Origin: Paludibacteraceae bacterium | Lineage (GTDB): Bacteria; Bacteroidota; Bacteroidia; Bacteroidales; Paludibacteraceae | NCBI GenBank assembly: GCA_017384225.1 | Contig: JAFNUD010000028.1 | Coordinates: forward strand, 1-63,278 | Length of the DNA stretch: 63,278 nucleotides | Direction of reading: 5' to 3' | Shown here: one piece after another, positions 1 to 63,278 of the stretch | Position numbering within the stretch: the first letter of the stretch is position 1 | Layout: each line of letters opens with the position of its first letter | Notes under the pieces: generated by a model | Told to the model about the DNA's origin: nothing | Databases searched by the model: none | The model's input: the letters and a program-made list of their open reading frames with translations, nothing else | Position numbers and translations under genes: made by a program

Positions 1-76
1 TGTACATGGCAAGAAAATGCTACAATTAGATATACAATATACTGGCAATGGTGCGGGTGTCGCTTTGAACTTTTAA
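1..76 (+). CDS. C-terminal end of an unidentified protein (partial)
   Basis: The frame beginning at base 2 is open for 24 codons and stops at TAA 74-76. The visible tail ends in QYTGNGAGVALNF. Alternating hydrophobic residues and a terminal phenylalanine are compatible with the last strand of an outer-membrane beta-barrel, but this is too short to assign. The next gene begins 24 bases downstream on the same strand, so the two could be co-transcribed. Confidence 0.45.
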   Translation, partial: VHGKKMLQLDIQYTGNGAGVALNF

Positions 77-100
77 TTAACACTTTAATATCGACAGAAT

Positions 101-1813
101 ATGAAAAAGATATTTTTATATATAGCTATTACTTTAGGCTTATTAAGTTGCAACCATAAAGATTCATTATGGCAAGAGGTCGTAGAAGATTTAGATGAGC
201 GCGTAGAGACTCTTGAGATGCTATGTGCAGAGATGAACACTAACATCACTGCTTTGCAAACCATCGTGGATGTATTGCAATCCAATGACTTTATTACAAG
301 CATTGTAGAAATCAAAAAGGACGGAAAAGTTGTTGGCTATACCATCACTTTCGGCAAGCACGATCCAATTACCATTTATCACGGACAAGACGGTAAGGAT
401 GGACAAAATGGTACAAATGGTAAAGACGGTCAAGACGGAGCAGATGGAAAAGATGGACAAAATGGCGCTGATGGAAAAGATGGAAAAGATGGACAAGATG
501 GTGCAGATGGAAGCAATGGTCAAGACGGAATAACTCCACAACTGAAAATAGAGAATGGTTATTGGTATGTATCATACGACAACGGTGCTACTTGGACACA
601 ATTCGGTAAAGCAACTGGAGCAGACGGACAGGATGGTCAAAATGGTACTGACGGCAAGGATGGACAAGACGGAAAAGATGGTAAGGACGGCGTTACTCCT
701 CAATTGAAGATAGAGGAGGGCTATTGGTTTATCTCTTATAATAATGGCGCTACTTGGACACAACTTGGCAAAGCCACAGGCGAAGACGGCAAAGATGGTG
801 CTAATGGAGCAGACGGTAAGGATGGTCAAGATGGCACTAACGGTAAAGACGGTCAAGACGGCGACTCTATGTTCCAATCCGTAACCCAAGACGAGAACTA
901 TGTTTACTTCACTCTCGCTGATGGTACTGTGATTAAAATTGCCAAGGGTAATGGAGATACTCAATCTAATAATGACTTTATTTTCACTATTACTTATGAT
1001 GCTAATGGGGGAGTAGGAACAATGCAACCTGATACGTTTTATTATGGCGTATTAAAGATGCTTACAAAAGTAAAATTTACCAAATCCAATTATGATTTTA
1101 TTAATTGGAACACCAAAGCAGATGGTTCTGGAATTACTTATGAAAATGAACAAACTTTGATGATCAGTAAAAACATCAAGTTGTATGCACAATGGGGAAG
1201 TATACTAAGTACTGGAGTTGATAATGGATACGAATGGGTAGATCTTGGTTTAAGCGTTAGGTGGGCAACTAGGAATGTAGGGGCATCTTCTCCCGAAAAG
1301 GATGGTAGTTATTTTTCATGGGGTGAAGTAACGACTAAAACAAGTTACTCGTGGAGCAATTATAAATGGTGTAGAGCTGGTTATGAAGAAGAGTTGATGA
1401 AATATTGTTCCAACAAAAATTATGGTTACAATGATTTTGTTGATAATTTAACACGAATACAATTAGAAGATGATGCCGCATATGCTAATTGTGGTAAGAA
1501 TTGGAGAATACCAACAAAGGAAGAGTTTGAAGAATTAATAAATAAATGCACATGGGTATGGACAACTCAAAATGGAAGAAAAGGATATAAAATCTCTAGC
1601 AAAAGTAATGAAAATTTTATTTTCCTTCCCGCTTCTGGTTCCATAGATAATAATACACTATATAGTTTAAATTCCATAGGAGACTATTGGTCTAGTTCAC
1701 TTAATGGATCTTATCCTAATAAGGCATACTATCTGCATTTTAACTCACTGAATATATATGTAGATAATTATTCTCGTTACGTTGGCGCATCTATTCGTCC
1801 TGTTCTTCCATAA
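101..1813 (+). CDS. Surface lipoprotein with collagen-like repeats, InlB-type repeat and fibrobacter major-paralogous domain
   Basis: A 570-residue lipoprotein. The signal peptide ends in a lipobox LLSC with lipidated Cys17. Residues about 20-95 resemble the DUF4988 / PL29 N-terminal domain seen on Bacteroidales surface proteins, with a predicted coiled coil. Gly-X-X triplets rich in GKD, GQD and GAD follow at 95-143, 173-197 and 228-254. They are separated by two near-identical 30-residue units (144-172 and 198-227) containing GYW and NGATWTQ. Residues 295-365 match the Listeria-Bacteroides (InlB B) repeat, with YDANGG and LYAQW. Residues 377-570 match the Fib_succ_major (TIGR02145) fold, with EWVDLGLSVRWA, NWRIPT and YWSSS. 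Such proteins are usually exposed at the surface and may bind glycans or other cells. The function here is unknown. Confidence 0.85.
   Translation: MKKIFLYIAITLGLLSCNHKDSLWQEVVEDLDERVETLEMLCAEMNTNITALQTIVDVLQSNDFITSIVEIKKDGKVVGYTITFGKHDPITIYHGQDGKDGQNGTNGKDGQDGADGKDGQNGADGKDGKDGQDGADGSNGQDGITPQLKIENGYWYVSYDNGATWTQFGKATGADGQDGQNGTDGKDGQDGKDGKDGVTPQLKIEEGYWFISYNNGATWTQLGKATGEDGKDGANGADGKDGQDGTNGKDGQDGDSMFQSVTQDENYVYFTLADGTVIKIAKGNGDTQSNNDFIFTITYDANGGVGTMQPDTFYYGVLKMLTKVKFTKSNYDFINWNTKADGSGITYENEQTLMISKNIKLYAQWGSILSTGVDNGYEWVDLGLSVRWATRNVGASSPEKDGSYFSWGEVTTKTSYSWSNYKWCRAGYEEELMKYCSNKNYGYNDFVDNLTRIQLEDDAAYANCGKNWRIPTKEEFEELINKCTWVWTTQNGRKGYKISSKSNENFIFLPASGSIDNNTLYSLNSIGDYWSSSLNGSYPNKAYYLHFNSLNIYVDNYSRYVGASIRPVLP
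383..862 (+). repeat. In-gene tandem repeats encoding Gly-X-X triplets
   Basis: Nine-base units of the type GGx-AAA/CAA/GCA-GAt/AAt recur in three blocks (about 383-530, 617-691, 782-862) and encode GKDGQDGAD-type collagen-like sequence. Two copies of an intervening unit (about 530-616 and 692-781) are also direct repeats. Arrays like this are prone to slippage, so the copy number is likely to vary between strains. Confidence 0.8.
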
Positions 1814-1853
1814 ACTCATCAATATTAATAAACTTAATCAATGATTGTTGAAT

Positions 1854-2360
1854 ATGAAAACTTTAATAGCAACCAAAGGAAAAGCAAATTCTGGCAAAAC
1901 CACATTAATGTGGACCGTTTATGAGCGGTTGGTTAGCATGATTAACAATAAACCTCACAAAGTTTGGACAGCACAAGGTTATAACGAAATAGACACTCCT
2001 CATAGTCGTGTTTATAAAGCATCTGGACTTTTGGACGATTTTAGTGCTTTACTGAACATTAATGGTGTTAAGATTTATATAGCAAGTGCTGGAGATGTAG
2101 ATCGTTATCTTAATCATTATATCGACAAAGGCACTTCATTTGCAGATATCGTTTTGATTACCGTTAGAATAAGAACAAGAAGCCGAATAATTAAGGTTGA
2201 AGAATTTTACGAGACAAAGATAAAACCTGTTTATTCTCCAATAGAATTTATATCATGCAAATATCAAGATCCCCTAAAGATTAGCGAACAAAATGATCAA
2301 CTTGCTGATGAAATAGTGTCAACTATCATGAAAGAAGTTCAGAAAATTACAAATCTTTAA
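1854..2360 (+). CDS. Small P-loop NTPase of unknown role
   Basis: A 168-residue protein. The ATG at 1854 is preferred over an in-frame TTG at 1845 because it puts the beta-strand MKTLIA directly before the Walker A motif GKANSGKTT. The segment with IYIASAGDVDRYL may hold the second strand and an Asp sensor. There are no membrane segments. The fold resembles small nucleoside-kinase or ATPase-like proteins found as singletons in Bacteroidales, but I do not recognise a named family. It sits 40 bases after the collagen-like lipoprotein and is followed by a hairpin terminator, so the two may form one transcript. It is AT-rich like its neighbour. Confidence 0.7.
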   Translation: MKTLIATKGKANSGKTTLMWTVYERLVSMINNKPHKVWTAQGYNEIDTPHSRVYKASGLLDDFSALLNINGVKIYIASAGDVDRYLNHYIDKGTSFADIVLITVRIRTRSRIIKVEEFYETKIKPVYSPIEFISCKYQDPLKISEQNDQLADEIVSTIMKEVQKITNL

Positions 2361-2368
2361 TTCTAATT

Positions 2369-2402
2369 CATCCCTTGCTGATAGCAGGGGATGAGTTTTT
2401 AT
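2369..2402 (+). terminator. Rho-independent terminator after the P-loop gene
   Basis: The inverted repeat CATCCC-TTGCT / AGCA-GGGGATG is followed by a T-rich run (GAGTTTTTATATTGTT), 10 bases after the stop codon. Confidence 0.7.
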
Positions 2403-2522
2403 ATTGTTATTCTTCTTGCTCGTATCAATGCTCGTATTCAAGCGCTCCTTTGTAAAACGGAAAACGGAAAGGTGAAAACTGAAAACCGCAGAAACCTCAC
2501 GTGAAATAAAAAAAACATGTGG

Positions 2523-2581
2523 CACTTTGTACATTTTGTACACTTTAGGAACTTTCGAAAATGCCCAAAATGTACAAAGTG
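2523..2581. repeat. Perfect 16-bp inverted repeat
   Basis: CACTTTGTACATTTTG at 2523-2538 is exactly repeated in reverse complement at 2566-2581, with a 27-base loop. There is no T-tract, so this is not a classical terminator. Confidence 0.8.
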
Positions 2582-2735
2582 TAAAAAATGCCATTCTACG
2601 TATTTAAGAAGAGAGCATTGATTTTCAGGGAGAAAGGTGCTGAAAATGGATTTCTGCGGACTTTTTGAGAAGGTATAAGAAAGTGTTCGCAGGAAGTCCG
2701 TGGGATGAGAGGATAAGGTTATTAGGCTGTAAGGT

Positions 2736-2778
2736 AAATCCGCATAATCGAATGAAATAAAATCGGTTATGTGGATTT
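2736..2778 (+). other. RNA hairpin candidate
   Basis: AAATCCGCATAATCG (2736-2750) pairs with CGGTTATGTGGATTT (2764-2778). The two mismatches become G-U pairs only in plus-strand RNA, which suggests structure under selection on that strand. Confidence 0.45.
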
Positions 2779-2983
2779 GTTATTAAAATGGAGAAAAAAA
2801 ACAAAGAGATAGTATTTAGGGTATATAGGGTAAATGAATGCCCAAAATACCCACGCTATATTTTGGAGAAAGATCAATGAATATTCTATGTGATATCAGA
2901 GTGGTAAGGGCTACCGAAGCGATAGTAAAGAGATAAGCATGGGTCGTGAATCACTTAGTGATCACATAGTAATCTCATAGTAT

Positions 2984-3017
2984 GAACCCGTCAAGAACCC
3001 GTAAAGAACCCGTAAAA
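2984..3017. repeat. Tandem 11-mer, three copies
   Basis: Units of GAACCCGTNAA follow one another three times just downstream of the HAD gene's 3' end. Confidence 0.75.
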
Positions 3018-3046
3018 GGTAGGTAGATGAAAGGTAGCTTGTTGGG

Positions 3047-3781
3047 TTATAATATCTCCATCACTTCGGAGAGGGATTGAACCAGGTAAGTAGCGGATTG
3101 CCCTTCGGGGAGTGGGTCTTTAGATTTGCGAATCCATATCTGGTCAATGCCTGCGTTGATTGCACCCTGGATATCGGAGTTCCATGAGTCGCCTATCATC
3201 ACGACATCTTCGGCTTGCAAGCCATTCATACGCAATGCCTCCTCGAAAATACGTGGATTGGGTTTCTGGCAACCTACTTCTTCACTCAATACGATATGCG
3301 CAAAGCAGTCACGAAGTCCGCTCTTGTCAAACTTCTCGTATTGCACTTCCACAAAACCATTAGTCACTACCGTCAGCGGGTATTTAGCAGCCAAATAGCG
3401 CACAAGTTCCTTTGCTCCTGGCAGTAATGAGAAACGAGCCGTTGTCATATTCAAAAAATCCTCACTCAACTGCTCTGCAAGAGCAGCAACTTCTTGCCTC
3501 TCGCCTTTAACCTTTAACCTTTCGCCTACCCTACTTCCGTGCATCAAAGGGAAGAAGAAGCGGTCAAAACTCAGGTATTCTTTGGTCACAAGGTCTTTGC
3601 CGTATTTGTCCCAAAGTTCGATATTATGCGGTTTATAGAGCAAGAAGAATTCCTCAAACGAAGCAAAATACTCGCTGAGATTATATTTCTCATACATATC
3701 TTGAAGCGCCAGTTTGGCTGCCCCAACGAAATCGCCTATCGTATCATCCCAATCAATAAATACTGCTTTATACTGCTTCAT
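3047..3781 (-). CDS. HAD-family hydrolase, YjjG-like nucleotidase
   Basis: A 244-residue cytoplasmic phosphatase. The start at 3781 (MKQYKAVF) is chosen because a -7 promoter box covers 3805-3813, so a start at 3808 would lie inside the promoter. HAD motif I is DWDDT, motif II is VVTNG, motif III Lys lies in CQKPNP, and motif IV is IGDSWNSDIQGA. The alpha-helical cap matches the YjjG / 2-haloacid dehalogenase subgroup, whose members dephosphorylate non-canonical pyrimidine nucleotides or small phospho-metabolites. The substrate here is inferred. Residues about 85-94 (GERLKVKGER) are encoded by a short repeat array (3501-3527) that looks like an in-frame insertion in the cap. Confidence 0.85.
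   Translation of the reverse strand: MKQYKAVFIDWDDTIGDFVGAAKLALQDMYEKYNLSEYFASFEEFFLLYKPHNIELWDKYGKDLVTKEYLSFDRFFFPLMHGSRVGERLKVKGERQEVAALAEQLSEDFLNMTTARFSLLPGAKELVRYLAAKYPLTVVTNGFVEVQYEKFDKSGLRDCFAHIVLSEEVGCQKPNPRIFEEALRMNGLQAEDVVMIGDSWNSDIQGAINAGIDQIWIRKSKDPLPEGQSATYLVQSLSEVMEIL
3501..3527. repeat. Short repeat array inside the HAD gene
   Basis: Repeats of CCTTTAA flanked by CTCGCC and TTCGCC lie in frame in the coding sequence. The array resembles the other low-complexity arrays in this window. Confidence 0.55.
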
Positions 3782-3804
3782 CATTCGTTTATTCATTTTC
3801 AAGT

Positions 3805-3836
3805 GCAAAAGTACAGTTTTTTTTTCATATTTGCAA
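3805..3836 (-). promoter_or_regulatory. Promoter of the HAD gene
   Basis: The -7 box TACTTTTGC (3805-3813) and -33 box TTGCA (3832-3836) are separated by 18 bp. The start codon is 23 bases downstream. Confidence 0.7.
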
Positions 3837-3918
3837 CCATTCGAGTCTTTTTTTATATCTCATTGTACAAAAGGATGAGAATTGATTGGTGTTTTTGAAA
3901 ATAAATTGTCAACATTAC

Positions 3919-3950
3919 TTGTTTTTATCATTTTTTTCTTGTACCTTTGC
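3919..3950 (+). promoter_or_regulatory. Promoter of hflX
   Basis: -33 box TTGTT (3919-3923), 18-bp spacer, -7 box TACCTTTGC (3942-3950). The start codon of hflX is 140 bases downstream, which gives a fairly long leader in which I see no known regulatory RNA. Confidence 0.7.
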
Positions 3951-4090
3951 ACCATTATTCACATTCATACAAATATTTTATTTTTTGAAGCATAATTTCT
4001 ACCATTGTTTACCCTGAAGACACCCCGAAGATAGAAATCTAAAAGATCATCTCAATAGTACACTAAAGTATTACAAAAATTTATAGATAA

Positions 4091-5407
4091 ATGGGAAAAC
4101 TAAACGCCGTTTTGGTAGGACTGATTACTCCAGCGCAAAACGAAGAACGGACAAAAGAATACTTAGACGAGTTGGCATTCCTTGCGGACACCAACAACAC
4201 CAATTGTGTCAAGCGTTTTGTGCAACGCCTTGACTCACCCAACACGTCAACTTATGTAGGCGAAGGAAAACTGCAAGAGATTAATCAATACGTACAACAA
4301 TTTGCGGATACAGACGACTTCATTGATATGGTTATTTTTGACGATGAGCTATCTCCTCGTCAACTTCGTAATATAGAGAAAGCGCTCAATGCGCACAATC
4401 AAAACGAGATTAAGGACAACCATAAACAACCTGTCCGTGTCATTGACCGTACAATTCTCATCCTTGAAATATTTCTTCACCGTGCACAGACTTCCTATGC
4501 TAAAACACAGGTAGAGATGGCACACCTGCAGTATATGTTACCCCGTTTGACACGTATGTGGTCACACTTGGACCGTCAACGTGGTGGTGGTACTACCAGC
4601 CGTGGTATGGGCGAAACGCAGATTGAGGCTGACAAACGAATTATCGGACAGCGTATTGCGCTTTTGCGCGAAGAACTCAAAAAGATTGACCGACAAATGG
4701 CAACGCAACGACAAAATCGCGGAAAAATGGTACGTGTCGCCCTTGTTGGTTATACCAATGTTGGTAAATCCACAATGATGAACTTACTGAGCAAATCCGA
4801 TGTGTTTGCAGAAAACAAGCTCTTTGCTACTTTGGATACTACGGTACGCAAGGTAACAATTGAAAATCTGCCATTCTTGCTATCTGATACTGTCGGTTTT
4901 ATCCGAAAGCTCCCTCACCACCTTGTAGAATCGTTCAAATCTACATTGGATGAGGTACGCGAAGCCGATTTGCTGATTCACGTAGTGGACATATCACATC
5001 CTAACTTCGAAGAGCAATATGAGGTAGTAGAACAAACTATCAACGAACTGCTGACCAAGCAAGCCGAAGTGCAAGAGGCTGATCCTTGGTCTAAGAAGCA
5101 AAAGAGCGGTAAAAAGACCGAAAAAATGGTAGTACAGATACCTCGCATTGTGGTATTTAACAAGATTGACGCATTTACTTACACACCTAAAGAGGAGGAT
5201 GACCTCACTCCTATCAAACGTGAGAACATATCTCTTGAAGAATTACAAAAAACATGGATGGCTAAATTGCACGATGATTGTATATTCATCTCTGCGCGCC
5301 AAAAAGTGAATATTGAAGAACTCAAGACACTCTTCTACGAACGTATCAAAGCCATTCATATTCAGCGTTATCCATACAACGACTTTCTTTTTCAACAATA
5401 TGAATAA
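4091..5407 (+). CDS. hflX: GTPase HflX
   Basis: A 438-residue ribosome-associated GTPase that splits stalled or heat-damaged 70S ribosomes in other bacteria. The N-terminal HflX domain includes TYVGEGKL and FDDELSPRQLRNIE. The GGGTTSRGMGETQIE glycine-rich motif precedes the coiled region. The G domain has G1 GYTNVGKST, G3 DTVGF and G4 NKID. A lysine-rich insertion (SKKQKSGKKTEK) lies between G3 and G4. It is divergent from the HAD gene and has its own promoter. Length and motifs are typical. Confidence 0.95.
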   Translation: MGKLNAVLVGLITPAQNEERTKEYLDELAFLADTNNTNCVKRFVQRLDSPNTSTYVGEGKLQEINQYVQQFADTDDFIDMVIFDDELSPRQLRNIEKALNAHNQNEIKDNHKQPVRVIDRTILILEIFLHRAQTSYAKTQVEMAHLQYMLPRLTRMWSHLDRQRGGGTTSRGMGETQIEADKRIIGQRIALLREELKKIDRQMATQRQNRGKMVRVALVGYTNVGKSTMMNLLSKSDVFAENKLFATLDTTVRKVTIENLPFLLSDTVGFIRKLPHHLVESFKSTLDEVREADLLIHVVDISHPNFEEQYEVVEQTINELLTKQAEVQEADPWSKKQKSGKKTEKMVVQIPRIVVFNKIDAFTYTPKEEDDLTPIKRENISLEELQKTWMAKLHDDCIFISARQKVNIEELKTLFYERIKAIHIQRYPYNDFLFQQYE

Positions 5408-5448
5408 TAGTTTGCATGCAAAACAGTATCCACTACATTTATTTAACA

Positions 5449-5904
5449 ATGAAACGTATATTTATTCTTTATTTTATTTTCTTGTGTTCACTACAAGCAA
5501 CAGCAACAAACCTGTTTCTTCAAAAGACAGACGGAACACTACAATCACATGACATTTCTGTTATTGGGAAATGGATTTTTTCGGATAACATTCTACAGTT
5601 CTTTGATAAAAACGGGAATATTCTCGCTTCCGAACAGATAACCAATATCCGCAGGATCACCTTTACAGACTTTGCAACAGCAACGGAGTATGTGAAAGGA
5701 GACAACACTATCATGATATACCCTAATCCTACACATGATATATTATGTATAAATGGTATTGAATCACAAACTTTACGTATATTCGACATGCAAGGTCGGC
5801 TTTTACAAACAAGCATGGGAACTCAAGTGACAGTATCTGAACTTCCTGCGGGAACCTATCTTCTACAAATAGGTATTCAGGTGGTACGATTTATCAAACA
5901 ATAA
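5449..5904 (+). CDS. Small T9SS-exported protein with type A sorting domain
   Basis: The 151-residue product starts at ATG 5449 (MKRIFILYF). An upstream in-frame ATG at 5416 would bury the signal peptide. After the signal peptide (ending near LQATA) comes a domain of about 55 residues with IGKWIF and RRITF. The last 70 residues are a T9SS C-terminal sorting domain: YPNPTHD, LRIFDMQGRLL, LPAGTYLLQI and a basic end VVRFIKQ. The protein should pass through the Sec system and T9SS and be anchored or released at the surface. A paralogue with the same layout lies at 59833-60291. It precedes the SusD-like gene by 22 bases, so co-transcription is likely. Confidence 0.85.
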   Translation: MKRIFILYFIFLCSLQATATNLFLQKTDGTLQSHDISVIGKWIFSDNILQFFDKNGNILASEQITNIRRITFTDFATATEYVKGDNTIMIYPNPTHDILCINGIESQTLRIFDMQGRLLQTSMGTQVTVSELPAGTYLLQIGIQVVRFIKQ

Positions 5905-5926
5905 TATTAAAATTGAACGAACAGTT

Positions 5927-7672
5927 ATGAAGAATTTTATTTTGTTAATCATCTGTTTTACAATCTCTTTGAGCCTATCTGCTCAAAATAATCATGCAAA
6001 AATGTGTATCTGGAATAATGGTAAATATTCAAATGTTTGGGTTGCACACGTTGATAGTATTACTTTTGTAGAAGAGTCCATTCAAGATATTTTTGGATAT
6101 TCATATACCCAAGCAAACAATGGTGCTATCTGTGAGTATTCTTCCGACAATGTCATTGATAATAATGTACCTAATCCTAAAACAGGATATACAAATACCA
6201 TTGATGCTTTGTGCGAAATGTATAACGAGATTTTTGCATGGCAACCAGTAACAAGTGATGATTATCACGACTCACCTATGTATATTTGGGAATCTAATTA
6301 TCAAGCCATTATTTCTGCTAACCAGATTTTAGGACTTATAGAAGATAGTGATAGTAACGCAGATGTTGAAAAAGCAGAAGCCTTGCTTATTCGGGCATAT
6401 CATCATTTTTTGTTAGTTAATATTTTTTGCCACGCTTGGAAAAATGAGTATGATAGCAAACAAGATTTAGGTATCCCATATGTGTATGATGTGGAATATA
6501 GCATGAGCATGTTTAAAGAACGCAGTACGGTATATGATACATATATGGCCATTCAAACAGATTTAGAAGAAGGTTTAAAACTCCTATCCGAAAGTCACAA
6601 CTCTCTTCCCGCCACACGCTTTAACAGCAAAGCGGCACATGCTTTTGCGGCACGTTTCTATTTATACAAACGCGAATGGGAAAAAGTGATTGAGCATGCG
6701 AACCAAGTACTGACTACTAATGATGACGTAACATTAGCAATGCTATTTGATGCACAAACCAACCGCGATCAAAGTAATATTGCATCAGCATTTAATCATT
6801 ATATAAATCCAAATGCTCCATCCAATTTGTTGGTGTATAATACATACTCCACAGCTCCATATGCACACTTTCCTACTTATGGACGTTATCAATATAACGG
6901 TGAAGCACAAGATTTCACTACTTATGGTGCTGGTCCCTGCTGGAGAAGTCAATTCCCAGGCGTCAGTATATGGTCAGCTGACCAAAAGTTGGGTGGCTTC
7001 GTTGCAAAAGATTACTATTGGTTTGAGTATGTTGACACGGTAAATGGCTTTGGCTATGTACGTGGTGTAACTCGTGCATTTACAACAAATGAGACATTAC
7101 TCTGCCGTGCGGAAGCCAAAGTGCATCTTTACGATATTGAAGGTGCTACTAATGACCTCCGTCTTTGGTGTCAAAGTTACAACGTACATGGTCGTATGGA
7201 CACTTTGGCGAATGGCAATGTAAACTTGACAAAGGATAATATAACAAGTTTTTACACATCTAACACAGGAACACCATTCTCACCTATTTTGCATAATCAA
7301 GACATTTATAGATATTGGATCATCACTCCTGAGCAATTGCCTTTTGTACACTGCCTCCTACATTTCCGCCGCATTGAGACACTGCACGATGGTTTGCGTT
7401 GGCACGATTTGAAACGCTATGGAATAGAAATTACTCACGTACAAGGCAAGGATGCTCCTCGTGTATTGGTATGGAATGACGATCGTCGCGCAATTCAATT
7501 GCCACAAGAAATAATCAATGCTGGCTTATTACCTAATCCACGTAAAGTGTTAGGAGATAATATAGAGGCTTCTACTGTCTCATCTATAAATAAGAGAATG
7601 GGTTCTCCCAAAAATCCAACTACTCAGGAGATTCTAAAAACTATCAGTGAGTATGTATTTACAATAAAATAA
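5927..7672 (+). CDS. SusD/RagB-like outer-membrane nutrient-binding protein
   Basis: A 581-residue protein with SusD-family features: an N-terminal helical TPR-like part with YNEIFAWQ, IISANQIL and EALLIRAYHHFLLVNIF, TRFNSKAAHAFAARFYLYKREW, and a C-terminal RagB/SusD part with LHFRRIETLHDGLRWHDLKRYG. SusD proteins bind glycan or peptide at the surface and pass it to a SusC TonB transporter. Two oddities are visible. The signal peptide ends in LSAQ with no lipobox cysteine, so it is not an obvious lipoprotein. Residues 25-47 carry a KMCIWNNG...VDSITF segment also found in the next gene. No susC gene is present in the window. Confidence 0.85.
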   Translation: MKNFILLIICFTISLSLSAQNNHAKMCIWNNGKYSNVWVAHVDSITFVEESIQDIFGYSYTQANNGAICEYSSDNVIDNNVPNPKTGYTNTIDALCEMYNEIFAWQPVTSDDYHDSPMYIWESNYQAIISANQILGLIEDSDSNADVEKAEALLIRAYHHFLLVNIFCHAWKNEYDSKQDLGIPYVYDVEYSMSMFKERSTVYDTYMAIQTDLEEGLKLLSESHNSLPATRFNSKAAHAFAARFYLYKREWEKVIEHANQVLTTNDDVTLAMLFDAQTNRDQSNIASAFNHYINPNAPSNLLVYNTYSTAPYAHFPTYGRYQYNGEAQDFTTYGAGPCWRSQFPGVSIWSADQKLGGFVAKDYYWFEYVDTVNGFGYVRGVTRAFTTNETLLCRAEAKVHLYDIEGATNDLRLWCQSYNVHGRMDTLANGNVNLTKDNITSFYTSNTGTPFSPILHNQDIYRYWIITPEQLPFVHCLLHFRRIETLHDGLRWHDLKRYGIEITHVQGKDAPRVLVWNDDRRAIQLPQEIINAGLLPNPRKVLGDNIEASTVSSINKRMGSPKNPTTQEILKTISEYVFTIK

Positions 7673-7720
7673 ATAATAATTATTGATACCAAACAATATT
7701 AATTCTACAAGAACAAGGCT

Positions 7721-9535
7721 ATGAAACGATTAACTTTTTTACTACTATTTTTTGCAATGATATTTGGACTTGTAGCACAAACGCGTACGAAAATGCAAGT
7801 CTGGAGTGACGGTTTTCTTTTAAATTATATAGTTAAAGAAATAGATAGCATCACATTCAGAGAAGAAAACTTGGAACTCTCGGCTCCCATCGCTCCTATC
7901 GCTGATGATATGATTCACATTGTATGGAATACAGTTGGTTTTAAGCCATGCTTGAAAGGGAATGGAAGTCCTCTTGTGTTTGCAGGTGATTATAACAATT
8001 GGAATACAGAAGTGTCAGAAATGGTTTATTTTGAGCCAATCGAAGGATATGATAATTGGTGGCATGCTTACATAACTCCTCAAAACACATCTTCCTCTCC
8101 TATATTGATAGGTACACCTTGTGCTCTTGCTTCTGATGGCACATACGATGAGAGTTATTCATGGGCAAATCTGGATAAAGGTAATTGTGAGGTTTTTTAT
8201 ACAATAGAAGGAAACGCTTGGATTAACAATGAATTAGAACTATGCGTCGCTAATACTTCTTCCGTGGTATATATTCGTTCTTATGGTTTTAAGAACGATC
8301 CTTGCAAAGAAAAAGGTGAAGACCACAAAGACGCACTAGAGAATGCAATAGACATTTTAACATCTAATAACAATGGTTGGGAAATGGCATATTTTCCAAA
8401 CCTTGAAAGTGGTGCAAAAGGCTATAACATGATGCTAAAATTTAATAAAAATGGCAATGTTAGTGTTACGACTAAGAATCCTATCATGACACAAAATGAA
8501 ATACATACAGATACATTGTGTACTTGGGAAATAAAGAATGATTATGGACCAACTATCGCTTTTAATAATAGTAATGATAAAATCTATCCTTGGGCAAATC
8601 CAGATGTTTATACTTCTTACTTCTTAGGAGATCGAGAGTTTTATATTTTGAAATCCACCCCCGAATCAATCGTATTAAAAGGCAAAAAATATGGTGCCTA
8701 CAGTATTTTGCGCCCAATAAACTACGTGAATTTTGAAGAGCATTTTGCTGCTTGTCTTAGAATGGACAGTATATTATTTAGTAATAACAATGTGATAGCT
8801 GCAGAATATGCTGAACAAAAGAAACACCTACACAATGGTCATTCTGGTTGCTTTATGAGTTCTAATTATGGAGAGCAACTGAAAACTCAAGATGCGACCT
8901 ATCATCCTCTTTGTACAACTGAAGACGGAATTATTATTTCGATTGATTTTAACGAGAACACACACGAGCATATTTTCTACTATGACAGTATCAGAGGCGA
9001 ACTTCGTGGCGAGAATGGTACTATACTAAATGCTGGTAACTTGAACTTGTTATATAAGTCTTATTTTAAAGACAATGCATATGGTTGGATGGTAGATACC
9101 ACCTGTATTGATGCTGTAGCTCCATTTTTAGCACAAGTCAACGTCCTTGCAAATGATAATACCAACGGATCTAGAATAATAAAAATGGGCTATGGCTTCA
9201 AACAATCACTCAACATGTATGAGGGAGGTTATTTTATTTTAGTTCAGGTTGGTTATAAACTAAACGGTAAAGGCAAGGAACAAGTGATAAATTTAGTATG
9301 GACAATAGACATGGACGTGGATGAGAATAGAATTATTGTTTCTAACCCAACTCCTTATGATGAAAAAACAGAAAAATGGATACAAAATATTCCTATTGTA
9401 CAAGAAATCATAGAATCTATAATAGGAACTTTTACTGCCGAGCATAGTGATAATTTGTTTAATGCAGCTATGGGTATGAAATTAGTAGGAACAAATGGTA
9501 AGTTATTTATTAAAGGCGATTATATCAGCATGTAA
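7721..9535 (+). CDS. Secreted DUF4302-type protein with an extra carbohydrate-binding-like module
   Basis: A 604-residue secreted protein with a type I signal peptide ending in LVAQ. Residues 24-46 (KMQVWSDG...IDSITF) match the N-terminus of the preceding SusD-like protein. Residues about 83-195 contain VFAGDYNNW, FEPIEGYDNWW and the closing FKNDPC, and are similar to a module present twice in the 1091-residue protein at 19071-22346. From about residue 204 the sequence matches DUF4302 (NGWEMAYFP, GYNMMLKFNKNGNVSV, SIVLKGKKYG), a family usually found beside SusD-like genes. It is probably a surface or periplasmic partner of the SusD-like protein, 48 bases downstream of it. Confidence 0.75.
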   Translation: MKRLTFLLLFFAMIFGLVAQTRTKMQVWSDGFLLNYIVKEIDSITFREENLELSAPIAPIADDMIHIVWNTVGFKPCLKGNGSPLVFAGDYNNWNTEVSEMVYFEPIEGYDNWWHAYITPQNTSSSPILIGTPCALASDGTYDESYSWANLDKGNCEVFYTIEGNAWINNELELCVANTSSVVYIRSYGFKNDPCKEKGEDHKDALENAIDILTSNNNGWEMAYFPNLESGAKGYNMMLKFNKNGNVSVTTKNPIMTQNEIHTDTLCTWEIKNDYGPTIAFNNSNDKIYPWANPDVYTSYFLGDREFYILKSTPESIVLKGKKYGAYSILRPINYVNFEEHFAACLRMDSILFSNNNVIAAEYAEQKKHLHNGHSGCFMSSNYGEQLKTQDATYHPLCTTEDGIIISIDFNENTHEHIFYYDSIRGELRGENGTILNAGNLNLLYKSYFKDNAYGWMVDTTCIDAVAPFLAQVNVLANDNTNGSRIIKMGYGFKQSLNMYEGGYFILVQVGYKLNGKGKEQVINLVWTIDMDVDENRIIVSNPTPYDEKTEKWIQNIPIVQEIIESIIGTFTAEHSDNLFNAAMGMKLVGTNGKLFIKGDYISM

Positions 9536-9571
9536 ACAAGTCTATATCTGTATCTCAAATACTAACAAAAT

Positions 9572-10603
9572 ATGAAAGTATTGGTAATATTGACAGGAGG
9601 AACGATTTCTATGGTTCGCAATGCACAAACAGGGGCATTGCAGCCTGCTGATTTGCACACTTTCAAAGCCTTCGTGCCCGAGATGTTTGCCAGCGAAACA
9701 CAAGTAAATATGATTCCTTTTGACCCACTATTAGATTCATCCGACCTTAATCCTGACAGTTGGCGGCAGATGGCACAAATAGTGTATGATCATTATGAGC
9801 AATATGATGGATTTGTGATTCTTCATGGCACAGATACGATGTCATACTCGGCATCAGCATTGAGTTTTATGTTTGACAACCTGAGCAAACCGATTGTATT
9901 TACAGGCAGTCAATTACCTATTGGCATGCTTCGTTCGGATGCCAAAGAGAATCTCCTAACATCTATAGAGATTGCAGCTGCATATGACCAAGAAGGCAAA
10001 CCATTTGTTCCAGAAGTCTGTCTTTATATGGACGGCTCCTTGTATCGCGGCAACCGAACTACAAAGCGAAATGCGGAGCATTTCTCTGCCTTCAATTCCT
10101 ACAATTATCCTGCTCTCGCTCGTGCGGGCGTGCATATTACCTACAACAAGGCACTAATAGGTAACTACGGCAATGCTTGCCACCCACTCAAATTAAAAAC
10201 AAATTTTGACACTCGTGTTGCTATCCTAAAATTATTCCCTGGAATCACGGAGCCTGTAGTAGCATCTATTTTGGATAGTCCTGGACTTCGCGGAGTGGTT
10301 TTAGAAACATTTGGGGCGGGCAATGCGCCTTCGCACGAATGGTTGTACCGCCGCCTATACAATGCAGTAGAAAAAGGGTTGGTTATTGTAAACAAAACCC
10401 AGTGCAACACAGGATCGGTAGCCATGGGACATTATGCAGTGAGTATGAATCTACTCAAAGCAGGCGTATTGTCTGGATACGATATCACCACAGAAGCCCT
10501 GCTAACCAAGATGATGCTACTTTTGGGAGAATTTCCAAATGATAATAAAAAAGTAAAAGAATTATTATTAATGCCACTTTGTGGCGAATTTACCAACGAA
10601 TAA
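9572..10603 (+). CDS. ansA: L-asparaginase, type I (cytoplasmic)
   Basis: A 343-residue enzyme that hydrolyses L-asparagine to aspartate and ammonia. The first catalytic-threonine motif TGGTIS lies at residues 8-13, and the second motif HGTDTMSYSAS lies near residue 88. FTGSQLPIGMLRSDAKENL is also characteristic of the family. There is no signal peptide, which agrees with the cytoplasmic type I class. The gene ends 4 bases before pepD starts, so the two form a small amino-acid catabolism operon. Confidence 0.95.
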   Translation: MKVLVILTGGTISMVRNAQTGALQPADLHTFKAFVPEMFASETQVNMIPFDPLLDSSDLNPDSWRQMAQIVYDHYEQYDGFVILHGTDTMSYSASALSFMFDNLSKPIVFTGSQLPIGMLRSDAKENLLTSIEIAAAYDQEGKPFVPEVCLYMDGSLYRGNRTTKRNAEHFSAFNSYNYPALARAGVHITYNKALIGNYGNACHPLKLKTNFDTRVAILKLFPGITEPVVASILDSPGLRGVVLETFGAGNAPSHEWLYRRLYNAVEKGLVIVNKTQCNTGSVAMGHYAVSMNLLKAGVLSGYDITTEALLTKMMLLLGEFPNDNKKVKELLLMPLCGEFTNE

Positions 10604-10607
10604 TAGT

Positions 10608-12047
10608 ATGAAAAATTTGCAACCTCAAGGTGTATGGAGCAATTTCTATAGCCTTACTCAAATCCCTCGTCCATCAGGAAAAAAAGAAGAAGTAACTGCG
10701 TTCTTAGCAGATTATGGTCGTTCATTAGGTTTAGAAACTATCGTAGATAACATAGGCAACGTCATTATCCGTAAACCTGCGAGTGCAGGATACGAGAATC
10801 ACCCAGGTGTAATTCTGCAAGGGCATAGTGATATGGTTCCTCAAAAAAACAACGATACTGTTTTTGATTTTGAGAAAGACCCTATTGAGGCATATATTGA
10901 TGGTGAATGGGTAACAGCCAAAGGCACTACACTTGGTGCAGACAACGGTATTGGTGTAGCAGCAGCTATGGCCATCTTGGCCGATAAGGACGCGGTGCAC
11001 CCACCATTGGAGATGTTGGTGACGGTAGATGAAGAGACTGGTATGTACGGTGCATTCGCCTTAGAAGGCGGTATGCTGCAAGGTAAGACATTGCTCAACT
11101 TAGATTCTGAGGCCGAAGGTGAGTTGTATGTGGGTTGCGCCGGTGGCGTGGACACAACGGCTAAGTTCGCTTATACGCCAGTAGAGGTAGAGGAAGGCGA
11201 TGTAGCATTGAAAGTAAGCATCACAGGTTGCAAGGGCGGCCACTCTGGTTGCGACATTCATTTGCAACGCGCCAATGCCAACAAGTTGTTATTCCGTTTC
11301 TTGAAAGATGCAGTAGCTAATCTCGAAGCGCGTTTGGCAAGTGTGGAAGGTGGTAGTTTGCGCAACGCTATCCCACGTGAGGCTTCTGCCATCATTACTG
11401 TACCTGCAGAGGGCGTAGATGAAGTGATGGACCTCGTGGCTGAATACGAAGATCTCTTTGTGGCAGAATACGATGGTGTGGAAGATAATATCCGTTTTAT
11501 GGCAGAGCAGGTAGCATGCCCAGCAACAGAATTGCCTGAAGATGTGCAAGACTTCTTGATTCACGCTATCACAGCTTGCCCACACGGTGTATATCGCGTG
11601 ATACCAGAAATGCCAGATGTAGTTGAGACTAGCAACAACTTGGCTATGGTGAAGACAGAAACTGATGCAGTCGTAGTATATTGCCTCACTCGCTCTTCCG
11701 TAGAGTCTCGCAAAGAGGAATTGCAAGATATCATTCATTCCGTATTCGCTATGGCAGGTGCCGAGGTGGAGTTCTCTGGTTCATATCCAGGTTGGAAACC
11801 AAACCTCAAGAGCCATATCCTTGATGTGATGAAGAACACATACCAAACCAACTATGGTGTGGAGCCACGTGTGATCATTATCCACGCAGGATTGGAGTGC
11901 GGTATTATTGGTAGAAACTATCCTGGAATGGATATGATTTCGTTCGGTCCTACAATCAAGCATCCTCACTCACCCGATGAGCGTGTGGAGATAGCTTCCG
12001 TACAAAAGTTCTATGATTTCTTGTTGGCTACGTTGAAAGCATTGTAA
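10608..12047 (+). CDS. pepD: Aminoacyl-histidine dipeptidase (PepD, M20C)
   Basis: A 479-residue zinc dipeptidase. ATG 10608 (MKNLQPQG) is chosen over an in-frame GTG at 10581 that would overlap ansA. M20 metal-binding and catalytic features are visible: GHSDMVPQ, GADNGIG, TVDEETGMYGA, LDSEAEGELYVGCAGG, the dimerisation part with GGHSGCDIHLQRANA, and the C-terminal HAGLECGIIG and GPTIKHPHSPDERV. It cleaves Xaa-His and other dipeptides in the cytoplasm and should act with AnsA in amino-acid salvage. Confidence 0.95.
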   Translation: MKNLQPQGVWSNFYSLTQIPRPSGKKEEVTAFLADYGRSLGLETIVDNIGNVIIRKPASAGYENHPGVILQGHSDMVPQKNNDTVFDFEKDPIEAYIDGEWVTAKGTTLGADNGIGVAAAMAILADKDAVHPPLEMLVTVDEETGMYGAFALEGGMLQGKTLLNLDSEAEGELYVGCAGGVDTTAKFAYTPVEVEEGDVALKVSITGCKGGHSGCDIHLQRANANKLLFRFLKDAVANLEARLASVEGGSLRNAIPREASAIITVPAEGVDEVMDLVAEYEDLFVAEYDGVEDNIRFMAEQVACPATELPEDVQDFLIHAITACPHGVYRVIPEMPDVVETSNNLAMVKTETDAVVVYCLTRSSVESRKEELQDIIHSVFAMAGAEVEFSGSYPGWKPNLKSHILDVMKNTYQTNYGVEPRVIIIHAGLECGIIGRNYPGMDMISFGPTIKHPHSPDERVEIASVQKFYDFLLATLKAL

Positions 12048-12110
12048 TAACCGCCTAATTCTACTCGCGGCATAATCTGGCATTGGTTTTATTGTGAGTA
12101 ATAGTATAAG

Positions 12111-13040
12111 ATGAGAAGCAAATTGCTGATATTGATCGTGGTATGGCTGCTGGGTCTGCCACAGATGGCGCAGTCGGTGGAAGTGCTTTTTGAAGAGAGC
12201 ACAACGATAGATACTACTATGCAGGTGGTTGCGGACACGATAATGGATAGTATGTTGATGCAAGTAGCCGACACCATGCCTGCTATGGATACTATGGTAC
12301 GGGCTGCGGAGCCTACTCCAGTTATGTATGATCGCTATAACTGGCGCGATGTACGAATGGTTCGCGACTCGCTGAAACAGGTCATGCGCACGGCCCGCCG
12401 ATCCATGTACAGCGATATTAGTAGCATACGTGACTCAGTACGCCAAGACCTGTGCGAGATGGCGCGCAGACGTTATCACCTGATGCGTATTGGTTGGGGA
12501 GACCAAATGTTTGAGACACTGGTATGGTACAACCAGACGCACTCTACGCTCTATCCCGAATCGTATATTGGACAGTACGAGGAGCGGTATCGCTACACAC
12601 AGCACTGGTTTGCAGAATACCAGTACCGTGTTCGCTACTGGTTTAGCGCAGGTGCATTGGTGGACTATAGCGGTGTGATTTGGGACAAGGTGCGCCGCAA
12701 CGGCAAGGGCGAAGAGGTGAGTCGTGACAAGAATTGCAACTTCCACAATATAGCCATCATGGCGACGGCACAATTCACCTATCTGCACTCCAAATATGTA
12801 TCGCTCTACTCTGGATTGGGCGCAGGTATAAACATCAACACCGGGTCAGAGACTGACTACCGCGATCGCAAGACAGCTGTAGCGCCAGCGTTGAGTCTGA
12901 CGGTGTTGGGTATGAGTGTTGGCAATGAACAGTGGTTTGGAGCAGTGGAGTTTGGCGGACTATATTCACTGATGAATATCCACGAAGTGTATATGGCAGG
13001 TTCGCGTATGTTTACGGTATCTGTTGGTCGTCGATTATAG
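12111..13040 (+). CDS. Hypothetical outer-membrane beta-barrel protein
   Basis: A 309-residue protein with a signal peptide (MRSKLLILIVVWLLGLPQMAQS). A Thr/Asp/Met-rich linker carries three similar segments (VVADTIMDSML, VADTMPAMDTM). A central charged helical part contains RDSLKQVMR and RDSVRQDL. The C-terminal 130 residues alternate hydrophobic and polar residues and carry aromatic girdle residues (WFSAGALVDYSGVIW, YVSLYSGLGAGININT, WFGAVEFGGLYSL), as in small 8-strand barrels. The family is unknown to me. It is followed after 20 bases by a lipoprotein hydrolase, and the two and the next gene look like one envelope operon. Confidence 0.65.
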   Translation: MRSKLLILIVVWLLGLPQMAQSVEVLFEESTTIDTTMQVVADTIMDSMLMQVADTMPAMDTMVRAAEPTPVMYDRYNWRDVRMVRDSLKQVMRTARRSMYSDISSIRDSVRQDLCEMARRRYHLMRIGWGDQMFETLVWYNQTHSTLYPESYIGQYEERYRYTQHWFAEYQYRVRYWFSAGALVDYSGVIWDKVRRNGKGEEVSRDKNCNFHNIAIMATAQFTYLHSKYVSLYSGLGAGININTGSETDYRDRKTAVAPALSLTVLGMSVGNEQWFGAVEFGGLYSLMNIHEVYMAGSRMFTVSVGRRL

Positions 13041-13060
13041 TGCATAGAAAAGAGAGGAAT

Positions 13061-14374
13061 ATGAAGTATAGTATTATAGTATCCATGTTGTGCCTGCTGT
13101 TGGCGAGTTGTCATGTAGGCGATGTGCAATATGTAGATTTTACAGATTTGGGTATGGCAGAGAATGCCACTTTTCGTGTAACAGCACAGAAAACTACCGA
13201 TCTGAGTGAGTTGGTCAATGATGCAGAATGGTTAGAGTTGTGGGGAATGGCAGATACTACTGCTATGGCTAGAGCGAATGTGGCTGGTATAAATAGTCCG
13301 CGACGAGCTACTTCTACATCAGTAGCAGGAATTATGCAAGAATTGCTGGATTTTAGCAAATCAACTAAAGCCATAGAATTGAGCGGATTGTATAAATCTA
13401 TAGATGTGGATGGACAGCCAACGATATTATCTGGCAAAGTCATATTGCCTGCCACGGGACCTATCAAGCGATATATCTTGGTATCGCATTACACCATTGC
13501 GAGCAATAAAGAGGCCCCAAGTAATATATTTTCGTTGGAGGGATTGCTGGTGAAGTTAGGTTATGCGCTGATCATACCCGATTACATAGGTTATGGTGTC
13601 ACTGCAGATAAAGTTCACCCATATTTGGTTATGGAACTCACTGCCCACAATGTGTTGAATATGTACTATGCAGTAGTTCCATTTTTAGAAAAAGCTGGTT
13701 GTGCCCCCGAACATGATGATATCTATTTGATGGGTTATTCGCAAGGTGGCGCAACAACTATGGCAGTTCAACACGAGATAGAGCATCATGATAAACCGAT
13801 TAAGATACGTCGTGTCTTTGCAGGCGGTGGTCCGTATGATATAAAATACACGTATGACCAGTTTGTGGAAACCAATTGGGTTTCCTATCCGTGTGCAGTG
13901 CCTATCATGATGCAAGGCATGGTGGTAGGAAACAAACTCAATTTGGACATGCGTACCATGATGGCAAGCAATATCTACGAGAATCTGGACAAATGGGTGA
14001 ATAGCAAATTCTACACCACCAACCAAATCAATGCGCTAATTGGCACCCAAGTCACCAGCGACTTGCTTACTCCTACGGGTATGAATCGCACAAGCAAAGA
14101 GGTTTCTGAGTTGTATAAGGCCATGACTGAGAATTCTATTCTTACCTATTCATGGGTACCCAAAGCACCAGTATTCATGTTCCATTCGATAGATGATGAT
14201 GTGGTGCCATTTGAGAACGCTATGCGCGCTAAGAGTAAGTGGAAAAATGCGAACATACAATACAGTTTTGGTCATTATGGCAATCACCAAATAGGTTGTG
14301 TTCGATTCATCTATACAGTACAAACATTATTAGAAAACGATGAAGAAGAAGAAAATGGCAACTTTACTTTCTAA
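13061..14374 (+). CDS. Lipoprotein alpha/beta hydrolase (secretory lipase-like)
   Basis: A 437-residue lipoprotein starting at ATG 13061; the open frame upstream overlaps the previous gene. Lipobox LASC has Cys17. The nucleophile elbow is GYSQGG with Ser228. The oxyanion-region segment is DYIGYGVT. A likely acid is the Asp cluster in SIDDDVVPF, and the likely catalytic His is in GHYGNHQIG near the C-terminus. The layout matches secreted lipases/esterases of the LIP-like alpha/beta hydrolase group. Its last 35 bases overlap the next gene, which implies translational coupling. Confidence 0.8.
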   Translation: MKYSIIVSMLCLLLASCHVGDVQYVDFTDLGMAENATFRVTAQKTTDLSELVNDAEWLELWGMADTTAMARANVAGINSPRRATSTSVAGIMQELLDFSKSTKAIELSGLYKSIDVDGQPTILSGKVILPATGPIKRYILVSHYTIASNKEAPSNIFSLEGLLVKLGYALIIPDYIGYGVTADKVHPYLVMELTAHNVLNMYYAVVPFLEKAGCAPEHDDIYLMGYSQGGATTMAVQHEIEHHDKPIKIRRVFAGGGPYDIKYTYDQFVETNWVSYPCAVPIMMQGMVVGNKLNLDMRTMMASNIYENLDKWVNSKFYTTNQINALIGTQVTSDLLTPTGMNRTSKEVSELYKAMTENSILTYSWVPKAPVFMFHSIDDDVVPFENAMRAKSKWKNANIQYSFGHYGNHQIGCVRFIYTVQTLLENDEEEENGNFTF

Positions 14375-15275
14375 TATACGTCGTCTATTGCCCCTCCTGC
14401 TTGTCGCGATATTCGCCGCATGTAACCCCGAAGTGGCTGCATATACAGAGGGTGTAGAGATTACCATTGACGTGGAACAAGTGTCGGCTAGTTTTGCACA
14501 GGTGCGTTTCTCCACCAATAAGGAGGCATTTTACCTAATCAGTATCCAACCAACGCAGGAAGGTATTACCCCACAGAAGATAGCGAAGACGTTTATGCTA
14601 TTGTCATTAGATAGTGCATACGCCGACTATCTATATTGGCGCAATAAGCAGTTGCAACAACACATACCTTTCGTGGCAGACTTCTCGTCGCACTCCTTGC
14701 AGTATGGGGATATAAAGCACTTCTTCACGTTGTTGCAACCTAACACGGAGTATTGGGTGTATGCCTTTGTGGTTGATCCTAATACGAATAAGCCTGCGGG
14801 CAATTTGTTCATAGAAACTATTATGACTGACAGTGTTAGTCGGATGTCTCTGCAGTTTGAGTATCGTATAGATGGCCATTGGGATTATATTTACCCTATC
14901 GACTCGACAGGCGAGATAGTTTCTACGATACCATGGGTAGGAGAGACGATCGACAGTCTGACGATTCGCGAAGGCGGTTGGCGTGTACCGGGTGAATACT
15001 TCTTCAACCGCTTTAAGACGGTGTATTATGAAGAATACGAGCGTATATTATATGGTATATACGCGCATGAGAACAATGGTGTAGGCGATGGTACTTCTGC
15101 GACTCACTTTGAGGTAGGTAAGACATATTATACAGCTATGGCAGCGTTGGACGCTCCGCTGGTATTCCCTTTGCCAAAGAATATTTATAATATCTACCGT
15201 TTCACATGGACAGGCGAGGCTATGGATACCGTGTTCACCCCTGCAAACAGCATGGTGGGAGACTGGGATTGGTAA
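14340..15275 (+). CDS. Hypothetical lipoprotein
   Basis: A 311-residue lipoprotein with lipobox FAAC. The start may be ATG 14340 (MKKKKMATLL) or ATG 14358; both overlap the hydrolase gene. Residues about 35-170 look like fibronectin type III-like beta structure, with VSASFAQVRFSTN and LQPNTEYWVYAFVVDPNT. The remainder contains WRVPGEYFFNRF and GKTYYTAMAALD. No catalytic motif is visible. Overlap with the upstream lipoprotein hydrolase suggests a shared envelope role. Confidence 0.65.
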   Translation: MKKKKMATLLSNIRRLLPLLLVAIFAACNPEVAAYTEGVEITIDVEQVSASFAQVRFSTNKEAFYLISIQPTQEGITPQKIAKTFMLLSLDSAYADYLYWRNKQLQQHIPFVADFSSHSLQYGDIKHFFTLLQPNTEYWVYAFVVDPNTNKPAGNLFIETIMTDSVSRMSLQFEYRIDGHWDYIYPIDSTGEIVSTIPWVGETIDSLTIREGGWRVPGEYFFNRFKTVYYEEYERILYGIYAHENNGVGDGTSATHFEVGKTYYTAMAALDAPLVFPLPKNIYNIYRFTWTGEAMDTVFTPANSMVGDWDW

Positions 15276-15291
15276 ACAAAAATACAAGCAC

Positions 15292-15333
15292 AAAAAATCA
15301 CACTGCCGTGTAAACTGTAGTGTGATTTTTTTT
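15292..15333. terminator. Bidirectional terminator
   Basis: AAAAAATCACACT (15292-15304) pairs with AGTGTGATTTTTT (15319-15331). Both strands end in T-tracts. It serves the lipoprotein on plus and tdk on minus. Confidence 0.85.
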
Positions 15334-15361
15334 ATGCTTATGTACTTTGATTGTCGAGGGA

Positions 15362-15952
15362 CTATGCTTGTTCTTGGGCGAGTGCTTTCTCGTAGCAAGC
15401 ACGGCAGAGAGGTTCGTAGCTCTCTGTCTCGCCGAGAAGGACACGCTTATCGCTGCTGACGGTTCGGTGGCTAACATATGCCAAGTCGCCACAATGTACG
15501 CAAATGGCGTGGGTTTTATACACATCATCAGCAATAGCCATCAATGCTGGCATAGGACCGAAAGGTACACCCTTGAAGTCCATATCCAAGCCTGCACAAA
15601 TCACACGAATGCCTCGGCGAGCGAGTTCGTTGGCTACCTCTACGATACCCATGTCGAAGAATTGTGCTTCGTCGATGCCGACAACATCCACATCGTTTGC
15701 CATGAGGAGAATGTTTTGGCTGCTATCCACGGGAGTGGATTGGATGGCGTTGCGGTCGTGGCTGACTACTTCGGCATCGCTATAGCGCACATCAATAGCA
15801 GGTTTGAAGATTTCTACTTTGAGTTTTGCAAACTGTGCGCGTTTCATACGGCGGATGAGTTCTTCGGTTTTTCCCGAGAACATACTTCCACAAACTACTT
15901 CAATACTTCCTCGGCGTAGGCGAGGTCCTTTGGTATCTAATTCACTGAACAT
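15362..15952 (-). CDS. tdk: Thymidine kinase
   Basis: A 196-residue type II thymidine kinase that phosphorylates thymidine with ATP for nucleotide salvage. Walker A is GSMFSGKT (residues 22-29), and the catalytic Glu96 lies in the GIDEAQFF motif. The C-terminal structural zinc site has CVHC and CRAC pairs, and the lasso region carries ETESYEPLC. Length is normal. It is the last gene of a minus-strand set behind recJ; the 106-base gap to recJ contains a degenerate GCCTATAACCTATA-type sequence. Confidence 0.95.
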
Positions 15953-16058
15953 ATCTTTTTTATTGGATGTTTCACTCTTGCTCTTGCCTATAACCTATAT
16001 CCGCTTGCGGTGTTCTATAGGTGAAGCCGTTTTATAGCCTTAAAAAGAGTCCTGTCAT

Positions 16059-17873
16059 TTAGGAGGGCTTAATGTCTTGTACCATCATCTGGATGGTGGT
16101 TCTATGATTGAATGTATTTTCGTCTAACTCGTAACAGATATCCACGGGATTGCCGTTTTGGATATACTCTGCCATGTCGGCTCGCCCGAAGGCAATACCC
16201 GTGATGGCGTAAGCACGGTCTGTAACATCCAGACGAAGATGTTCGCCCATTTTGCCCACTACACGTGTGTCTCGATGATTGATAAGATTGCGAGAAGCAA
16301 ATAGTGGACGTGGGTTGCCAGGACCGAAAGGTTCCAAATACCGAATCACATTATAAAAAGCGGGCGTGATATCTGCCAAGTCTAATTCTGCTTCCACATG
16401 CAAAGTGGGTTGCAACTGATCCTCTCGGATATGGGTAGCTACATAGTGCTCAAAGCGCTCGCAGAACGCTGGTAGATTATCGATATGCATGCTTAGTCCT
16501 GCTGCATATTTGTGTCCACCGAAGTTGGTCAGGAGATCTATACACGAGTCAATGGCAGCATAAATATCAAACCCTCCCACCGAACGTGCAGAACCAGAAA
16601 TAATACCATCTTCGCCAGCAGTGAGGACGATAGTCGGGCGGTAATATGTCTCTGTCAAACGGGATGCCACAATACCTACTACACCTTTGTGCCAATGTGG
16701 GGCATAGACTACTGTTGAATGGCGTTGCGCAAAGGTAGCATCTTCTTCTAACATTGTCAATGCCTCTTTGGTGGTCTCTGTATCACAGTCGCGGCGTTCC
16801 TCGTTATGTTGGTTGACCTCTTCGGCTTGCTGGCGAGCGAAAGTGGCATCGTTGGTCAGGAGAAGTTCTACGGCTGCACGACCAGATTTCATGCGACCAC
16901 AAGCATTGATACGTGGACCAAGTTTATATACGAGTTCGTTGATAGTCAGTTTCTTAGCTTCTATTCCCGCAACATCTACTACTGCAGATATACCAGCAAA
17001 AGGTGCTTGGTTGATCTGTTTGATTCCAAAGTGTGCCAGGATGCGATTTTCGCCTGTGATAGGCACGATATCCGAGGCAATGGACATCGCCAAAAGTTGA
17101 GTGAGAGGGAGGAGCGTAGCTTCGGTTATCGGATATTGGTTATCGGATATCGGGATAAGATACTTTTGTGTATATGCTTGCGCGAGTTTGAAACCTACAC
17201 CGCAACCTGACAAGTCTTTGTATGGGTAAGGACAGTCATCGCGTTTCATGTTGAGTACCGCTACTGCATTGGGTAACTCATCGCCTGGGGTATGGTGGTC
17301 GCAGACAATGACATCAATGCCTTTGTTATTGGCGTAGGCGATTTTCTCCACAGCCTTGATACCACAGTCAAGGGTAATAATAAGTGTGCAACCTTGCTCT
17401 GCAGCATAGTCAATGCCTTGCGTAGATACGCCATAACCTTCGGTATAACGGTCAGGAATATAGTAGTCGATTGCGGGTATCGGGTATCGGGTATCGGGTA
17501 TCGAGTTGTCATCTGTACTCCGATTACCGATAGGCATAGCCGTCCGATTGCCGATTCCCTTCAAGAATCGATACATGAGTGCTACGGCGGTGGTGCCATC
17601 GACATCGTAGTCGCCGTAGATGAGGATTTTCTCGCCTTGTGTTATGGCTTGGTGCAGGCGCTCCACGGCTTTGTCCATATCCTTCATAAGGAAGGGGTCG
17701 TGCAGATTGTCGAGTGATGGGCGCACAAAAGCGCGTGCCTCATCGGCGGTCTGTATGCCACGCACGACCAACATACGTGCGGCAGCGGAACTGATGTTCA
17801 GTTCGCGTTCTAACTGCTGCTGTGTCTCTTGTTCCACCGCAGTCAAATGCCGTATGTTCCATTGGTAGGTCAT
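16059..17873 (-). CDS. recJ: Single-stranded-DNA-specific exonuclease RecJ with two in-frame insertions
   Basis: A 604-residue 5'-3' single-strand exonuclease of recombination and mismatch/base-excision repair. DHH-family motifs are intact: DYDVDGTT (88-95), LDCGIK (169-174), CDHHTPG (191-197), then DHHA1 features GRMKSGRAAVELL and GGHKYAAGLS. Two segments are unlike the family. Residues about 107-135 contain PIGNRS and SIPDTRYPIP and lie just before the conserved DYYIPDRYTEGYG. Residues about 239-250 read LIPISDNQYPIT. Both are encoded by GATATCGG-type repeat arrays also found between genes in this window. They probably lie in loops and leave the enzyme functional. Confidence 0.93.
   Translation of the reverse strand: MTYQWNIRHLTAVEQETQQQLERELNISSAAARMLVVRGIQTADEARAFVRPSLDNLHDPFLMKDMDKAVERLHQAITQGEKILIYGDYDVDGTTAVALMYRFLKGIGNRTAMPIGNRSTDDNSIPDTRYPIPAIDYYIPDRYTEGYGVSTQGIDYAAEQGCTLIITLDCGIKAVEKIAYANNKGIDVIVCDHHTPGDELPNAVAVLNMKRDDCPYPYKDLSGCGVGFKLAQAYTQKYLIPISDNQYPITEATLLPLTQLLAMSIASDIVPITGENRILAHFGIKQINQAPFAGISAVVDVAGIEAKKLTINELVYKLGPRINACGRMKSGRAAVELLLTNDATFARQQAEEVNQHNEERRDCDTETTKEALTMLEEDATFAQRHSTVVYAPHWHKGVVGIVASRLTETYYRPTIVLTAGEDGIISGSARSVGGFDIYAAIDSCIDLLTNFGGHKYAAGLSMHIDNLPAFCERFEHYVATHIREDQLQPTLHVEAELDLADITPAFYNVIRYLEPFGPGNPRPLFASRNLINHRDTRVVGKMGEHLRLDVTDRAYAITGIAFGRADMAEYIQNGNPVDICYELDENTFNHRTTIQMMVQDIKPS
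17123..17159. repeat. ATATCGG-type repeat array inside recJ (copy 1)
   Basis: Imperfect units of GGTTATCGGATATTGG and GGATATCGGG. The reverse complement matches the arrays at 50929-50980 and 52552-52582, which lie outside genes. Confidence 0.75.
17473..17560. repeat. ATATCGG-type repeat array inside recJ (copy 2)
   Basis: Four perfect units of GGGTATC(G) at 17473-17505 are followed by a mixed part with CCGATTACCGATAGGC and CCGATTGCCGATTCC at 17519-17560. Reading frame is preserved across the whole array. Confidence 0.75.
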
Positions 17874-17908
17874 GATTTGTTTAGTGAACGCGCCTATAGC
17901 GCTGCTGT

Positions 17909-18907
17909 TTAGTGTTTAGTGATGAGCCATTTACCCTCTTTTCGTCCGCCGATTCGTTCTAAAACTCCCATTTTTTTGAGGATAGACAATTCTCGTTTGA
18001 TGGTGATCTCTGATACTTGTATCTTTTGTATCATTTGTGAGATGGTTATTGTATCATCTTTACGAATCAAATCCAATATAATTTGCTGTCTATCTGTTAG
18101 TTGTTTTGTATCATCTTTTGTATCATTTGCTTCCATCGAAGCATTGAACGCTGCTATTTCAGCAGACAGATTATGTAGATGGATACGCAACATAGTATTC
18201 ACAAATATATCTTCGTTATCTTGTTCGCGTGTATCAATCAGGGCTTGAATATATTCTGCCTTTTGCTCTTTGAGTACCTTGACAGGAATGAGATTGTACT
18301 CCCATTGCAGCATATTCATCACCAGTCGTGCCATTCTGCCGTTTCCGTCTGCCCATGGGTGAATAGTCACCAGTCTATAATGTGCTAAGAAACTCAGACG
18401 ATAGGCAGACAATATGTCTGTTGCTGCGACTTGTTTTCGTTCGTTATTAAGCCATTGGCAGAACTCTTGTAATGCTTGTGGCACTTTAGCAAACGCCATG
18501 TACGAGCGTCCTTCAAACCCTGCGGTGACATTGAGCAGTCGCAAGTCGCCTGCTGCCGAAGAGAATGAACCTAAAGGTGTATTGTATGTAGAACCCGTAT
18601 GCTCCATGAGGCAGGCAGAGAGGTCGCATAACATTTTTACCGAATAGGGCGTGTGTGCTTTGGCTTGTTCTTGGGCAATTTCGTATGCATGTTTAAGATC
18701 GAGGTTCATCATTTGTTCCTGCAGGGTGCGCCCTGGTGCAGTGATTCCCTCGTCAAAGAGCAATTGGTTTTCTCTTTCGGTAACAGTAGATCCCTCGATG
18801 GCAGTAGAGTGCGTGATGAGCGAGTACAAGTAAAATTTCTTGTAATCAATCTGTTCGGGAATCCCCAGACGGATATATTCTTGTATTATGGACAAAAAAG
18901 TGCTCAT
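17909..18907 (-). CDS. Fic-family AMP-transferase with winged-helix C-terminus
   Basis: A 332-residue protein starting at 18907 (MSTFLSII), which lies 18 bases after the -7 box; longer in-frame starts would sit upstream of the promoter. The N-terminal autoinhibitory helix has the (S/T)xxxE(G/N) motif as STAIEG (34-39), placing it in class II Fic proteins. The Fic motif is HPWADGNGR (183-191) with the catalytic His. The C-terminal 65 residues are a winged helix-turn-helix (RQQIILDLI...RIGGRKEGKW) that suggests DNA binding. The family transfers AMP to target proteins. The target is unknown. It is first in a minus-strand set with recJ and tdk. Confidence 0.92.
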   Translation of the reverse strand: MSTFLSIIQEYIRLGIPEQIDYKKFYLYSLITHSTAIEGSTVTERENQLLFDEGITAPGRTLQEQMMNLDLKHAYEIAQEQAKAHTPYSVKMLCDLSACLMEHTGSTYNTPLGSFSSAAGDLRLLNVTAGFEGRSYMAFAKVPQALQEFCQWLNNERKQVAATDILSAYRLSFLAHYRLVTIHPWADGNGRMARLVMNMLQWEYNLIPVKVLKEQKAEYIQALIDTREQDNEDIFVNTMLRIHLHNLSAEIAAFNASMEANDTKDDTKQLTDRQQIILDLIRKDDTITISQMIQKIQVSEITIKRELSILKKMGVLERIGGRKEGKWLITKH

Positions 18908-18925
18908 TACTCTACATTTTCGGCT

Positions 18926-18957
18926 GCAAAGGTACAACAAAAAATGCACATTTGCAA
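18926..18957 (-). promoter_or_regulatory. Promoter of the Fic gene
   Basis: -7 box TACCTTTGC (18926-18934) and -33 box TTGCA (18953-18957) with an 18-bp spacer. The surrounding 38 bases match the promoter of the 1091-residue protein at 36 positions. Confidence 0.8.
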
Positions 18958-19008
18958 GAAAGATATAAAAATTATCTAATCTATACAAAATTTGTATATT
19001 CCACAGAC

Positions 19009-19038
19009 AAAAAAGTGCGGACTTAATTAAGTCCGCAC
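19009..19038 (-). terminator. Terminator of the large secreted-protein gene
   Basis: A perfect 24-base palindrome (19015-19038, GTGCGGACTTAA and its complement) is followed on the minus strand by TTTTTT. Confidence 0.9.
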
Positions 19039-19070
19039 CAAAAGTACAATCATTACTTATCACTCATTGT

Positions 19071-22000
19071 TCATAATTCCATTCCCATTGCGTTATACTC
19101 TACTCCATCGCGAATGATGAGCAACTGACCATCACGAAGAATCTTCTGCATAGTTGGCTCACTATCCACGCTATTGTGAATATTGGTTGAAGTATTCTCC
19201 TTTGGACAAATATAGAACTCTTCCCAAACAGGTGCTGACTGATAGAGAGATACCGATCCTGCTGGCACATATACAGGGATAGAGCGATCTACATCTTCGA
19301 AGGTACGAGCAGATACGACTGGCGGAATAAGTGCCATAACACTCATACATTGTAGTTTAGAGCAAAGTGCAAATCCGTTATCCTCTATATATTGCATGGT
19401 AGATGGCAAAACTAATTCTTCAAGATATGTACAACCATAGAAAGCTCCATATCCGATAGTAGCAACGCCCTCTGGAAGATGCAATTCTTTCAGTTCGTGG
19501 CAATTATAGAAAGCCCAATTGCCAATCTCGTAGAGCCTATATTGACCTGCAAAAGCAATAGAAGAAAGCATACGGCAATTCTCAAATGCGCTATCACCTA
19601 TCTTCTCCACAGTTGACGGAATAACAACTGATGTAACATATTTACATCCTGCAAATGCAGATGTACCAATAGAAGTCAAACCTTCAGGCAAAGTGATAAC
19701 TTGGATAGCATGTGTATATGATTGCCATGGTAATGTCCATTCGGTAAAATCATACATATCACCAGAACCTTTGAAGAACAATTGATGATTTTCGTAAGCC
19801 CAATACAAATAGTCACCACACTGATACCAATCGGTAGGCTCTGGTTCTACAGCTACATCACAAAGGGTATATTTACCAGCAGAGTAGTCAAGAGAGATAG
19901 TAGTCTCTTTGCCTAACTTGACGCTTGGATTGTCCATCCAGCCACCTTCTTCAGTTGGAAGTTGAATTTGGTTGCTCCAATCAGTAATACCCAAAGCACG
20001 GAATTTGAACACACCAACTTCTTTATCGGTGATCTTGAAGATATACTCAAAGGTTTCCACATCAATGTCAAATGCAGCAACACCCTCAGACCAGCCATTG
20101 AACGAACCAACGATTGCAGGCTCAAACCATGTACCATCAGGACCTTGGCAGAAAGGAGCGAGGAGGCGGATAGTGTAATCTTTGTACTCAGCCACATAAC
20201 CACAAGGAGTATTGTGGTTCTTGAAATACTTAGAAAACAAGATAACTGGCTCAGCTGTAGAATAACCTTTGAGGTCAGCCTCATCGTCGTAACCAGCAGA
20301 GATATTTACAGTACCAGATACGATAGTCCATGAATCAGGGTCACCTGTTTGAAAATCCCAAGAGAAAGAACCATCATCCATCAATTGAACTGGTTTACCC
20401 TCAATAGCCTCACTCTCATCAGTAACAGCTACATAGTACCAACCATCAAAGCCCTCAAGTGGAGAGAATTTAACCAAGGTAGAAAGATCGGTGTTCCATC
20501 CATTGTAAGAACCGATAAATACTACGTCGTTACATACCTCTTCCGCGAAGTAAACGCAAACGCACAATTGACCTGGCTCATAGAAGCCTGCAAGATCTTC
20601 CTTGGTAGGAATGGTTGATTTCTCAAAATACGCTGTATATGTCGCATCTCCTGTTATGTATACCAAACGTGGGTTAGTTGTCACACCATCGCTCCAATGT
20701 GAGAAATGATAGCCATAATTAGCAATAGCAGAGATCTCAACATAAGTACCATACTGATAAGTGCCCGAACCACTGACTATTCCTGCTGTTGGATTATTAC
20801 TTAATACGCTTAAATGATGATATCCAGATGGCACATAAACAGCGGTCCATGCCTCTACTACGTCATTCTCAGAGTATGTACGGTTGCTAACGGCTTCGCC
20901 AGCAGCTGTCTTCTCCTCGTATGCCCAATCTGGACCAGAGCAATACTTGTAAGTCATACCATCGTGAACCTTGTCCAAAGTAATAGTGAAGTGAGTATCA
21001 TCTACTTTGGTCATCTCGTTGGAGAATGACCAGTTATTCATATCACCTATAAGGTAGCAAGTATAAGTTCCCTCTGGAACGGTTACATTATAAGTAAGAG
21101 TTACCAAATCTTTAGCTTCATCGCACTTGGTATATTTACCAGCAGAGTAGTCAAGAGTGATGGTAGTCTCTTTGCCTAACTTGACGTTTTTATTGTCCAT
21201 CCAGCCACCGTATTCAGTTGGAAGTTGAATTTGGTTGCTCCAATCAGTATCGCCAAGCGCTTTGAACTTGAATTCACCACCTTCTTTATCGTTGATTTTG
21301 AAGATATACTCAAAGGTATCCGGATTAATGTTAGATGCAGCAACACCCTCAGACCAGCCATTGAATGAACCAATGATAGCAGGTTGGAACCAAACACCAT
21401 CAGGATCAGCGCAGAAAGGAGGGGTCAAACGGATGGTATAGTCATGATATACCTCCTCAATACATGGGCTGTTGTGGTTCTTGAAGTAAGCACAAGTCAA
21501 GATTACTGGCTCTGCAGTAGAATAATTCTTAAGATCGCACTCACCAGAGTAACCATCTAGGATATCTACTTTACCTGAAATCAAAGTCCAAGCAGCAGCA
21601 TCACCACCTTGATAATCCCAAGAGAAAGTACCATCTTGCTTCAATTGTACTGGTTTACCCTCAATAGCCTCGCTCTCATCGGTAACAGCTACATAGTACC
21701 AACCATCAAAGCCCTCAAGTGGAGCAAATTTAGCCATAGAAGCAGGATCGCTATTATCCCATCCATTGTAAGAACCGATAAATACTACGTCGTTACATAC
21801 CTCTTCTTCGAAGTAAACGCAAACGCACAATTGACCTGGCTCATAGAAATCAGCCAAATCATCCTTGGTAGGAATGGATGATTTATCATCTGGAATTACC
21901 TCACCATCAACTGTCACAACCACTTGAGTTGCGCGTACTTGATTAGGAGTAGCTGTGAAGGTAATTGTAGATGCACTACCAGTCCATGTACCTACTGGAC

Positions 22001-22346
22001 CTGAATAGGTGTACTCACCCCCATCAACAGTGAAGCAACCAGGACCATACTTAGCATCATCATTAGCGGTACAAGTAAACTCTACAGAAGTAATATTGCC
22101 CACTGTACTAGTAACAGTCAGTGTTTGATTTTTATACACACGATAGTGTGTCTCGTTGTTGTAAGTACCCAAAATACCCGAACTTACCTCTACTGTCACA
22201 CCACTTTTTGTAATGGTGTAAGCAGCAGCATTGTTAGAATCGGTACCTGCATTACCTTTGTCATGATCTGCATCAAAGGTAACAACGCCTGCAAAACTCA
22301 TCATAGAGAAGAGCAACGCGCTAAAGAATAATGTAAATTTTTTCAT
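19071..22346 (-). CDS. Large modular secreted protein: duplicated binding modules, InlB-type repeat, BspA-like leucine-rich repeats
   Basis: A 1091-residue secreted protein with a signal peptide ending in MMSFAG. Residues 20-150 form a beta-rich domain. Residues 157-409 and 577-830 are a tandem-type internal duplication, each with VCVYF, VFIGSYNGW, EGFDGWYYVAVTDESEAIEG, FKNHN-PC and VGSFNGWSEG. Residues 425-505 resemble an E-set starch-binding-like module (YLIGDMNNWSF). Residues 508-575 match the divergent InlB repeat (GYHFSHWSDG). Residues about 880-1040 are BspA-type LRR_5 repeats (LTSIGTSAFAGC, VEKIGDSAFENC). The last 30 residues (QKILRDGQLLIIRDG) recur at the end of the remnant at 60566-60970 and may be an export or anchoring tail. 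A role in surface binding is inferred. Confidence 0.85.
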   Translation of the reverse strand: MKKFTLFFSALLFSMMSFAGVVTFDADHDKGNAGTDSNNAAAYTITKSGVTVEVSSGILGTYNNETHYRVYKNQTLTVTSTVGNITSVEFTCTANDDAKYGPGCFTVDGGEYTYSGPVGTWTGSASTITFTATPNQVRATQVVVTVDGEVIPDDKSSIPTKDDLADFYEPGQLCVCVYFEEEVCNDVVFIGSYNGWDNSDPASMAKFAPLEGFDGWYYVAVTDESEAIEGKPVQLKQDGTFSWDYQGGDAAAWTLISGKVDILDGYSGECDLKNYSTAEPVILTCAYFKNHNSPCIEEVYHDYTIRLTPPFCADPDGVWFQPAIIGSFNGWSEGVAASNINPDTFEYIFKINDKEGGEFKFKALGDTDWSNQIQLPTEYGGWMDNKNVKLGKETTITLDYSAGKYTKCDEAKDLVTLTYNVTVPEGTYTCYLIGDMNNWSFSNEMTKVDDTHFTITLDKVHDGMTYKYCSGPDWAYEEKTAAGEAVSNRTYSENDVVEAWTAVYVPSGYHHLSVLSNNPTAGIVSGSGTYQYGTYVEISAIANYGYHFSHWSDGVTTNPRLVYITGDATYTAYFEKSTIPTKEDLAGFYEPGQLCVCVYFAEEVCNDVVFIGSYNGWNTDLSTLVKFSPLEGFDGWYYVAVTDESEAIEGKPVQLMDDGSFSWDFQTGDPDSWTIVSGTVNISAGYDDEADLKGYSTAEPVILFSKYFKNHNTPCGYVAEYKDYTIRLLAPFCQGPDGTWFEPAIVGSFNGWSEGVAAFDIDVETFEYIFKITDKEVGVFKFRALGITDWSNQIQLPTEEGGWMDNPSVKLGKETTISLDYSAGKYTLCDVAVEPEPTDWYQCGDYLYWAYENHQLFFKGSGDMYDFTEWTLPWQSYTHAIQVITLPEGLTSIGTSAFAGCKYVTSVVIPSTVEKIGDSAFENCRMLSSIAFAGQYRLYEIGNWAFYNCHELKELHLPEGVATIGYGAFYGCTYLEELVLPSTMQYIEDNGFALCSKLQCMSVMALIPPVVSARTFEDVDRSIPVYVPAGSVSLYQSAPVWEEFYICPKENTSTNIHNSVDSEPTMQKILRDGQLLIIRDGVEYNAMGMEL
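19857..20618 (-). repeat. Internal duplication, downstream copy
   Basis: Encodes residues 577-830 and is near-identical in many stretches to 21120-21878. Confidence 0.85.
21120..21878 (-). repeat. Internal duplication, upstream copy
   Basis: Encodes residues 157-409. Long identical DNA tracts with the downstream copy (for example the segment encoding VTDESEAIEGKPVQL) suggest recent duplication or gene conversion. Confidence 0.85.
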
Positions 22347-22404
22347 ACTAAAATAAATTTTAAGTTAATATTTATTTTTGTTGTTTTTATTTACTATAAA
22401 GTGT

Positions 22405-22436
22405 GCAAAGGTACTACAAAAAATGCACATGTGCAA
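22405..22436 (-). promoter_or_regulatory. Promoter of the large secreted-protein gene
   Basis: -7 box TACCTTTGC (22405-22413), 18-bp spacer, -33 box TTGCA (22432-22436). The start codon is 58 bases downstream. The rest of the 22347-22706 gap shows no gene. Confidence 0.8.
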
Positions 22437-22706
22437 GAAAGACCTAAAAATATACAAAAAATCACTACTGTCCACTCAAAAATAAAGAATGTTTACCGAA
22501 GATTATAATAAAACGGCTAATTGAACAAATAATAAAATCGGGACAATCCATGGAAGGTCCTTTTTCGGTGTTATCATCTAGTAGAAAAATCCCCACCCTC
22601 CTCTTTCGAAACCACTTCGTTACCACTAAGGAGCTCCTTTAACCCCCAAAAGTAGCGGGTAATTTAGAGTGATATGCAACAGAAAAAAAGGGAAAGGAAT
22701 AAATAA

Positions 22707-23504
22707 TCACACAGAAAACTCATCTGCATCTTTCCACAGCGGTAACACCTCACGGAAATGGTGCAGCGCATCAATATCAAACTCTACAACACGTGTACCC
22801 GCCTCGTCATCAGCAAATTGTGCCATATCCTGCAGACGAGTATTATACGCTACGGAATGACCATTGTAGTGCAATCCCATGCCGTCATCACCCACACAAT
22901 TGACCGCAGCAATATAGCATTGATTTTCAGTAGCACGAGCAGCTATAAGCGCATCCCAATACTGAATACGAATATCGGGCCAATTGGCAACCACCAAAAT
23001 CACATCATAGTCATATCCTGTCTTGTTGCGCGCCCACACGGGAAACCGCAAATCGTAGCATACCAGCAGCAGGATCTTGACCCCCTTGTACTCAAATACG
23101 GTGCGATCAGTAGCAGACTCAAAAAACTTATCCTCACCACCATGTGCATAGAGATGGCGCTTGTCTTGGATCTGGACGTCGCCATGTGGCACTACCATAA
23201 ATCCGCGGTTGACTAGTTTGGCAATTGGCGATAGGCAATTGGCAATAGGCGTTGGCAAGCAGATGAATGAACTGACGATAGCTATCTCGTATTGGTCCGC
23301 TATGCGTTGGAGGGTGGTCATAATCTCCCCGTTCATCGTTTCTGCCAGTTCGGGATGATCGGTACAAAATCCCGTGGCGAACATTTCGGGCAACACCGCA
23401 ATATCCGCCTTACCCTCTAAAGCAGCGATACGCTCCTGAGTCAAGCGAAGATTAGCTGTCTTATCCGCCCATGCGATAGGATATTGTAGGAGTGCTACTC
23501 TCAT
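22707..23504 (-). CDS. Nitrilase-superfamily amidase (YafV/omega-amidase-like)
   Basis: A 265-residue carbon-nitrogen hydrolase. The catalytic triad is visible as Glu40 (VLPEMF), Lys115 (DKRHLY) and Cys149 (LLVCYDLRFPVW). The subgroup with this motif set hydrolyses alpha-keto amides such as ketoglutaramate or other small amides; the exact substrate is inferred. Residues about 82-98 (CLPTPIANCLSPIAKLV) are encoded by a GCCAATTGCC-type repeat array that interrupts the usual loop before the G-x-hydrophobic strand. The gene follows the nitroreductase by 12 bases. Confidence 0.88.
   Translation of the reverse strand: MRVALLQYPIAWADKTANLRLTQERIAALEGKADIAVLPEMFATGFCTDHPELAETMNGEIMTTLQRIADQYEIAIVSSFICLPTPIANCLSPIAKLVNRGFMVVPHGDVQIQDKRHLYAHGGEDKFFESATDRTVFEYKGVKILLLVCYDLRFPVWARNKTGYDYDVILVVANWPDIRIQYWDALIAARATENQCYIAAVNCVGDDGMGLHYNGHSVAYNTRLQDMAQFADDEAGTRVVEFDIDALHHFREVLPLWKDADEFSV
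23219..23259. repeat. GGCAATTGGC-type repeat array inside the nitrilase gene
   Basis: Units GGCAATTGGCGATA, GGCAATTGGCAATA and GGCGTTGGC follow one another. Related arrays lie in the methyltransferase gene (46368-46400) and in polA (33781-33810). Confidence 0.75.
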
Positions 23505-23516
23505 GTAGATTAGGAT

Positions 23517-24137
23517 TTAATCTATAAATTGCACCTTATTGATGTCGCGAGGTTTGGCAGCTGGTGTTTCATTAGCATAGCCTAAGCCCACGCAAAGGCA
23601 GAGTTCGTAGCTCTCGCTAAAGCCCAAGATAGAGAGAATCTCTGCGCTGTTTTGTGCGTCGTTGATGAAACGAACTGGACTACCGAGGCAAATAGTTCCC
23701 ACGCCAAGCGATTGAGCTGCGAGCATCATATTTCCTGCCAAAAGACCACAATCATAAGATGAGAAGTCGTAGTTCAAATCACGCGCGATGAAAGTCATAA
23801 CTGGCGCCCCACGCATACAACCACGTACCATTTCGGCAGGCAAAGCAGGGTTGCCCACTGCCATCAGGTCTTGAATCCGTTGCATGGTAGTTGGATTATC
23901 CACTATGCGTACTTCCCAAGACTGTTTATTTTGTCCATTAGCGGCATTGATACCACAGGTCATGATTTGCATCAGCGTGTCGCGACCCACTGGCATCTGA
24001 TGGTATTGACGGATGCTTCGACGCTCCATAATAGCACTGATAACTTCGTTATTCATAGGCTCATTGTTTGAAGGAGTAGGATTGCAACCTACCAATGTGA
24101 GTGCCAAAAGTGGCAAAAGAATTAAAAACTGTTTCAT
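23517..24137 (-). CDS. Nitroreductase-family lipoprotein
   Basis: A 206-residue protein with lipobox LVGC (Cys18), followed by a nitroreductase fold: ERRSIRQYHQMPV for FMN phosphate contacts, AANGQNKQSWEV, the DCGLLAGNMMLAAQSLGVGTICLG helix and a C-terminal glycine segment. These FMN enzymes reduce nitro groups or quinones with NAD(P)H. Lipidation would place this one in the cell envelope, as in a number of Bacteroidales homologues. It lies between topB and the nitrilase on the minus strand. A tandem 11-mer lies just before its start. Confidence 0.88.
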   Translation of the reverse strand: MKQFLILLPLLALTLVGCNPTPSNNEPMNNEVISAIMERRSIRQYHQMPVGRDTLMQIMTCGINAANGQNKQSWEVRIVDNPTTMQRIQDLMAVGNPALPAEMVRGCMRGAPVMTFIARDLNYDFSSYDCGLLAGNMMLAAQSLGVGTICLGSPVRFINDAQNSAEILSILGFSESYELCLCVGLGYANETPAAKPRDINKVQFID

Positions 24138-24158
24138 ATTCGTTCTATTTAGTATTAG

Positions 24159-24202
24159 AATTGTGCGGTAATTGTGCGTTAATAGTGCGGTAATAGTGCG
24201 GT
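24159..24202. repeat. Tandem 11-mer, four copies, between topB and the nitroreductase gene
   Basis: Four consecutive units of AATWGTGCGKT fill the intergenic space about 22 bases upstream of the nitroreductase start codon. Confidence 0.85.
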
Positions 24203-24221
24203 GCGAGCGGGATTTTTTGGG

Positions 24222-26141
24222 CTACCCAAACGCTTCGGCATAGGTGCAACCTTCGCGCCAACGGGAACAACCATAGCGGGTTTTGCCACGAATAATGGTT
24301 CCGCGTCCACATACAGGACAACGCATACCCGACTTATCGGCTTTTACCTCACGTACTACCTCTACAGTCATCTGCTTCAGTTCGTCTAAGAACTGACTGG
24401 CCTCATAGTCGCCACGCTCAATGGCGCGCAACTTCTTTTCCCATATTCCTGTAAGTTCTGCTGACTTGAGCAGCGGAGATATGACTGTTTGAATAAGGTT
24501 GAGTCCTATCTCTGTTGCTTTGATATTCTTCTTCTCGCGAACAATATACTTGCGCTGAATAAGTTTCTCTATGATAGAGGCACGCGTACTTACGCGTCCA
24601 ATACCGTTCTCCTTCATCAAGTCGCGCAGTTCTTCATCGTCCACCGTTTTTCCTGCAGTTTCCATAGCGCGAATCAAAGTGGCTTCCGTATAATACTTGG
24701 GCGGAGTAGTCGTCTTTTCTTGCAACTGTGGTTGATGAGTTCCCGACTCGCCCTTACGGAAAGCAGGTAAGGTCTTTTGCTCCTCCACCTCATCATCGGT
24801 TTTCTCTTTAGCAAACACTTCACGCCACCCCTGTTCCAACACCTCTCGCCCTGTCACTTTAAACGATATATCGCCTGCGCACGCGAGGACTGTGGTGTTT
24901 GCCACTTGGCAAGGAGGGTAAAACGCTGCGATAAAACGCAGGGCTACCATATCAAAAACCTTACGCTCCAAATCGGTAAGATTGTTAGGGATCTGCCCCG
25001 TAGGAATAATAGCGTGGTGATCCGTGATTTTGCTATTGTCGAACACCTTTTTGGACTTAGGCAGACTGCCTGCTCCCTTACCACCATCTGCTTTTAGTCC
25101 AAGCAGCGATGCAGTCTGTGGAAAATAGTCTTTAATTCCCTGCAACGTGGCTGGCACTTTGGGATAAATATCGTCACTCAAATAGGTAGTGTCCACACGC
25201 GGATAGGTGGTAATATGCTTCTCGTAGAGACTCTGAATGATTTTGAGAGTGTCTTCTGCCGTTAGTCCATAGCGTTTATTGCACTCTACCTGGAGCGTGG
25301 TCAAGTCAAAGAGGCGAGGTGCATACTCCATACCCTTCTTCTTCTCCACAGAAGTAATTTCTAATGGTAGGTCCTTGATGCTATCTACCAATTTCTGTCC
25401 TTGTTCAAGGGATGTGATAGCAAACTCATCCTCTTCCACTGGCAGTTGTGCAGAGAAAAGGGTGTCTCGGTAGAGGGTTTTGAGTTCCCAATAAGTGCGA
25501 GGAACAAAATGCTCAATCTCCTGTTGGCGTTTAACGATAAGCGCCAAGGTGGGTGTCTGCACACGACCAATGCTGAGCACTTGGCGGTCTTTTCCTACCC
25601 CTTTGGCAAATCGAACCGTGTAGGCGCGCGTAGCGTTCATACCGAGAAGCCAGTCACCGATGGCGCGCATCAATCCAGCTTCATAGAGGCCTTGGTAGTC
25701 GCTCTGGTCTTTAAGATTCTGAAATCCCTCTCGAATAGCTTCTTCGGTCAGCGAAGACACCCATAATCGTTTTACTGGCACCTTACAACCCGCTTTGTGG
25801 TATATCCATCGCTGTATCAGTTCTCCCTCTTGTCCAGCATCACCACAATTGACAACCATATCGGCTTTCGCAATGAGCTCCTTGATGATATTAAACTGCT
25901 TGATTTTATCTTCTGTCACCTTGATACCAAATCGCTCTGGAATCATAGGAAGAGAGGACATATTCCATCCTCTCCACTGTTCGTTGTATTCATTGGGGTC
26001 AAGCAGAGCACAGAGGTGTCCTATCGCCCACGACACGCAATAGCCATTACCCTCCATATAGCCATCATGTGACCGATTAGCACCCAGGACGCGAGCAATA
26101 TCGCGTCCCATTTGGGGTTTCTCGGCTATACAGAGGATCAT
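24222..26141 (-). CDS. topB: DNA topoisomerase III
   Basis: A 639-residue type IA topoisomerase. The Toprim domain begins MILCIAEKPQMGRDIARVLG and has the acidic metal site CGDAGQEGELI. The active-site Tyr lies in ITTYPRVDTTYLS, where the usual TYPRTDS is slightly changed. The DNA-gate features include IGRVQTPTLALIV and the C-terminal GIGRVSTRASIIEKL. One zinc finger remains at the end (CPVCGRGT...YGCSRWREGC). It decatenates DNA and resolves recombination intermediates. Bacteroidales often carry mobile-element copies of topB, but this one is next to housekeeping genes. It starts 12 bases after wzc ends. Confidence 0.92.
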   Translation of the reverse strand: MILCIAEKPQMGRDIARVLGANRSHDGYMEGNGYCVSWAIGHLCALLDPNEYNEQWRGWNMSSLPMIPERFGIKVTEDKIKQFNIIKELIAKADMVVNCGDAGQEGELIQRWIYHKAGCKVPVKRLWVSSLTEEAIREGFQNLKDQSDYQGLYEAGLMRAIGDWLLGMNATRAYTVRFAKGVGKDRQVLSIGRVQTPTLALIVKRQQEIEHFVPRTYWELKTLYRDTLFSAQLPVEEDEFAITSLEQGQKLVDSIKDLPLEITSVEKKKGMEYAPRLFDLTTLQVECNKRYGLTAEDTLKIIQSLYEKHITTYPRVDTTYLSDDIYPKVPATLQGIKDYFPQTASLLGLKADGGKGAGSLPKSKKVFDNSKITDHHAIIPTGQIPNNLTDLERKVFDMVALRFIAAFYPPCQVANTTVLACAGDISFKVTGREVLEQGWREVFAKEKTDDEVEEQKTLPAFRKGESGTHQPQLQEKTTTPPKYYTEATLIRAMETAGKTVDDEELRDLMKENGIGRVSTRASIIEKLIQRKYIVREKKNIKATEIGLNLIQTVISPLLKSAELTGIWEKKLRAIERGDYEASQFLDELKQMTVEVVREVKADKSGMRCPVCGRGTIIRGKTRYGCSRWREGCTYAEAFG

Positions 26142-26153
26142 TGGGGGCTATGC

Positions 26154-28448
26154 TTAAGCATTGTTTTTGCTCACATCAACGCCGTAGCCATAACCTATTT
26201 TATTGGCGTTCACGCCATTAAGAACTGTTATGATATTTGGCAAGCGTTTTTGCTCATAGACTTGCTTAATGAATCCAACAAGCTCCGTTGTTGTGTGACG
26301 CGCACGCGATACATATACGGTAGTATCTGCTACACGATTCAACAAGAATGTGTCGCTAACCAATGCCACAGGCGCAGAATCAATGACAATGAAATCATAA
26401 CGCTTACGCAACTCTTTAAACAACTCATCCAAACGCTGACTTTGCAACAATTCACTTGGGTTTGGAGGTATTACACCCGCAGGCAAAATATCCAAATTGT
26501 TAAATTCTGATTTCACAATCAAATCATCCACTGTATAGGAATTATCTGCCAAATACGCTGTTAGAGCACCATTAGAAGCGAGGTCGAGATATTGAGCTAA
26601 AGTTGGCTTTCTAATATCCAATCCTACCAAAGCCACTTTCTTTTCCAACAATGCAAGCGAAATTGCCAAGTTGGTAGCGACATAGGATTTACCCTCACCG
26701 TCCACACTTGAAGTAACCAAGATGACAGGATTAGTAACATCAGAAGACATCATGAATCGAACATTGGAGCGCAACGAACGGAACAATTCAGCAGATGCAG
26801 AATTTTCGCCCTCACGCACAGCGACGTGTCTTCCGTGGTGATTTTGCACTAAGACACCTCCAAAAGGCAAGCCAACTAATCGCTCATATTCATTGGAGTC
26901 ATCCGAAATTTTATTGTTAAAGATATCATGCAAAATCATTATACCTAATGGGAAACAGCATCCTAAAAATATACATATCAATCCTATGATTTTTGCACGT
27001 GGAGATACTGGAATAGGATTCATTTGTGGAACTGCAATAATCTTAGCAGAAACAACAGTAGATGCCAATGTCAAAGCATTTTCCTCACGTTTTTTATACA
27101 AATATAGATATAGCGTCTCTATCAATTGACGATGGCGCTCTACTCTTACAAATTCGCGTTCTTGGCTTGGTATATCTGTACGCTGACTCTCCATTTGAGT
27201 ATAACGAGTTTCCAGATCCTGTTTTGAGATAGTCAATCTATTACGCAAACTACCAATACTACTGATAATATTCTCACGCAACAGTGCCATCTGATTTTCC
27301 ATCTGTAGCAACATAGGGTTGTTGTCCGCAGCCGTACGTTGCACGCGCATGCGGTCGAGGGCTAGTTGATTATAGTTTGAAATCAACGCAACCAACGAAG
27401 CATCTGCAATACCTAAATTGGCAGGTATCAAACTATTACGTTTCTGTTCGTTAGCCACAAATTCAGCCACATACTGCACCAAACTTAACTGTGTTTCTAT
27501 TTCGTCAGCACGTTTTCTATACTCATTACTCTCGTACATATACATGCCAGCTTCACTTGGCAGATCCACAATACCATGTTTTTCCTTGTAGCTTTCCACT
27601 TCTTTTTCAGCCACAGAGAGCTCTGACTCTATCAATTGCAAACGTTCATTGATAAAAGATGCTGTGTTGGTAGCCATGATATTCTTATCAACCAAAGCAT
27701 CCAAATTATACAATTCAATCTCCTTATTGATAAAATCAATGGCACGACCAGGCATATCGGTAACAGTAGATATGCTGATAATATTGGACTCCTTCTCAAT
27801 TGGAGCGGCCACAAATCGATCTTTATATACCTCCGCAGCCAAAAGTTTTGACATCGTTCGCAGTTTATAACAATCTCCCTTTTCTAATGGCTTGTTGATT
27901 GTAAAAAAGATATCACCTGCACAAGTAGTAAACGGTTGGGTCAAATCGGTTACTTTATGGCGACTTGTCACAAAACGTTTGGTTTTTACTTTCACCAAAT
28001 AATCATTCTTACGCACCTTAATTGAGATGGAGGCTCCTGTTCTGGTTGTATCCACAAACATTGGTTGGTAATTTACTGTCAAATCATGTTTAGGATACTG
28101 TCCCATCCAACGCAAACCATCCTTCTTACGATATTCTGTTTGTAAATCCAAATCTTTGATTACTTGCAACAGAATGTCACGCGAGGTTAATATCGCGATT
28201 TCATCTGCTGTTTGTTTAGAAGTACCCATGCCTACCATTGACATTATTCCACCATCCAACAAACCAGCTCCATCGTCTGAATTACGGATCATTAAACTTG
28301 CATCCACAGTAAACTGTTTGGTATGTGAAAAATAATAATATACACCAAATACACCAAACAACAAACAGCTCAGGACGAACCAATACCAATTTCTCAGGAT
28401 ACGAAGTACCCACTTACGAATATCTATTTCTTGATTTTCTTGTGCCAT
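26154..28448 (-). CDS. Polysaccharide co-polymerase / BY-type tyrosine kinase (Wzc-like)
   Basis: A 764-residue inner-membrane protein. An N-terminal Wzz domain follows a first membrane segment (WYWFVLSCLLFGVFGVYYYF). A long periplasmic coiled coil ends at a second segment near residue 510 (IIGLICIFLGCCFPLGIMIL). The cytoplasmic kinase has Walker A SSVDGEGKSYVATN, Walker A' GLDIRKPT and Walker B FIVIDSAP. It controls chain length and export of exopolysaccharide with the Wza protein encoded just upstream. The usual C-terminal tyrosine cluster is reduced to two Tyr in KIGYGYG. No glycosyltransferase genes are nearby. Confidence 0.92.
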   Translation of the reverse strand: MAQENQEIDIRKWVLRILRNWYWFVLSCLLFGVFGVYYYFSHTKQFTVDASLMIRNSDDGAGLLDGGIMSMVGMGTSKQTADEIAILTSRDILLQVIKDLDLQTEYRKKDGLRWMGQYPKHDLTVNYQPMFVDTTRTGASISIKVRKNDYLVKVKTKRFVTSRHKVTDLTQPFTTCAGDIFFTINKPLEKGDCYKLRTMSKLLAAEVYKDRFVAAPIEKESNIISISTVTDMPGRAIDFINKEIELYNLDALVDKNIMATNTASFINERLQLIESELSVAEKEVESYKEKHGIVDLPSEAGMYMYESNEYRKRADEIETQLSLVQYVAEFVANEQKRNSLIPANLGIADASLVALISNYNQLALDRMRVQRTAADNNPMLLQMENQMALLRENIISSIGSLRNRLTISKQDLETRYTQMESQRTDIPSQEREFVRVERHRQLIETLYLYLYKKREENALTLASTVVSAKIIAVPQMNPIPVSPRAKIIGLICIFLGCCFPLGIMILHDIFNNKISDDSNEYERLVGLPFGGVLVQNHHGRHVAVREGENSASAELFRSLRSNVRFMMSSDVTNPVILVTSSVDGEGKSYVATNLAISLALLEKKVALVGLDIRKPTLAQYLDLASNGALTAYLADNSYTVDDLIVKSEFNNLDILPAGVIPPNPSELLQSQRLDELFKELRKRYDFIVIDSAPVALVSDTFLLNRVADTTVYVSRARHTTTELVGFIKQVYEQKRLPNIITVLNGVNANKIGYGYGVDVSKNNA

Positions 28449-28480
28449 ATCTATTTTAGATTTATGCTTATACTTTTATG

Positions 28481-29278
28481 TTATTTTTTAATGTCAATTA
28501 CAGATACTATTACCGTAGCCGCACTTGCTACTGTACCAACCATGCTTAACCACAGACTAATAGACTGATTACTGGTAGTACGTGCTTGGTTTGGCTCTAC
28601 ATACACAATATCGTTTTGTTGCAAATAGAAATAAGGCGAGGTAAATATCTCATCCGAACGCAAATCCAAACGAGCAAATTCCACCTTACCATTATTTTCG
28701 CGCGTTACCAACACATTAGCGCGATTACCATATTGCGTCAAGTCACCAGCTACACCAAGAGCTTCTAACAATGTCATGCGACCATTATTCAAAGCATACG
28801 TACCTGGTCGCTTTACCTCTCCCAAAACTGTTATACGCGCATTTAAAAAACGCATTGTAACAATAGGATTGGTCACCTGCCCTTGGAGCTTTCCCTCTAT
28901 CAACTCGATCACTTCTGACTGACGTAACCCCACTACGTATAATTTGCCCAAAACAGGGAAATCAATGTATCCCTGCTCATCTACAGTATAGTACTGGAAT
29001 GATGCTGTGGTAGGAACAGTGCTACTTGAAGGTGATTCATAGGTCACTGTTGGCAGATTATACGGAATCACCGCTTCTGGATCTAATCCCGTAACCGTAA
29101 TAATCAAAGCATCATTGATTTTAACACGAGGCTCCGGCTGTGGTTTCATTGTTTTATTTACCTCTTCAGCCGTCTCTGATGTTACCGTTCTAAAAGCAAT
29201 CAACTGCTTGCTCGAGATACATGAAGACATCAATGCTACCACCATAAGTAGCATGAATAAACTCTTTTTTTCTAACAT
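28481..29278 (-). CDS. Polysaccharide export outer-membrane lipoprotein (Wza-like)
   Basis: A 265-residue lipoprotein with lipobox MSSC (Cys20). The poly-export domain includes VKINDALIITVTGLDP, and the first SLBB domain includes GYIDFPVLGKLYVVGL and INVLGEVKRPGTY-like residues (ITVLGEVKRPGTYAL). A C-terminal membrane-like helix (SLWLSMVGTVASAATVIVSV) would form the outer-membrane exit ring. It begins the transcript wza-wzc-topB-nitroreductase-nitrilase on the minus strand. Confidence 0.93.
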   Translation of the reverse strand: MLEKKSLFMLLMVVALMSSCISSKQLIAFRTVTSETAEEVNKTMKPQPEPRVKINDALIITVTGLDPEAVIPYNLPTVTYESPSSSTVPTTASFQYYTVDEQGYIDFPVLGKLYVVGLRQSEVIELIEGKLQGQVTNPIVTMRFLNARITVLGEVKRPGTYALNNGRMTLLEALGVAGDLTQYGNRANVLVTRENNGKVEFARLDLRSDEIFTSPYFYLQQNDIVYVEPNQARTTSNQSISLWLSMVGTVASAATVIVSVIDIKK

Positions 29279-29317
29279 AATATATGCACGTTTTAATTAT
29301 ACATTTCCCAAAATCGC

Positions 29318-29349
29318 GCAAAGGTACTAATTTTTATTTATATACACAA
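29318..29349 (-). promoter_or_regulatory. Promoter of the wza-wzc operon
   Basis: -7 box TACCTTTGC (29318-29326), 18-bp spacer and -33 box TTGTG (29345-29349). The start codon lies 40 bases downstream. Confidence 0.75.
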
Positions 29350-29396
29350 ACTTTTCAAAAAAATAGCACTTTTTTTATAAAAAAACAAAAAAAATT

Positions 29397-29427
29397 TTGC
29401 CATCTCAAAAAAAAGCAGTACCTTTGC
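29397..29427 (+). promoter_or_regulatory. Promoter of rplU-rpmA
   Basis: -33 box TTGCC (29397-29401) and -7 box TACCTTTGC (29419-29427) with a 17-bp spacer. The rplU start codon is 228 bases downstream, so the mRNA leader is long. It may contain an autoregulatory RNA structure, but I do not recognise one. Confidence 0.7.
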
Positions 29428-29486
29428 GCGCTTTTTCGGCTTTTAGGCTAACAAGTAGCGCTATTGAGGGGACGGATGATGCAGGA

Positions 29487-29524
29487 AAGTTTAGGAGTTA
29501 AGAAGTTTAGGGGTTCAGGAGTTA
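29487..29524. repeat. AGTTTAGG-type repeat array in the rplU leader
   Basis: Imperfect units AAGTTTAGGAGTT, AAGAAGTTTAGGGGTT and CAGGAGTT. A related array in the other orientation lies at 48092-48120 before ybeY. Confidence 0.65.
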
Positions 29525-29654
29525 TTGCTGAACAAGTGCTAAAGCGCGCCTGAACATCAGAACAGCCCAATGGGCATCTAAACGCCACGCATGGCAACGT
29601 CGAGGACTCAGTATCTCGCCTGACCGATGTAACTTATTAAAAACATTTAAGTAA

Positions 29655-29972
29655 ATGTACGCAATTGTAGAAATGCAAGGCTTCCAATATCGTGTGGAAG
29701 CAGGCAAAAAACTCTTTGTTAACCGTTTGGCAGCTGAGAAGGGTGCTGAGGTAACATTCGAGAAAGTGCTCCTCGTTGAGAACGAAGGAGAGGTAAAAGT
29801 AGGTGCTCCAGTAGTAGAGGGGGCTAAAGTGGTTTGCGAAGTACTCGACAACGAGTGCCGTGGCGAGAAAGTTCTCGTGTTCCACAAAAAACGTCGCAAA
29901 GGATATCGTAAATTGAACGGCCATCGTCAAGATTTGACCAATCTCGTTGTTAAAGAGATCGTTTTGGCTTAA
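29655..29972 (+). CDS. rplU: 50S ribosomal protein L21
   Basis: A 105-residue ribosomal protein starting [22 protein letters not shown] and containing [22 protein letters not shown], which are standard L21 features. It binds 23S rRNA. It forms a two-gene operon with rpmA 35 bases downstream. Confidence 0.98.
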
Positions 29973-30007
29973 TTGTTTAACCTTTTTAAAAGCAAAGTTT
30001 AAGAGAT

Positions 30008-30271
30008 ATGGCACATAAGAAAGGTGTCGGTAGTTCGAAGAACGGCCGTGAATCAGAAAGCAAACGACTTGGTGTAAAAATCTTTGGTGGTCAATTCGCT
30101 AAAGCAGGTAACATCGTAGTACGTCAACGTGGTACAGTACACAATCCTGGTGAGAACATGGGTATGGGTAGCGACCACACATTGTTTGCGCTTACCGATG
30201 GTATCGTAACATTCCAAAAGAAACGTAACAACAAGTCTTACGTATCTATCCAACCGATTGCAGAAGCTTAA
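30008..30271 (+). CDS. rpmA: 50S ribosomal protein L27
   Basis: An 87-residue protein starting [23 protein letters not shown], with the conserved GQ[14 protein letters not shown] segment. The N-terminus reaches the peptidyl-transferase centre. There is no cleavable N-terminal extension of the Firmicutes type. The rplU-rpmA pair is followed by a hairpin terminator. Confidence 0.98.
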
Positions 30272-30295
30272 TCGGATAGAGGGATAAATCACAAC

Positions 30296-30346
30296 ATTTC
30301 TCCTACCGATTGCCTCGGCAGTTGGCAGGAGAAATTTGTTTTTTAT
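30296..30346 (+). terminator. Terminator after rpmA
   Basis: ATTTCTCCT (30296-30304) pairs with AGGAGAAAT (30327-30335), and a T-rich run TTGTTTTTTATT follows. Confidence 0.75.
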
Positions 30347-30400
30347 TATGTTCTGACTGCTCAAAAAAGTCGGACAGGTCGGACAAAAATAATACATAGT

Positions 30401-31753
30401 ATGCTTACACTCAAACAGATATATGACAACAAGGCGGTCATCATCGCAGGCTTGGAGAAAAAGCACTTTGCCAATGCAGCAGAAGTGATTGACCAAGTAA
30501 TTGCCCTTGATGCAGAGCGCAAGACCGCGCAACAAAAGAAAGATAATGCATCGGCAGAGATGAACAAAATCTCTAAATCTATCGGTGCACTTATGGCACA
30601 AGGCAAGAAAGAAGAAGCAGAGGCTGCCAAAGCACAAACAGGTGCACTCAAACAGTCAATTCCTGTGTTCGAGGCAGAAATGGCAAAAGCAGAAGAGGCA
30701 CTTACGACCCTATTGCTTACCATTCCTAACGTACCATACGACCTCGTACCAGAAGGCGGAAGCGCAGAGGATAACCTCGTTGTAAAAATAGGCAACTGGG
30801 CAAACCAACCTATGCTTGATAAACTTGCAGCAGAAGGTACTATTGCAATACGCGATTGGGATACTGCGACTGACGAAGAATTAGCAAACAACGATAAACT
30901 CCCTCACTGGGATTTAGCGAAGAAATACAACCTCATCGACTTTGACTTGGGTGTAAAAATCTCAGGCGCAGGTTTCCCCGTATATGTAGGTTTAGGGGCA
31001 CGCCTACAACGCGCGCTTATCAACTTCTTCCTCGCGGAAGCTAATGCAGCAGGTTACACCGAGATCATGCCACCAACTGTAGTAAACGAAGCCAGCGGTT
31101 ATGGTACAGGTCAATTGCCTGATAAAGAGGGACAAATGTACCATTGTCAATTAGACAACCTCTATCTTATCCCTACCGCAGAGGTTCCTGTTACCAATAT
31201 CTACCGCGATGTAATTCTTGAGGAGGCGCAGCTCCCAATCAAGAACTGCGCTTACACCCAATGCTTCCGTCGCGAGGCAGGCTCATATGGCAAAGATGTA
31301 CGTGGTTTGAACCGCTTGCACGAGTTTAGCAAGGTGGAGATTGTGCGTATTGATACACCAGAACACTCTGATGAAAGCCACAAAGAGATGCTCGAGCACG
31401 TAGAAGGTTTGCTCAAGAAGCTTGAACTTCCATACCGCGTACTCCGTCTTAGCGGTGGCGACATGTCGTTTACCGCAGCACTCTGCTACGATTTTGAGGT
31501 ATATTCAGAGGCACAACACCGCTGGTTGGAAGTATCTTCCACATCGAACTTCGACACCTACCAAGCTAATCGTTTGCACTGCCGTTACCGCCGTACAGAG
31601 GATAAGAAAGTCACATTGGCTCACACTCTCAACGGCTCAGCATTGGCATTGCCACGTATCGTGGCGGCCCTATTGGAGAACAACCAAACCCCAGAAGGTA
31701 TCCGTATTCCGGCAGCACTACAACCATACATGGGCTGCGATATGATTAAGTAA
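30401..31753 (+). CDS. serS: Seryl-tRNA synthetase
   Basis: A 450-residue class II aminoacyl-tRNA synthetase that charges tRNA-Ser. The N-terminal coiled-coil arm (residues about 28-105) binds the long variable arm of tRNA-Ser. Motif 2 is FRREAGSYGKDVRGLNRLHEFSKVE, the serine-binding TAEVPVTN segment is present, and motif 3 is NGSALALPRIVAALLEN. The protein is slightly longer than the usual 420-430 residues because of extra sequence around DWDTATDEELANNDKL, an insertion of modest length. It stands between the rpmA terminator and the DUF805 gene. Confidence 0.97.
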   Translation: MLTLKQIYDNKAVIIAGLEKKHFANAAEVIDQVIALDAERKTAQQKKDNASAEMNKISKSIGALMAQGKKEEAEAAKAQTGALKQSIPVFEAEMAKAEEALTTLLLTIPNVPYDLVPEGGSAEDNLVVKIGNWANQPMLDKLAAEGTIAIRDWDTATDEELANNDKLPHWDLAKKYNLIDFDLGVKISGAGFPVYVGLGARLQRALINFFLAEANAAGYTEIMPPTVVNEASGYGTGQLPDKEGQMYHCQLDNLYLIPTAEVPVTNIYRDVILEEAQLPIKNCAYTQCFRREAGSYGKDVRGLNRLHEFSKVEIVRIDTPEHSDESHKEMLEHVEGLLKKLELPYRVLRLSGGDMSFTAALCYDFEVYSEAQHRWLEVSSTSNFDTYQANRLHCRYRRTEDKKVTLAHTLNGSALALPRIVAALLENNQTPEGIRIPAALQPYMGCDMIK

Positions 31754-31785
31754 AAAACTACGCATATAACAAATGCTCCGTATAT

Positions 31786-31817
31786 TTGCCAATATCGTAA
31801 AAAAGTAGTACCTTTGC
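31786..31817 (+). promoter_or_regulatory. Promoter of the DUF805 gene
   Basis: -33 box TTGCC (31786-31790), 18-bp spacer, -7 box TACCTTTGC (31809-31817), 28 bases before the start codon. Confidence 0.75.
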
Positions 31818-31845
31818 AAGCAGAAACCAATTAAATTTTAATATT

Positions 31846-32226
31846 ATGACATTAATAGAATCTGTTGAAAATGTTTTCTCAAATTACTTCAACACTGAAG
31901 GCAGAGCAAGTCGCTCAGAGTATTGGTGGTGGTATCTCTTTACCTTGTTAGCAAGTACCGCAGTTAGTGTATTGGGTGTGATTTTAGACAAGCTTATGGG
32001 TATAACCTTCGCCTCAACAATCCTAACTTGGGGATTTTCCATATTAGTTTTGATACCAACTATATGCGTACAAATCCGTCGTTATCATGACATTAACCGT
32101 AGCGGTTGGTGGATTCTATGCCCTATTGTTAATTTTATTTTTCTCTTCTTTGCAGGCGACGAAGGCGAAAACGACTATGGTCTTCCTCAAGAAGCAACCC
32201 AAGAAGAAACTGCCGAACAAGAATAA
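31846..32226 (+). CDS. DUF805 inner-membrane protein
   Basis: A 126-residue protein with the DUF805 pattern: NYFNTEGRASRSEYWWWYLF, then three or four hydrophobic segments, IRRYHDINRSGWWIL, and the end GENDYG. These small membrane proteins are widespread and uncharacterised. The gene is monocistronic, with its own promoter and a terminator shared with polA. Confidence 0.9.
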   Translation: MTLIESVENVFSNYFNTEGRASRSEYWWWYLFTLLASTAVSVLGVILDKLMGITFASTILTWGFSILVLIPTICVQIRRYHDINRSGWWILCPIVNFIFLFFAGDEGENDYGLPQEATQEETAEQE

Positions 32227-32250
32227 GATTGCAAAGCAACCTATTGTATA

Positions 32251-32287
32251 AACAAAATCGCGGGGCAAAGGCCTCGCGATTTTGTTT
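32251..32287. terminator. Bidirectional terminator between the DUF805 gene and polA
   Basis: AACAAAATCGCG pairs with CGCGATTTTGTT around the loop GGGCAAAGGCCT. Both ends have T-runs on the relevant strand. It touches the polA stop codon. Confidence 0.85.
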
Positions 32288-34671
32288 TAGTGTGCTTCTA
32301 ACCAATTCTTTCCGACACCGCAGTCAGCGATAAGCGGAACGGTGAGATGGACGACATTCTGCATCTCATTAATCACAATCTCGTGCACCTTATCTACCTC
32401 GTCCATCGGCACATTGAAGTTCAACTCATCATGTACCTGCATGATCATCTGCGCCTTCAGTCCTTCTTCTTTTAAGCGGCGGTGAATAGTGACCATAGCC
32501 ATCTTGATGATATCCGCCGCAGTTCCTTGAATAGGCGAATTGACAGCATTGCGCTCTGCAAACGAGCGAACAGTAGCATTATGTGATACAATATCAGGCA
32601 AATAACGCTTTCTACCGAACAAGGTAACAGCATAACCTTGCTGACGAGCCAACTCCTTTTGGCGTTCAATATAGTCTATTACCCCAGGGAAAGCAGCAAA
32701 ATAGCCATCTATCAATGCCTTCGCCTCCGAACGAGAGCAATCCAATTGCTGTGCCAAGCCGAAAGCCGAAATACCATAGATAATGCCAAAATTAGCCGTC
32801 TTAGCTTGTCGGCGTTGGTCTTTGGTAACTTGCTCTATAGGCACATTGAAAATCTTTGCAGCCGTAGCAGCGTGGATATCCTGCCCCGAACGAAAAGCCT
32901 CTACCAAATGTGGATCTTGCGAGAAATGTGCCATCAAACGTAGTTCTATCTGCGAGTAGTCAGCAGAAAGGAACATACACCCATCATCGGGTATCACCGC
33001 CTGACGGATAAGTTGTCCACGCTCGCTTCTGATAGGCAAGTTCTGCAAGTTTGGGTTAGATGACGACAAACGACCTGTAGCTGTAACCGTCTGATTATAT
33101 GTCGTATGTATCTTACCTGTCTCTGGGTTGATATAGGTTGGCAAGGCAGAGATATATGTCGAAATCAGTTTCTTCAACTCGCGATACGCTAATATCATAC
33201 CTACCACAGGATGCTTGGGTTTGAGCGCCAATAACACTTCCTCTGAAGTGGAATACTGACCTGTCTTCGACTTCTTGGCTTTGGCATCTAACTTCAGTTG
33301 GTCAAACAACACCTCGCCCACCTGCTTAGGCGAATTGATATTAAACGTCGTTTCCGCCGCCGTATAAATCTCTTGTTCCAGCACTTGCAGTTCTTCGTTG
33401 AGTTGCATTTCTGCCTGTCTAAGCATATCCACATCAATACGTACACCCGCCTTTTCCATTTCGCGAAGGACTGCCGACAATGGCAACTCCACCTCTTGAT
33501 ACAGATTCCACAGCGCACTATCCGCCTTCAACGCCTCCCATTGGATAGGTAACGACGGATTATATGCCACCTCTGGATTGAGCAAATAACTCACCAAACG
33601 CCCCTCCACAGACTCTTCTGCTTCAACGCTCATCATCGGAGTGGTATCGTAGTGGTAACGCTGTGGTAACGTAGCCGCAAAGTTGCCGCTCGCACTTTCC
33701 TGAGCACTATCCGTAGCCGTTTCTATAGCGGCAAACAAATCCAGCGTCGCCTCCTGTGGCTTGGCTTTCTTGGTTGATTTGGCTATAGGCGATGGGCTAT
33801 TAGCAATAGAAGCGGGAGCTTGTTTGAGCAGTGAATTAAACTCCAGTTCCCTATAAAGCGGAGCCAATCGTTCCCAATCCTTCTCTTGAGTTAAGAGAGA
33901 CTGTGCATCAAAAGCAATCGGCACATCCGTCTTGATAGTGGCTAAGAACTTCGAGAAACGAATATTCTCCACTTGCTCCTGCACCTTGCGCTGAAGAGCG
34001 CCTTTGAGTTGGTCGGTGTTATTGAGCAAGTTCTCTATCGTACCAAACTGCTGAAGCAATTGCACCGCCGTCTTCTCGCCTACTCCCTTGCAACCAGGGA
34101 TATTATCGCTGCTATCACCCATCAATCCCAACAAATCAATCACTTGCGATTGGTGTTGCAAGCCATATTTCTCACACACTTCCTGCGGACCTAATTTCTC
34201 AAATCCCCCTGTATGGCGAGGGCGGTACATGCACACTTGCTCGGTCACCAACTGCCCATAATCCTTATCGGGCGTTGCCATATAGACCTCAAATCCCTCT
34301 GTTTCGGCTTGGTGCGCCAGTGTGCCAATCACATCGTCCGCCTCATATCCTTCCACCTGCAGCATAGGGATATTCATCGCCTCAAGCAGTTGCTTAATAC
34401 GCGGCACTGCCCAACGTATATCCTCTGGTGTCTCCTGTCGCTGCGCCTTATATTGCTCAAACGCCTCATGACGGAAGGTAGGTCCAGCAGGGTCAAACGC
34501 CACAGCTAAGTGTGTGGGCTTCACACGCTTAATCAAGTCCTCTAACGTGACTACAAAACCAAAGATAGCTGAAGTATTCTCGCCACGCGAGTTCATACGC
34601 GGCGCACGAATAAAAGCATAATACGCACGATAAATCATCGCGTAGGCATCTATGAGCAACAGAGTTTTCAA
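32287..34671 (-). CDS. polA: DNA polymerase I with a reduced proofreading domain
   Basis: A 794-residue polymerase. The 5'-3' exonuclease domain (1-270) is complete, with FDPAGPTFRHEAFEQYKAQR, EADDVIGTLA, PDKDYGQLV and LMGDSSDNIPGCKGVGEKTA. The polymerase domain (about 395-794) has motif A DYSQIELRLMAHFS, motif B RRQAKTANFGIIYG and motif C QVHDELNF. Between them only about 100 residues remain where the 3'-5' exonuclease domain is normally about 190. No DxE proofreading site is visible; only the tail (VEGRLVSYLLNPE) is recognisable. The enzyme probably repairs and fills gaps but does not proofread. Residues 289-299 (IANSPSPIAKS) derive from a repeat array. Confidence 0.93.
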   Translation of the reverse strand: MKTLLLIDAYAMIYRAYYAFIRAPRMNSRGENTSAIFGFVVTLEDLIKRVKPTHLAVAFDPAGPTFRHEAFEQYKAQRQETPEDIRWAVPRIKQLLEAMNIPMLQVEGYEADDVIGTLAHQAETEGFEVYMATPDKDYGQLVTEQVCMYRPRHTGGFEKLGPQEVCEKYGLQHQSQVIDLLGLMGDSSDNIPGCKGVGEKTAVQLLQQFGTIENLLNNTDQLKGALQRKVQEQVENIRFSKFLATIKTDVPIAFDAQSLLTQEKDWERLAPLYRELEFNSLLKQAPASIANSPSPIAKSTKKAKPQEATLDLFAAIETATDSAQESASGNFAATLPQRYHYDTTPMMSVEAEESVEGRLVSYLLNPEVAYNPSLPIQWEALKADSALWNLYQEVELPLSAVLREMEKAGVRIDVDMLRQAEMQLNEELQVLEQEIYTAAETTFNINSPKQVGEVLFDQLKLDAKAKKSKTGQYSTSEEVLLALKPKHPVVGMILAYRELKKLISTYISALPTYINPETGKIHTTYNQTVTATGRLSSSNPNLQNLPIRSERGQLIRQAVIPDDGCMFLSADYSQIELRLMAHFSQDPHLVEAFRSGQDIHAATAAKIFNVPIEQVTKDQRRQAKTANFGIIYGISAFGLAQQLDCSRSEAKALIDGYFAAFPGVIDYIERQKELARQQGYAVTLFGRKRYLPDIVSHNATVRSFAERNAVNSPIQGTAADIIKMAMVTIHRRLKEEGLKAQMIMQVHDELNFNVPMDEVDKVHEIVINEMQNVVHLTVPLIADCGVGKNWLEAH
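33781..33810. repeat. GGCTATAGGCGATGG-type repeat array inside polA
   Basis: GGCTATAGGCGATGGGC followed by TATTAGCAATAG. It is related to the arrays in the nitrilase and methyltransferase genes and marks the joint between the exonuclease and polymerase parts. Confidence 0.6.
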
Positions 34672-34704
34672 AGTAGAAAGAGTTTTAAGAGTTCTAAGGT
34701 GTTT

Positions 34705-35367
34705 TTACCAAGCAATTGGAGCCAATCCGTGTTGCTGGAGATAATTATTCGCTTGAGAGAAGTGTCCGCAGCCTATAAAACCACGATAGGCACTGAGTGG
34801 ACTAGGATGAACAGCCGTCAGTACCAAGTGGCGTTTGCGATCAATAAACTGTCCTTTGCGCTGCGCATAACTCCCCCAAAGCATAAAGACAATATTCTCT
34901 CGCTGATTATTCAGCGCTTGTATGGCAGCATCCGTCAGTTCCTCCCAGCCTTTTCCTTGATGACTTCCCGCTTTATGCGCTTCGACAGTGAGTGTGGCAT
35001 TGAGCAATAACACACCTTGTTCTGCCCAATGGGTGAGATTGCCCGATATTGGAATAGGTTTGCCTAAATCGCGGTGGAGTTCTTTATAGATATTTTCCAG
35101 TGAAGGAGGGATCTTCACACCATCTTGCACTGAAAAACATAGTCCATGCGCCTGATTAACATCGTGATAAGGATCTTGACCTATAATCACCACACGTACC
35201 TTATCAAAAGGGCACAAATCAAATGCACGAAAAATATATTTTGCAGGAGGAAAGCATTGACGAGTAGCATAAGCTTGTCGAACAAAATCGGTCAGCAACT
35301 CGAAATAAGGTTTATCAAACTCGGGTTGCAAGACTTGTCGCCAACTCTCGTCAATACGTACATTCAT
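34705..35367 (-). CDS. ung: Uracil-DNA glycosylase
   Basis: A 220-residue family 1 UDG that removes uracil from DNA. Motif GQDPYH lies at residues 63-68 with the catalytic Asp, LLLNATLTV follows, and the second motif HPSPLSAYRGF is near the C-terminus. It lies 3 bases after queA and 33 bases before polA on the same strand, which groups two base-excision-repair enzymes. Confidence 0.97.
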   Translation of the reverse strand: MNVRIDESWRQVLQPEFDKPYFELLTDFVRQAYATRQCFPPAKYIFRAFDLCPFDKVRVVIIGQDPYHDVNQAHGLCFSVQDGVKIPPSLENIYKELHRDLGKPIPISGNLTHWAEQGVLLLNATLTVEAHKAGSHQGKGWEELTDAAIQALNNQRENIVFMLWGSYAQRKGQFIDRKRHLVLTAVHPSPLSAYRGFIGCGHFSQANNYLQQHGLAPIAW

Positions 35368-35370
35368 AAC

Positions 35371-36477
35371 TTAATCGTTGAGAATAAGCATCGCATCACC
35401 ATAATCACCGAAGCGATACCCTTCTTTGACAGCTTCTTTATATGCACGCATCACATTTTCATAGCCACCGAAAGTAGCAACCATAATCAATTGAGTAGAT
35501 TGCGGCATATAAAAATTCACAAAGAAAGCATTTGCAACAGTGAAATCATATGGAGCATAGATAAATTTGTTTGTCCATCCATCATATGCCTTTATTTGAC
35601 CATTAGTGCCCACTACATGTTCAAGTGCACGCATCACTTCGGTACCTACTGCACACACAAACTTTCCATTCGCATGCGCTTTATCCACAGCATCTGCAAC
35701 AGTTTGAGATATGGTAATCTGTTCGCTCTCAACCTTGTGTTTAGTTAAATCCTCTACGTCAACAGGTTTGAAGTTGCCCAATCCAACATGCGAAGTAATA
35801 GTATGAGTTTCCACACCACGTATCTCCAATCGCTTTAACAAATTTTTAGAGAAATGCATACAAGATGCAGGTGCAGCTACAGCGCCAATATGCTTTGCAA
35901 ATACACTTTGGTAACGCTCCTCGTCCATTTCTGCAACAAGAAGATCACTAAAAACAGCCTCATATTGCTCAAATGTCTCTTCGCTCATAGGACGAACGAT
36001 ATATTTAGGCAATGGCGTAGTACCCATACCATAGAGATGTTGAACAAAATCATCACCCTCATAGTCGGTCAAAAAACGTAATGTACGACCTCGTGAAGTA
36101 GTATTATCAATTACCTCTGCAAAAATCGTGGCATCTTCATCAAAGAACAATTTATTACCAATACGAATCTTACGCGCAGGATCCACCAAGACATCCCAAT
36201 AACGATTCTCATGATTCAACTCACGCAATAAAAACACCTCTATATTCGCCAATGTCTTTTCCTTTTTTGCATACAATCGAGCAGGAAAAACCTTTGTATC
36301 ATTAGCGATTAAAGTATCTCCCTCATCAAAATACGATGCAAAATCTGCTACCGTTTTATGTTCAATATCACCTGACTTAGTATGCAATACCAACATTTTC
36401 GCATCATCACGAAAACGACTTGGGAATTGCGCAATCAACTCCTCAGGAAGTTTAAATTTGAAATCACTTAATCTCAT
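35371..36477 (-). CDS. queA: S-adenosylmethionine:tRNA ribosyltransferase-isomerase
   Basis: A 368-residue enzyme that moves the ribosyl group of SAM to preQ1 in tRNA, giving epoxyqueuosine. Recognisable parts are [34 protein letters not shown], the SCMHFSKNLLKRLEIRGVETHTITSHVGLGNF block split around the active site, and FVCAVGTEVMRALEHV. Its first 14 bases overlap the 3' end of truB, which implies translational coupling. Confidence 0.97.
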   Translation of the reverse strand: MRLSDFKFKLPEELIAQFPSRFRDDAKMLVLHTKSGDIEHKTVADFASYFDEGDTLIANDTKVFPARLYAKKEKTLANIEVFLLRELNHENRYWDVLVDPARKIRIGNKLFFDEDATIFAEVIDNTTSRGRTLRFLTDYEGDDFVQHLYGMGTTPLPKYIVRPMSEETFEQYEAVFSDLLVAEMDEERYQSVFAKHIGAVAAPASCMHFSKNLLKRLEIRGVETHTITSHVGLGNFKPVDVEDLTKHKVESEQITISQTVADAVDKAHANGKFVCAVGTEVMRALEHVVGTNGQIKAYDGWTNKFIYAPYDFTVANAFFVNFYMPQSTQLIMVATFGGYENVMRAYKEAVKEGYRFGDYGDAMLILND

Positions 36478-37159
36478 TATCTATCAAGTTTGTAAATTGT
36501 TCGAATGTAATACAATCCTCTACGCGTACATCCCCTACTCTTGTCCTACGCAGTGCTATCAAATGCGCTCCACTATTCAGTCGCTTGCCGATATCACGTG
36601 CTAATGCGCGAATATATGTTCCTTTAGAACAAACTATACGCAATTCTAATTGCATCGTTTGCTCATCAAAACGCAGAATATCTATTTCGTCTATAACAAG
36701 CAATTTTGCCTTTAACTCCACATCCTCACCTTGACGCGCTAACTTATAGGCTCTTTTACCATCTACTTTTACTGCAGAAAACATAGGAGGAACTTGCCAC
36801 TGCTCACCAACAAAAGTAGGAATCACTTCATCTATCAATGAACGAGTAATATGAGAGGTAGGATAAGTAGCATCTATATCCTTTTCTAAATCAAAACTGG
36901 GAGTAGTAGAACCTAATTGCAGAGTTGCCACATATTCCTTTTGATGCGCTTGCAAATCATCAATCAATTTCGTTTTCTTACCCGTACAAACCACCACCAC
37001 GCCTGTCGCAAGCGGATCCAATGTACCTGAATGACCTACCTTGAGTTTCTTAATCCCTAATTTTTTGCAAAGCATCCATCGCGCCTTACCAACGACATCA
37101 AAACTAGTCCAACGATAAGGCTTGTCAAATGCTAATATTTCACCCTCAACAAAGTCCAT
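36464..37159 (-). CDS. truB: tRNA pseudouridine-55 synthase
   Basis: A 231-residue pseudouridine synthase acting on the T-loop. The start at 37159 ([14 protein letters not shown]) is preferred because an upstream in-frame start lies well inside uppP. The catalytic Asp lies in [27 protein letters not shown] is present, and the C-terminal [16 protein letters not shown] closes the fold. It overlaps uppP by 14 bases and queA by 14 bases in a tightly packed operon. Confidence 0.95.
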
Positions 37160-37952
37160 ATATGATAGCAAAGATACCTGCACAGAGGCAATAGATAGCA
37201 AAATATATCAATTTTTGACGGCGGACAATATTTATCATGAACTTACAAGCCAAGCAACCTGAAATAAATGCCCCTAAAAAGCCCAGTACCATAGGTATAA
37301 GTCCCAAAGAGCTCACTACTTCACCACTCAAAATATCTAATAATTCTAAGAACGCTTCACCCAAAATTGGAATTAATACCATTAAAAAAGAAAACTTAGT
37401 CACACCCTCCTTCTTCACACCACAGAGCAATCCAGTAGCAATCGTAGTACCACTGCGGCTGAGACCAGGCAACACTGCAATTGCCTGAGCTAAACCAATG
37501 ATAATCGCATCCTTATAGCCGACTTCATGACCTAATCCTGCACGACGTTTACTCAACCACTCACTGAAATACAACAAAATAGCTGTTACACACAAGCAAA
37601 TACCTACCAGCAACAATCCACTACCAAAAAAAGACTCCACTTGCTCCTTGAAGAACATACCCACAACAAAAACAGGCAACATTGACACCAAAATCATGGC
37701 GACATAATTTTTATCCTCATTCCATTGGAACGTAGTGAATGTTCCTTTGAAAAGTTGTGCGACTTCCTTCCAAAGAATAACCAATGTAGAAAGTACAGTA
37801 GCAGTATGCACCACAATCGCAAAAGTAAGATTCTCTTCACCAGCTGTACCCAACAGAACCTGAGCAATCTCTAAATGTCCTGATGATGAGACAGGCAAAA
37901 ACTCAGTTAAGCCCTGAATAATACCTAATAATAATGCTTCCCACCAACTCAT
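37146..37952 (-). CDS. uppP: Undecaprenyl-diphosphatase
   Basis: A 268-residue integral membrane enzyme that recycles undecaprenyl pyrophosphate for wall and polysaccharide synthesis. Both active-site motifs are present: [14 protein letters not shown] near the N-terminus and [10 protein letters not shown] in the middle. About eight hydrophobic segments are predicted. It overlaps the DUF3098 gene by 4 bases. Confidence 0.96.
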
Positions 37953-38167
37953 TTTGTGCGAGGTTTATATAAAATTGCCACTATCATTAAAAGAAATCCA
38001 AATAAAGAACACATTGGACCTACAGTGATACGACGTACTGAAAATATGTCAGGATTAAACGCCGTTGCATCACTCGGTTCGCCTGTCATCAAAGCGAAAC
38101 CTACAATAATAATCACCAAACTTGAGGCAATTAAAATACTATTCAGTTTAGGAAGATTAAATTTCAT
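37949..38167 (-). CDS. DUF3098 small membrane protein
   Basis: A 72-residue protein with two membrane helices and the conserved segment [20 protein letters not shown] followed by RRITVGP. The family is confined to Bacteroidota and is typically encoded between ftsX and uppP, as here. Overlap with both neighbours suggests translational coupling. Its function is unknown; a link to FtsX or wall synthesis is inferred from synteny only. Confidence 0.92.
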
Positions 38168-39017
38168 ACATCTTGCTGATTTTCATACGAATATACCTAC
38201 TTGTAGCTATCAAAGAAGCTAAGAAAGTTATAATAACGCCAGTTGTCAATACAATGACAGAAACAAATACAACATTTTGCCAAATCAAAGGAAACAACAT
38301 AACTCCCAAACGAGTTTGGCAATAATAGTAGGTCGCTGCCAACATAAGCAATGCTACCAATCCAGCCTCTATTCCCATACGAATATTACGTCCAATAAAA
38401 GGCCATTTGATAACCCAAGGCGTAGCACCTACCAAACGCATCGTATTGATTAAGAAACGTTTTGAATACACCTGCAATTGAATCGTATTACTTATAAGAA
38501 CCAAGGCAATCATCAATAAAGCCAATGCAACTGCAAACAAAACTACAAATATCTCATTTAGATTATTATTCAATACTTTTACCACATCTCGTTGGTAAAT
38601 AACCTTATCCACATAGGGAAGATTCAACAATCGTTTTTCTATACTCTCAATACTATCAAATTGAGCATAAGCTGCTTGCAAACGTACTTCAAACGCATCA
38701 GTCAATGGATTATATCCTAAAAAACTTGTTGGATCTTCTCCCAAATTGTTGATATGCTCTCGCAAAGCATCCTCACGTGAGATAAAACGATAATCTAAGC
38801 AATACGGCGCAGCTTTCAACATACGTTTTGTTCGCTCCACTTCATCAGAGGTATTATCTACTTTCAAAACAATAGACAACACGACATTCTCTTTGATATG
38901 ACGCATCAATTCATGAGCAGATAGCAATACTAAACACTCTAATCCTACCAAAAACAATACCAAAGCAACAGATACTGTTGTGGTAAAATACATATTGAAT
39001 ATACGACGCCTTTTCAT
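38157..39017 (-). CDS. ftsX: Cell-division ABC-transporter-like protein FtsX
   Basis: A 286-residue membrane protein with four hydrophobic segments. The first is near the N-terminus (FTTTVSVALVLFLVGLECLV), followed by the extracytoplasmic domain with LGYNPLTDAFEVRL. The three C-terminal helices include IQLQVYSKRFLINTMRLVGAT. FtsX works with the ATPase FtsE to activate wall hydrolases at division. ftsE is not beside it here. The gene follows a weak hairpin after gldN. Confidence 0.94.
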   Translation of the reverse strand: MKRRRIFNMYFTTTVSVALVLFLVGLECLVLLSAHELMRHIKENVVLSIVLKVDNTSDEVERTKRMLKAAPYCLDYRFISREDALREHINNLGEDPTSFLGYNPLTDAFEVRLQAAYAQFDSIESIEKRLLNLPYVDKVIYQRDVVKVLNNNLNEIFVVLFAVALALLMIALVLISNTIQLQVYSKRFLINTMRLVGATPWVIKWPFIGRNIRMGIEAGLVALLMLAATYYYCQTRLGVMLFPLIWQNVVFVSVIVLTTGVIITFLASLIATSRYIRMKISKMYEI

Positions 39018-39029
39018 TCTATGAAGGAA

Positions 39030-39051
39030 AGGGCAGGTTCACACCCGCCCT
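39030..39051 (-). terminator. Weak terminator after gldN
   Basis: The stem AGGGCAGG / CCGCCCT with one mismatch is followed on the minus strand by TTTCCTT. It probably gives only partial termination before ftsX. Confidence 0.45.
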
Positions 39052-39067
39052 CTGAATCTTATTCTTA

Positions 39068-40003
39068 TTAATATTCCCAAAGGTCTTGTTCTGCACTCAG
39101 CAACTCCCATTCTATACGCTCCTGCTCTTCAGCTATTGCCTCTGGAGTCGTTGCATAGTCCGGAATCATACGATCATATACATTGCTTGAACCTACGATA
39201 TATGATGTATATAATTTCTTAAGGAAAAACTCATCAAAAGTTACACGTTTAGCATCATTATCCGATTGCATTACATATTGCTTTGCCATATATGGACGGA
39301 AAGCATCAAAAGGTACCCAGAAAAGAATCTGACCATACAAGGCTTCCATGACAGGCATACCATCATAATATGTAGTATTATCGGCATGCATTGGCGCGAT
39401 TGCCAAAATCTTGGAATACAAACGAGAATAATGTTTGTCAAAGAATACAATCTCTTGAATCACATATTTCAACTGATTGCGTACGAAACCCTTGTATGAA
39501 TAGTTATTGAAGCGCATCTCTTGTGTTGTTGAATCATAATTCAACAACATATATTCTGATGTAGCAATATTACCATCGCTCAATTCACCCGTACGATCTG
39601 TATTCAAAATAGTAGGAATCATCTCGCGTGGCATAGGTGGCAGATTGAAATATGGCTTGATATCACCTACATCAGATGATTTTTCATATACATTCATTCC
39701 GTCCTTAATCGCATTCAACATTACCAAGAACAACGATTTATACTGAGGATCCTCAGGAGAAACTGGGTTGTACAATTGATAATTTTGCTTAAAACGCATA
39801 TCCACAATGCGATATACGACACGCGACCACACTACATCATCAGCGCGGTGAAAAATACTTACCAAAGTGTCTGCAGCCTCTGACAACTCTTGAGTTTCAA
39901 GACGAACGATACCCATGTTATCAAAAAATGAATTCACTTGGTACTGCGCTTGGATGCTATTCATTCCAAGCAATGCGAAAATGATTAAACCAACTTTCTT
40001 CAT
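39068..40003 (-). CDS. gldN: T9SS periplasmic ring protein GldN/PorN
   Basis: A 311-residue periplasmic protein with a signal peptide ending in SIQAQ. The GldN pattern is clear: ADDVVWSRVVYRIVDMRFKQNYQLYNP, ILFWVPFDAFRPYMAKQYV and VTFDEFFLKKLYTSYI. GldN forms large rings with the lipoprotein GldK under the outer membrane and is required for cargo export. It is the last gene of the porP-gldK-gldL-gldM-gldN operon. Confidence 0.97.
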   Translation of the reverse strand: MKKVGLIIFALLGMNSIQAQYQVNSFFDNMGIVRLETQELSEAADTLVSIFHRADDVVWSRVVYRIVDMRFKQNYQLYNPVSPEDPQYKSLFLVMLNAIKDGMNVYEKSSDVGDIKPYFNLPPMPREMIPTILNTDRTGELSDGNIATSEYMLLNYDSTTQEMRFNNYSYKGFVRNQLKYVIQEIVFFDKHYSRLYSKILAIAPMHADNTTYYDGMPVMEALYGQILFWVPFDAFRPYMAKQYVMQSDNDAKRVTFDEFFLKKLYTSYIVGSSNVYDRMIPDYATTPEAIAEEQERIEWELLSAEQDLWEY

Positions 40004-40012
40004 AATATTCTT

Positions 40013-41572
40013 TTAATTTAACTCAATGGACAAACCACGGAGTTGTACCTCTTTTCCATCTGGTCCTTTTGCCTTAATATACATAAGGTTGAGCATATTT
40101 CCTTGTTTCAACTTTTTGATAGCATCCAATGATTTGGTATCAAAATGATCACCTTTCACTGAGATTGAAGCACCCGTAGGCAATTTCACTTGGAAACCAG
40201 TAATCTCAAACTTAGCTTGCACCAATCCATCTGCTCCATACGATGCTACAATCTTATTTTTAGGATTGATCAAATGTGCACGAGGAATACGTGTATCTTC
40301 TGTAGGGACACCATTAATCTCAAAGTAAGCATCTGGACGAGGAAGATTCTTCACTCGATATACCTGTGAACCCATCAAGGTCAATGAGCCACCAATATTA
40401 GCGTACACCTCGATCTCCAAATTATCAGGCGAATTAGTATTCGGACGGATAATCCACATACTATTGCTCTGCTCCACAGAAGCTTGTTTACAAGTCACCT
40501 GCAACAAGTGCGCACTCACACCTGGCACCGATATAGAGAATGGGTTATCATAGCCGCGATACATAATATTCAGATCTGTATTGGAAATGGTTGCAGTAGG
40601 TTCACCCACGGTATACTCGCGCTCAAATGGCAAATACTGCATCACACCCTGTTGATCCATATAGCCAATCTTACCCGTTATCTTTTGTACACCTACTGTA
40701 TTGGCAATCACCTCATAGACACCATTGCTACCCAATTTCTGACCATTCACATAATATTCAGGAGTTTGTGTAGAGTCAATCGCCGCCAAAATTACCTGTG
40801 CTGAATATTTTGTACCCTTCACCACATAGTTAGCAGAAGGGATCACATATGCGTTGAACTTGTTCACACGCAAGTCACCTGCGTCAGTCGCACCCAAGAG
40901 CAGACGTGTAGCCACACCCTCGCAGTGACGAATATCGTTCTGCAATTTGGTCAAAATGGTGATAGAGGCACACATTGGCATCTCATTGAAAATCATATTC
41001 TCCCATGTTACAGGATCGCCTTCTGCGTTTTGACCATCATCGGTCACAAAGGTACGGTTCATCTCCTCATGAAACATGGTTGCACCAGGTACATCGTCAG
41101 TAAATTTGATCAAGAACTCACGGAAACGGTTAATCTTCTCCTTGAGAATAGTCGCATTACCTTCGCTGATAGCGTATTGGGCTGGGATATTGGTATCGTC
41201 TTTCTTACCAATCTCGCTCACCTTAGCATCTTTCTTTGCATTCTTGCCGTCTGCCAAGAGCACCATATCGTCTTTGAATCCTTGTACATACTCAAAGAAC
41301 TCATCCGATACGCGTTTTACTTCCATAGCCTTATCATACCACTCCTGTGTCTTCTCTGGGTTCTTGTCCAGAGCGGCCTTAAAGGTAGCATACGTCTCGG
41401 CATTACTATCCTGCATGGTCTCGATAGTTGCATGCAAGCTATCGTCCACCTGCGTATATCCATTCAGAATGGCTGCACTGACGTTGAGCGCCAACATGGC
41501 GGTCAACACCAGGTACATCATACCAATCATCTTTTGTCTCGGAGTTTCCGGACAGTTAGTTGCTCCACTCAT
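40013..41572 (-). CDS. gldM: T9SS motor/stator protein GldM/PorM
   Basis: A 519-residue protein with one N-terminal membrane helix (KMIGMMYLVLTAMLALNVSAAIL) and a long periplasmic part of four domains. With GldL it forms the proton-driven rotary motor of the secretion system, and its periplasmic end reaches the GldK/N ring. FKDDMVLLADG, YVVKGTKYSAQVILAA and the closing LRGLSIELN region are consistent with the family length of about 510-520. It begins 48 bases after gldL. Confidence 0.97.
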   Translation of the reverse strand: MSGATNCPETPRQKMIGMMYLVLTAMLALNVSAAILNGYTQVDDSLHATIETMQDSNAETYATFKAALDKNPEKTQEWYDKAMEVKRVSDEFFEYVQGFKDDMVLLADGKNAKKDAKVSEIGKKDDTNIPAQYAISEGNATILKEKINRFREFLIKFTDDVPGATMFHEEMNRTFVTDDGQNAEGDPVTWENMIFNEMPMCASITILTKLQNDIRHCEGVATRLLLGATDAGDLRVNKFNAYVIPSANYVVKGTKYSAQVILAAIDSTQTPEYYVNGQKLGSNGVYEVIANTVGVQKITGKIGYMDQQGVMQYLPFEREYTVGEPTATISNTDLNIMYRGYDNPFSISVPGVSAHLLQVTCKQASVEQSNSMWIIRPNTNSPDNLEIEVYANIGGSLTLMGSQVYRVKNLPRPDAYFEINGVPTEDTRIPRAHLINPKNKIVASYGADGLVQAKFEITGFQVKLPTGASISVKGDHFDTKSLDAIKKLKQGNMLNLMYIKAKGPDGKEVQLRGLSIELN

Positions 41573-41620
41573 ACTTTGTCAATAAGTAATTTGCGATTAG
41601 TGAATACAATCTACTATCTA

Positions 41621-42565
41621 TCAAGACAATGCGCTGAGCATGTTGCCATATACTTTGTTCAAGTCAGCTACTTGGTTTGCCAACTTCTTAGCAGCAGCCT
41701 CGTATGCCTCTTGTGCCTTCAATGCCTCTGCAGACACATCGCTCATCTTCTTAACGGTAGCGGTCAAACCATCGATTTGTTGAGTAGCACCGTTCACTTT
41801 TTCAGATTGAGCCTTGTATGCCTCCACTTGTGCTTGCACTGCATTTACTTGCAACTCATATACAGCATTCAAACTATTCAACTGCTTAGCCACAGCAGCC
41901 ACTTGTGCCTCGTACTCCTTGGTACCAGCAGCCACTTTCTTCATATCGTCATTTACTTGACCATAGGTAGCGCTCAAAGCTTCGCTCTTCTCGCTAATAG
42001 CTTTGCCTGCTACAACAAATTGCTCCGCAGCTTGACCAGCAGCATCCAACTTCTCTGACAACTGAGCAGTAGCGGTAGCCACCTTGCCCAACTCGCTAAG
42101 TTGTACTGCGGTCTTTGCCAAACCAGCAATTCCGTCTTTCAACGCATCCATATCCTTCTCCGACAAAGCAGGTACATTTGCTGATTTTGCAGCACCGCCT
42201 TCACCTGCACCACCGCCCATCAAGGTTGGTTTAGGGCGTGATTGCATCTCCTTCAAGAGCTCAGGCTCAGTACCGTGACCCAACAATTGTGGGAAAACCT
42301 CATGCCAATGGAACTCTGGGTGTGGTTTATCCAAACAGCCAATCATAAACAACAAAGCCTCCGTGATCATACCTATCATCAACACCGCACCAGCACCTGG
42401 AAAGTGCATAATCTTAAACAACGCACCGATAATCACGACTGACGCACCGATGGAATACACCATACCAACTACACGCTTGCCTTGGTAAGAACCATACCAA
42501 CGCATAAAACGTGCACCAAAACCTTTTTTCTCTGCGCTGTTTCCAGCTGTCATTTCTTTTGCCAT
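41621..42565 (-). CDS. gldL: T9SS motor protein GldL/PorL
   Basis: A 314-residue inner-membrane protein. Two transmembrane helices lie near the N-terminus (VVGMVYSIGASVVIIGALFKIMHFPGAG and the next segment VLMIGMITEALLFMIG), with the conserved glutamate of the second helix (TEALLF) that carries protons. The cytoplasmic part is a long Ala-rich coiled coil (STVGQVNDDMKKVAAG-like). The family drives secretion by proton flow with GldM. Confidence 0.97.
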   Translation of the reverse strand: MAKEMTAGNSAEKKGFGARFMRWYGSYQGKRVVGMVYSIGASVVIIGALFKIMHFPGAGAVLMIGMITEALLFMIGCLDKPHPEFHWHEVFPQLLGHGTEPELLKEMQSRPKPTLMGGGAGEGGAAKSANVPALSEKDMDALKDGIAGLAKTAVQLSELGKVATATAQLSEKLDAAGQAAEQFVVAGKAISEKSEALSATYGQVNDDMKKVAAGTKEYEAQVAAVAKQLNSLNAVYELQVNAVQAQVEAYKAQSEKVNGATQQIDGLTATVKKMSDVSAEALKAQEAYEAAAKKLANQVADLNKVYGNMLSALS

Positions 42566-42617
42566 AATATTTTTACTTTATCTTATTATACACCTTGTTT
42601 ATTATATATAATGCTTT

Positions 42618-43982
42618 TTAGTTTCCTAGATACGAGCGAACACAACGGAAACCAATATATGAACGGCTCTCATATTGGTACTCATAAGTACGGACGCCAC
42701 ATTGCAAATAGTAACTAATATCTTTCCAACTTCCACCCTTAATCACCTTACGTTTCAATATATTTGGATCATCCTTGCGTGCCATGTAAGGGAATTCAGG
42801 GTTCAAATCATGTACACTTGCGTTTGACGAACTTGAATAAGCCGAAGCGGTCCACTCTGCCACATTACCTGCCATATCAAACAATCCAAAATCATTTGGT
42901 TGGAACTGACCAACAGGCAAAGTAGATACACCTGTATCATTGTGATAAGAACCTCTATATGGTTTAAAATTCGCTAAGTAACAGCCCTCAGAATCACGAG
43001 CATAACGATCACCCCATGGATACATTGCCATACGATGACCTCCACGAGCAGCATATTCCCACTCTGCCTCGGTTGGGAGACGATAAGAATTGACCATCAC
43101 ATTCTTTTGTTGAGACCGCAGCAATTTAGTACGCCAATCGCAAAAAGCATGCGCTTGCTCCCATGTAACGCCCACTACAGGATACTCTGCATAGCCTGGA
43201 GCACTAAAATAGCTATATAGCAAAGGATCATTGTATGCATATTCAAAATCTCGAGCCCACACCATAGTATCTGGATAGATACAAATAATACCGTGGGTAT
43301 TTATATCAGTAGGTTGGCGCAATGGTCGCTCAATTGTCTCATAATGAATCTCATCATTCTCCACCCAAAAAGAATCAACGCGCACAGTTGCTCCCTTTGG
43401 ATAGGTACCGCGAGCCACATCAAACTTATTGGTACTTTTTACAGCTTGATCTATATTTACCCATGTGTAATTATAGCGCAACACTGTCGTTTTTAAGCCA
43501 CCTAAACCGCCATCATAAAACATCGGAGAAAGAATCTCACCAATTGGTTCATCTGGCATAAAGCGAGCCTCCCAAGGAATACGTTTCTTCCAATTAATCT
43601 GCACATTCTCATCATCTGTCTCACGAAGAGAAGGCAATGCGAATTCACTATCACTACCTTCTTCCTCTATCAGCAAGGAATAAGCTATTGAATCACGTAC
43701 CCAATCCACGAATTGATGATACTCACTATTGGTAATCTCCGTCTCATCCATCCAAAACGCATTTACCGTCACCATCACATTATTATCCGACTGGCTAAAT
43801 ACCGCAGATTGAGAATTAGCACCCATCAAGAAAGCTCCCTTACGCACAAGCACCATTCCATACGGATTTGCTTCTACAAAGCCCACTCCTGAAGTAGTAC
43901 CGACCAATTCGCCCGCAGGTGTACCACAGGCAACCATACCTAACAATAATACTACGATTGATAATACTTTTGTTACTTTCAT
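42618..43982 (-). CDS. gldK: T9SS outer-membrane-associated lipoprotein GldK/PorK
   Basis: A 454-residue lipoprotein. ATG 43982 (MKVTKVLS) gives a short signal peptide with lipobox MVAC; an ATG at 44009 would add nine lysine-rich residues. The body has a formylglycine-generating-enzyme (SUMF1) fold without its oxidase role: GAFLMGAN, VTVNAFWMDETEITNSEYHQF, SYRLPTEAEWEYAARGG, YPWGDRYARDSEGCYLANFKP, GNVAEWTASAY and YIGFRCV. GldK builds rings with GldN in the T9SS. Confidence 0.96.
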   Translation of the reverse strand: MKVTKVLSIVVLLLGMVACGTPAGELVGTTSGVGFVEANPYGMVLVRKGAFLMGANSQSAVFSQSDNNVMVTVNAFWMDETEITNSEYHQFVDWVRDSIAYSLLIEEEGSDSEFALPSLRETDDENVQINWKKRIPWEARFMPDEPIGEILSPMFYDGGLGGLKTTVLRYNYTWVNIDQAVKSTNKFDVARGTYPKGATVRVDSFWVENDEIHYETIERPLRQPTDINTHGIICIYPDTMVWARDFEYAYNDPLLYSYFSAPGYAEYPVVGVTWEQAHAFCDWRTKLLRSQQKNVMVNSYRLPTEAEWEYAARGGHRMAMYPWGDRYARDSEGCYLANFKPYRGSYHNDTGVSTLPVGQFQPNDFGLFDMAGNVAEWTASAYSSSSNASVHDLNPEFPYMARKDDPNILKRKVIKGGSWKDISYYLQCGVRTYEYQYESRSYIGFRCVRSYLGN

Positions 43983-44010
43983 TTTTTTGTATTTTTTGTT
44001 TATTTTCAAT

Positions 44011-44985
44011 TTACAAATATCTTACACTTTTGTATCTATTCGTTCGCTTAGGTTTCAACACGTTAAACCCATATGCCAAATATACTTCATGCGAACCATA
44101 ACTTTCTCTTATCAACCCATTCGCTGGCAATTCATAAGTGTATCCAACTTGCAAGCCGTCAATAATTTCCATCCCAAACAAAACATTCACACTACCAGCA
44201 ATCCTATACCCTAATCCAAAACGATAGCGATTATCCATCTGAGCCAACATCGTTAGATTAATGTCCCAACCCGCAAAATCAGTCTGCAGCATCGCGCTTG
44301 GCATCAACTCCCATCTTTTATTACTCAAACGCCAATTATATCCACCAGCGGCATACAGCGTCCCTCTGACGTTCAATTCTGCCTTATCACTCCACTGCAA
44401 TGTCGGTTGCGTCACATGACCATAACTCAAGCTTGCCCACCATTGAGGAGTCGAATAATACACACCCAAACACATATCAAACCCCATTCCTGAAACCCCA
44501 TTCTGACCACTGGACATGGGCAAAGCGTCATCAGTAACTGTGTGATAAGCATTATCTTCTACATCTGCAATATTGCTTATATTAATGCTATCAACAGCGA
44601 AAGTCAAATTCATAAAACCCAAATCCGCGCCCACGCTCAAGTTCCCTTTACCTATCTTAAAGCGGTAGGCATACGCCACATAAAAACTCTGGTTCGAAAA
44701 CAAACCAAAACGATCATTCACAAAACGCACACCTGCCGCATGACGAGTCTTACCTATCACAAAGGGCGAAGAAAACGAAAAATTAGTCGTCATCGGAGCA
44801 TCCATAATGCCCGTAAATTGCATACGATGACTACCTGATACTCTCATCAAATCACCCTCTCCTATCGCAGCAGGATTATAGACCGAACGCAAAAACATAT
44901 ACTGCCCTATCTGCGGATCAAATTGCGCTTGAATAGCCAAACTACCACACAACAAACCACCAATCAGTACAATATATCGTTTCAC
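44011..44985 (-). CDS. porP: T9SS outer-membrane protein PorP/SprF
   Basis: A member of the PorP/SprF family, with QIGQYMFLRSVYNPAAIGEGD at the N-terminus of the mature protein and repeated barrel strands. PorP links the periplasmic motor to the outer membrane and the attachment complex. The preferred start is GTG 44985 (MKRYIVLIGGLLCGSLAIQAQ as signal peptide). An ATG at 45036 is possible but overlaps the DUF2795 gene. It precedes gldK by 28 bases. Confidence 0.92.
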   Translation of the reverse strand: MKRYIVLIGGLLCGSLAIQAQFDPQIGQYMFLRSVYNPAAIGEGDLMRVSGSHRMQFTGIMDAPMTTNFSFSSPFVIGKTRHAAGVRFVNDRFGLFSNQSFYVAYAYRFKIGKGNLSVGADLGFMNLTFAVDSINISNIADVEDNAYHTVTDDALPMSSGQNGVSGMGFDMCLGVYYSTPQWWASLSYGHVTQPTLQWSDKAELNVRGTLYAAGGYNWRLSNKRWELMPSAMLQTDFAGWDINLTMLAQMDNRYRFGLGYRIAGSVNVLFGMEIIDGLQVGYTYELPANGLIRESYGSHEVYLAYGFNVLKPKRTNRYKSVRYL

Positions 44986-45019
44986 AACCCCACCCAATTT
45001 ATCTTTTTTTACACACGAA

Positions 45020-45241
45020 TCAATATTCTTCCTCATCAAAAAAGAAGTCATCTTTCGTAGGATAATCTGGCCATATATCTTCAATAGATTCAAACACTTC
45101 CTCATCATCCTCTATCTCTTGAAGATTCTCAATCACCTCCCAAGGAGCACCTATACGATTAGCATAATCCAACAACTCATCTTTGGTTGCTGGCCATGGA
45201 GCGTCCTCAATTTTTGTAGCTAATTCTAAAGTCCAATACAT
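45020..45241 (-). CDS. DUF2795 family protein
   Basis: A 73-residue acidic cytoplasmic protein with the conserved pattern YWTLELATKIEDAPWPATKDELLDYA, GAPWEVIENLQ and a closing DIWPDYPTKDDFFFDEEEY. Such proteins are common in Bacteroidota and have no defined role. It has its own promoter and is first in a transcript with the T9SS genes, which may be coincidental. Confidence 0.9.
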   Translation of the reverse strand: MYWTLELATKIEDAPWPATKDELLDYANRIGAPWEVIENLQEIEDDEEVFESIEDIWPDYPTKDDFFFDEEEY

Positions 45242-45284
45242 AATAAAAGGCAGCGCTATTCGCGCTTGTTACTAAATTAAGCGT

Positions 45285-45316
45285 GCAAAAGTAGTAAAAA
45301 AATATTATATATGCAA
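45285..45316 (-). promoter_or_regulatory. Promoter of the DUF2795-porP-gldKLMN operon
   Basis: -7 box TACTTTTGC (45285-45293), 18-bp spacer, -33 box TTGCA (45312-45316). The start codon is 44 bases downstream. No other promoter is evident before porP. Confidence 0.8.
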
Positions 45317-45330
45317 ATTTTTTGTAAAAA

Positions 45331-45879
45331 TTACATCTTTTTCCAAACAAATGGTGTTATTTTTTGTTCTTTTGCCACCCAACGAGCCAACACAAAGCAA
45401 TAATCACTCAAACGATTTACAAAAATCACGACCTGATTTGGGAAGTCTTTTTTATCCGAATCACACCACCTTATAATGGCACGTTCTAATCTGCGAGCGA
45501 TGGTGCGACACACATGACAACACGCCACCTCTTCACTACCGCCAGGCAAAATAAACTCGCGCAATTCTGGCAATTGATATTGCATATCATCTATCCACTG
45601 TTCCAACTGGGAAACAGCACTTTCTGGCACTTCCATATGAGCACCAGCCAATATAGCTCCCACATCAAATAGGCGATTTTGAATCCAAGATAGTTGCTCA
45701 TCAATCAGCACACCCCAACCACTATCACAAGCACCAATCTTTGCACGCAAACAACCCACAAAACTATTCAGTTCATCTGCCGTTCCGTATGCTTCTAATT
45801 GTTCGCATGACTTACGTACACGACCTCCTATTGCCAACGAAGTCATTCCTTTATCACCCGTCTTTGTGTAAATTTTCAT
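45331..45879 (-). CDS. Cob(I)yrinic acid a,c-diamide adenosyltransferase (PduO type)
   Basis: A 182-residue ATP:cob(I)alamin adenosyltransferase. The N-terminal KIYTKTGDKGMTSLAIGGRVRK ATP-binding segment, YGTADELNSFVG, and the C-terminal CRTIARRLERAII and VNRLSDYCFVLARW motifs match the PduO/MMAB family. It makes adenosylcobalamin for B12-dependent enzymes. It lies 11 bases after the methyltransferase gene on the same strand. Confidence 0.95.
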   Translation of the reverse strand: MKIYTKTGDKGMTSLAIGGRVRKSCEQLEAYGTADELNSFVGCLRAKIGACDSGWGVLIDEQLSWIQNRLFDVGAILAGAHMEVPESAVSQLEQWIDDMQYQLPELREFILPGGSEEVACCHVCRTIARRLERAIIRWCDSDKKDFPNQVVIFVNRLSDYCFVLARWVAKEQKITPFVWKKM

Positions 45880-45890
45880 AACAATCTGAT

Positions 45891-46748
45891 TTACAAACGC
45901 ATTCTATAATTTCTTTTCCAATAATGTTTATCAAAAAAGACCATTCCCATCTGGTATAAGTCTATTGTACTTGTTACCCGACTATCCGCACAAATCTCAT
46001 TCCACGCTCGTTCCATCTCGGGATTATAGTGTATATCATCCACCACGATCACACTCTTGTCATGCACCTTTTTCGCCAACACATTAAAATACGCACACGT
46101 GCTCGCATATGTGTGATTTGCATCCACAAATGCCACATCCACATTTTCTGGCAGACCATCAACTATCAAGCGCAACCTATCAACAGTCAGTTCCCCCACT
46201 TTGCAATCTATATTACTCAATCCCAAGCACTTCCAATTATCCATTGCTATTTCCGCCACCGCAGCACACCCCTCACAGGTCAACACGCTATTTCTGCTAT
46301 CCATGGCTGCTAAATATGCTGTTGTGATTCCCAAACTAGTCCCCAACTCCACAATATTCAAACCTTTGCCTATAGCCAATTGCCCATCACTAATCGCCCC
46401 TTGCGAATCCCCCATCCATCTCACTAATCTCGCTAACATTTGAGCATACTTCTTTTTCGCCAAACTACTTTTAGCTATCTCTGAGATTATACGCCGACTC
46501 TGTGCTCCATTCACCGATGATCCAGAGCCATAATCCGTAAACAACACTTCTCGATTATCCATCTGCAAGCTTTGACGCAAACTCTCTATTTCACCCCATG
46601 CATAATAGACGTTTGTATCCGACATAATCATGCTTGTCCATTCAAATAGACAGGGCGAATGTACCCCATGCCCACCTGTATGACGGGAAGTCAATTGATG
46701 CCTCAACCAAGTCCAAAAACGATATAGTGCTATTTTTAACAAATCCAA
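45891..46748 (-). CDS. Class I SAM-dependent methyltransferase
   Basis: A 285-residue methyltransferase. Its N-terminal part carries the RHTGGHGVHSPCLFEW signature found in a Bacteroidota family usually encoded beside the cobalamin adenosyltransferase. SAM-binding motif I is IVELGTSLGITTAYLA (132-147), and VAFVDANHTY and VIVVDDIHYN follow. The overall fold resembles O-methyltransferases. The substrate is unknown. Residues about 113-128 (GDSQGAISDGQLAIGK) are encoded by a repeat array and look inserted just before motif I. Confidence 0.88.
   Translation of the reverse strand: MDLLKIALYRFWTWLRHQLTSRHTGGHGVHSPCLFEWTSMIMSDTNVYYAWGEIESLRQSLQMDNREVLFTDYGSGSSVNGAQSRRIISEIAKSSLAKKKYAQMLARLVRWMGDSQGAISDGQLAIGKGLNIVELGTSLGITTAYLAAMDSRNSVLTCEGCAAVAEIAMDNWKCLGLSNIDCKVGELTVDRLRLIVDGLPENVDVAFVDANHTYASTCAYFNVLAKKVHDKSVIVVDDIHYNPEMERAWNEICADSRVTSTIDLYQMGMVFFDKHYWKRNYRMRL
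46368..46400. repeat. GCCTATAGCCAATTGCC-type repeat array inside the methyltransferase gene
   Basis: GCCTATAGCCAATTGCCC followed by ATCACTAATCGCCCC. It is related to the arrays at 23219-23259 and 33781-33810 and read in frame. Confidence 0.7.
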
Positions 46749-46785
46749 TGTTTAATACTTTAATTGTATATTTCCCAATTTCGCT

Positions 46786-46817
46786 GCAAAATTACAACTT
46801 TTTTTGCATATTTCAAA
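46786..46817 (-). promoter_or_regulatory. Promoter of the methyltransferase operon
   Basis: -7 box TAATTTTGC (46786-46794), 18-bp spacer and a weak -33 box TTTGA (46813-46817). It overlaps the divergent promoter by 14 bp. Confidence 0.65.
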
Positions 46818-46835
46818 AAAAAATCGTACCTTTGC
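46804..46835 (+). promoter_or_regulatory. Promoter of the SpmAB-type gene
   Basis: -33 box TTGCA (46804-46808), 18-bp spacer and -7 box TACCTTTGC (46827-46835). The start codon ATG is only 7 bases after the -7 box, so the transcript is probably leaderless or nearly so. Confidence 0.75.
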
Positions 46836-46842
46836 GCTCAAT

Positions 46843-48075
46843 ATGGTATTAAATTATATTTGGATAGGACTTATTTTGCTCGCAATCGTCATGGGTTGCG
46901 TGCAGTTTTTTGCGTTTGGGCAAAGCGATATATTCTCCGAGATACTCAACTCCACTTTTGCTTCTGCGGAGAGTGGATTTAAGATTTCCATTGGTTTGAC
47001 GGGTATTCTTTCGCTTTGGATGGGTATTCTCACTATTGGCCAGCAGGGCGGTGTCGTGAATACGCTTTCGCGGGGTGTTGCACCTTTTTTCCGTCGCATC
47101 TTCCCTGAGATTCCAGCGGAGCATCCTGTTTTTGGCACAATGTTTATGAATATCGCCTCCAACATGTTGGGATTGGACAATGCCGCTACCCCTATCGGGC
47201 TCAAAGCAATGACCCAGCTGCAGGAGATTAACGCAGATAAGACCAAAGCCAGCAATGCGATGATTATGTTTATCGTGTTGGGTGCCAGCGGACTTACGAT
47301 TATTCCGACTACTATCATGGCATATCGAGCACAACTTGGTGCTGCTAATCCTGCCGACGTATTTCTACCATTACTCATTGCCACATATTTCTCCACACTC
47401 GCAGGACTACTTGCTTGTTGTGTAGCACAACGAATTCGCATCTGGGACAAGGTGGTTTTAGGCGTAATTACCTTACTTACCGCACTTGTCGTTCTTTTGC
47501 TCATTTTAGCAAAACGCCTACCAGAAGAAACACTCAGCGCAACATCTGCTCTTTTGGCTGCAATCATCCTATTGGGAGTTATCTCTTGGTTTATTATACA
47601 AGCTACAATCCGAAAAGTTAATGTTTACGAAGCATTTATTGACGGAGCTAAAGAAGGCTTCAAGACTGCTATTGGTATCATTCCATACTTGATTGCAATT
47701 CTAGTAGCAGTCGGTATGTTCCGCGCTAGCGGAGCTATGGGATTATTAGAGCAAGGACTAGCCTATCTTTTTTCACTTGTAGGTATCAATCCAGATTTAT
47801 CTGCTGCTGTTCCTACAGCTATTATGAAACCGCTTTCTGGTAGTGGTGCACGTGGATTAATGATCGAAGCCATGACTACACATGGTGCCGATTCTTTGGT
47901 TGGTCGTTTGTGTTGTATCCTACAAGGTACTACAGACACCACTTTTTATGTATTGGCTGTTTATTTTGGCAGTATTGGTATAAAGGACACTCGTCATGCT
48001 GTCGTTTGTTGTTTAATCGCTGACCTTATAGGCGTTATCGCAGCTTTCACCGTTGCCAGCATCTTTTTCAGTTAA
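46843..48075 (+). CDS. Nucleoside-recognition membrane protein, SpmA-SpmB fusion
   Basis: A 410-residue membrane protein with ten or more hydrophobic segments. ATG 46843 is chosen because the -7 box ends at 46835; the longer in-frame ATG at 46804 falls in the promoter. The N-terminal half resembles SpmA (NMLGLDNAATPIGLKAM), and the C-terminal half resembles SpmB (IIPYLIAILVAVGMFRASG, IMKPLSGSGARGLMIEAM). The fusion is common in Bacteroidota, which do not sporulate, so its role is not spore maturation and remains unknown. Confidence 0.9.
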   Translation: MVLNYIWIGLILLAIVMGCVQFFAFGQSDIFSEILNSTFASAESGFKISIGLTGILSLWMGILTIGQQGGVVNTLSRGVAPFFRRIFPEIPAEHPVFGTMFMNIASNMLGLDNAATPIGLKAMTQLQEINADKTKASNAMIMFIVLGASGLTIIPTTIMAYRAQLGAANPADVFLPLLIATYFSTLAGLLACCVAQRIRIWDKVVLGVITLLTALVVLLLILAKRLPEETLSATSALLAAIILLGVISWFIIQATIRKVNVYEAFIDGAKEGFKTAIGIIPYLIAILVAVGMFRASGAMGLLEQGLAYLFSLVGINPDLSAAVPTAIMKPLSGSGARGLMIEAMTTHGADSLVGRLCCILQGTTDTTFYVLAVYFGSIGIKDTRHAVVCCLIADLIGVIAAFTVASIFFS

Positions 48076-48091
48076 CATCTAAACTACTATG

Positions 48092-48120
48092 CCCCTGAAC
48101 TTCTAAGCTTCTGAGTTCCC
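48092..48120. repeat. GAACTTCTAAGCTTC-type repeat just before ybeY
   Basis: CCCCTGAACTTCTAAGCTTCTGAGTTCCC. The reverse complement shares the AGAAGTT-CAGGGG core with the array at 29487-29524. Confidence 0.5.
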
Positions 48121-48123
48121 GCC

Positions 48124-48546
48124 ATGATTACCTTTACCCCCGATAACATCTCCATGCCCCCTCTCAACCTTCCTCAAGTAGAGCGTTGGATTCGTGCTGT
48201 GGCTGCACAGTATGGTTTTTCTGTGGGCGAACTTAATTATATCTTCTGCGACGACGAGAAGATACTTGCTGTCAATCGCGAGTTTCTCCAGCACGACTAT
48301 TATACGGATGTTATCACCTTTGATTATACCACGCGTACGCGCGTGAATGGCGATATATATATTTCCTTGGATACGGTAGCTACCAACGCCGAACAGGTAG
48401 GAGCGACTTTCGAACAGGAGCTTCATCGCATTATTATCCATGGCTTGTTGCACCTCACGGGTCAAGCTGACAAAACTCCCGAAACCAAAGCCCAGATGAC
48501 CGCCAAAGAGGAAGATGCGCTCTCAAAAATCACTCTTTTGCATTAA
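48124..48546 (+). CDS. ybeY: rRNA maturation endoribonuclease YbeY
   Basis: A 140-residue metalloprotein involved in 16S rRNA maturation and ribosome quality control. Recognisable parts are YIFCDDEKILAVNREFLQHDYYTDVITFDY, NGDIYISLDTV and the metal site HRIIIHGLLHLTGQADKT. The third ligand of the canonical HGxLHLxGYDH is replaced by Asp, as is common in Bacteroidota. It begins 48 bases after the SpmAB gene. Confidence 0.93.
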   Translation: MITFTPDNISMPPLNLPQVERWIRAVAAQYGFSVGELNYIFCDDEKILAVNREFLQHDYYTDVITFDYTTRTRVNGDIYISLDTVATNAEQVGATFEQELHRIIIHGLLHLTGQADKTPETKAQMTAKEEDALSKITLLH

Positions 48547-48582
48547 ATCCTCATAAACTTTGAAACTTTTTCGCTTTAAAAT

Positions 48583-48614
48583 TTGCTCAATTGCAAATTT
48601 TTCATTACCTTTGC
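48583..48614 (+). promoter_or_regulatory. Promoter of the EF-G2 gene
   Basis: -33 box TTGCT (48583-48587), 18-bp spacer, -7 box TACCTTTGC (48606-48614). The leader is about 140 bases and contains two CACTTTATGTG direct repeats (near 48635 and 48702). Confidence 0.75.
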
Positions 48615-48758
48615 AAGCGATATCAAAAAAACACCTCACTTTATGTGGAGCGTAGCAGAACCTATTTCGTCGAAGACTACTTTCGCGAAGCGCAGCGTAA
48701 CCACTTTATGTGAACAAAGTAAACAAGAAAATACTTAACATCTAAAACTAAACACGTT

Positions 48759-50921
48759 ATGGCTAAAGTTTATCAAGCTAACGAGATTAAGAACATTGCC
48801 CTCATGGGTGGCAGTGGCTCGGGTAAGACTACCCTTATGGAATCCATGCTCTTCGAGTGCGGGGTCATCAAACGTCGCGGAACCGTTGAAACACAATCTA
48901 CCGTCTGCGACTATTTTCCAGTAGAAAAAGAATATGGCTATTCAGTCTTTTCTTCAGTATGTAACATCGAGTTCAATAACAAAAAACTCAATATCATCGA
49001 CTGCCCAGGTTCAGATGACTTCTGTGGTGGTGCTATCACAGCTCTCCACGTGTCTGACACCGCTATCATCACCCTTACCGCAAATGGTGGCGTAGAGGTG
49101 GGCACACAAAACAACTTCCGCCGCGCTGAGAAAGCTAAGAAACCTATCGCTTTCGTCATCAATAAGTGCGACCACGAGAACGCTGACTTCGAGCGTACTT
49201 TCAACGAACTCAAAGAGGTGTTTGGTAACAAATGTACCCTCTTCCAATATCCTATCAACGCAGGTAAGGACTTCAACGCTGCCATTGATGTGCTCCAAGG
49301 CAAAATGCTCGTTTGGAAAGCAGAAGGTGGTGCGCCTGAGGCTAAAGATATCCCAGAGAGCGAGAAAGCTACTGTAGAAGAGATTCGCGCTCAACTCCTC
49401 GAGTGGGCTGCTGAGTCCGACGAGACTATCATGGACAAGTACTTCGAGCAAGGCACTCTCTCTGACGAAGAACTCATGCGCGGTCTTCAAACCGTATTTG
49501 CAGAAGGTAGCATGTACCCAGTAATCTGCACCAGCGGTCTTCGCGATATGGGTATCCGCCGCCTCATGGGATTCCTTGGCGAGATGACCCCATCCGTAGC
49601 AGATGCTCCAAAACCATTGACTATCAACGCAGAAGAAGTAGCTCCTGTGGCTACTGCTCCTACCTCTGCATTCATCTTCAAGACATCAGTTGAGCCACAC
49701 ATCGGTGAGGTGAACTACTTCAAGGTGATGCAAGGAACCCTCAAGCCAGGTGATGACGTATTGAACGTTGATCGCGGCACCAAAGAGCGTATCTCTCAAC
49801 TCTACTCTGTGGCTGGTAATATCCGCGTGCCTGTAGAGGAAGTGTCTGCTGGTGACATCGCTGCTACTGTAAAACTCAAAGACACTCGCACAGGTAACAC
49901 CCTCAATGCAAAAGACTGTGAGAACCAATATCCAGCTATCTCTTATCCAGATCCTAAATATCGCCGTGCTATCAAGCCAGTGAACGAGGCTGACTCTGAG
50001 AAGCTTTCTGCTCTCCTCACCCGTATGCACGAGGAGGACGCTACTTGGGTAGTAGAGCAATCTAAGGAGTTGAAGCAAGTGATCGTTTCAGGTCAAGGTG
50101 AGTTCCACCTCCGCACCCTGAAATGGCGTCTGGAGAACAACGATAAGATGATGGTTCAATACGAAGAGCCAAAGATTCCTTATCGTGAGACCATCACCAA
50201 GTCTGCTCGCGCTGACTATCGCCACAAGAAACAATCTGGTGGTTCTGGTCAATTCGGCGAAGTACACCTCATTGTGGAGCCATACGTAGAGGGCGAACCA
50301 GTTAAGGAGGTTTACAAGTTCGGTAACCAAGAGTACCGCATCTCTGTTCGTGACACCCAAGAGATTCCATTGGAGTGGGGCGGCAAGTTGGTGCTCATCA
50401 ACTCTATCGTGGGTGGTGCTATTGATGCACGCTTTATCCCTGCTATCTTGAAGGGCTTGATGGATCGTATTGAGCAAGGTCCTTTGACTGGCTCTTACGC
50501 TCGCGACGTGCGCGTTATTATTTACGATGGTAAGATGCACCCAGTAGATTCCAACGAAATCTCCTTCCGTTTGGCAGGTCGCAACGCCTTCGCTGAGGCG
50601 TTCAAGAACGCTAATCCAAAACTCTTGGAGCCTATCTACGAGGTTGAGGTATTCGTACCAAGCGAGATTATGGGTGATGTAATGTCTGACATCAACGGTC
50701 GCCGCGGTATGGTGCTCGGTATGGAGACTGAGAAAAACTTCACCACACTCAAGGCATTGGTTCCTTTGAAAGAGATGTCCTCTTACTCTACTACATTGTC
50801 TTCTCTCACGGGTGGTCGTGCTACTTTCACGATGAAGTTCAAGAGCTACGAACTCGTTCCTGGTGATGTACAAGACAAACTCATCAAGGAGTACGAGGCT
50901 ACTCAAAAAGACGAGGATTAA
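48759..50921 (+). CDS. fusA2: Elongation factor G paralogue EF-G2 (probably GTPase-deficient)
   Basis: A 720-residue protein with all five EF-G domains. The P-loop is GGSGSGKTT (17-25), G3 is DCPGSDDF (81-88) and G4 is NKCD (136-139). The catalytic His of the canonical DTPGH motif is Ser at position 85, and the switch I RGITI sequence is absent. In Bacteroides thetaiotaomicron a paralogue of this type, EF-G2, supports translocation without GTP hydrolysis and is needed during gut colonisation and starvation. Domains III-V are well conserved (GSGQFGEVHL, VFVPSEIMGDVMSDINGRRG). The gene ends at a strong terminator and is followed by an inserted AlbA_2 gene. Confidence 0.93.
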   Translation: MAKVYQANEIKNIALMGGSGSGKTTLMESMLFECGVIKRRGTVETQSTVCDYFPVEKEYGYSVFSSVCNIEFNNKKLNIIDCPGSDDFCGGAITALHVSDTAIITLTANGGVEVGTQNNFRRAEKAKKPIAFVINKCDHENADFERTFNELKEVFGNKCTLFQYPINAGKDFNAAIDVLQGKMLVWKAEGGAPEAKDIPESEKATVEEIRAQLLEWAAESDETIMDKYFEQGTLSDEELMRGLQTVFAEGSMYPVICTSGLRDMGIRRLMGFLGEMTPSVADAPKPLTINAEEVAPVATAPTSAFIFKTSVEPHIGEVNYFKVMQGTLKPGDDVLNVDRGTKERISQLYSVAGNIRVPVEEVSAGDIAATVKLKDTRTGNTLNAKDCENQYPAISYPDPKYRRAIKPVNEADSEKLSALLTRMHEEDATWVVEQSKELKQVIVSGQGEFHLRTLKWRLENNDKMMVQYEEPKIPYRETITKSARADYRHKKQSGGSGQFGEVHLIVEPYVEGEPVKEVYKFGNQEYRISVRDTQEIPLEWGGKLVLINSIVGGAIDARFIPAILKGLMDRIEQGPLTGSYARDVRVIIYDGKMHPVDSNEISFRLAGRNAFAEAFKNANPKLLEPIYEVEVFVPSEIMGDVMSDINGRRGMVLGMETEKNFTTLKALVPLKEMSSYSTTLSSLTGGRATFTMKFKSYELVPGDVQDKLIKEYEATQKDED

Positions 50922-51009
50922 TTCCGCAATACCGATATCCGATAACCATTATCCGATATCCAATATCCGATATCCAATCATCAGCGAGACTGCCGTAACG
51001 GCAGTCTCG
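50902..51009 (+). repeat. Direct repeat A: 3' end of EF-G2 plus downstream array and terminator
   Basis: Starting at the last 20 coding bases of EF-G2, the sequence is matched after the AlbA_2 gene at 52526-52614. Coding tail 19 of 20 identical, then ATACCGATATCC, AATATCCGATATCCAATCA and the AGACTGCC / GGCAGTCT stem. Confidence 0.85.
50929..50980. repeat. ATATCCGATATCC-type repeat array after EF-G2
   Basis: Units CCGATATCC, GATAACC and ATTATCCGATATCCA. The same family lies in frame within recJ at 17123-17159 and 17473-17505. Confidence 0.8.
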
Positions 51010-51016
51010 TTTTTTT
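50985..51016 (+). terminator. Terminator of the EF-G2 gene
   Basis: CGAGACTGCCGT / ACGGCAGTCTCG (50985-51009) is followed by seven T (51010-51016). Confidence 0.95.
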
Positions 51017-51026
51017 GCAAAGAAGT

Positions 51027-51063
51027 CACAAATTACCGAACGAAAACGCCACAAATTACCGAA
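51027..51063. repeat. Direct repeat CACAAATTACCGAA
   Basis: Two exact copies (51027-51040 and 51050-51063) at the head of the AlbA_2 cassette, before its promoter. Confidence 0.8.
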
Positions 51064-51077
51064 TTAGTAAAATAAAT

Positions 51078-51109
51078 TTGTGTATCTGCACAAAAAAGTG
51101 TATCTTTGC
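51078..51109 (+). promoter_or_regulatory. Promoter of the AlbA_2 gene
   Basis: -33 box TTGTG (51078-51082), 18-bp spacer, -7 box TATCTTTGC (51101-51109), 49 bases before the start. Confidence 0.75.
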
Positions 51110-51158
51110 AGCGTTTTTCATCTATGCCACATAGGCACACAACAAAACAGAAATCCTT

Positions 51159-52514
51159 ATGGAAACGCAAACGGTAGAATACAAACAGATTTGGAGAGAC
51201 GATTTTCTAAAAGAAATCTGCGGCTTTGCTAATGCAAAAGGCGGCACACTCTATGTAGGTATTGCTGATAATGGCGAAGTGGTGGGCGTAGATAATCCGC
51301 ACAAATTGCAAGAAGATATTCCTAACAAGATTGTACAGAAATTGGGTATTGTTTGCAGTGTCAACCAGCATACTAAAGATGATAAAACCTATCTTGAGAT
51401 TGTTGTGGAGCCAAATATGGCAGCTATTGCTTATAATGGTGCATACTATATTCGTTCGGGTTCTACCAAACAGGAACTTACAGGCAACGCTTTGGAGGAG
51501 TTTCTGTTGCGCAAGCGTGGGCGAACTTGGGATAGCGTACCGCAACCATATCTGCATGTTGAAGACTTAGATAAGGCTTCTATCCAAATGTTCAAAACGG
51601 ATGTGGTGCGTAGCCAGCGAATGACGGAAAATGAATTGCAATTGAGCAACACCGAACTAATGGATAAGTTGCATTTAATAGAAGGCAATTATCTCAAACG
51701 AGCTGCTGCCCTACTATTCCATGCAGACCCCGAAAAGTTTATTACAGGTGCTTGGGTAAAAATCGGTTTCTTCAACGATAAAAACCAAATTCTTTATCAG
51801 GACGAAGTGCACGGAAGTCTCTTCCAACAAGTTGAAAAAACGATGGACTTCCTTACCACCAAATATACTAAGGCATACATCCGATACGAAGGGCTACAAC
51901 GCATTGACGAACTACCTATACCACGAGATGCGTTGCGCGAGGCAATTCTAAATGCGCTAATCCACAAGGACTATAGCAGCTTCACGCCTATTCAGATTAG
52001 TGTATATGATGATAAGGTAATGATTTGGAATACAGCGATATTACCTGCTGATTGGACGGTGGAAACCCTTATACAGAAGCATGGTAGTCGTCCACACAAC
52101 CCCGATATAGCAGCCACATTCTTCCGAGCTGGTGAGGTGGAAGCATGGGGACAAGGTATAGAACGCATTCAGACCTATTGTGCCGACTACGGATGTCCTG
52201 TACCTGAATGGAGATTTGATGGTGCGGGCATATGGACTATCTTCTACAACAAACCTAATACAAACACTGTGGAAAAGAGTTCGGAAAAGACTGTAGAAAA
52301 AACTAGGGAAAAGACTAGGGAAAAGACTAGGAAAAACATTCTCAATGCAATCAAAGAAAATCCGACAATAACCATTAACGAACTCGCCATCTTGACGGGA
52401 ATAACAACCAAAGGTATTGAATGGCAGTTAAAAAAACTCCAAACGCAAGGTATCCTCTCACGCATCGGAGGTCGCAAAGAAGGTCACTGGGAAATCTTAA
52501 AAAAAGAACAATGA
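51159..52514 (+). CDS. AlbA_2 / HATPase_c_4 regulator with C-terminal winged helix
   Basis: A 451-residue protein. The N-terminal AlbA_2 (Schlafen-like) domain includes VEYKQIWRDDFLKEICGFANA and GGTLYVGIADNGEVVGV. A central HATPase_c_4-type region contains RDALREAILNALIHKDYS and HNPDIAATFFRAGEVEAWGQG. A charged linker with EKTREKTREKTR repeats follows. The C-terminal winged helix (TITINELAILTG...RIGGRKEGHW) is similar to that of the Fic protein at 17909-18907. Such proteins are presumed nucleic-acid-binding regulators, sometimes in accessory regions. The gene is bracketed by copies of the EF-G2 3' end. Confidence 0.85.
   Translation: METQTVEYKQIWRDDFLKEICGFANAKGGTLYVGIADNGEVVGVDNPHKLQEDIPNKIVQKLGIVCSVNQHTKDDKTYLEIVVEPNMAAIAYNGAYYIRSGSTKQELTGNALEEFLLRKRGRTWDSVPQPYLHVEDLDKASIQMFKTDVVRSQRMTENELQLSNTELMDKLHLIEGNYLKRAAALLFHADPEKFITGAWVKIGFFNDKNQILYQDEVHGSLFQQVEKTMDFLTTKYTKAYIRYEGLQRIDELPIPRDALREAILNALIHKDYSSFTPIQISVYDDKVMIWNTAILPADWTVETLIQKHGSRPHNPDIAATFFRAGEVEAWGQGIERIQTYCADYGCPVPEWRFDGAGIWTIFYNKPNTNTVEKSSEKTVEKTREKTREKTRKNILNAIKENPTITINELAILTGITTKGIEWQLKKLQTQGILSRIGGRKEGHWEILKKEQ
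52271..52336. repeat. In-gene 12-base tandem repeats
   Basis: GAAAAGACTAGG-type units encode EKTR/EKTV/EKSS repeats in the linker before the winged helix. Confidence 0.75.
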
Positions 52515-52525
52515 TCTAACCACAC

Positions 52526-52614
52526 CTCAAAAGGACGAGGATTAATCCCAACATACCGATATCCAATATCCGATATCCAATCAAAAAAGACTGCCAAGTG
52601 ATTTGGCAGTCTTT
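52526..52614 (+). repeat. Direct repeat B: displaced copy of the EF-G2 3' end
   Basis: CTCAAAAGGACGAGGATTAA repeats the last 20 coding bases of EF-G2, including its stop codon, although no EF-G2 gene precedes it. It is followed by a shortened repeat array and a degenerate terminator stem. Confidence 0.85.
52552..52582. repeat. ATATCCGATATCC-type repeat array after the AlbA_2 gene
   Basis: ACCGATATCC and AATATCCGATATCCAATCA. A shorter version of the array at 50929-50980. Confidence 0.75.
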
Positions 52615-52616
52615 TT
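52585..52616. terminator. Bidirectional terminator
   Basis: AAAAGACTGCCAA pairs with TTTGGCAGTCTTTTT around GTGA. It serves the AlbA_2 gene on plus and the lipoprotein on minus. Confidence 0.85.
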
Positions 52617-52635
52617 GATTCTATCTTCTACGCAA

Positions 52636-53277
52636 TTATAGTTTCGCTCCCTCTGTGTTCCAAAAGGCAAAGATATAATACTGCATACTACATTGCATAG
52701 TCAGTATCATTTTCTCCTCTTTTTCTGTCAGTATGGTATTAATCAACTTGATATACGCTTCCGTATAATCTCGCATCTCACTGACGGTCAAATTCATTCC
52801 AAACTGTGTAAAATCTGCAAGTACTTGTTCATTTTGAGCATTTATCTTGGTCGTTTTTGTTTCATCTAAATTAGTATTTAGGATTTGTGCCTTCAACTGC
52901 TCATCAAGACTGCCTGTCAGTTTCTCTGTCTCCTCCATCACACTCTTTTTCAACTCATCTTGCGACATTCCTTCTGACTTTGCCAAAAATTCTTTGCTAA
53001 ACACACGTTCCAACACCTTGTACATCAATTTGCCGCTATTAGCACCTTTATATGTGCAGCGCAAATCAAAATCTTTCTCCACCTTTGCTTCTGCTACTCG
53101 TGTACTATCCAACAGTAATTGGTTGTACGTTTGATTCAACTTAGCTACTTCAGTATTAAACATCTCCCAACCCTCTTCATAACTGTACGTTGTTTTTGTT
53201 TCTTTACTGCAAGAGTTAAAACACATCCCGATGGTCACTAAGCCAATCAAGGAAAATACTACAAATGATTTTTTCAT
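52636..53277 (-). CDS. Hypothetical lipoprotein, paralogue of 53827-54669
   Basis: A 213-residue protein with a signal peptide and a likely lipobox ending at Cys23 (FNSC). The mature part is helical and charged. Its end (LTVSEMRDYTEAYI...QCSMQYYIFAFW) matches the end of the lipoprotein at 53827-54669 (LSISVLHDYTEEYL...ACQTYYSSALW), so the two are diverged paralogues. I do not recognise the family. A strong hairpin lies about 75 bases upstream of its start. Confidence 0.7.
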   Translation of the reverse strand: MKKSFVVFSLIGLVTIGMCFNSCSKETKTTYSYEEGWEMFNTEVAKLNQTYNQLLLDSTRVAEAKVEKDFDLRCTYKGANSGKLMYKVLERVFSKEFLAKSEGMSQDELKKSVMEETEKLTGSLDEQLKAQILNTNLDETKTTKINAQNEQVLADFTQFGMNLTVSEMRDYTEAYIKLINTILTEKEEKMILTMQCSMQYYIFAFWNTEGAKL

Positions 53278-53351
53278 ACTAAATAAGTTTTAATTCGTAT
53301 CAATGATTGTTTCATTTACTTTATTAGACATCCAGAATTTCTTTTTACTAC

Positions 53352-53400
53352 AAGATTTCCACAAAAGACTACCTTTTTGTAGTCCTTTGTGGTGAATCTT
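53352..53400. other. Strong hairpin between two genes of the lipoprotein cluster
   Basis: CCACAAAAGACTAC pairs with GTAGTCCTTTGTGG, extended by AAGATT / AATCTT, with a six-base loop. On the minus strand no T-tract follows, so it may be an RNA stability or attenuation element rather than a terminator. Confidence 0.6.
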
Positions 53401-53422
53401 AAATAGAAGTGGCCATTTGTTA

Positions 53423-53821
53423 TTAGATTGTCCACCATACAGGAACTGCTAACGCACAACTTGTCATATACATCACATGCAATAGGGCAATAGACTTGGT
53501 ATCTTCTTCTTTGCACGTACACATACAAATTATCATGCTAACTAACAATAATATCCAATATATATATAATGCTGTTTCTAAAACCATGGTCAGATTTACG
53601 CACATACTAAATAACACAGACATTATAGTACCTAATATATCAAATAAGCCTATTTCATTTTTTCGGCGTATTTTGAGATAAAATATCAAAATACTTTCCA
53701 GCGCCATAAGTGCAAACACTGCTTTTGTCCATAACCAATCTTGTGGGCAAAAAGATAAGAGCAAATACGCTACTGGCATCCCTAGGAAAATGCCTTTTTG
53801 ATTTTTAAAGTACTCTTTCAT
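53423..53821 (-). CDS. Small hypothetical membrane protein
   Basis: A 132-residue protein starting at ATG 53821 (MKEYFKNQKG). Four or five hydrophobic segments are visible (FLGMPVAYLLLSF, WTKAVFALMALESILIFYL, LFDILGTIMSVLFSMCV, ALYIYWILLLVSMIICM, VMYMTSCALAVPVW). There is no known domain. It starts 5 bases after the 280-residue lipoprotein gene ends and lies between the two lipoprotein paralogues, so it is probably part of the same unit. Confidence 0.65.
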   Translation of the reverse strand: MKEYFKNQKGIFLGMPVAYLLLSFCPQDWLWTKAVFALMALESILIFYLKIRRKNEIGLFDILGTIMSVLFSMCVNLTMVLETALYIYWILLLVSMIICMCTCKEEDTKSIALLHVMYMTSCALAVPVWWTI

Positions 53822-53826
53822 ACATA

Positions 53827-54669
53827 TTATTGTACTACCCACAATGCACTACTATAGTATGTTTGGCATGCGTAAGTTTGTATTGATGATTTGTCATTCT
53901 CATTTGAAATAGTACGGTCCACCACTGATAGATACTCTTCCGTATAGTCATGCAGTACGCTGATGGATAAAGATGAAGCAGCTATATCAAATTGATTATT
54001 CGCTCGTTGTACACTTGTATTCAATGCTGGCATTCTCAATGTACCATTGATTAATGCACGCCTAAAAGTACTATTAATAGGAAAGTATAACTCCTCGTAT
54101 GTTTGAACAAAAACGGTCATAATCTCTTGACGAGTTAAGCCACTAACAGCAAAATTATCACTCATTAACTGATGGACAATAGCATTGTGTTGTTGTCCCA
54201 CAACCACACCCACCGAAGAGTGGTCAAGGTCATTGATAAATATTAGTGAGTTTGTTGTCACTTGGCAATCACTATTTGTAGCTTCCTTATAAGATTCCAC
54301 TGCTGCATTAATCACGGCTGAAACGATTCTCTCCTGCCATGTTGAACCGCCCAAAAGCCCAAGAGCGGCTCCAAGAGCATCTGCGCGAACGATTTCTTTC
54401 ATCTCTTCATCCACCTCTACATCATCACTTGCAACAACATATTTCGCTAAGTTATTTTTAGGGAAATACTTCGAATTCAGTTCATCTACTGCTGCATAGA
54501 ACGCCTCCCATTCGTCAGAAGAAGTTTCTTTGACCTGTTGTACACTCTCCTCAAAAGCAACATCTTCATTCGGATTAAGACTGTTTGATTTTGATGTACA
54601 TGCCACCATCAACATTCCCATAGCAAAAACACTAACTACAGAAATTGCAATAAAAAATTTTTTTTTCAT
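53827..54669 (-). CDS. Hypothetical lipoprotein, paralogue of 52636-53277
   Basis: A 280-residue protein with lipobox MVAC. The mature part contains DEWEAFYAAVDELNSKYFP and a glycine-rich central region (ALGAALGLLGGSTWQERIVSAVINAA). Its C-terminal 50 residues share the DYTEEYL...Tyr/Trp pattern with the shorter lipoprotein. The family is unknown to me. It is translated just before the membrane protein. Confidence 0.7.
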   Translation of the reverse strand: MKKKFFIAISVVSVFAMGMLMVACTSKSNSLNPNEDVAFEESVQQVKETSSDEWEAFYAAVDELNSKYFPKNNLAKYVVASDDVEVDEEMKEIVRADALGAALGLLGGSTWQERIVSAVINAAVESYKEATNSDCQVTTNSLIFINDLDHSSVGVVVGQQHNAIVHQLMSDNFAVSGLTRQEIMTVFVQTYEELYFPINSTFRRALINGTLRMPALNTSVQRANNQFDIAASSLSISVLHDYTEEYLSVVDRTISNENDKSSIQTYACQTYYSSALWVVQ

Positions 54670-54765
54670 AATTGTAATTTTTAAGAAATTAATAAATTAA
54701 GTTTACTAAAAAGTAATGACTGACGACTCTAACGTAAAAGTATTGTTGGGTTGCCTGTATGAAGT

Positions 54766-55143
54766 TTATTCTACGCTAAACTCGCCAGCCATTACTGTAC
54801 CTGATTCAGTATATATGTACAACTCATACTCTCCACTCTGTGGGATATACATAGTTGTTTCACCTTCAAATTCTTCTTCAGCTACCACATCGCCATTCTC
54901 TTGATTAGTCACTTCTACATACGCGTACTCACCTGTACCCGTATCAACAGATAATTGATTACCCTCAATAGAAGCATAAATCCTATTCCCATGTTGAAAA
55001 TCGACTTTTTCATCACTCTCCTTACTATCCCATGGTTGCATGTGATATACTTCGGTTAAGATGATTTCTTGAGCTGTCATCATTTCAGCGCGTGCATTGC
55101 AAATACCTAATAAGCACAATGCTAAGATTAGTAGTTTTTTCAT
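54766..55143 (-). CDS. DUF3244 small secreted protein
   Basis: A 125-residue protein with a cleavable signal peptide (ending in NARA). The mature part is a small beta-sandwich candidate matching DUF3244, with NRIYASIEGNQLSVDTGTGEYAYVEVTN and an SGEYELYIYTESGTVMAGEF end. DUF3244 proteins are common beside TPR-type regulators in Bacteroidales, and one such regulator lies directly upstream. Function unknown. It has its own promoter. Confidence 0.8.
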   Translation of the reverse strand: MKKLLILALCLLGICNARAEMMTAQEIILTEVYHMQPWDSKESDEKVDFQHGNRIYASIEGNQLSVDTGTGEYAYVEVTNQENGDVVAEEEFEGETTMYIPQSGEYELYIYTESGTVMAGEFSVE

Positions 55144-55202
55144 ACGTATAATTTTTAATTAGTTAATAATTTATTGAGCAACCCACTTGGTTGAATTGCG
55201 GT

Positions 55203-55234
55203 GCAAAGGTACTGCCTTTTCGGAGTGTGTGCAA
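55203..55234 (-). promoter_or_regulatory. Promoter of the DUF3244 gene
   Basis: -7 box TACCTTTGC (55203-55211), 18-bp spacer, -33 box TTGCA (55230-55234). Confidence 0.8.
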
Positions 55235-55254
55235 AAAATATAGCGCACAAAACA

Positions 55255-55293
55255 AAACTTGCAATCGCCTAATTACTAAGCGATTGCAAGTTT
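55255..55293 (-). terminator. Terminator after the TPR regulator
   Basis: AAACTTGCAATCGC pairs with GCGATTGCAAGTTT. On the minus strand a run TTTTGTTTT follows. Confidence 0.85.
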
Positions 55294-55329
55294 ACCCTGC
55301 GCACAAACGCTAAAAATGGACTAATTTAC

Positions 55330-56727
55330 TCAATCCGCAATAGCCAAATTGACCAAATAATCGTATAAATTTGCTGCGGTAGTACCCAATTTTTGGGCTG
55401 TACGTTGTTTGAATGTGCGAATACCCACTGCTGAATAAATCATATATTCTGCCAATACTTTTGTACTCACATCGTGGTAAAGCAGACAATATATACACAG
55501 ACGGATTTCTTTTTCTGATAATTTACGCTCTGCCAACTTATCCAACAGGCACAGCAATGATTGATTCAATTCACTACGCATTTTTTCATAGTTGCTCCAC
55601 TCTTTATTTGGTTTTGGATAGCGCGCACGGAAATGCTCCACATGTTGCATCAGTGCCTCCAAGCGTTGATTGCGTTGCTCTTCTAATGTCTGCTGGTGTG
55701 CTTCCTGCGCTAACTGTACTGCCTCCGTTTGTGCATGTACCTCTTTTTTTGCTCTCTGCCAATACCACAATAATGCTACCACGACCGACAAAGCCAATAG
55801 TCCTGCCAAACAATATAGCAACACGCGCCGACGATATACCGCACAATATGCCAAATACTCTTCAAATATTTGTATACCATCTATGGAATCTATTTTCTCA
55901 AACTCTGCATTACGCTTTTCATCCATACGCAAACCAGCAATGCTATCTGCAGCTAATATATCGTTATTCAAGATGGCATATTTATGTAATATATAATAAG
56001 CACTCACTTTATGAGCAGGTATATTGAAATCATATACAATTTTTGTTGCGTAATACGCAGCAGAATCCATTTGACCTAAATCATAAAAAGCACCTGCCAA
56101 GAAACTTGCTCTCCAAGAATTTGTTATCGGATTCTTTCGTAGATAATATATGATCGAATCGGGCGAGTGGGGGGATTGTAATCGGTAGTAATGATTGGCA
56201 AAGGCATCGTTTACAGAATAGCAATATGTATCCGTAAGATCATATTGTGCTGCCATACGCAATATGCTATCAGCCTCCTCTAATCGATGCAATGCATCCA
56301 TCCTCGTGCCTATATTAAGCAACCCCCTCGCATAATATATTGTATCATTGCATAATGCAAAATGCTCTAATGCTCGTTCATAAAACAATAATGATAAGCT
56401 ATCTTTACCATAGTTTCCACATATTCCTGCCATGCACGAATTGACCCTTCCTCTATAGATAGGGTCATCAATCTTCAGCCAGTCGGCTGCCACATAACAC
56501 TCCGCTGCACGCGCCACTTGGCTATAATCGTCCTCCAAGTTACGCCCCATATAGTAGAATGCTTTGCCCAGCGTACTGCGTTGGAAGGTTCTGCCCAAAG
56601 GGTTGTTCAATGTATGAATCGCCTTGCGTAACGCCACTGTGTCATCATAAATCACATGATGATTCAGGTCGATGCTATCAGCCATAGCCACAACATCCCG
56701 TGCCTCCTGCCATTGGCACGAAGACAA
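55330..56727 (-). CDS. Membrane-anchored TPR regulator with a LuxR-like C-terminus; likely lipoprotein start unclear
   Basis: At least 465 residues from a TTG at 56727. TPR-like helices fill residues about 20-280 (GKAFYYMGRNL, RGLLNIGTRMDALHRLEEADSIL). A transmembrane helix (VLLYCLAGLLALSVVVALLWYW) is followed by a coiled coil and a C-terminal helix-turn-helix (LSEKEIRLCIYCLLYHDVSTKVLAEYM...GIRTFKQRTAQKLGTT) of the type in Bacteroidales membrane-bound regulators. Upstream, the same frame encodes KINIVFLAVFVVALLSSC, a lipoprotein signal with lipobox LSSC, but the only codons before the stop are ATA and ATT, not ATG, GTG or TTG. The true start is probably one of these (up to 56781). Confidence 0.82.
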   Translation of the reverse strand: MSSCQWQEARDVVAMADSIDLNHHVIYDDTVALRKAIHTLNNPLGRTFQRSTLGKAFYYMGRNLEDDYSQVARAAECYVAADWLKIDDPIYRGRVNSCMAGICGNYGKDSLSLLFYERALEHFALCNDTIYYARGLLNIGTRMDALHRLEEADSILRMAAQYDLTDTYCYSVNDAFANHYYRLQSPHSPDSIIYYLRKNPITNSWRASFLAGAFYDLGQMDSAAYYATKIVYDFNIPAHKVSAYYILHKYAILNNDILAADSIAGLRMDEKRNAEFEKIDSIDGIQIFEEYLAYCAVYRRRVLLYCLAGLLALSVVVALLWYWQRAKKEVHAQTEAVQLAQEAHQQTLEEQRNQRLEALMQHVEHFRARYPKPNKEWSNYEKMRSELNQSLLCLLDKLAERKLSEKEIRLCIYCLLYHDVSTKVLAEYMIYSAVGIRTFKQRTAQKLGTTAANLYDYLVNLAIAD

Positions 56728-56793
56728 TAATGCTACAACAAAAACAGCGAGAAAAACAATATTAATCTTAAAGAATTCTATAAACTAAACAGA

Positions 56794-57126
56794 CTATTTC
56801 TTCTTTTTCTTTTGCTGCATCTGACGATCTGATGCTTGTAATGGACGCTGCGATAAATGCTTCATCATCTCGTCAAATTCAGGAAAGTCACACTTCAGTA
56901 CGCCCTGTGATAACACACGAATATCATCTTTCAAGCGTTCTACCCCTGATTCCTGCTCTCGATTCCAAATAGCATTCTTTTGCCTCATACACTGAGCGAT
57001 ATACACTATCATTGACTGTTGCTTATCTACATCCTGTTCATTCACAGCCAATTGTACCATATCTTGAATGATGCGTCCATAATTACGCATACGCACAATA
57101 GTCGTCTTTCTCAAACTTTGTTCCAT
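56794..57126 (-). CDS. DUF4290-like protein
   Basis: A 110-residue cytoplasmic protein. MRNYGRIIQDMVQLAVNE resembles the N-terminal core of DUF4290 (PEYGRNIQ-type), but the protein is shorter than the usual 200 residues and lacks the C-terminal part. It ends in a run of lysines. It lies 12 bases before the extended reading frame of the TPR regulator, in the same direction. Assignment is tentative. Confidence 0.6.
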   Translation of the reverse strand: MEQSLRKTTIVRMRNYGRIIQDMVQLAVNEQDVDKQQSMIVYIAQCMRQKNAIWNREQESGVERLKDDIRVLSQGVLKCDFPEFDEMMKHLSQRPLQASDRQMQQKKKKK

Positions 57127-57176
57127 AAACCCATTCCTTTAAACTCTAAACTGTAGCCCGCAGGGCATGCTCTAAA

Positions 57177-58262
57177 CTACTTCCTCTTTATCAAATAAAT
57201 CATCGTTGGATAGTGATCCGCATAACCATTTTGCCATACACCACTCTTCACAGTACGGAACGGTGTTCCTTTATCCTTACCTTCTTGCACGGTCAAAAAT
57301 GGTTTGTTAAAAATCTGTGACTTCCAATACACCCATTTGCCGTCCTCTACTTTAGCATTCATCAGCGGCTCAGAAATCATAATTTGGTCAAACAAGTTCC
57401 AACTACCTTGATATGCCAAACTGCCCACACCACGATCCAATTTTTGCCACATGGTATTGAAGAATCCCAGTGGTTCCACCTCTTCGCGTGTCTTCTTAGC
57501 ACCCATAATCACTGCACAACTATGATTAAATGGATCATCATTCAAGTCACCCATTACAATAATCTTTGCACGTGGTTCTTTCATATAAATACTATCTGCT
57601 ACTTGTTTGCAAAGCATTGCAGCGGTATCGCGTGTCGCACGACTACTCTCTTCACCTCCCGAACGGCTGGGCCAGTGGTTGATGCTAAAATGTAATTTGT
57701 CCATCACTATCTTGCGATTGTCATCCAACATATAGCCCGACACCCACAATTGCAAACGACTACGTACTACGCCTCCATCTGCGTAATGCGCCTTGAGTTC
57801 ATAACCCTTTGGCTGACCTACTGGCTTAAACATTTCAGGATTATACAAAAAACCCACATCTATTCCTCGACGGTCTGGACCTTCCAATAAGATTGGCACA
57901 TAGTTGCGATTATGTTTCTCCTTCAGTTCGCGGCAGAGATCGTGCAAACAACCGATATTCTCCACCTCCGACACACCCACGCACGCAGCACCACGAGGAT
58001 CTTCATCTGTACCCAACTGAGCAATGGCATACGCCATATTTTGAATCTTTTGCTCATACTTAAATTTTGTCCATTTCATACCACCATCAGGCAAGTACTC
58101 ATAATCATTCTTTCCTTCGTCATGGATAGTATCAAACACATTCTCCAGATTGTAAAATGCCACGCAACGAACCATCATCTCCTCCGCACGAACGGTGAGT
58201 GAATTAAACGCTAAAAAGGCAAGAATAGCAACTAATGCTACGCGAAAATTAATCACTTTCAT
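57177..58262 (-). CDS. Secreted endonuclease/exonuclease/phosphatase family protein
   Basis: A 361-residue protein starting at ATG 58262 (MKVINFRVALV). The alternative ATG at 58286 falls inside the -7 box. A signal peptide ends near VRAEE. EEP-fold motifs are visible: FYNLENVFDT, VSEVENIGCL with the metal-binding Glu, NHWPSRSGGE with the active-site His, IVMGDLNDDPFNHS and DHYPTMIYL at the end. It is probably an envelope or extracellular nuclease or phosphodiesterase. Confidence 0.88.
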   Translation of the reverse strand: MKVINFRVALVAILAFLAFNSLTVRAEEMMVRCVAFYNLENVFDTIHDEGKNDYEYLPDGGMKWTKFKYEQKIQNMAYAIAQLGTDEDPRGAACVGVSEVENIGCLHDLCRELKEKHNRNYVPILLEGPDRRGIDVGFLYNPEMFKPVGQPKGYELKAHYADGGVVRSRLQLWVSGYMLDDNRKIVMDKLHFSINHWPSRSGGEESSRATRDTAAMLCKQVADSIYMKEPRAKIIVMGDLNDDPFNHSCAVIMGAKKTREEVEPLGFFNTMWQKLDRGVGSLAYQGSWNLFDQIMISEPLMNAKVEDGKWVYWKSQIFNKPFLTVQEGKDKGTPFRTVKSGVWQNGYADHYPTMIYLIKRK

Positions 58263-58282
58263 ATTATTTTCTTTATTTGTTT

Positions 58283-58314
58283 GCAAAATTACAACTTTTT
58301 TTTGGATTGTCCAA
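58283..58314 (-). promoter_or_regulatory. Promoter of the EEP-family gene
   Basis: -7 box TAATTTTGC (58283-58291), 18-bp spacer, -33 box TTGGA (58310-58314). It faces the ssb promoter. Confidence 0.75.
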
Positions 58315-58333
58315 AAGTTTTTTGTAATTTTGC
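58302..58333 (+). promoter_or_regulatory. Promoter of ssb
   Basis: -33 box TTGGA (58302-58306), 18-bp spacer, -7 box TAATTTTGC (58325-58333). Confidence 0.75.
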
Positions 58334-58389
58334 AGTGATTTTACAAATAACTATCAAATATTAATTATTAATTGTTAATTATTAACTCT

Positions 58390-58833
58390 ATGTCATCAGT
58401 AAACAAAGTTATTTTAGTGGGTAATGTCGGCAGTGACCCTGAAGTTCGCTATTTGGATCGTGGTACTGCTATTGCCAATTTCAACCTTGCAACTACCGAA
58501 CGTGGCTACACTATGCAAAACGGCACACAAGTTCCCGACCGCACCGAGTGGCATCCTATCGTATTATGGCGTAACCTCGCGGAATGGGCAGAAAAATATG
58601 TTCGCAAAGGCATGAAACTCTACGTTGAGGGCAAACTCCAAACCCGCACTTGGGAAAAAGACGGACAAGTTCGCCGCAAAACGGAGATTATAGCTGAAAA
58701 CATCCAAGTACTCTACCGTCCTGCTGAGTACCGTAGTCCAAACACACAGGTTGAGGAACAAGTGGCAGAGCCTACCACCTCGCTACCAGAGGGTAACAAT
58801 ATCCCCACATTGGAAATCGATGACATCTTTTAA
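58390..58833 (+). CDS. ssb: Single-stranded DNA-binding protein
   Basis: A 147-residue SSB starting at ATG 58390 (MSSVNKVILVGNVGSDPEVRY). The OB fold includes NFNLATTERG, VLWRNLAEWAEKYVRKGMKLYVEGKLQTR and KTEIIAENIQVL. The acidic tail ends in LEIDDIF, which recruits repair and replication proteins. A terminator follows. Confidence 0.95.
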   Translation: MSSVNKVILVGNVGSDPEVRYLDRGTAIANFNLATTERGYTMQNGTQVPDRTEWHPIVLWRNLAEWAEKYVRKGMKLYVEGKLQTRTWEKDGQVRRKTEIIAENIQVLYRPAEYRSPNTQVEEQVAEPTTSLPEGNNIPTLEIDDIF

Positions 58834-58866
58834 CCGACATTAATCGTCAAACCGATATTAACCGAT

Positions 58867-58896
58867 AAAAAAATAAGGCTCACGCCTTATTTTTTT
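58867..58896. terminator. Bidirectional terminator after ssb
   Basis: AAAAAAATAAGGC pairs with GCCTTATTTTTTT around TCAC. It overlaps the stop codon of the convergent outer-membrane protein gene. Confidence 0.9.
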
Positions 58897-59806
58897 ATAT
58901 ACCATAACTTACTCCGATTGCCAAATTCAACTTCTGATTACCAGCCTCTTCGATTGGACGAATCAAGTTCTCTTTCGTCACCTGCCAAAGTTGCAACATC
59001 ACATGCGCAAACGCATTCAACCTTCCTGCTCTCCTCTTCGCCTCATCGCCTTCTCGCCTCATCGTCTTTTCGCCTATATCCCAACTCTTATTTAACTTCA
59101 GTCCCACCAGAGTCACTGCAAAATTTCCTTGATAACCAGTATATAAACTCTTGGCTGGCGTCACACCTACACGTGCTGTCAACATCCAATCATCGCCAAT
59201 ATCAAAATCATAGCCCAACTCTATATAGGTAGAATAAGCACGCTTCAATTCCAGCGTAGCCTCATCGCCCAATCCCCCTTTCACCTCATAATACCCATCT
59301 CTACCAAAGGTGCGTACAGCAACCAAGCAACTCAACGGAATTTGATCACTCACACGATAAGAAACGCGCCACTCGCCTGTAGTTCCACCTCCGCCAGGAA
59401 CATGATTCTTAAAATCAAAATACTTCGACATAGTACCATCCGCATAGCGATCAAAATAATACATATGCAAATATAGCACTGTCAAACCCCAACGGCTATA
59501 GCCTATAGTAAAATCGACTTCGGGGTTCAAAGTAGAGCATGTCCAATCCCTAACACCTACGTTCCACCACACGTTTGCAAACAGTCCCTTATAGCCCACC
59601 GTAGCATCCACTTGCAGACTTAGACCACCAACGTACAAACCACGCCAGATATAGTTACTCGTCAATGTCGCTCCCGCAGACCATGTGAAACCACTTTTTT
59701 GCCTCATATCACGCATAGAAACCGACACAGTATCATTAGCATACGATATAGTATGCACAAATAAGAGAGCGAAAAGAAAACCAACTACTCTTCGAAAAGA
59801 CAACAT
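58895..59806 (-). CDS. Hypothetical outer-membrane beta-barrel protein
   Basis: A 303-residue protein starting at ATG 59806 (MLSFRRVVGFL) with a signal peptide ending in SYAND. Barrel-like alternation and aromatic belts are visible from the N-terminus (TLTSNYIWRGLYVGGLSLQV, LFANVWWNVGVRDW) to the C-terminus (KLNLAIGVSYGI). TSNYIWRG is typical of a family of uncharacterised outer-membrane proteins. Residues about 245-257 (KTMRREGDEAKRR) are encoded by a repeat array and sit in what is probably a periplasmic turn. Confidence 0.75.
   Translation of the reverse strand: MLSFRRVVGFLFALLFVHTISYANDTVSVSMRDMRQKSGFTWSAGATLTSNYIWRGLYVGGLSLQVDATVGYKGLFANVWWNVGVRDWTCSTLNPEVDFTIGYSRWGLTVLYLHMYYFDRYADGTMSKYFDFKNHVPGGGGTTGEWRVSYRVSDQIPLSCLVAVRTFGRDGYYEVKGGLGDEATLELKRAYSTYIELGYDFDIGDDWMLTARVGVTPAKSLYTGYQGNFAVTLVGLKLNKSWDIGEKTMRREGDEAKRRAGRLNAFAHVMLQLWQVTKENLIRPIEEAGNQKLNLAIGVSYGI
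59036..59073. repeat. CGCCTCATCGCC-type repeat array inside the outer-membrane protein gene
   Basis: Units CTTCGCCTCATCGCC, TTCTCGCCTCATCG and TCTTTTCGCC. Frame is preserved. Confidence 0.65.
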
Positions 59807-59832
59807 AGTACAACTGATCAAGTAACCTTACA

Positions 59833-60291
59833 TTATTGCTTGATGAATCGCACTACCTGTGTACCTATTTGCAAAAGATAGGTGCCCGTTGGCAGATTAC
59901 CTACGCTCACTTCTGTACCTTCACCTACTACTACCACACGCCCTTGCAAATCATACACCCGAAGTATTTGCGCCTCAGCACCAGACACATATAGTTTCTC
60001 CTGAGTAGGATTAGGATAAACCACGATATGATCTTTTGTTGCCTGTTCTACAGATGTAGATGCAGACTCCGCGAAAACAATTTTACGTATGTTAACTACA
60101 TTCTCTGTAGCAAGTACATGACCGTCTTTATCTATCAATTGCAAATCATCTCCTACAAACACCCACTTGCCTATTAAAGCTATATTCTGCTGCATATCAG
60201 CACCAGACATACGTTCGATAACAAGATTAGTAGCCATCACTTGCATGCTCAATAGCAAGGCTACAAAAGAAAATAAAAATTTCTGTTTCAT
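59833..60291 (-). CDS. Small T9SS-exported protein with type A sorting domain (paralogue)
   Basis: A 152-residue protein with a signal peptide ending in QVMAT. The mature part is a domain of about 55 residues (IGKWVF, ENVVNIRKIVF) followed by a T9SS C-terminal sorting domain (VYPNPTQE, LRVYDLQGRVV, LPTGTYLLQIGTQVVRFIKQ). It matches the protein at 5449-5904 along its length. It should be exported by the T9SS encoded at 39-45 kb. The outer-membrane protein follows 26 bases downstream. Confidence 0.88.
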   Translation of the reverse strand: MKQKFLFSFVALLLSMQVMATNLVIERMSGADMQQNIALIGKWVFVGDDLQLIDKDGHVLATENVVNIRKIVFAESASTSVEQATKDHIVVYPNPTQEKLYVSGAEAQILRVYDLQGRVVVVGEGTEVSVGNLPTGTYLLQIGTQVVRFIKQ

Positions 60292-60325
60292 ATTAGTATA
60301 TTTTCACCCTATTATAAATTACAGC

Positions 60326-60357
60326 GCAAAGTTACTGCTTTTTTTTGGATTATGCAA
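60326..60357 (-). promoter_or_regulatory. Promoter of the small T9SS-exported protein gene
   Basis: -7 box TAACTTTGC (60326-60334), 18-bp spacer, -33 box TTGCA (60353-60357). Confidence 0.8.
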
Positions 60358-60411
60358 CTATCTTGCAAATATTTTGCAATTCCTCTCGCCTTGAAGCATA
60401 GTACACTTATT

Positions 60412-60555
60412 TTATACGGGGATAAAACTGCCTCCCGTATCATCTACCGACAAATTGACATTGCTGCTCACATTGAGCATAATATTGCTTCCATCCACCA
60501 AAACGCATGCTGTTCGTGGCGAAAGATATGCCTTTTTCTCATCTTTTATCCTCAT
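60412..60555 (-). CDS. Hypothetical 47-residue protein
   Basis: An ATG-started frame that reads MRIKDEKKAYLSPRTA, then CVLVDGSNIMLNVSSN and ends DDTGGSFIPV. It begins 10 bases after the remnant at 60566-60970, in the same direction. The basic N-terminus and hydrophobic C-terminal half resemble the small proteins that often follow large T9SS-type genes in Bacteroidales. It is too short for a family assignment. Confidence 0.5.
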   Translation of the reverse strand: MRIKDEKKAYLSPRTACVLVDGSNIMLNVSSNVNLSVDDTGGSFIPV

Positions 60556-60565
60556 AATCGTTCAT

Positions 60566-60970
60566 CTATAATGGTTTTCCTTGCAAATCATACCTCATCC
60601 CATTGCGGATGATAATCAATTGCCCATTCTCTAATATTTTTTGCGCTTGGACCGAGCTATCATATATGGTATCATCAAGTTCTGTTGCCGTATTTTCATC
60701 AAATACCACACGAGCTCGTAGATTACGCATTTGTTCAGGACTAAGAGCAAGTTGAAAATAAGCACGAAGAGCTAACATCGTGGTAGCGGCATTATTGGCA
60801 AGCAACTGATTTGGAGCTAAAAAATAATAATAACCTTCGTTATTCGCATCAAATTCATTGAAGTCTATCGGAGCAATAATGCCATACATCGCCGCATAAT
60901 CTGTATTTACGGGATGCAAGTCTGTAGAAAGCGTCACGCGATGCACTACTCCACCCCTACTGACGTTCAT
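60566..60970 (-). pseudogene. 3' remnant of a large secreted-protein gene
   Basis: The 134-residue open frame begins at an internal ATG without signal peptide. It has the pattern of the C-terminal part of Bacteroidales secreted repeat proteins (YYYFLAPNQLL, TMLALRAYFQL, RARVVFDENTATELDD) and ends in QKILENGQLIIIRNG, the same tail as the 1091-residue protein. The 5' part of the gene is missing, and the upstream 140 bases hold no related sequence. It is probably a truncated remnant, although a short expressed protein cannot be excluded. Confidence 0.65.
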
Positions 60971-61027
60971 GCTAGAACTAACACACTCTTTTTTTGTATG
61001 CTATTTTCGCTTATTCTTCAAAAAGAT

Positions 61028-61059
61028 TTTGATATTCTAAAAAAAATTACTACCTTTGT
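61028..61059 (+). promoter_or_regulatory. Promoter of the serine palmitoyltransferase gene
   Basis: -33-like TTTGA (61028-61032), 18-bp spacer, -7 box TACCTTTGT (61051-61059), 51 bases before the start. Confidence 0.6.
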
Positions 61060-61110
61060 AAGTTTTTATGTATTTTTAATTATTTTTAATCAAATTCAAC
61101 AACTATTTTT

Positions 61111-62292
61111 ATGGCTGATTTATTTCATAAGTGCCATCACGACCTTTTAGAAGAGGTGAAACAACGAGGCATATACCCATACTTCCACACGCTCGAATCG
61201 CGTCAAGCGCCAATAGTAGAGATGGAAGGAAAACGTCGTATTATGCTTGGAAGCAACAATTACCTCGGGTTCACAGAAGACCCCATTGTTATCGAAGCAG
61301 GTCACAAGGCATTGGATAAATATGGGACAGGTGTATCAGGCAGCCGCTTCTTGAACGGAACACTCGATCTGCATCTGGAATTAGAAGAAGCATTAGCACG
61401 CTTCACAGGCTACGAAGCTGCCATGACATGTAGTACAGGTTTCCAAACCAATCTTGCTATCATCTCTACTATCTGCGGTAGAAATGACTATATTCTGAAC
61501 GATCGTGAGAACCATGCCAGTATTTATGACGCATGTAAACTGTCTAACGCACATGTACTACGCTATAAGCACTCCGACATGGAAGACCTCGAAAAGAAAC
61601 TGCAATCTATTCCTGAATACGCAGGCAAACTGATTGTCACCGATGGCGTATTCTCCATGCGCGGCGATATCTGTCGTTTACCTGAGATTGTGGCACTGGC
61701 TGAAAAATACGAAGCACGCATATTGGTGGATGACGCCCATGGTTTCGGCGTATTAGGACCTGGTGGTCGTGGTACTGCAGCACACTTTGGATTGCAAGAC
61801 AAAGTGGATATCACTATGCTTACTTTCTCTAAATCTTTAGCCAGCATAGGCGGATGTATGCTCTCCAGCAAGAAGATCTACGATTATGTAGCCCACTCTT
61901 CACGTCCGTTTATTTTCTCAGCATCCATCACCCCATGTAGTGCTGCTACTGCTTTAGCTGCTCTCCAACAATTAGAGATTGATCCAGGCCGTCCAGAGCG
62001 TTTGATGAATATTGCCCAGTATTTCCGCACAAAGTTGATTGATGCGGGAGTGAAGATTATTGAGGCACCCACCCCTATCGTTCCTATCTTTACATATAAG
62101 ACTTTGGATACATTATGGTATGGCAAAGCATTGTTTGATGCAGGTGTGTATGTCAATCCTGTGATTGCTCCTGCATGTGTAGAAGGAGAATGTCTATTGC
62201 GCACCACACTAATGGCTACACATACACAATCTGTGATTGACGAAGCAGTGGAGATAATTGCCCGCGTACTTCGACAAGCACCTACTTATTAA
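61111..62292 (+). CDS. spt: Serine palmitoyltransferase (alpha-oxoamine synthase)
   Basis: A 393-residue PLP enzyme. SNNYLGFTEDP, GTGVSGSRFLNGTLDLHLELE, His135 in NDRENHASI, Asp208/His210 in VDDAHGFG and PLP-lysine Lys241 in TFSKSLASIGG fit the alpha-oxoamine synthase family. The N-terminal VKQRGIYPYFHTLES and strong similarity to the Bacteroides type favour serine palmitoyltransferase, which condenses serine with palmitoyl-CoA in sphingolipid synthesis. AONS (BioF) and KBL are alternatives, but no biotin or threonine-catabolism genes are adjacent. An SDR gene follows. Confidence 0.9.
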   Translation: MADLFHKCHHDLLEEVKQRGIYPYFHTLESRQAPIVEMEGKRRIMLGSNNYLGFTEDPIVIEAGHKALDKYGTGVSGSRFLNGTLDLHLELEEALARFTGYEAAMTCSTGFQTNLAIISTICGRNDYILNDRENHASIYDACKLSNAHVLRYKHSDMEDLEKKLQSIPEYAGKLIVTDGVFSMRGDICRLPEIVALAEKYEARILVDDAHGFGVLGPGGRGTAAHFGLQDKVDITMLTFSKSLASIGGCMLSSKKIYDYVAHSSRPFIFSASITPCSAATALAALQQLEIDPGRPERLMNIAQYFRTKLIDAGVKIIEAPTPIVPIFTYKTLDTLWYGKALFDAGVYVNPVIAPACVEGECLLRTTLMATHTQSVIDEAVEIIARVLRQAPTY

Positions 62293-62316
62293 TATCAGCA
62301 TCATCATTTTATTAGC

Positions 62317-63099
62317 ATGCATACACTTCTTCTGACAGGTGGTTCTTCGGGTATTGGATTAGCTACAGTCCAGTTCTTCGCTTCAAAAGGGTGGCAAGTC
62401 ATTGAATTGAGCCGTAGCGGTCAGTCTTTCGATTCAGTCGTGCACATACATTGCGACATTACGGATGATACTTCCGTCCATTCAGCCATAGAGCAGGCAA
62501 TGAAGCATACTGACCACATTGATGTAGTTATCAACAATGCTGGATTTGGTATATCAGGTCCCATTGAGTTCACTTCTGTAGAAGATGCCCAGAAACAGTT
62601 TAACGTCAACTTTTTCGGTGCTATGCGATTAGTGAAAGCTGTCTTACCTATCTTGCGTAAACAGCACTATGGACGTATCCTATTCACTTCCTCTGTAGCT
62701 GCCGATTTAAGCATACCGTACCAGAGTTTTTATAGTGCCAGCAAATCCGCACTTAATGCTATGGCTTTGGCATTGGCTAACGAAGTAAAGCCCTTTGGCA
62801 TTGGAGTAAGTGTATTGATGCCTGGCGATGTAGCTACAGGATTCACATCTGCACGCGAGAAAAGTATCGTGGGAGCAGATGTGTATCCAGCAGTGTTGTC
62901 GGCTGTAGCTACGATGGAGCGAGATGAACAAGCGGGCATGCCACCTATTCAGATGGCCAAATATCTATATCAAATGGCTACCTGCCGTTGCTTAAAACCA
63001 ATTTATGTAGGTGGAACTATTTATGTCATTTTCTGCTTGCTCAACCGTCTGTTACCCAAGCGTTGGGTAAATGCTATAGTTGGTAAGTTGTATAGCTAA
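62317..63099 (+). CDS. Short-chain dehydrogenase/reductase, possible 3-ketosphinganine reductase
   Basis: A 260-residue SDR. The cofactor site is TGGSSGIG (7-14), NNAG lies at 73-76, and the active-site pair is Tyr139/Lys143 (YSASK). A hydrophobic C-terminal segment (YVGGTIYVIFCLLNRLL) could associate with membrane. It starts 24 bases after the serine palmitoyltransferase gene, so it may reduce 3-ketosphinganine, the next step of the pathway. The substrate is inferred from context only. Confidence 0.82.
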   Translation: MHTLLLTGGSSGIGLATVQFFASKGWQVIELSRSGQSFDSVVHIHCDITDDTSVHSAIEQAMKHTDHIDVVINNAGFGISGPIEFTSVEDAQKQFNVNFFGAMRLVKAVLPILRKQHYGRILFTSSVAADLSIPYQSFYSASKSALNAMALALANEVKPFGIGVSVLMPGDVATGFTSAREKSIVGADVYPAVLSAVATMERDEQAGMPPIQMAKYLYQMATCRCLKPIYVGGTIYVIFCLLNRLLPKRWVNAIVGKLYS

Positions 63100-63146
63100 A
63101 GTTTCTATCTTATATTAACATCCTGTAGTAGCACCACATATGCAAA

Positions 63147-63176
63147 GAAGCCCTGAGATTTCTCTCAAGGCTTCTG
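63147..63176. terminator. Terminator of the rRNA operon
   Basis: AGAAGCCCTGAGA pairs with TCTCAAGGCTTCT around TTTC. It lies just after the 5S gene on the minus strand and can also end the convergent plus transcript. Confidence 0.75.
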
Positions 63177-63180
63177 AAAA

Positions 63181-63278
63181 TGGCGGCTACCTACTCTCCC
63201 ACAAACGCAGTACCATCGGCGTTGCTGAGCTTAACGACCCTGTTCGGAATGGGAAGGGGTGGGACCTCAGCGCTATAA
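63181..63278 (-). rRNA. rrf: 5S ribosomal RNA (partial, 5' end outside the window)
   Basis: On the minus strand the sequence reads TATAGCGCTGAGGTCCCACC, CCCATTCCGAACAGG, GCCGATGGTACTGCG and GTGGGAGAGTAGG, the typical 5S pattern of Bacteroidota. The first bases and the rest of the rRNA operon lie to the right of the window. Confidence 0.95.

Follow-up and report, generated by a model that had tools for sequence, protein, structure and literature searches.

Rickettsia offers the best-known example of repeats that have spread in frame through conserved proteins. The accessible part of one report describes the Rickettsia palindromic elements (RPEs) as elements of ~150 bp in ten defined families, which lie in frame in unrelated genes and are tolerated there (PMC10969869). 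Dispersed heptamers have been described from other bacteria. Those of Xanthomonas and Nostoc, with the patterns GGGAATC and GGGGA(C/T)T, combine conserved and variable positions in runs of 2 to 26 units; according to the available text of that source, 186 and 183 patterns were counted in two Xanthomonas genomes and varied between close species, 11% and 7% were intragenic in the xanthomonads, and 68% were intergenic in Nostoc (PMC4692102). The available portion of another source reports TAACTGA heptamers from Beggiatoaceae, Cyanobacteria, and five Bacteroidetes (PMC4679880). Among titles and the opening lines of abstracts, in a search to which subscription literature was mostly external, no report of heptad arrays inside genes of Bacteroidales was found, which is weak evidence of novelty.

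The window, meaning the whole 63,278-nucleotide stretch analyzed, is contig C122 of a 2.17-Mb genome in 140 contigs (88% complete, 5.8% contamination), whose nearest named relatives in the RecJ comparison were Paludibacteraceae genomes from herbivore guts. The product of its recJ gene has Pfam DHH, DHHA1, and RecJ_OB domains and matches the solved RecJ structure 8y30. The first-pass annotation had placed arrays of one short motif in recJ and beside the EF-G gene, and these were recovered at 17122-17153, 17468-17509, 50927-50980, and 52556-52583; both of the in-frame peptides that it had proposed were read in the translation, and the recJ frame was unbroken. The arrays of the window and their surroundings are as follows.

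16059-17873, minus strand: recJ, single-strand DNA exonuclease, one open frame of 604 aa with two in-frame repeat-derived inserts
17122-17153, minus strand: heptad array of recJ site B, GGATATC/GGTTATC, peptide LIPISDNQYPIT (motif and repeat scans)
17468-17509, minus strand: heptad array of recJ site A, CGGGTAT, peptide SIPDTRYPIP (translation, repeat scan, and lengths in relatives)
17510-17560, minus strand: remaining part of the site A insert in recJ (peptide GIGNRTAMPIGNRSTDDN), in which degenerate words like GGNNATC were recognized by eye
50927-50980, no strand: CCGATAT heptad array, with the EF-G stop codon (gene at 48759-50921) before it and a hairpin and T run after it
52526-52583, no strand: second copy of the EF-G 3' end with its array, past the SLFN_AlbA_2 ORF (51159-52514), with another hairpin and T run behind it
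3492-3523, minus strand: CCTTTAA/CTCGCCT heptad array inside a HAD-hydrolase ORF (3047-3808; Pfam Hydrolase at residues 13-220)
23218-23258, minus strand: TTGGCAA/TTGGCGA heptad array, peptide CLPTPIANCLSPIA, in frame in a CN_hydrolase gene (22707-23504)
58348-58389, no strand: TAATTAT heptad array, classed as intergenic
59025-59075, minus strand: period-8 array, CCTCATCG (complement CGATGAGG), in ORF 58895-59821

Tandem Repeats Finder delimited the site A array at 17474-17503, with 4.3 units and 100% matches. With up to one mismatch, ATATCCGATATCC had 8 matches in the window, against a mean of 0.05 and a maximum of 1 in 100 dinucleotide shuffles. The period-7 arrays at 3492-3523, 23218-23258, and 58348-58389 came in addition to those that the annotation had named. 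The sole Pfam match of the ORF that holds the period-8 array falls under the curated cutoff, and the octad recurs at recJ site A, within the inserts of two relatives, L031 and L033. A Fic/DOC-family ORF with a DeoR-type HTH adjoins recJ (17909-19063), and a coding repeat with a 9-nt unit, represented by GGACAAGAT, GGTAAAGAC, and variant forms, is present in many copies at 383-861, within ORF 101-1813.

A survey of 643,578 non-N bases of the genome, in which a period-7 array required 17 of 21 matches at lag 7, returned 59 arrays of period 7, compared with 1, 3, 11, 10, 1, 13, and 4 for periods 5, 6, 8, 9, 10, 11, and 12, respectively; the recJ site B array and the array at 52556 lie under the threshold and are therefore outside these counts. 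Period-7 arrays were absent from three block shuffles of the sample. The resulting density, 9.2 per 100 kb, is inflated because part of the sample was picked on earlier motif hits: contigs C10 and C27, which were picked for size and in which the earlier motif search gave only two-mismatch hits, held 13 arrays in 220,000 nt (5.9 per 100 kb), and the remainder held 46 in 423,578 nt (10.9 per 100 kb). Densities per 100 kb elsewhere were 11.8 in G057, 9.2 in G014, 5.0 in G060, 4.8 in G038, 2.5 in six other members of the genus, and 1.1 in the recJ neighborhoods of other Bacteroidales. In the whole genome, three tandem GGNNATC units with up to one mismatch gave 86 matches at about 21 places, against 9 for a reversed control, and a looser search with GGATATCGGATATC and up to two mismatches gave 87 against 52. 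The further genomic copies that the annotation had anticipated were thus found, in both orientations and both within and between genes. The heptad arrays range from 28 to 211 nt, comprise several words, and have no fixed length. The window shuffles, block shuffles, and reversed control rule out a chance origin, and the several distinct 7-nt words rule out a single motif; the observation is confirmed and is broader than first described. On balance, the two recJ inserts probably belong to a population of 7-nt tandem arrays that is dispersed through the genomes of this Bacteroidales lineage.

At L159 6296-6506, a 211-nt GGNNATC array lies at the tsaD 3' end, immediately behind that gene, which carries a 160-nt array, and the longest array among the loci scanned, ~340 nt of ATGAGTG-type heptads, opens a G014 contig (L168 9-347). 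A period-8 class (GGCGATRA-like) was also found, with all six of its arrays in the sample lying in called ORFs; beside the window array, delimited here as 59030-59059, its sites are the following.

L158 11403-11437
L191 17655-17693
L196 527-564
L196 17613-17651
L199 4741-4770

Words were shared among unrelated loci. Identical words joined 34 pairs among the 59 arrays, whereas 200 letter shuffles gave a mean of 2.7 and a maximum of 8, under a null that takes no account of composition runs or duplicated regions. By the same measure, there were 35 pairs in G014 (null 2.1), 47 in G057 (2.4), and 26 in G038 (1.7), and six arrays from other Bacteroidales gave none (0.0). The commonest words, judged by eye, were GGNNATC here, ATGAGTG in G014, GTTTAGT in G057, and GAATTAT-like words in G038; GAATT words occur in several species. 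Five fixed and two variable positions were a by-eye impression in several words. The word classes are not crisp, since single linkage at one difference joined 46 of the 59 words.

Called ORFs held 32 of the 59 arrays and covered 92% of 658,551 nt (with N contigs counted as open), so that arrays are depleted in genes overall. Genes were called by a longest-ORF rule, and of 28 array-bearing ORFs put through Pfam, 21 were supported, 2 were weak, and 5 were unmatched. The 21 Pfam-supported genes held 24 of the 59 arrays, in frame, and are listed here.

Repair: RecJ, RarA, UvrA, RecQ, LigA, RecN
Others: CN_hydrolase, HAD hydrolase, radical SAM, TsaD, IspD, PurD, serine dehydratase, PurL, GtrA, Tex, ABC_transp_aux, DUF2490, two glycosyltransferases, FecCD

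Among these 24 arrays, 23 span 28 to 43 nt and one spans 160 nt. Stop-free words were found for 15 of the 24 genic arrays and 21 of 54 intergenic strands (P = 0.08), a preference that is a trend only. A period of 7 nt makes protein-level selection for the repeat unlikely. Six of the 21 supported genes serve DNA repair or recombination, whereas the control had one such gene in 31 random ORFs with Pfam matches (P = 0.013); counted over every ORF put through Pfam, the figures were 6 of 28 and 1 of 40, respectively (P = 0.017). This comparison was post hoc, and its control, random array-free ORFs of at least 200 aa, was not length matched and had uracil-DNA glycosylase as its only counted repair gene, with Endonuclease_1, Exo_endo_phos_3, and PDDEXK_9 uncounted.

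The alignment of RecJ with relatives that the annotation had proposed showed the insert to be missing at site A in 23 of 37 sequences, where the segment has 17 residues, compared with 41 here. Eleven rows of one clade, this genome included, have 24 to 68 residues, and three rows outside it have 20 to 28. Site B has 31 residues in 25 of the 37 sequences and 40 to 71 in five, with 40 in this genome; six rows were unparsed and one was misparsed. No relative carried the same residues without the repeat, and the site A inserts of close relatives differ. A RecJ tree was built from alignment columns with at least 80% occupancy, with five rows omitted and duplicates included (L114 = L032 and L136 = L035), and insert states were assigned by eye. 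On it, site A changed state at least nine times, five of them within a clade of 12 rows that includes two duplicates, and site B changed four times. Of the two nearest relatives, L048 has the short recJ loop. The heptad inserts in recJ were of the GGNNATC kind here, CTAACCT in G025 and G057, and CTCTCAA in G053; an octad was found in L031 and L033, and composite palindromic inserts were found in G014, G060, and partly L034. The G014 composite inserts (L166 10394-12406, L323 15890-18157, and L166 8410-9255) are RPE-like, with hairpins such as GCTCGCAAAGCGAGC in recJ. Of the single interspersed element that the annotation had envisaged, dispersal and entry into conserved genes held up; in place of one element there were arrays of a number of different 7-nt words, accompanied by inserts of octad and palindromic kinds.

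In TsaD, the 53-residue array was absent from all 29 aligned relatives and from four further close genomes, among them both of the nearest by the RecJ tree. At the array position, the TsaD of G063 has a shorter octad-like run, and the loop in the close relative G061 contains GGGAGTCGG. The loops of LigA, CN_hydrolase, and RecQ also vary among close relatives, that of CN_hydrolase in both length and sequence; the LigA and CN_hydrolase alignments each contain two rows from one genome. In by-eye comparisons with solved chains, which reveal nothing beyond the places where a family varies in length, TsaD was unaligned over the array, Tex and RarA had clear extra residues, LigA and PurD had about four, and UvrA and IspD had hardly any; the PurL array fell outside the printed alignment. 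Some arrays in genes therefore appear to replace loop sequence while leaving loop length nearly unchanged, and from the comparisons with solved chains and relatives, the effect of an array spans loop rewriting to more than 50 added residues. As read from these alignments, insertion is clear in recJ and tsaD and less clean in ligA, CN_hydrolase, and recQ.

Insertions of at least 6 aa were counted in reciprocal best pairs, with pairs under 45% identity dropped, on G038, G057, and G014 stretches partly picked to hold RecJ, TsaD, LigA, RecQ, or CN_hydrolase. Against G038, the counts were 18 versus 8 for G000, 29 versus 12 for G014, and 12 versus 14 for G057. Lag-7 identity of at least 11/14 was seen in 5 of the 18 insertions of G000, 2 of the 12 of G057, and none of the 29 of G014, compared with 0 of 8, 0 of 12, and 0 of 14 in G038 for the pairings with G000, G014, and G057, respectively. 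Without the five genes, the counts were 13 versus 6 for G000, 19 versus 9 for G014, and 6 versus 11 for G057, which indicates no general excess of insertions; lag-7 cases fell to one in G000, none in G014, one in G057, and none in G038, so that evidence for period-7 insertions is thin outside the five chosen genes.

Beside EF-G, a direct repeat made up of the EF-G 3' end and the array (50902-50980 and 52526-52583) flanks a 1.6-kb segment with the SLFN_AlbA_2 ORF, and this segment looks like an insertion at the gene 3' end with target duplication. Among eight relatives read, the array 3' of EF-G was near identical in G063, shorter in G014, and absent in six (G025, G057, G060, G061, G062, and G064), close kin of G063 and of G014 among them. 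This patchiness could stem from exchange between species or from recurrent loss.

The arrays resemble the Xanthomonas and Nostoc heptamers in consisting of tandem 7-nt units at many dispersed loci with a shared degenerate word and in being underrepresented in coding regions, as far as the available text of that report allows comparison; its GGGAATC word also occurs in this genome (PMC4692102). They differ in that several words occur per genome and in that 24 of the 59 arrays lie in Pfam-supported genes, whereas the Xanthomonas and Nostoc repeats are chiefly intergenic. With the TAACTGA repeats, in the part of the source at hand, they share heptamer direct repeats and presence in some Bacteroidetes, whereas TAACTGA is a single word that in marine Beggiatoaceae lies mostly just upstream of start codons (PMC4679880). 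The likeness to RPEs that the annotation had drawn stands for tolerated in-frame entry into unrelated genes, seen against relatives in recJ and tsaD and by Pfam in the others; unlike RPEs as the consulted text defines them, the arrays are open ended, spanning 28 to 211 nt in several words, and they are not RPE members because neither a defined length nor a family sequence was found. On the same partial description, the G014 and G060 composites are closer to RPEs in appearance than the heptad arrays are. Here dispersed heptamer arrays are combined with RPE-style in-frame insertion into genes.

We lean towards a reading in which arrays spread from locus to locus, slip in place, and last within genes only at loops that can accommodate them without loss of frame. 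New arrays would be seeded by copying from other arrays, through ectopic conversion or template switching in repair or replication, and arrays would lengthen and shorten by slippage; a genic array would survive only if the frame were kept, stops were avoided, and a presumed tolerant loop were hit. It is probable that the arrays act as near-neutral passengers, altering the loops of proteins, rather than as working parts of RecJ. We infer the copying step, no copying event having been seen; the reading as a whole is supported by the predominance of a non-codon period, with period 7 at 59 arrays and any other period from 5 to 12 at 13 or fewer, by the sharing of words between loci, by the arrays in Pfam-supported genes, and by the loop differences between relatives. 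Against it stand the thin insertion counts outside the five chosen genes, the weak preference for stop-free words, the scant length change at the UvrA, IspD, and PurD arrays, and the blurred word classes, and the patchy, near-identical intergenic arrays could stem from exchange between species. A purely local origin, by polymerase slippage in place from chance seeds, with a polymerase preference for 7 nt and tolerant loops, is a serious though rather unlikely explanation. Its support comes from the perfect units at recJ site A, from GGGAGTCGG in the G061 TsaD loop as a possible seed, and from reports that, in their accessible parts, rank heptanucleotides first in abundance among the long simple repeats of most genomes and propose slippage (PMC4679880, PMC4692102); against it, the sharing of words between unrelated loci, well above the shuffled mean, would be hard to obtain by independent local slippage. 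Delivery of the inserts by a mobile element proper, RPE- or MITE-like and moved by a transposase, is unlikely: the G014 composite inserts do recur as units, with 94% identity over 120 nt between its two recJ sites, and the peptide SGTPLRREA is common to LigA and CN_hydrolase of G014, but the heptad arrays have neither a fixed length nor a single sequence.

With a unit length not divisible by 3, gain or loss of one unit might reversibly shut off recJ and other genes. The perfect units at recJ site A and the apparent overrepresentation of repair genes in the post hoc comparison fit such phase variation, and stops within the RecQ matches of G039 and G047 might do so too. We nevertheless regard it as very improbable: the genic arrays should slip little, since 23 of 24 are 28 to 43 nt and mostly degenerate, tsaD and ligA would be expected to be indispensable, and all 37 recJ sequences are open, although long open frames had been chosen for the comparison. 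An artifact of assembly or binning is suggested by the completeness, contamination, and contig number of this metagenome-assembled genome; with the frame kept and comparable inserts at the same sites in independent genomes, its probability is close to negligible. Beyond the preferred reading of spread, slippage, and tolerance, arrays could be a running source of new loop sequence, with unrelated repeat kinds reentering the same loops of repair and housekeeping proteins and a preference for genes of repair (RecJ, RarA, UvrA, RecQ, LigA, and RecN) feeding back on the mutation that makes arrays, an extension that we consider very unlikely.

If the preferred reading is true, these gut bacteria would provide a second, unrelated case of in-frame repeat spread, built from simple 7-nt units, and loops of essential enzymes would be rewritable on short time scales without an evident transposon. 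The many species with and without an insert at one site would offer a test bed for the spread of arrays and their effects on proteins.
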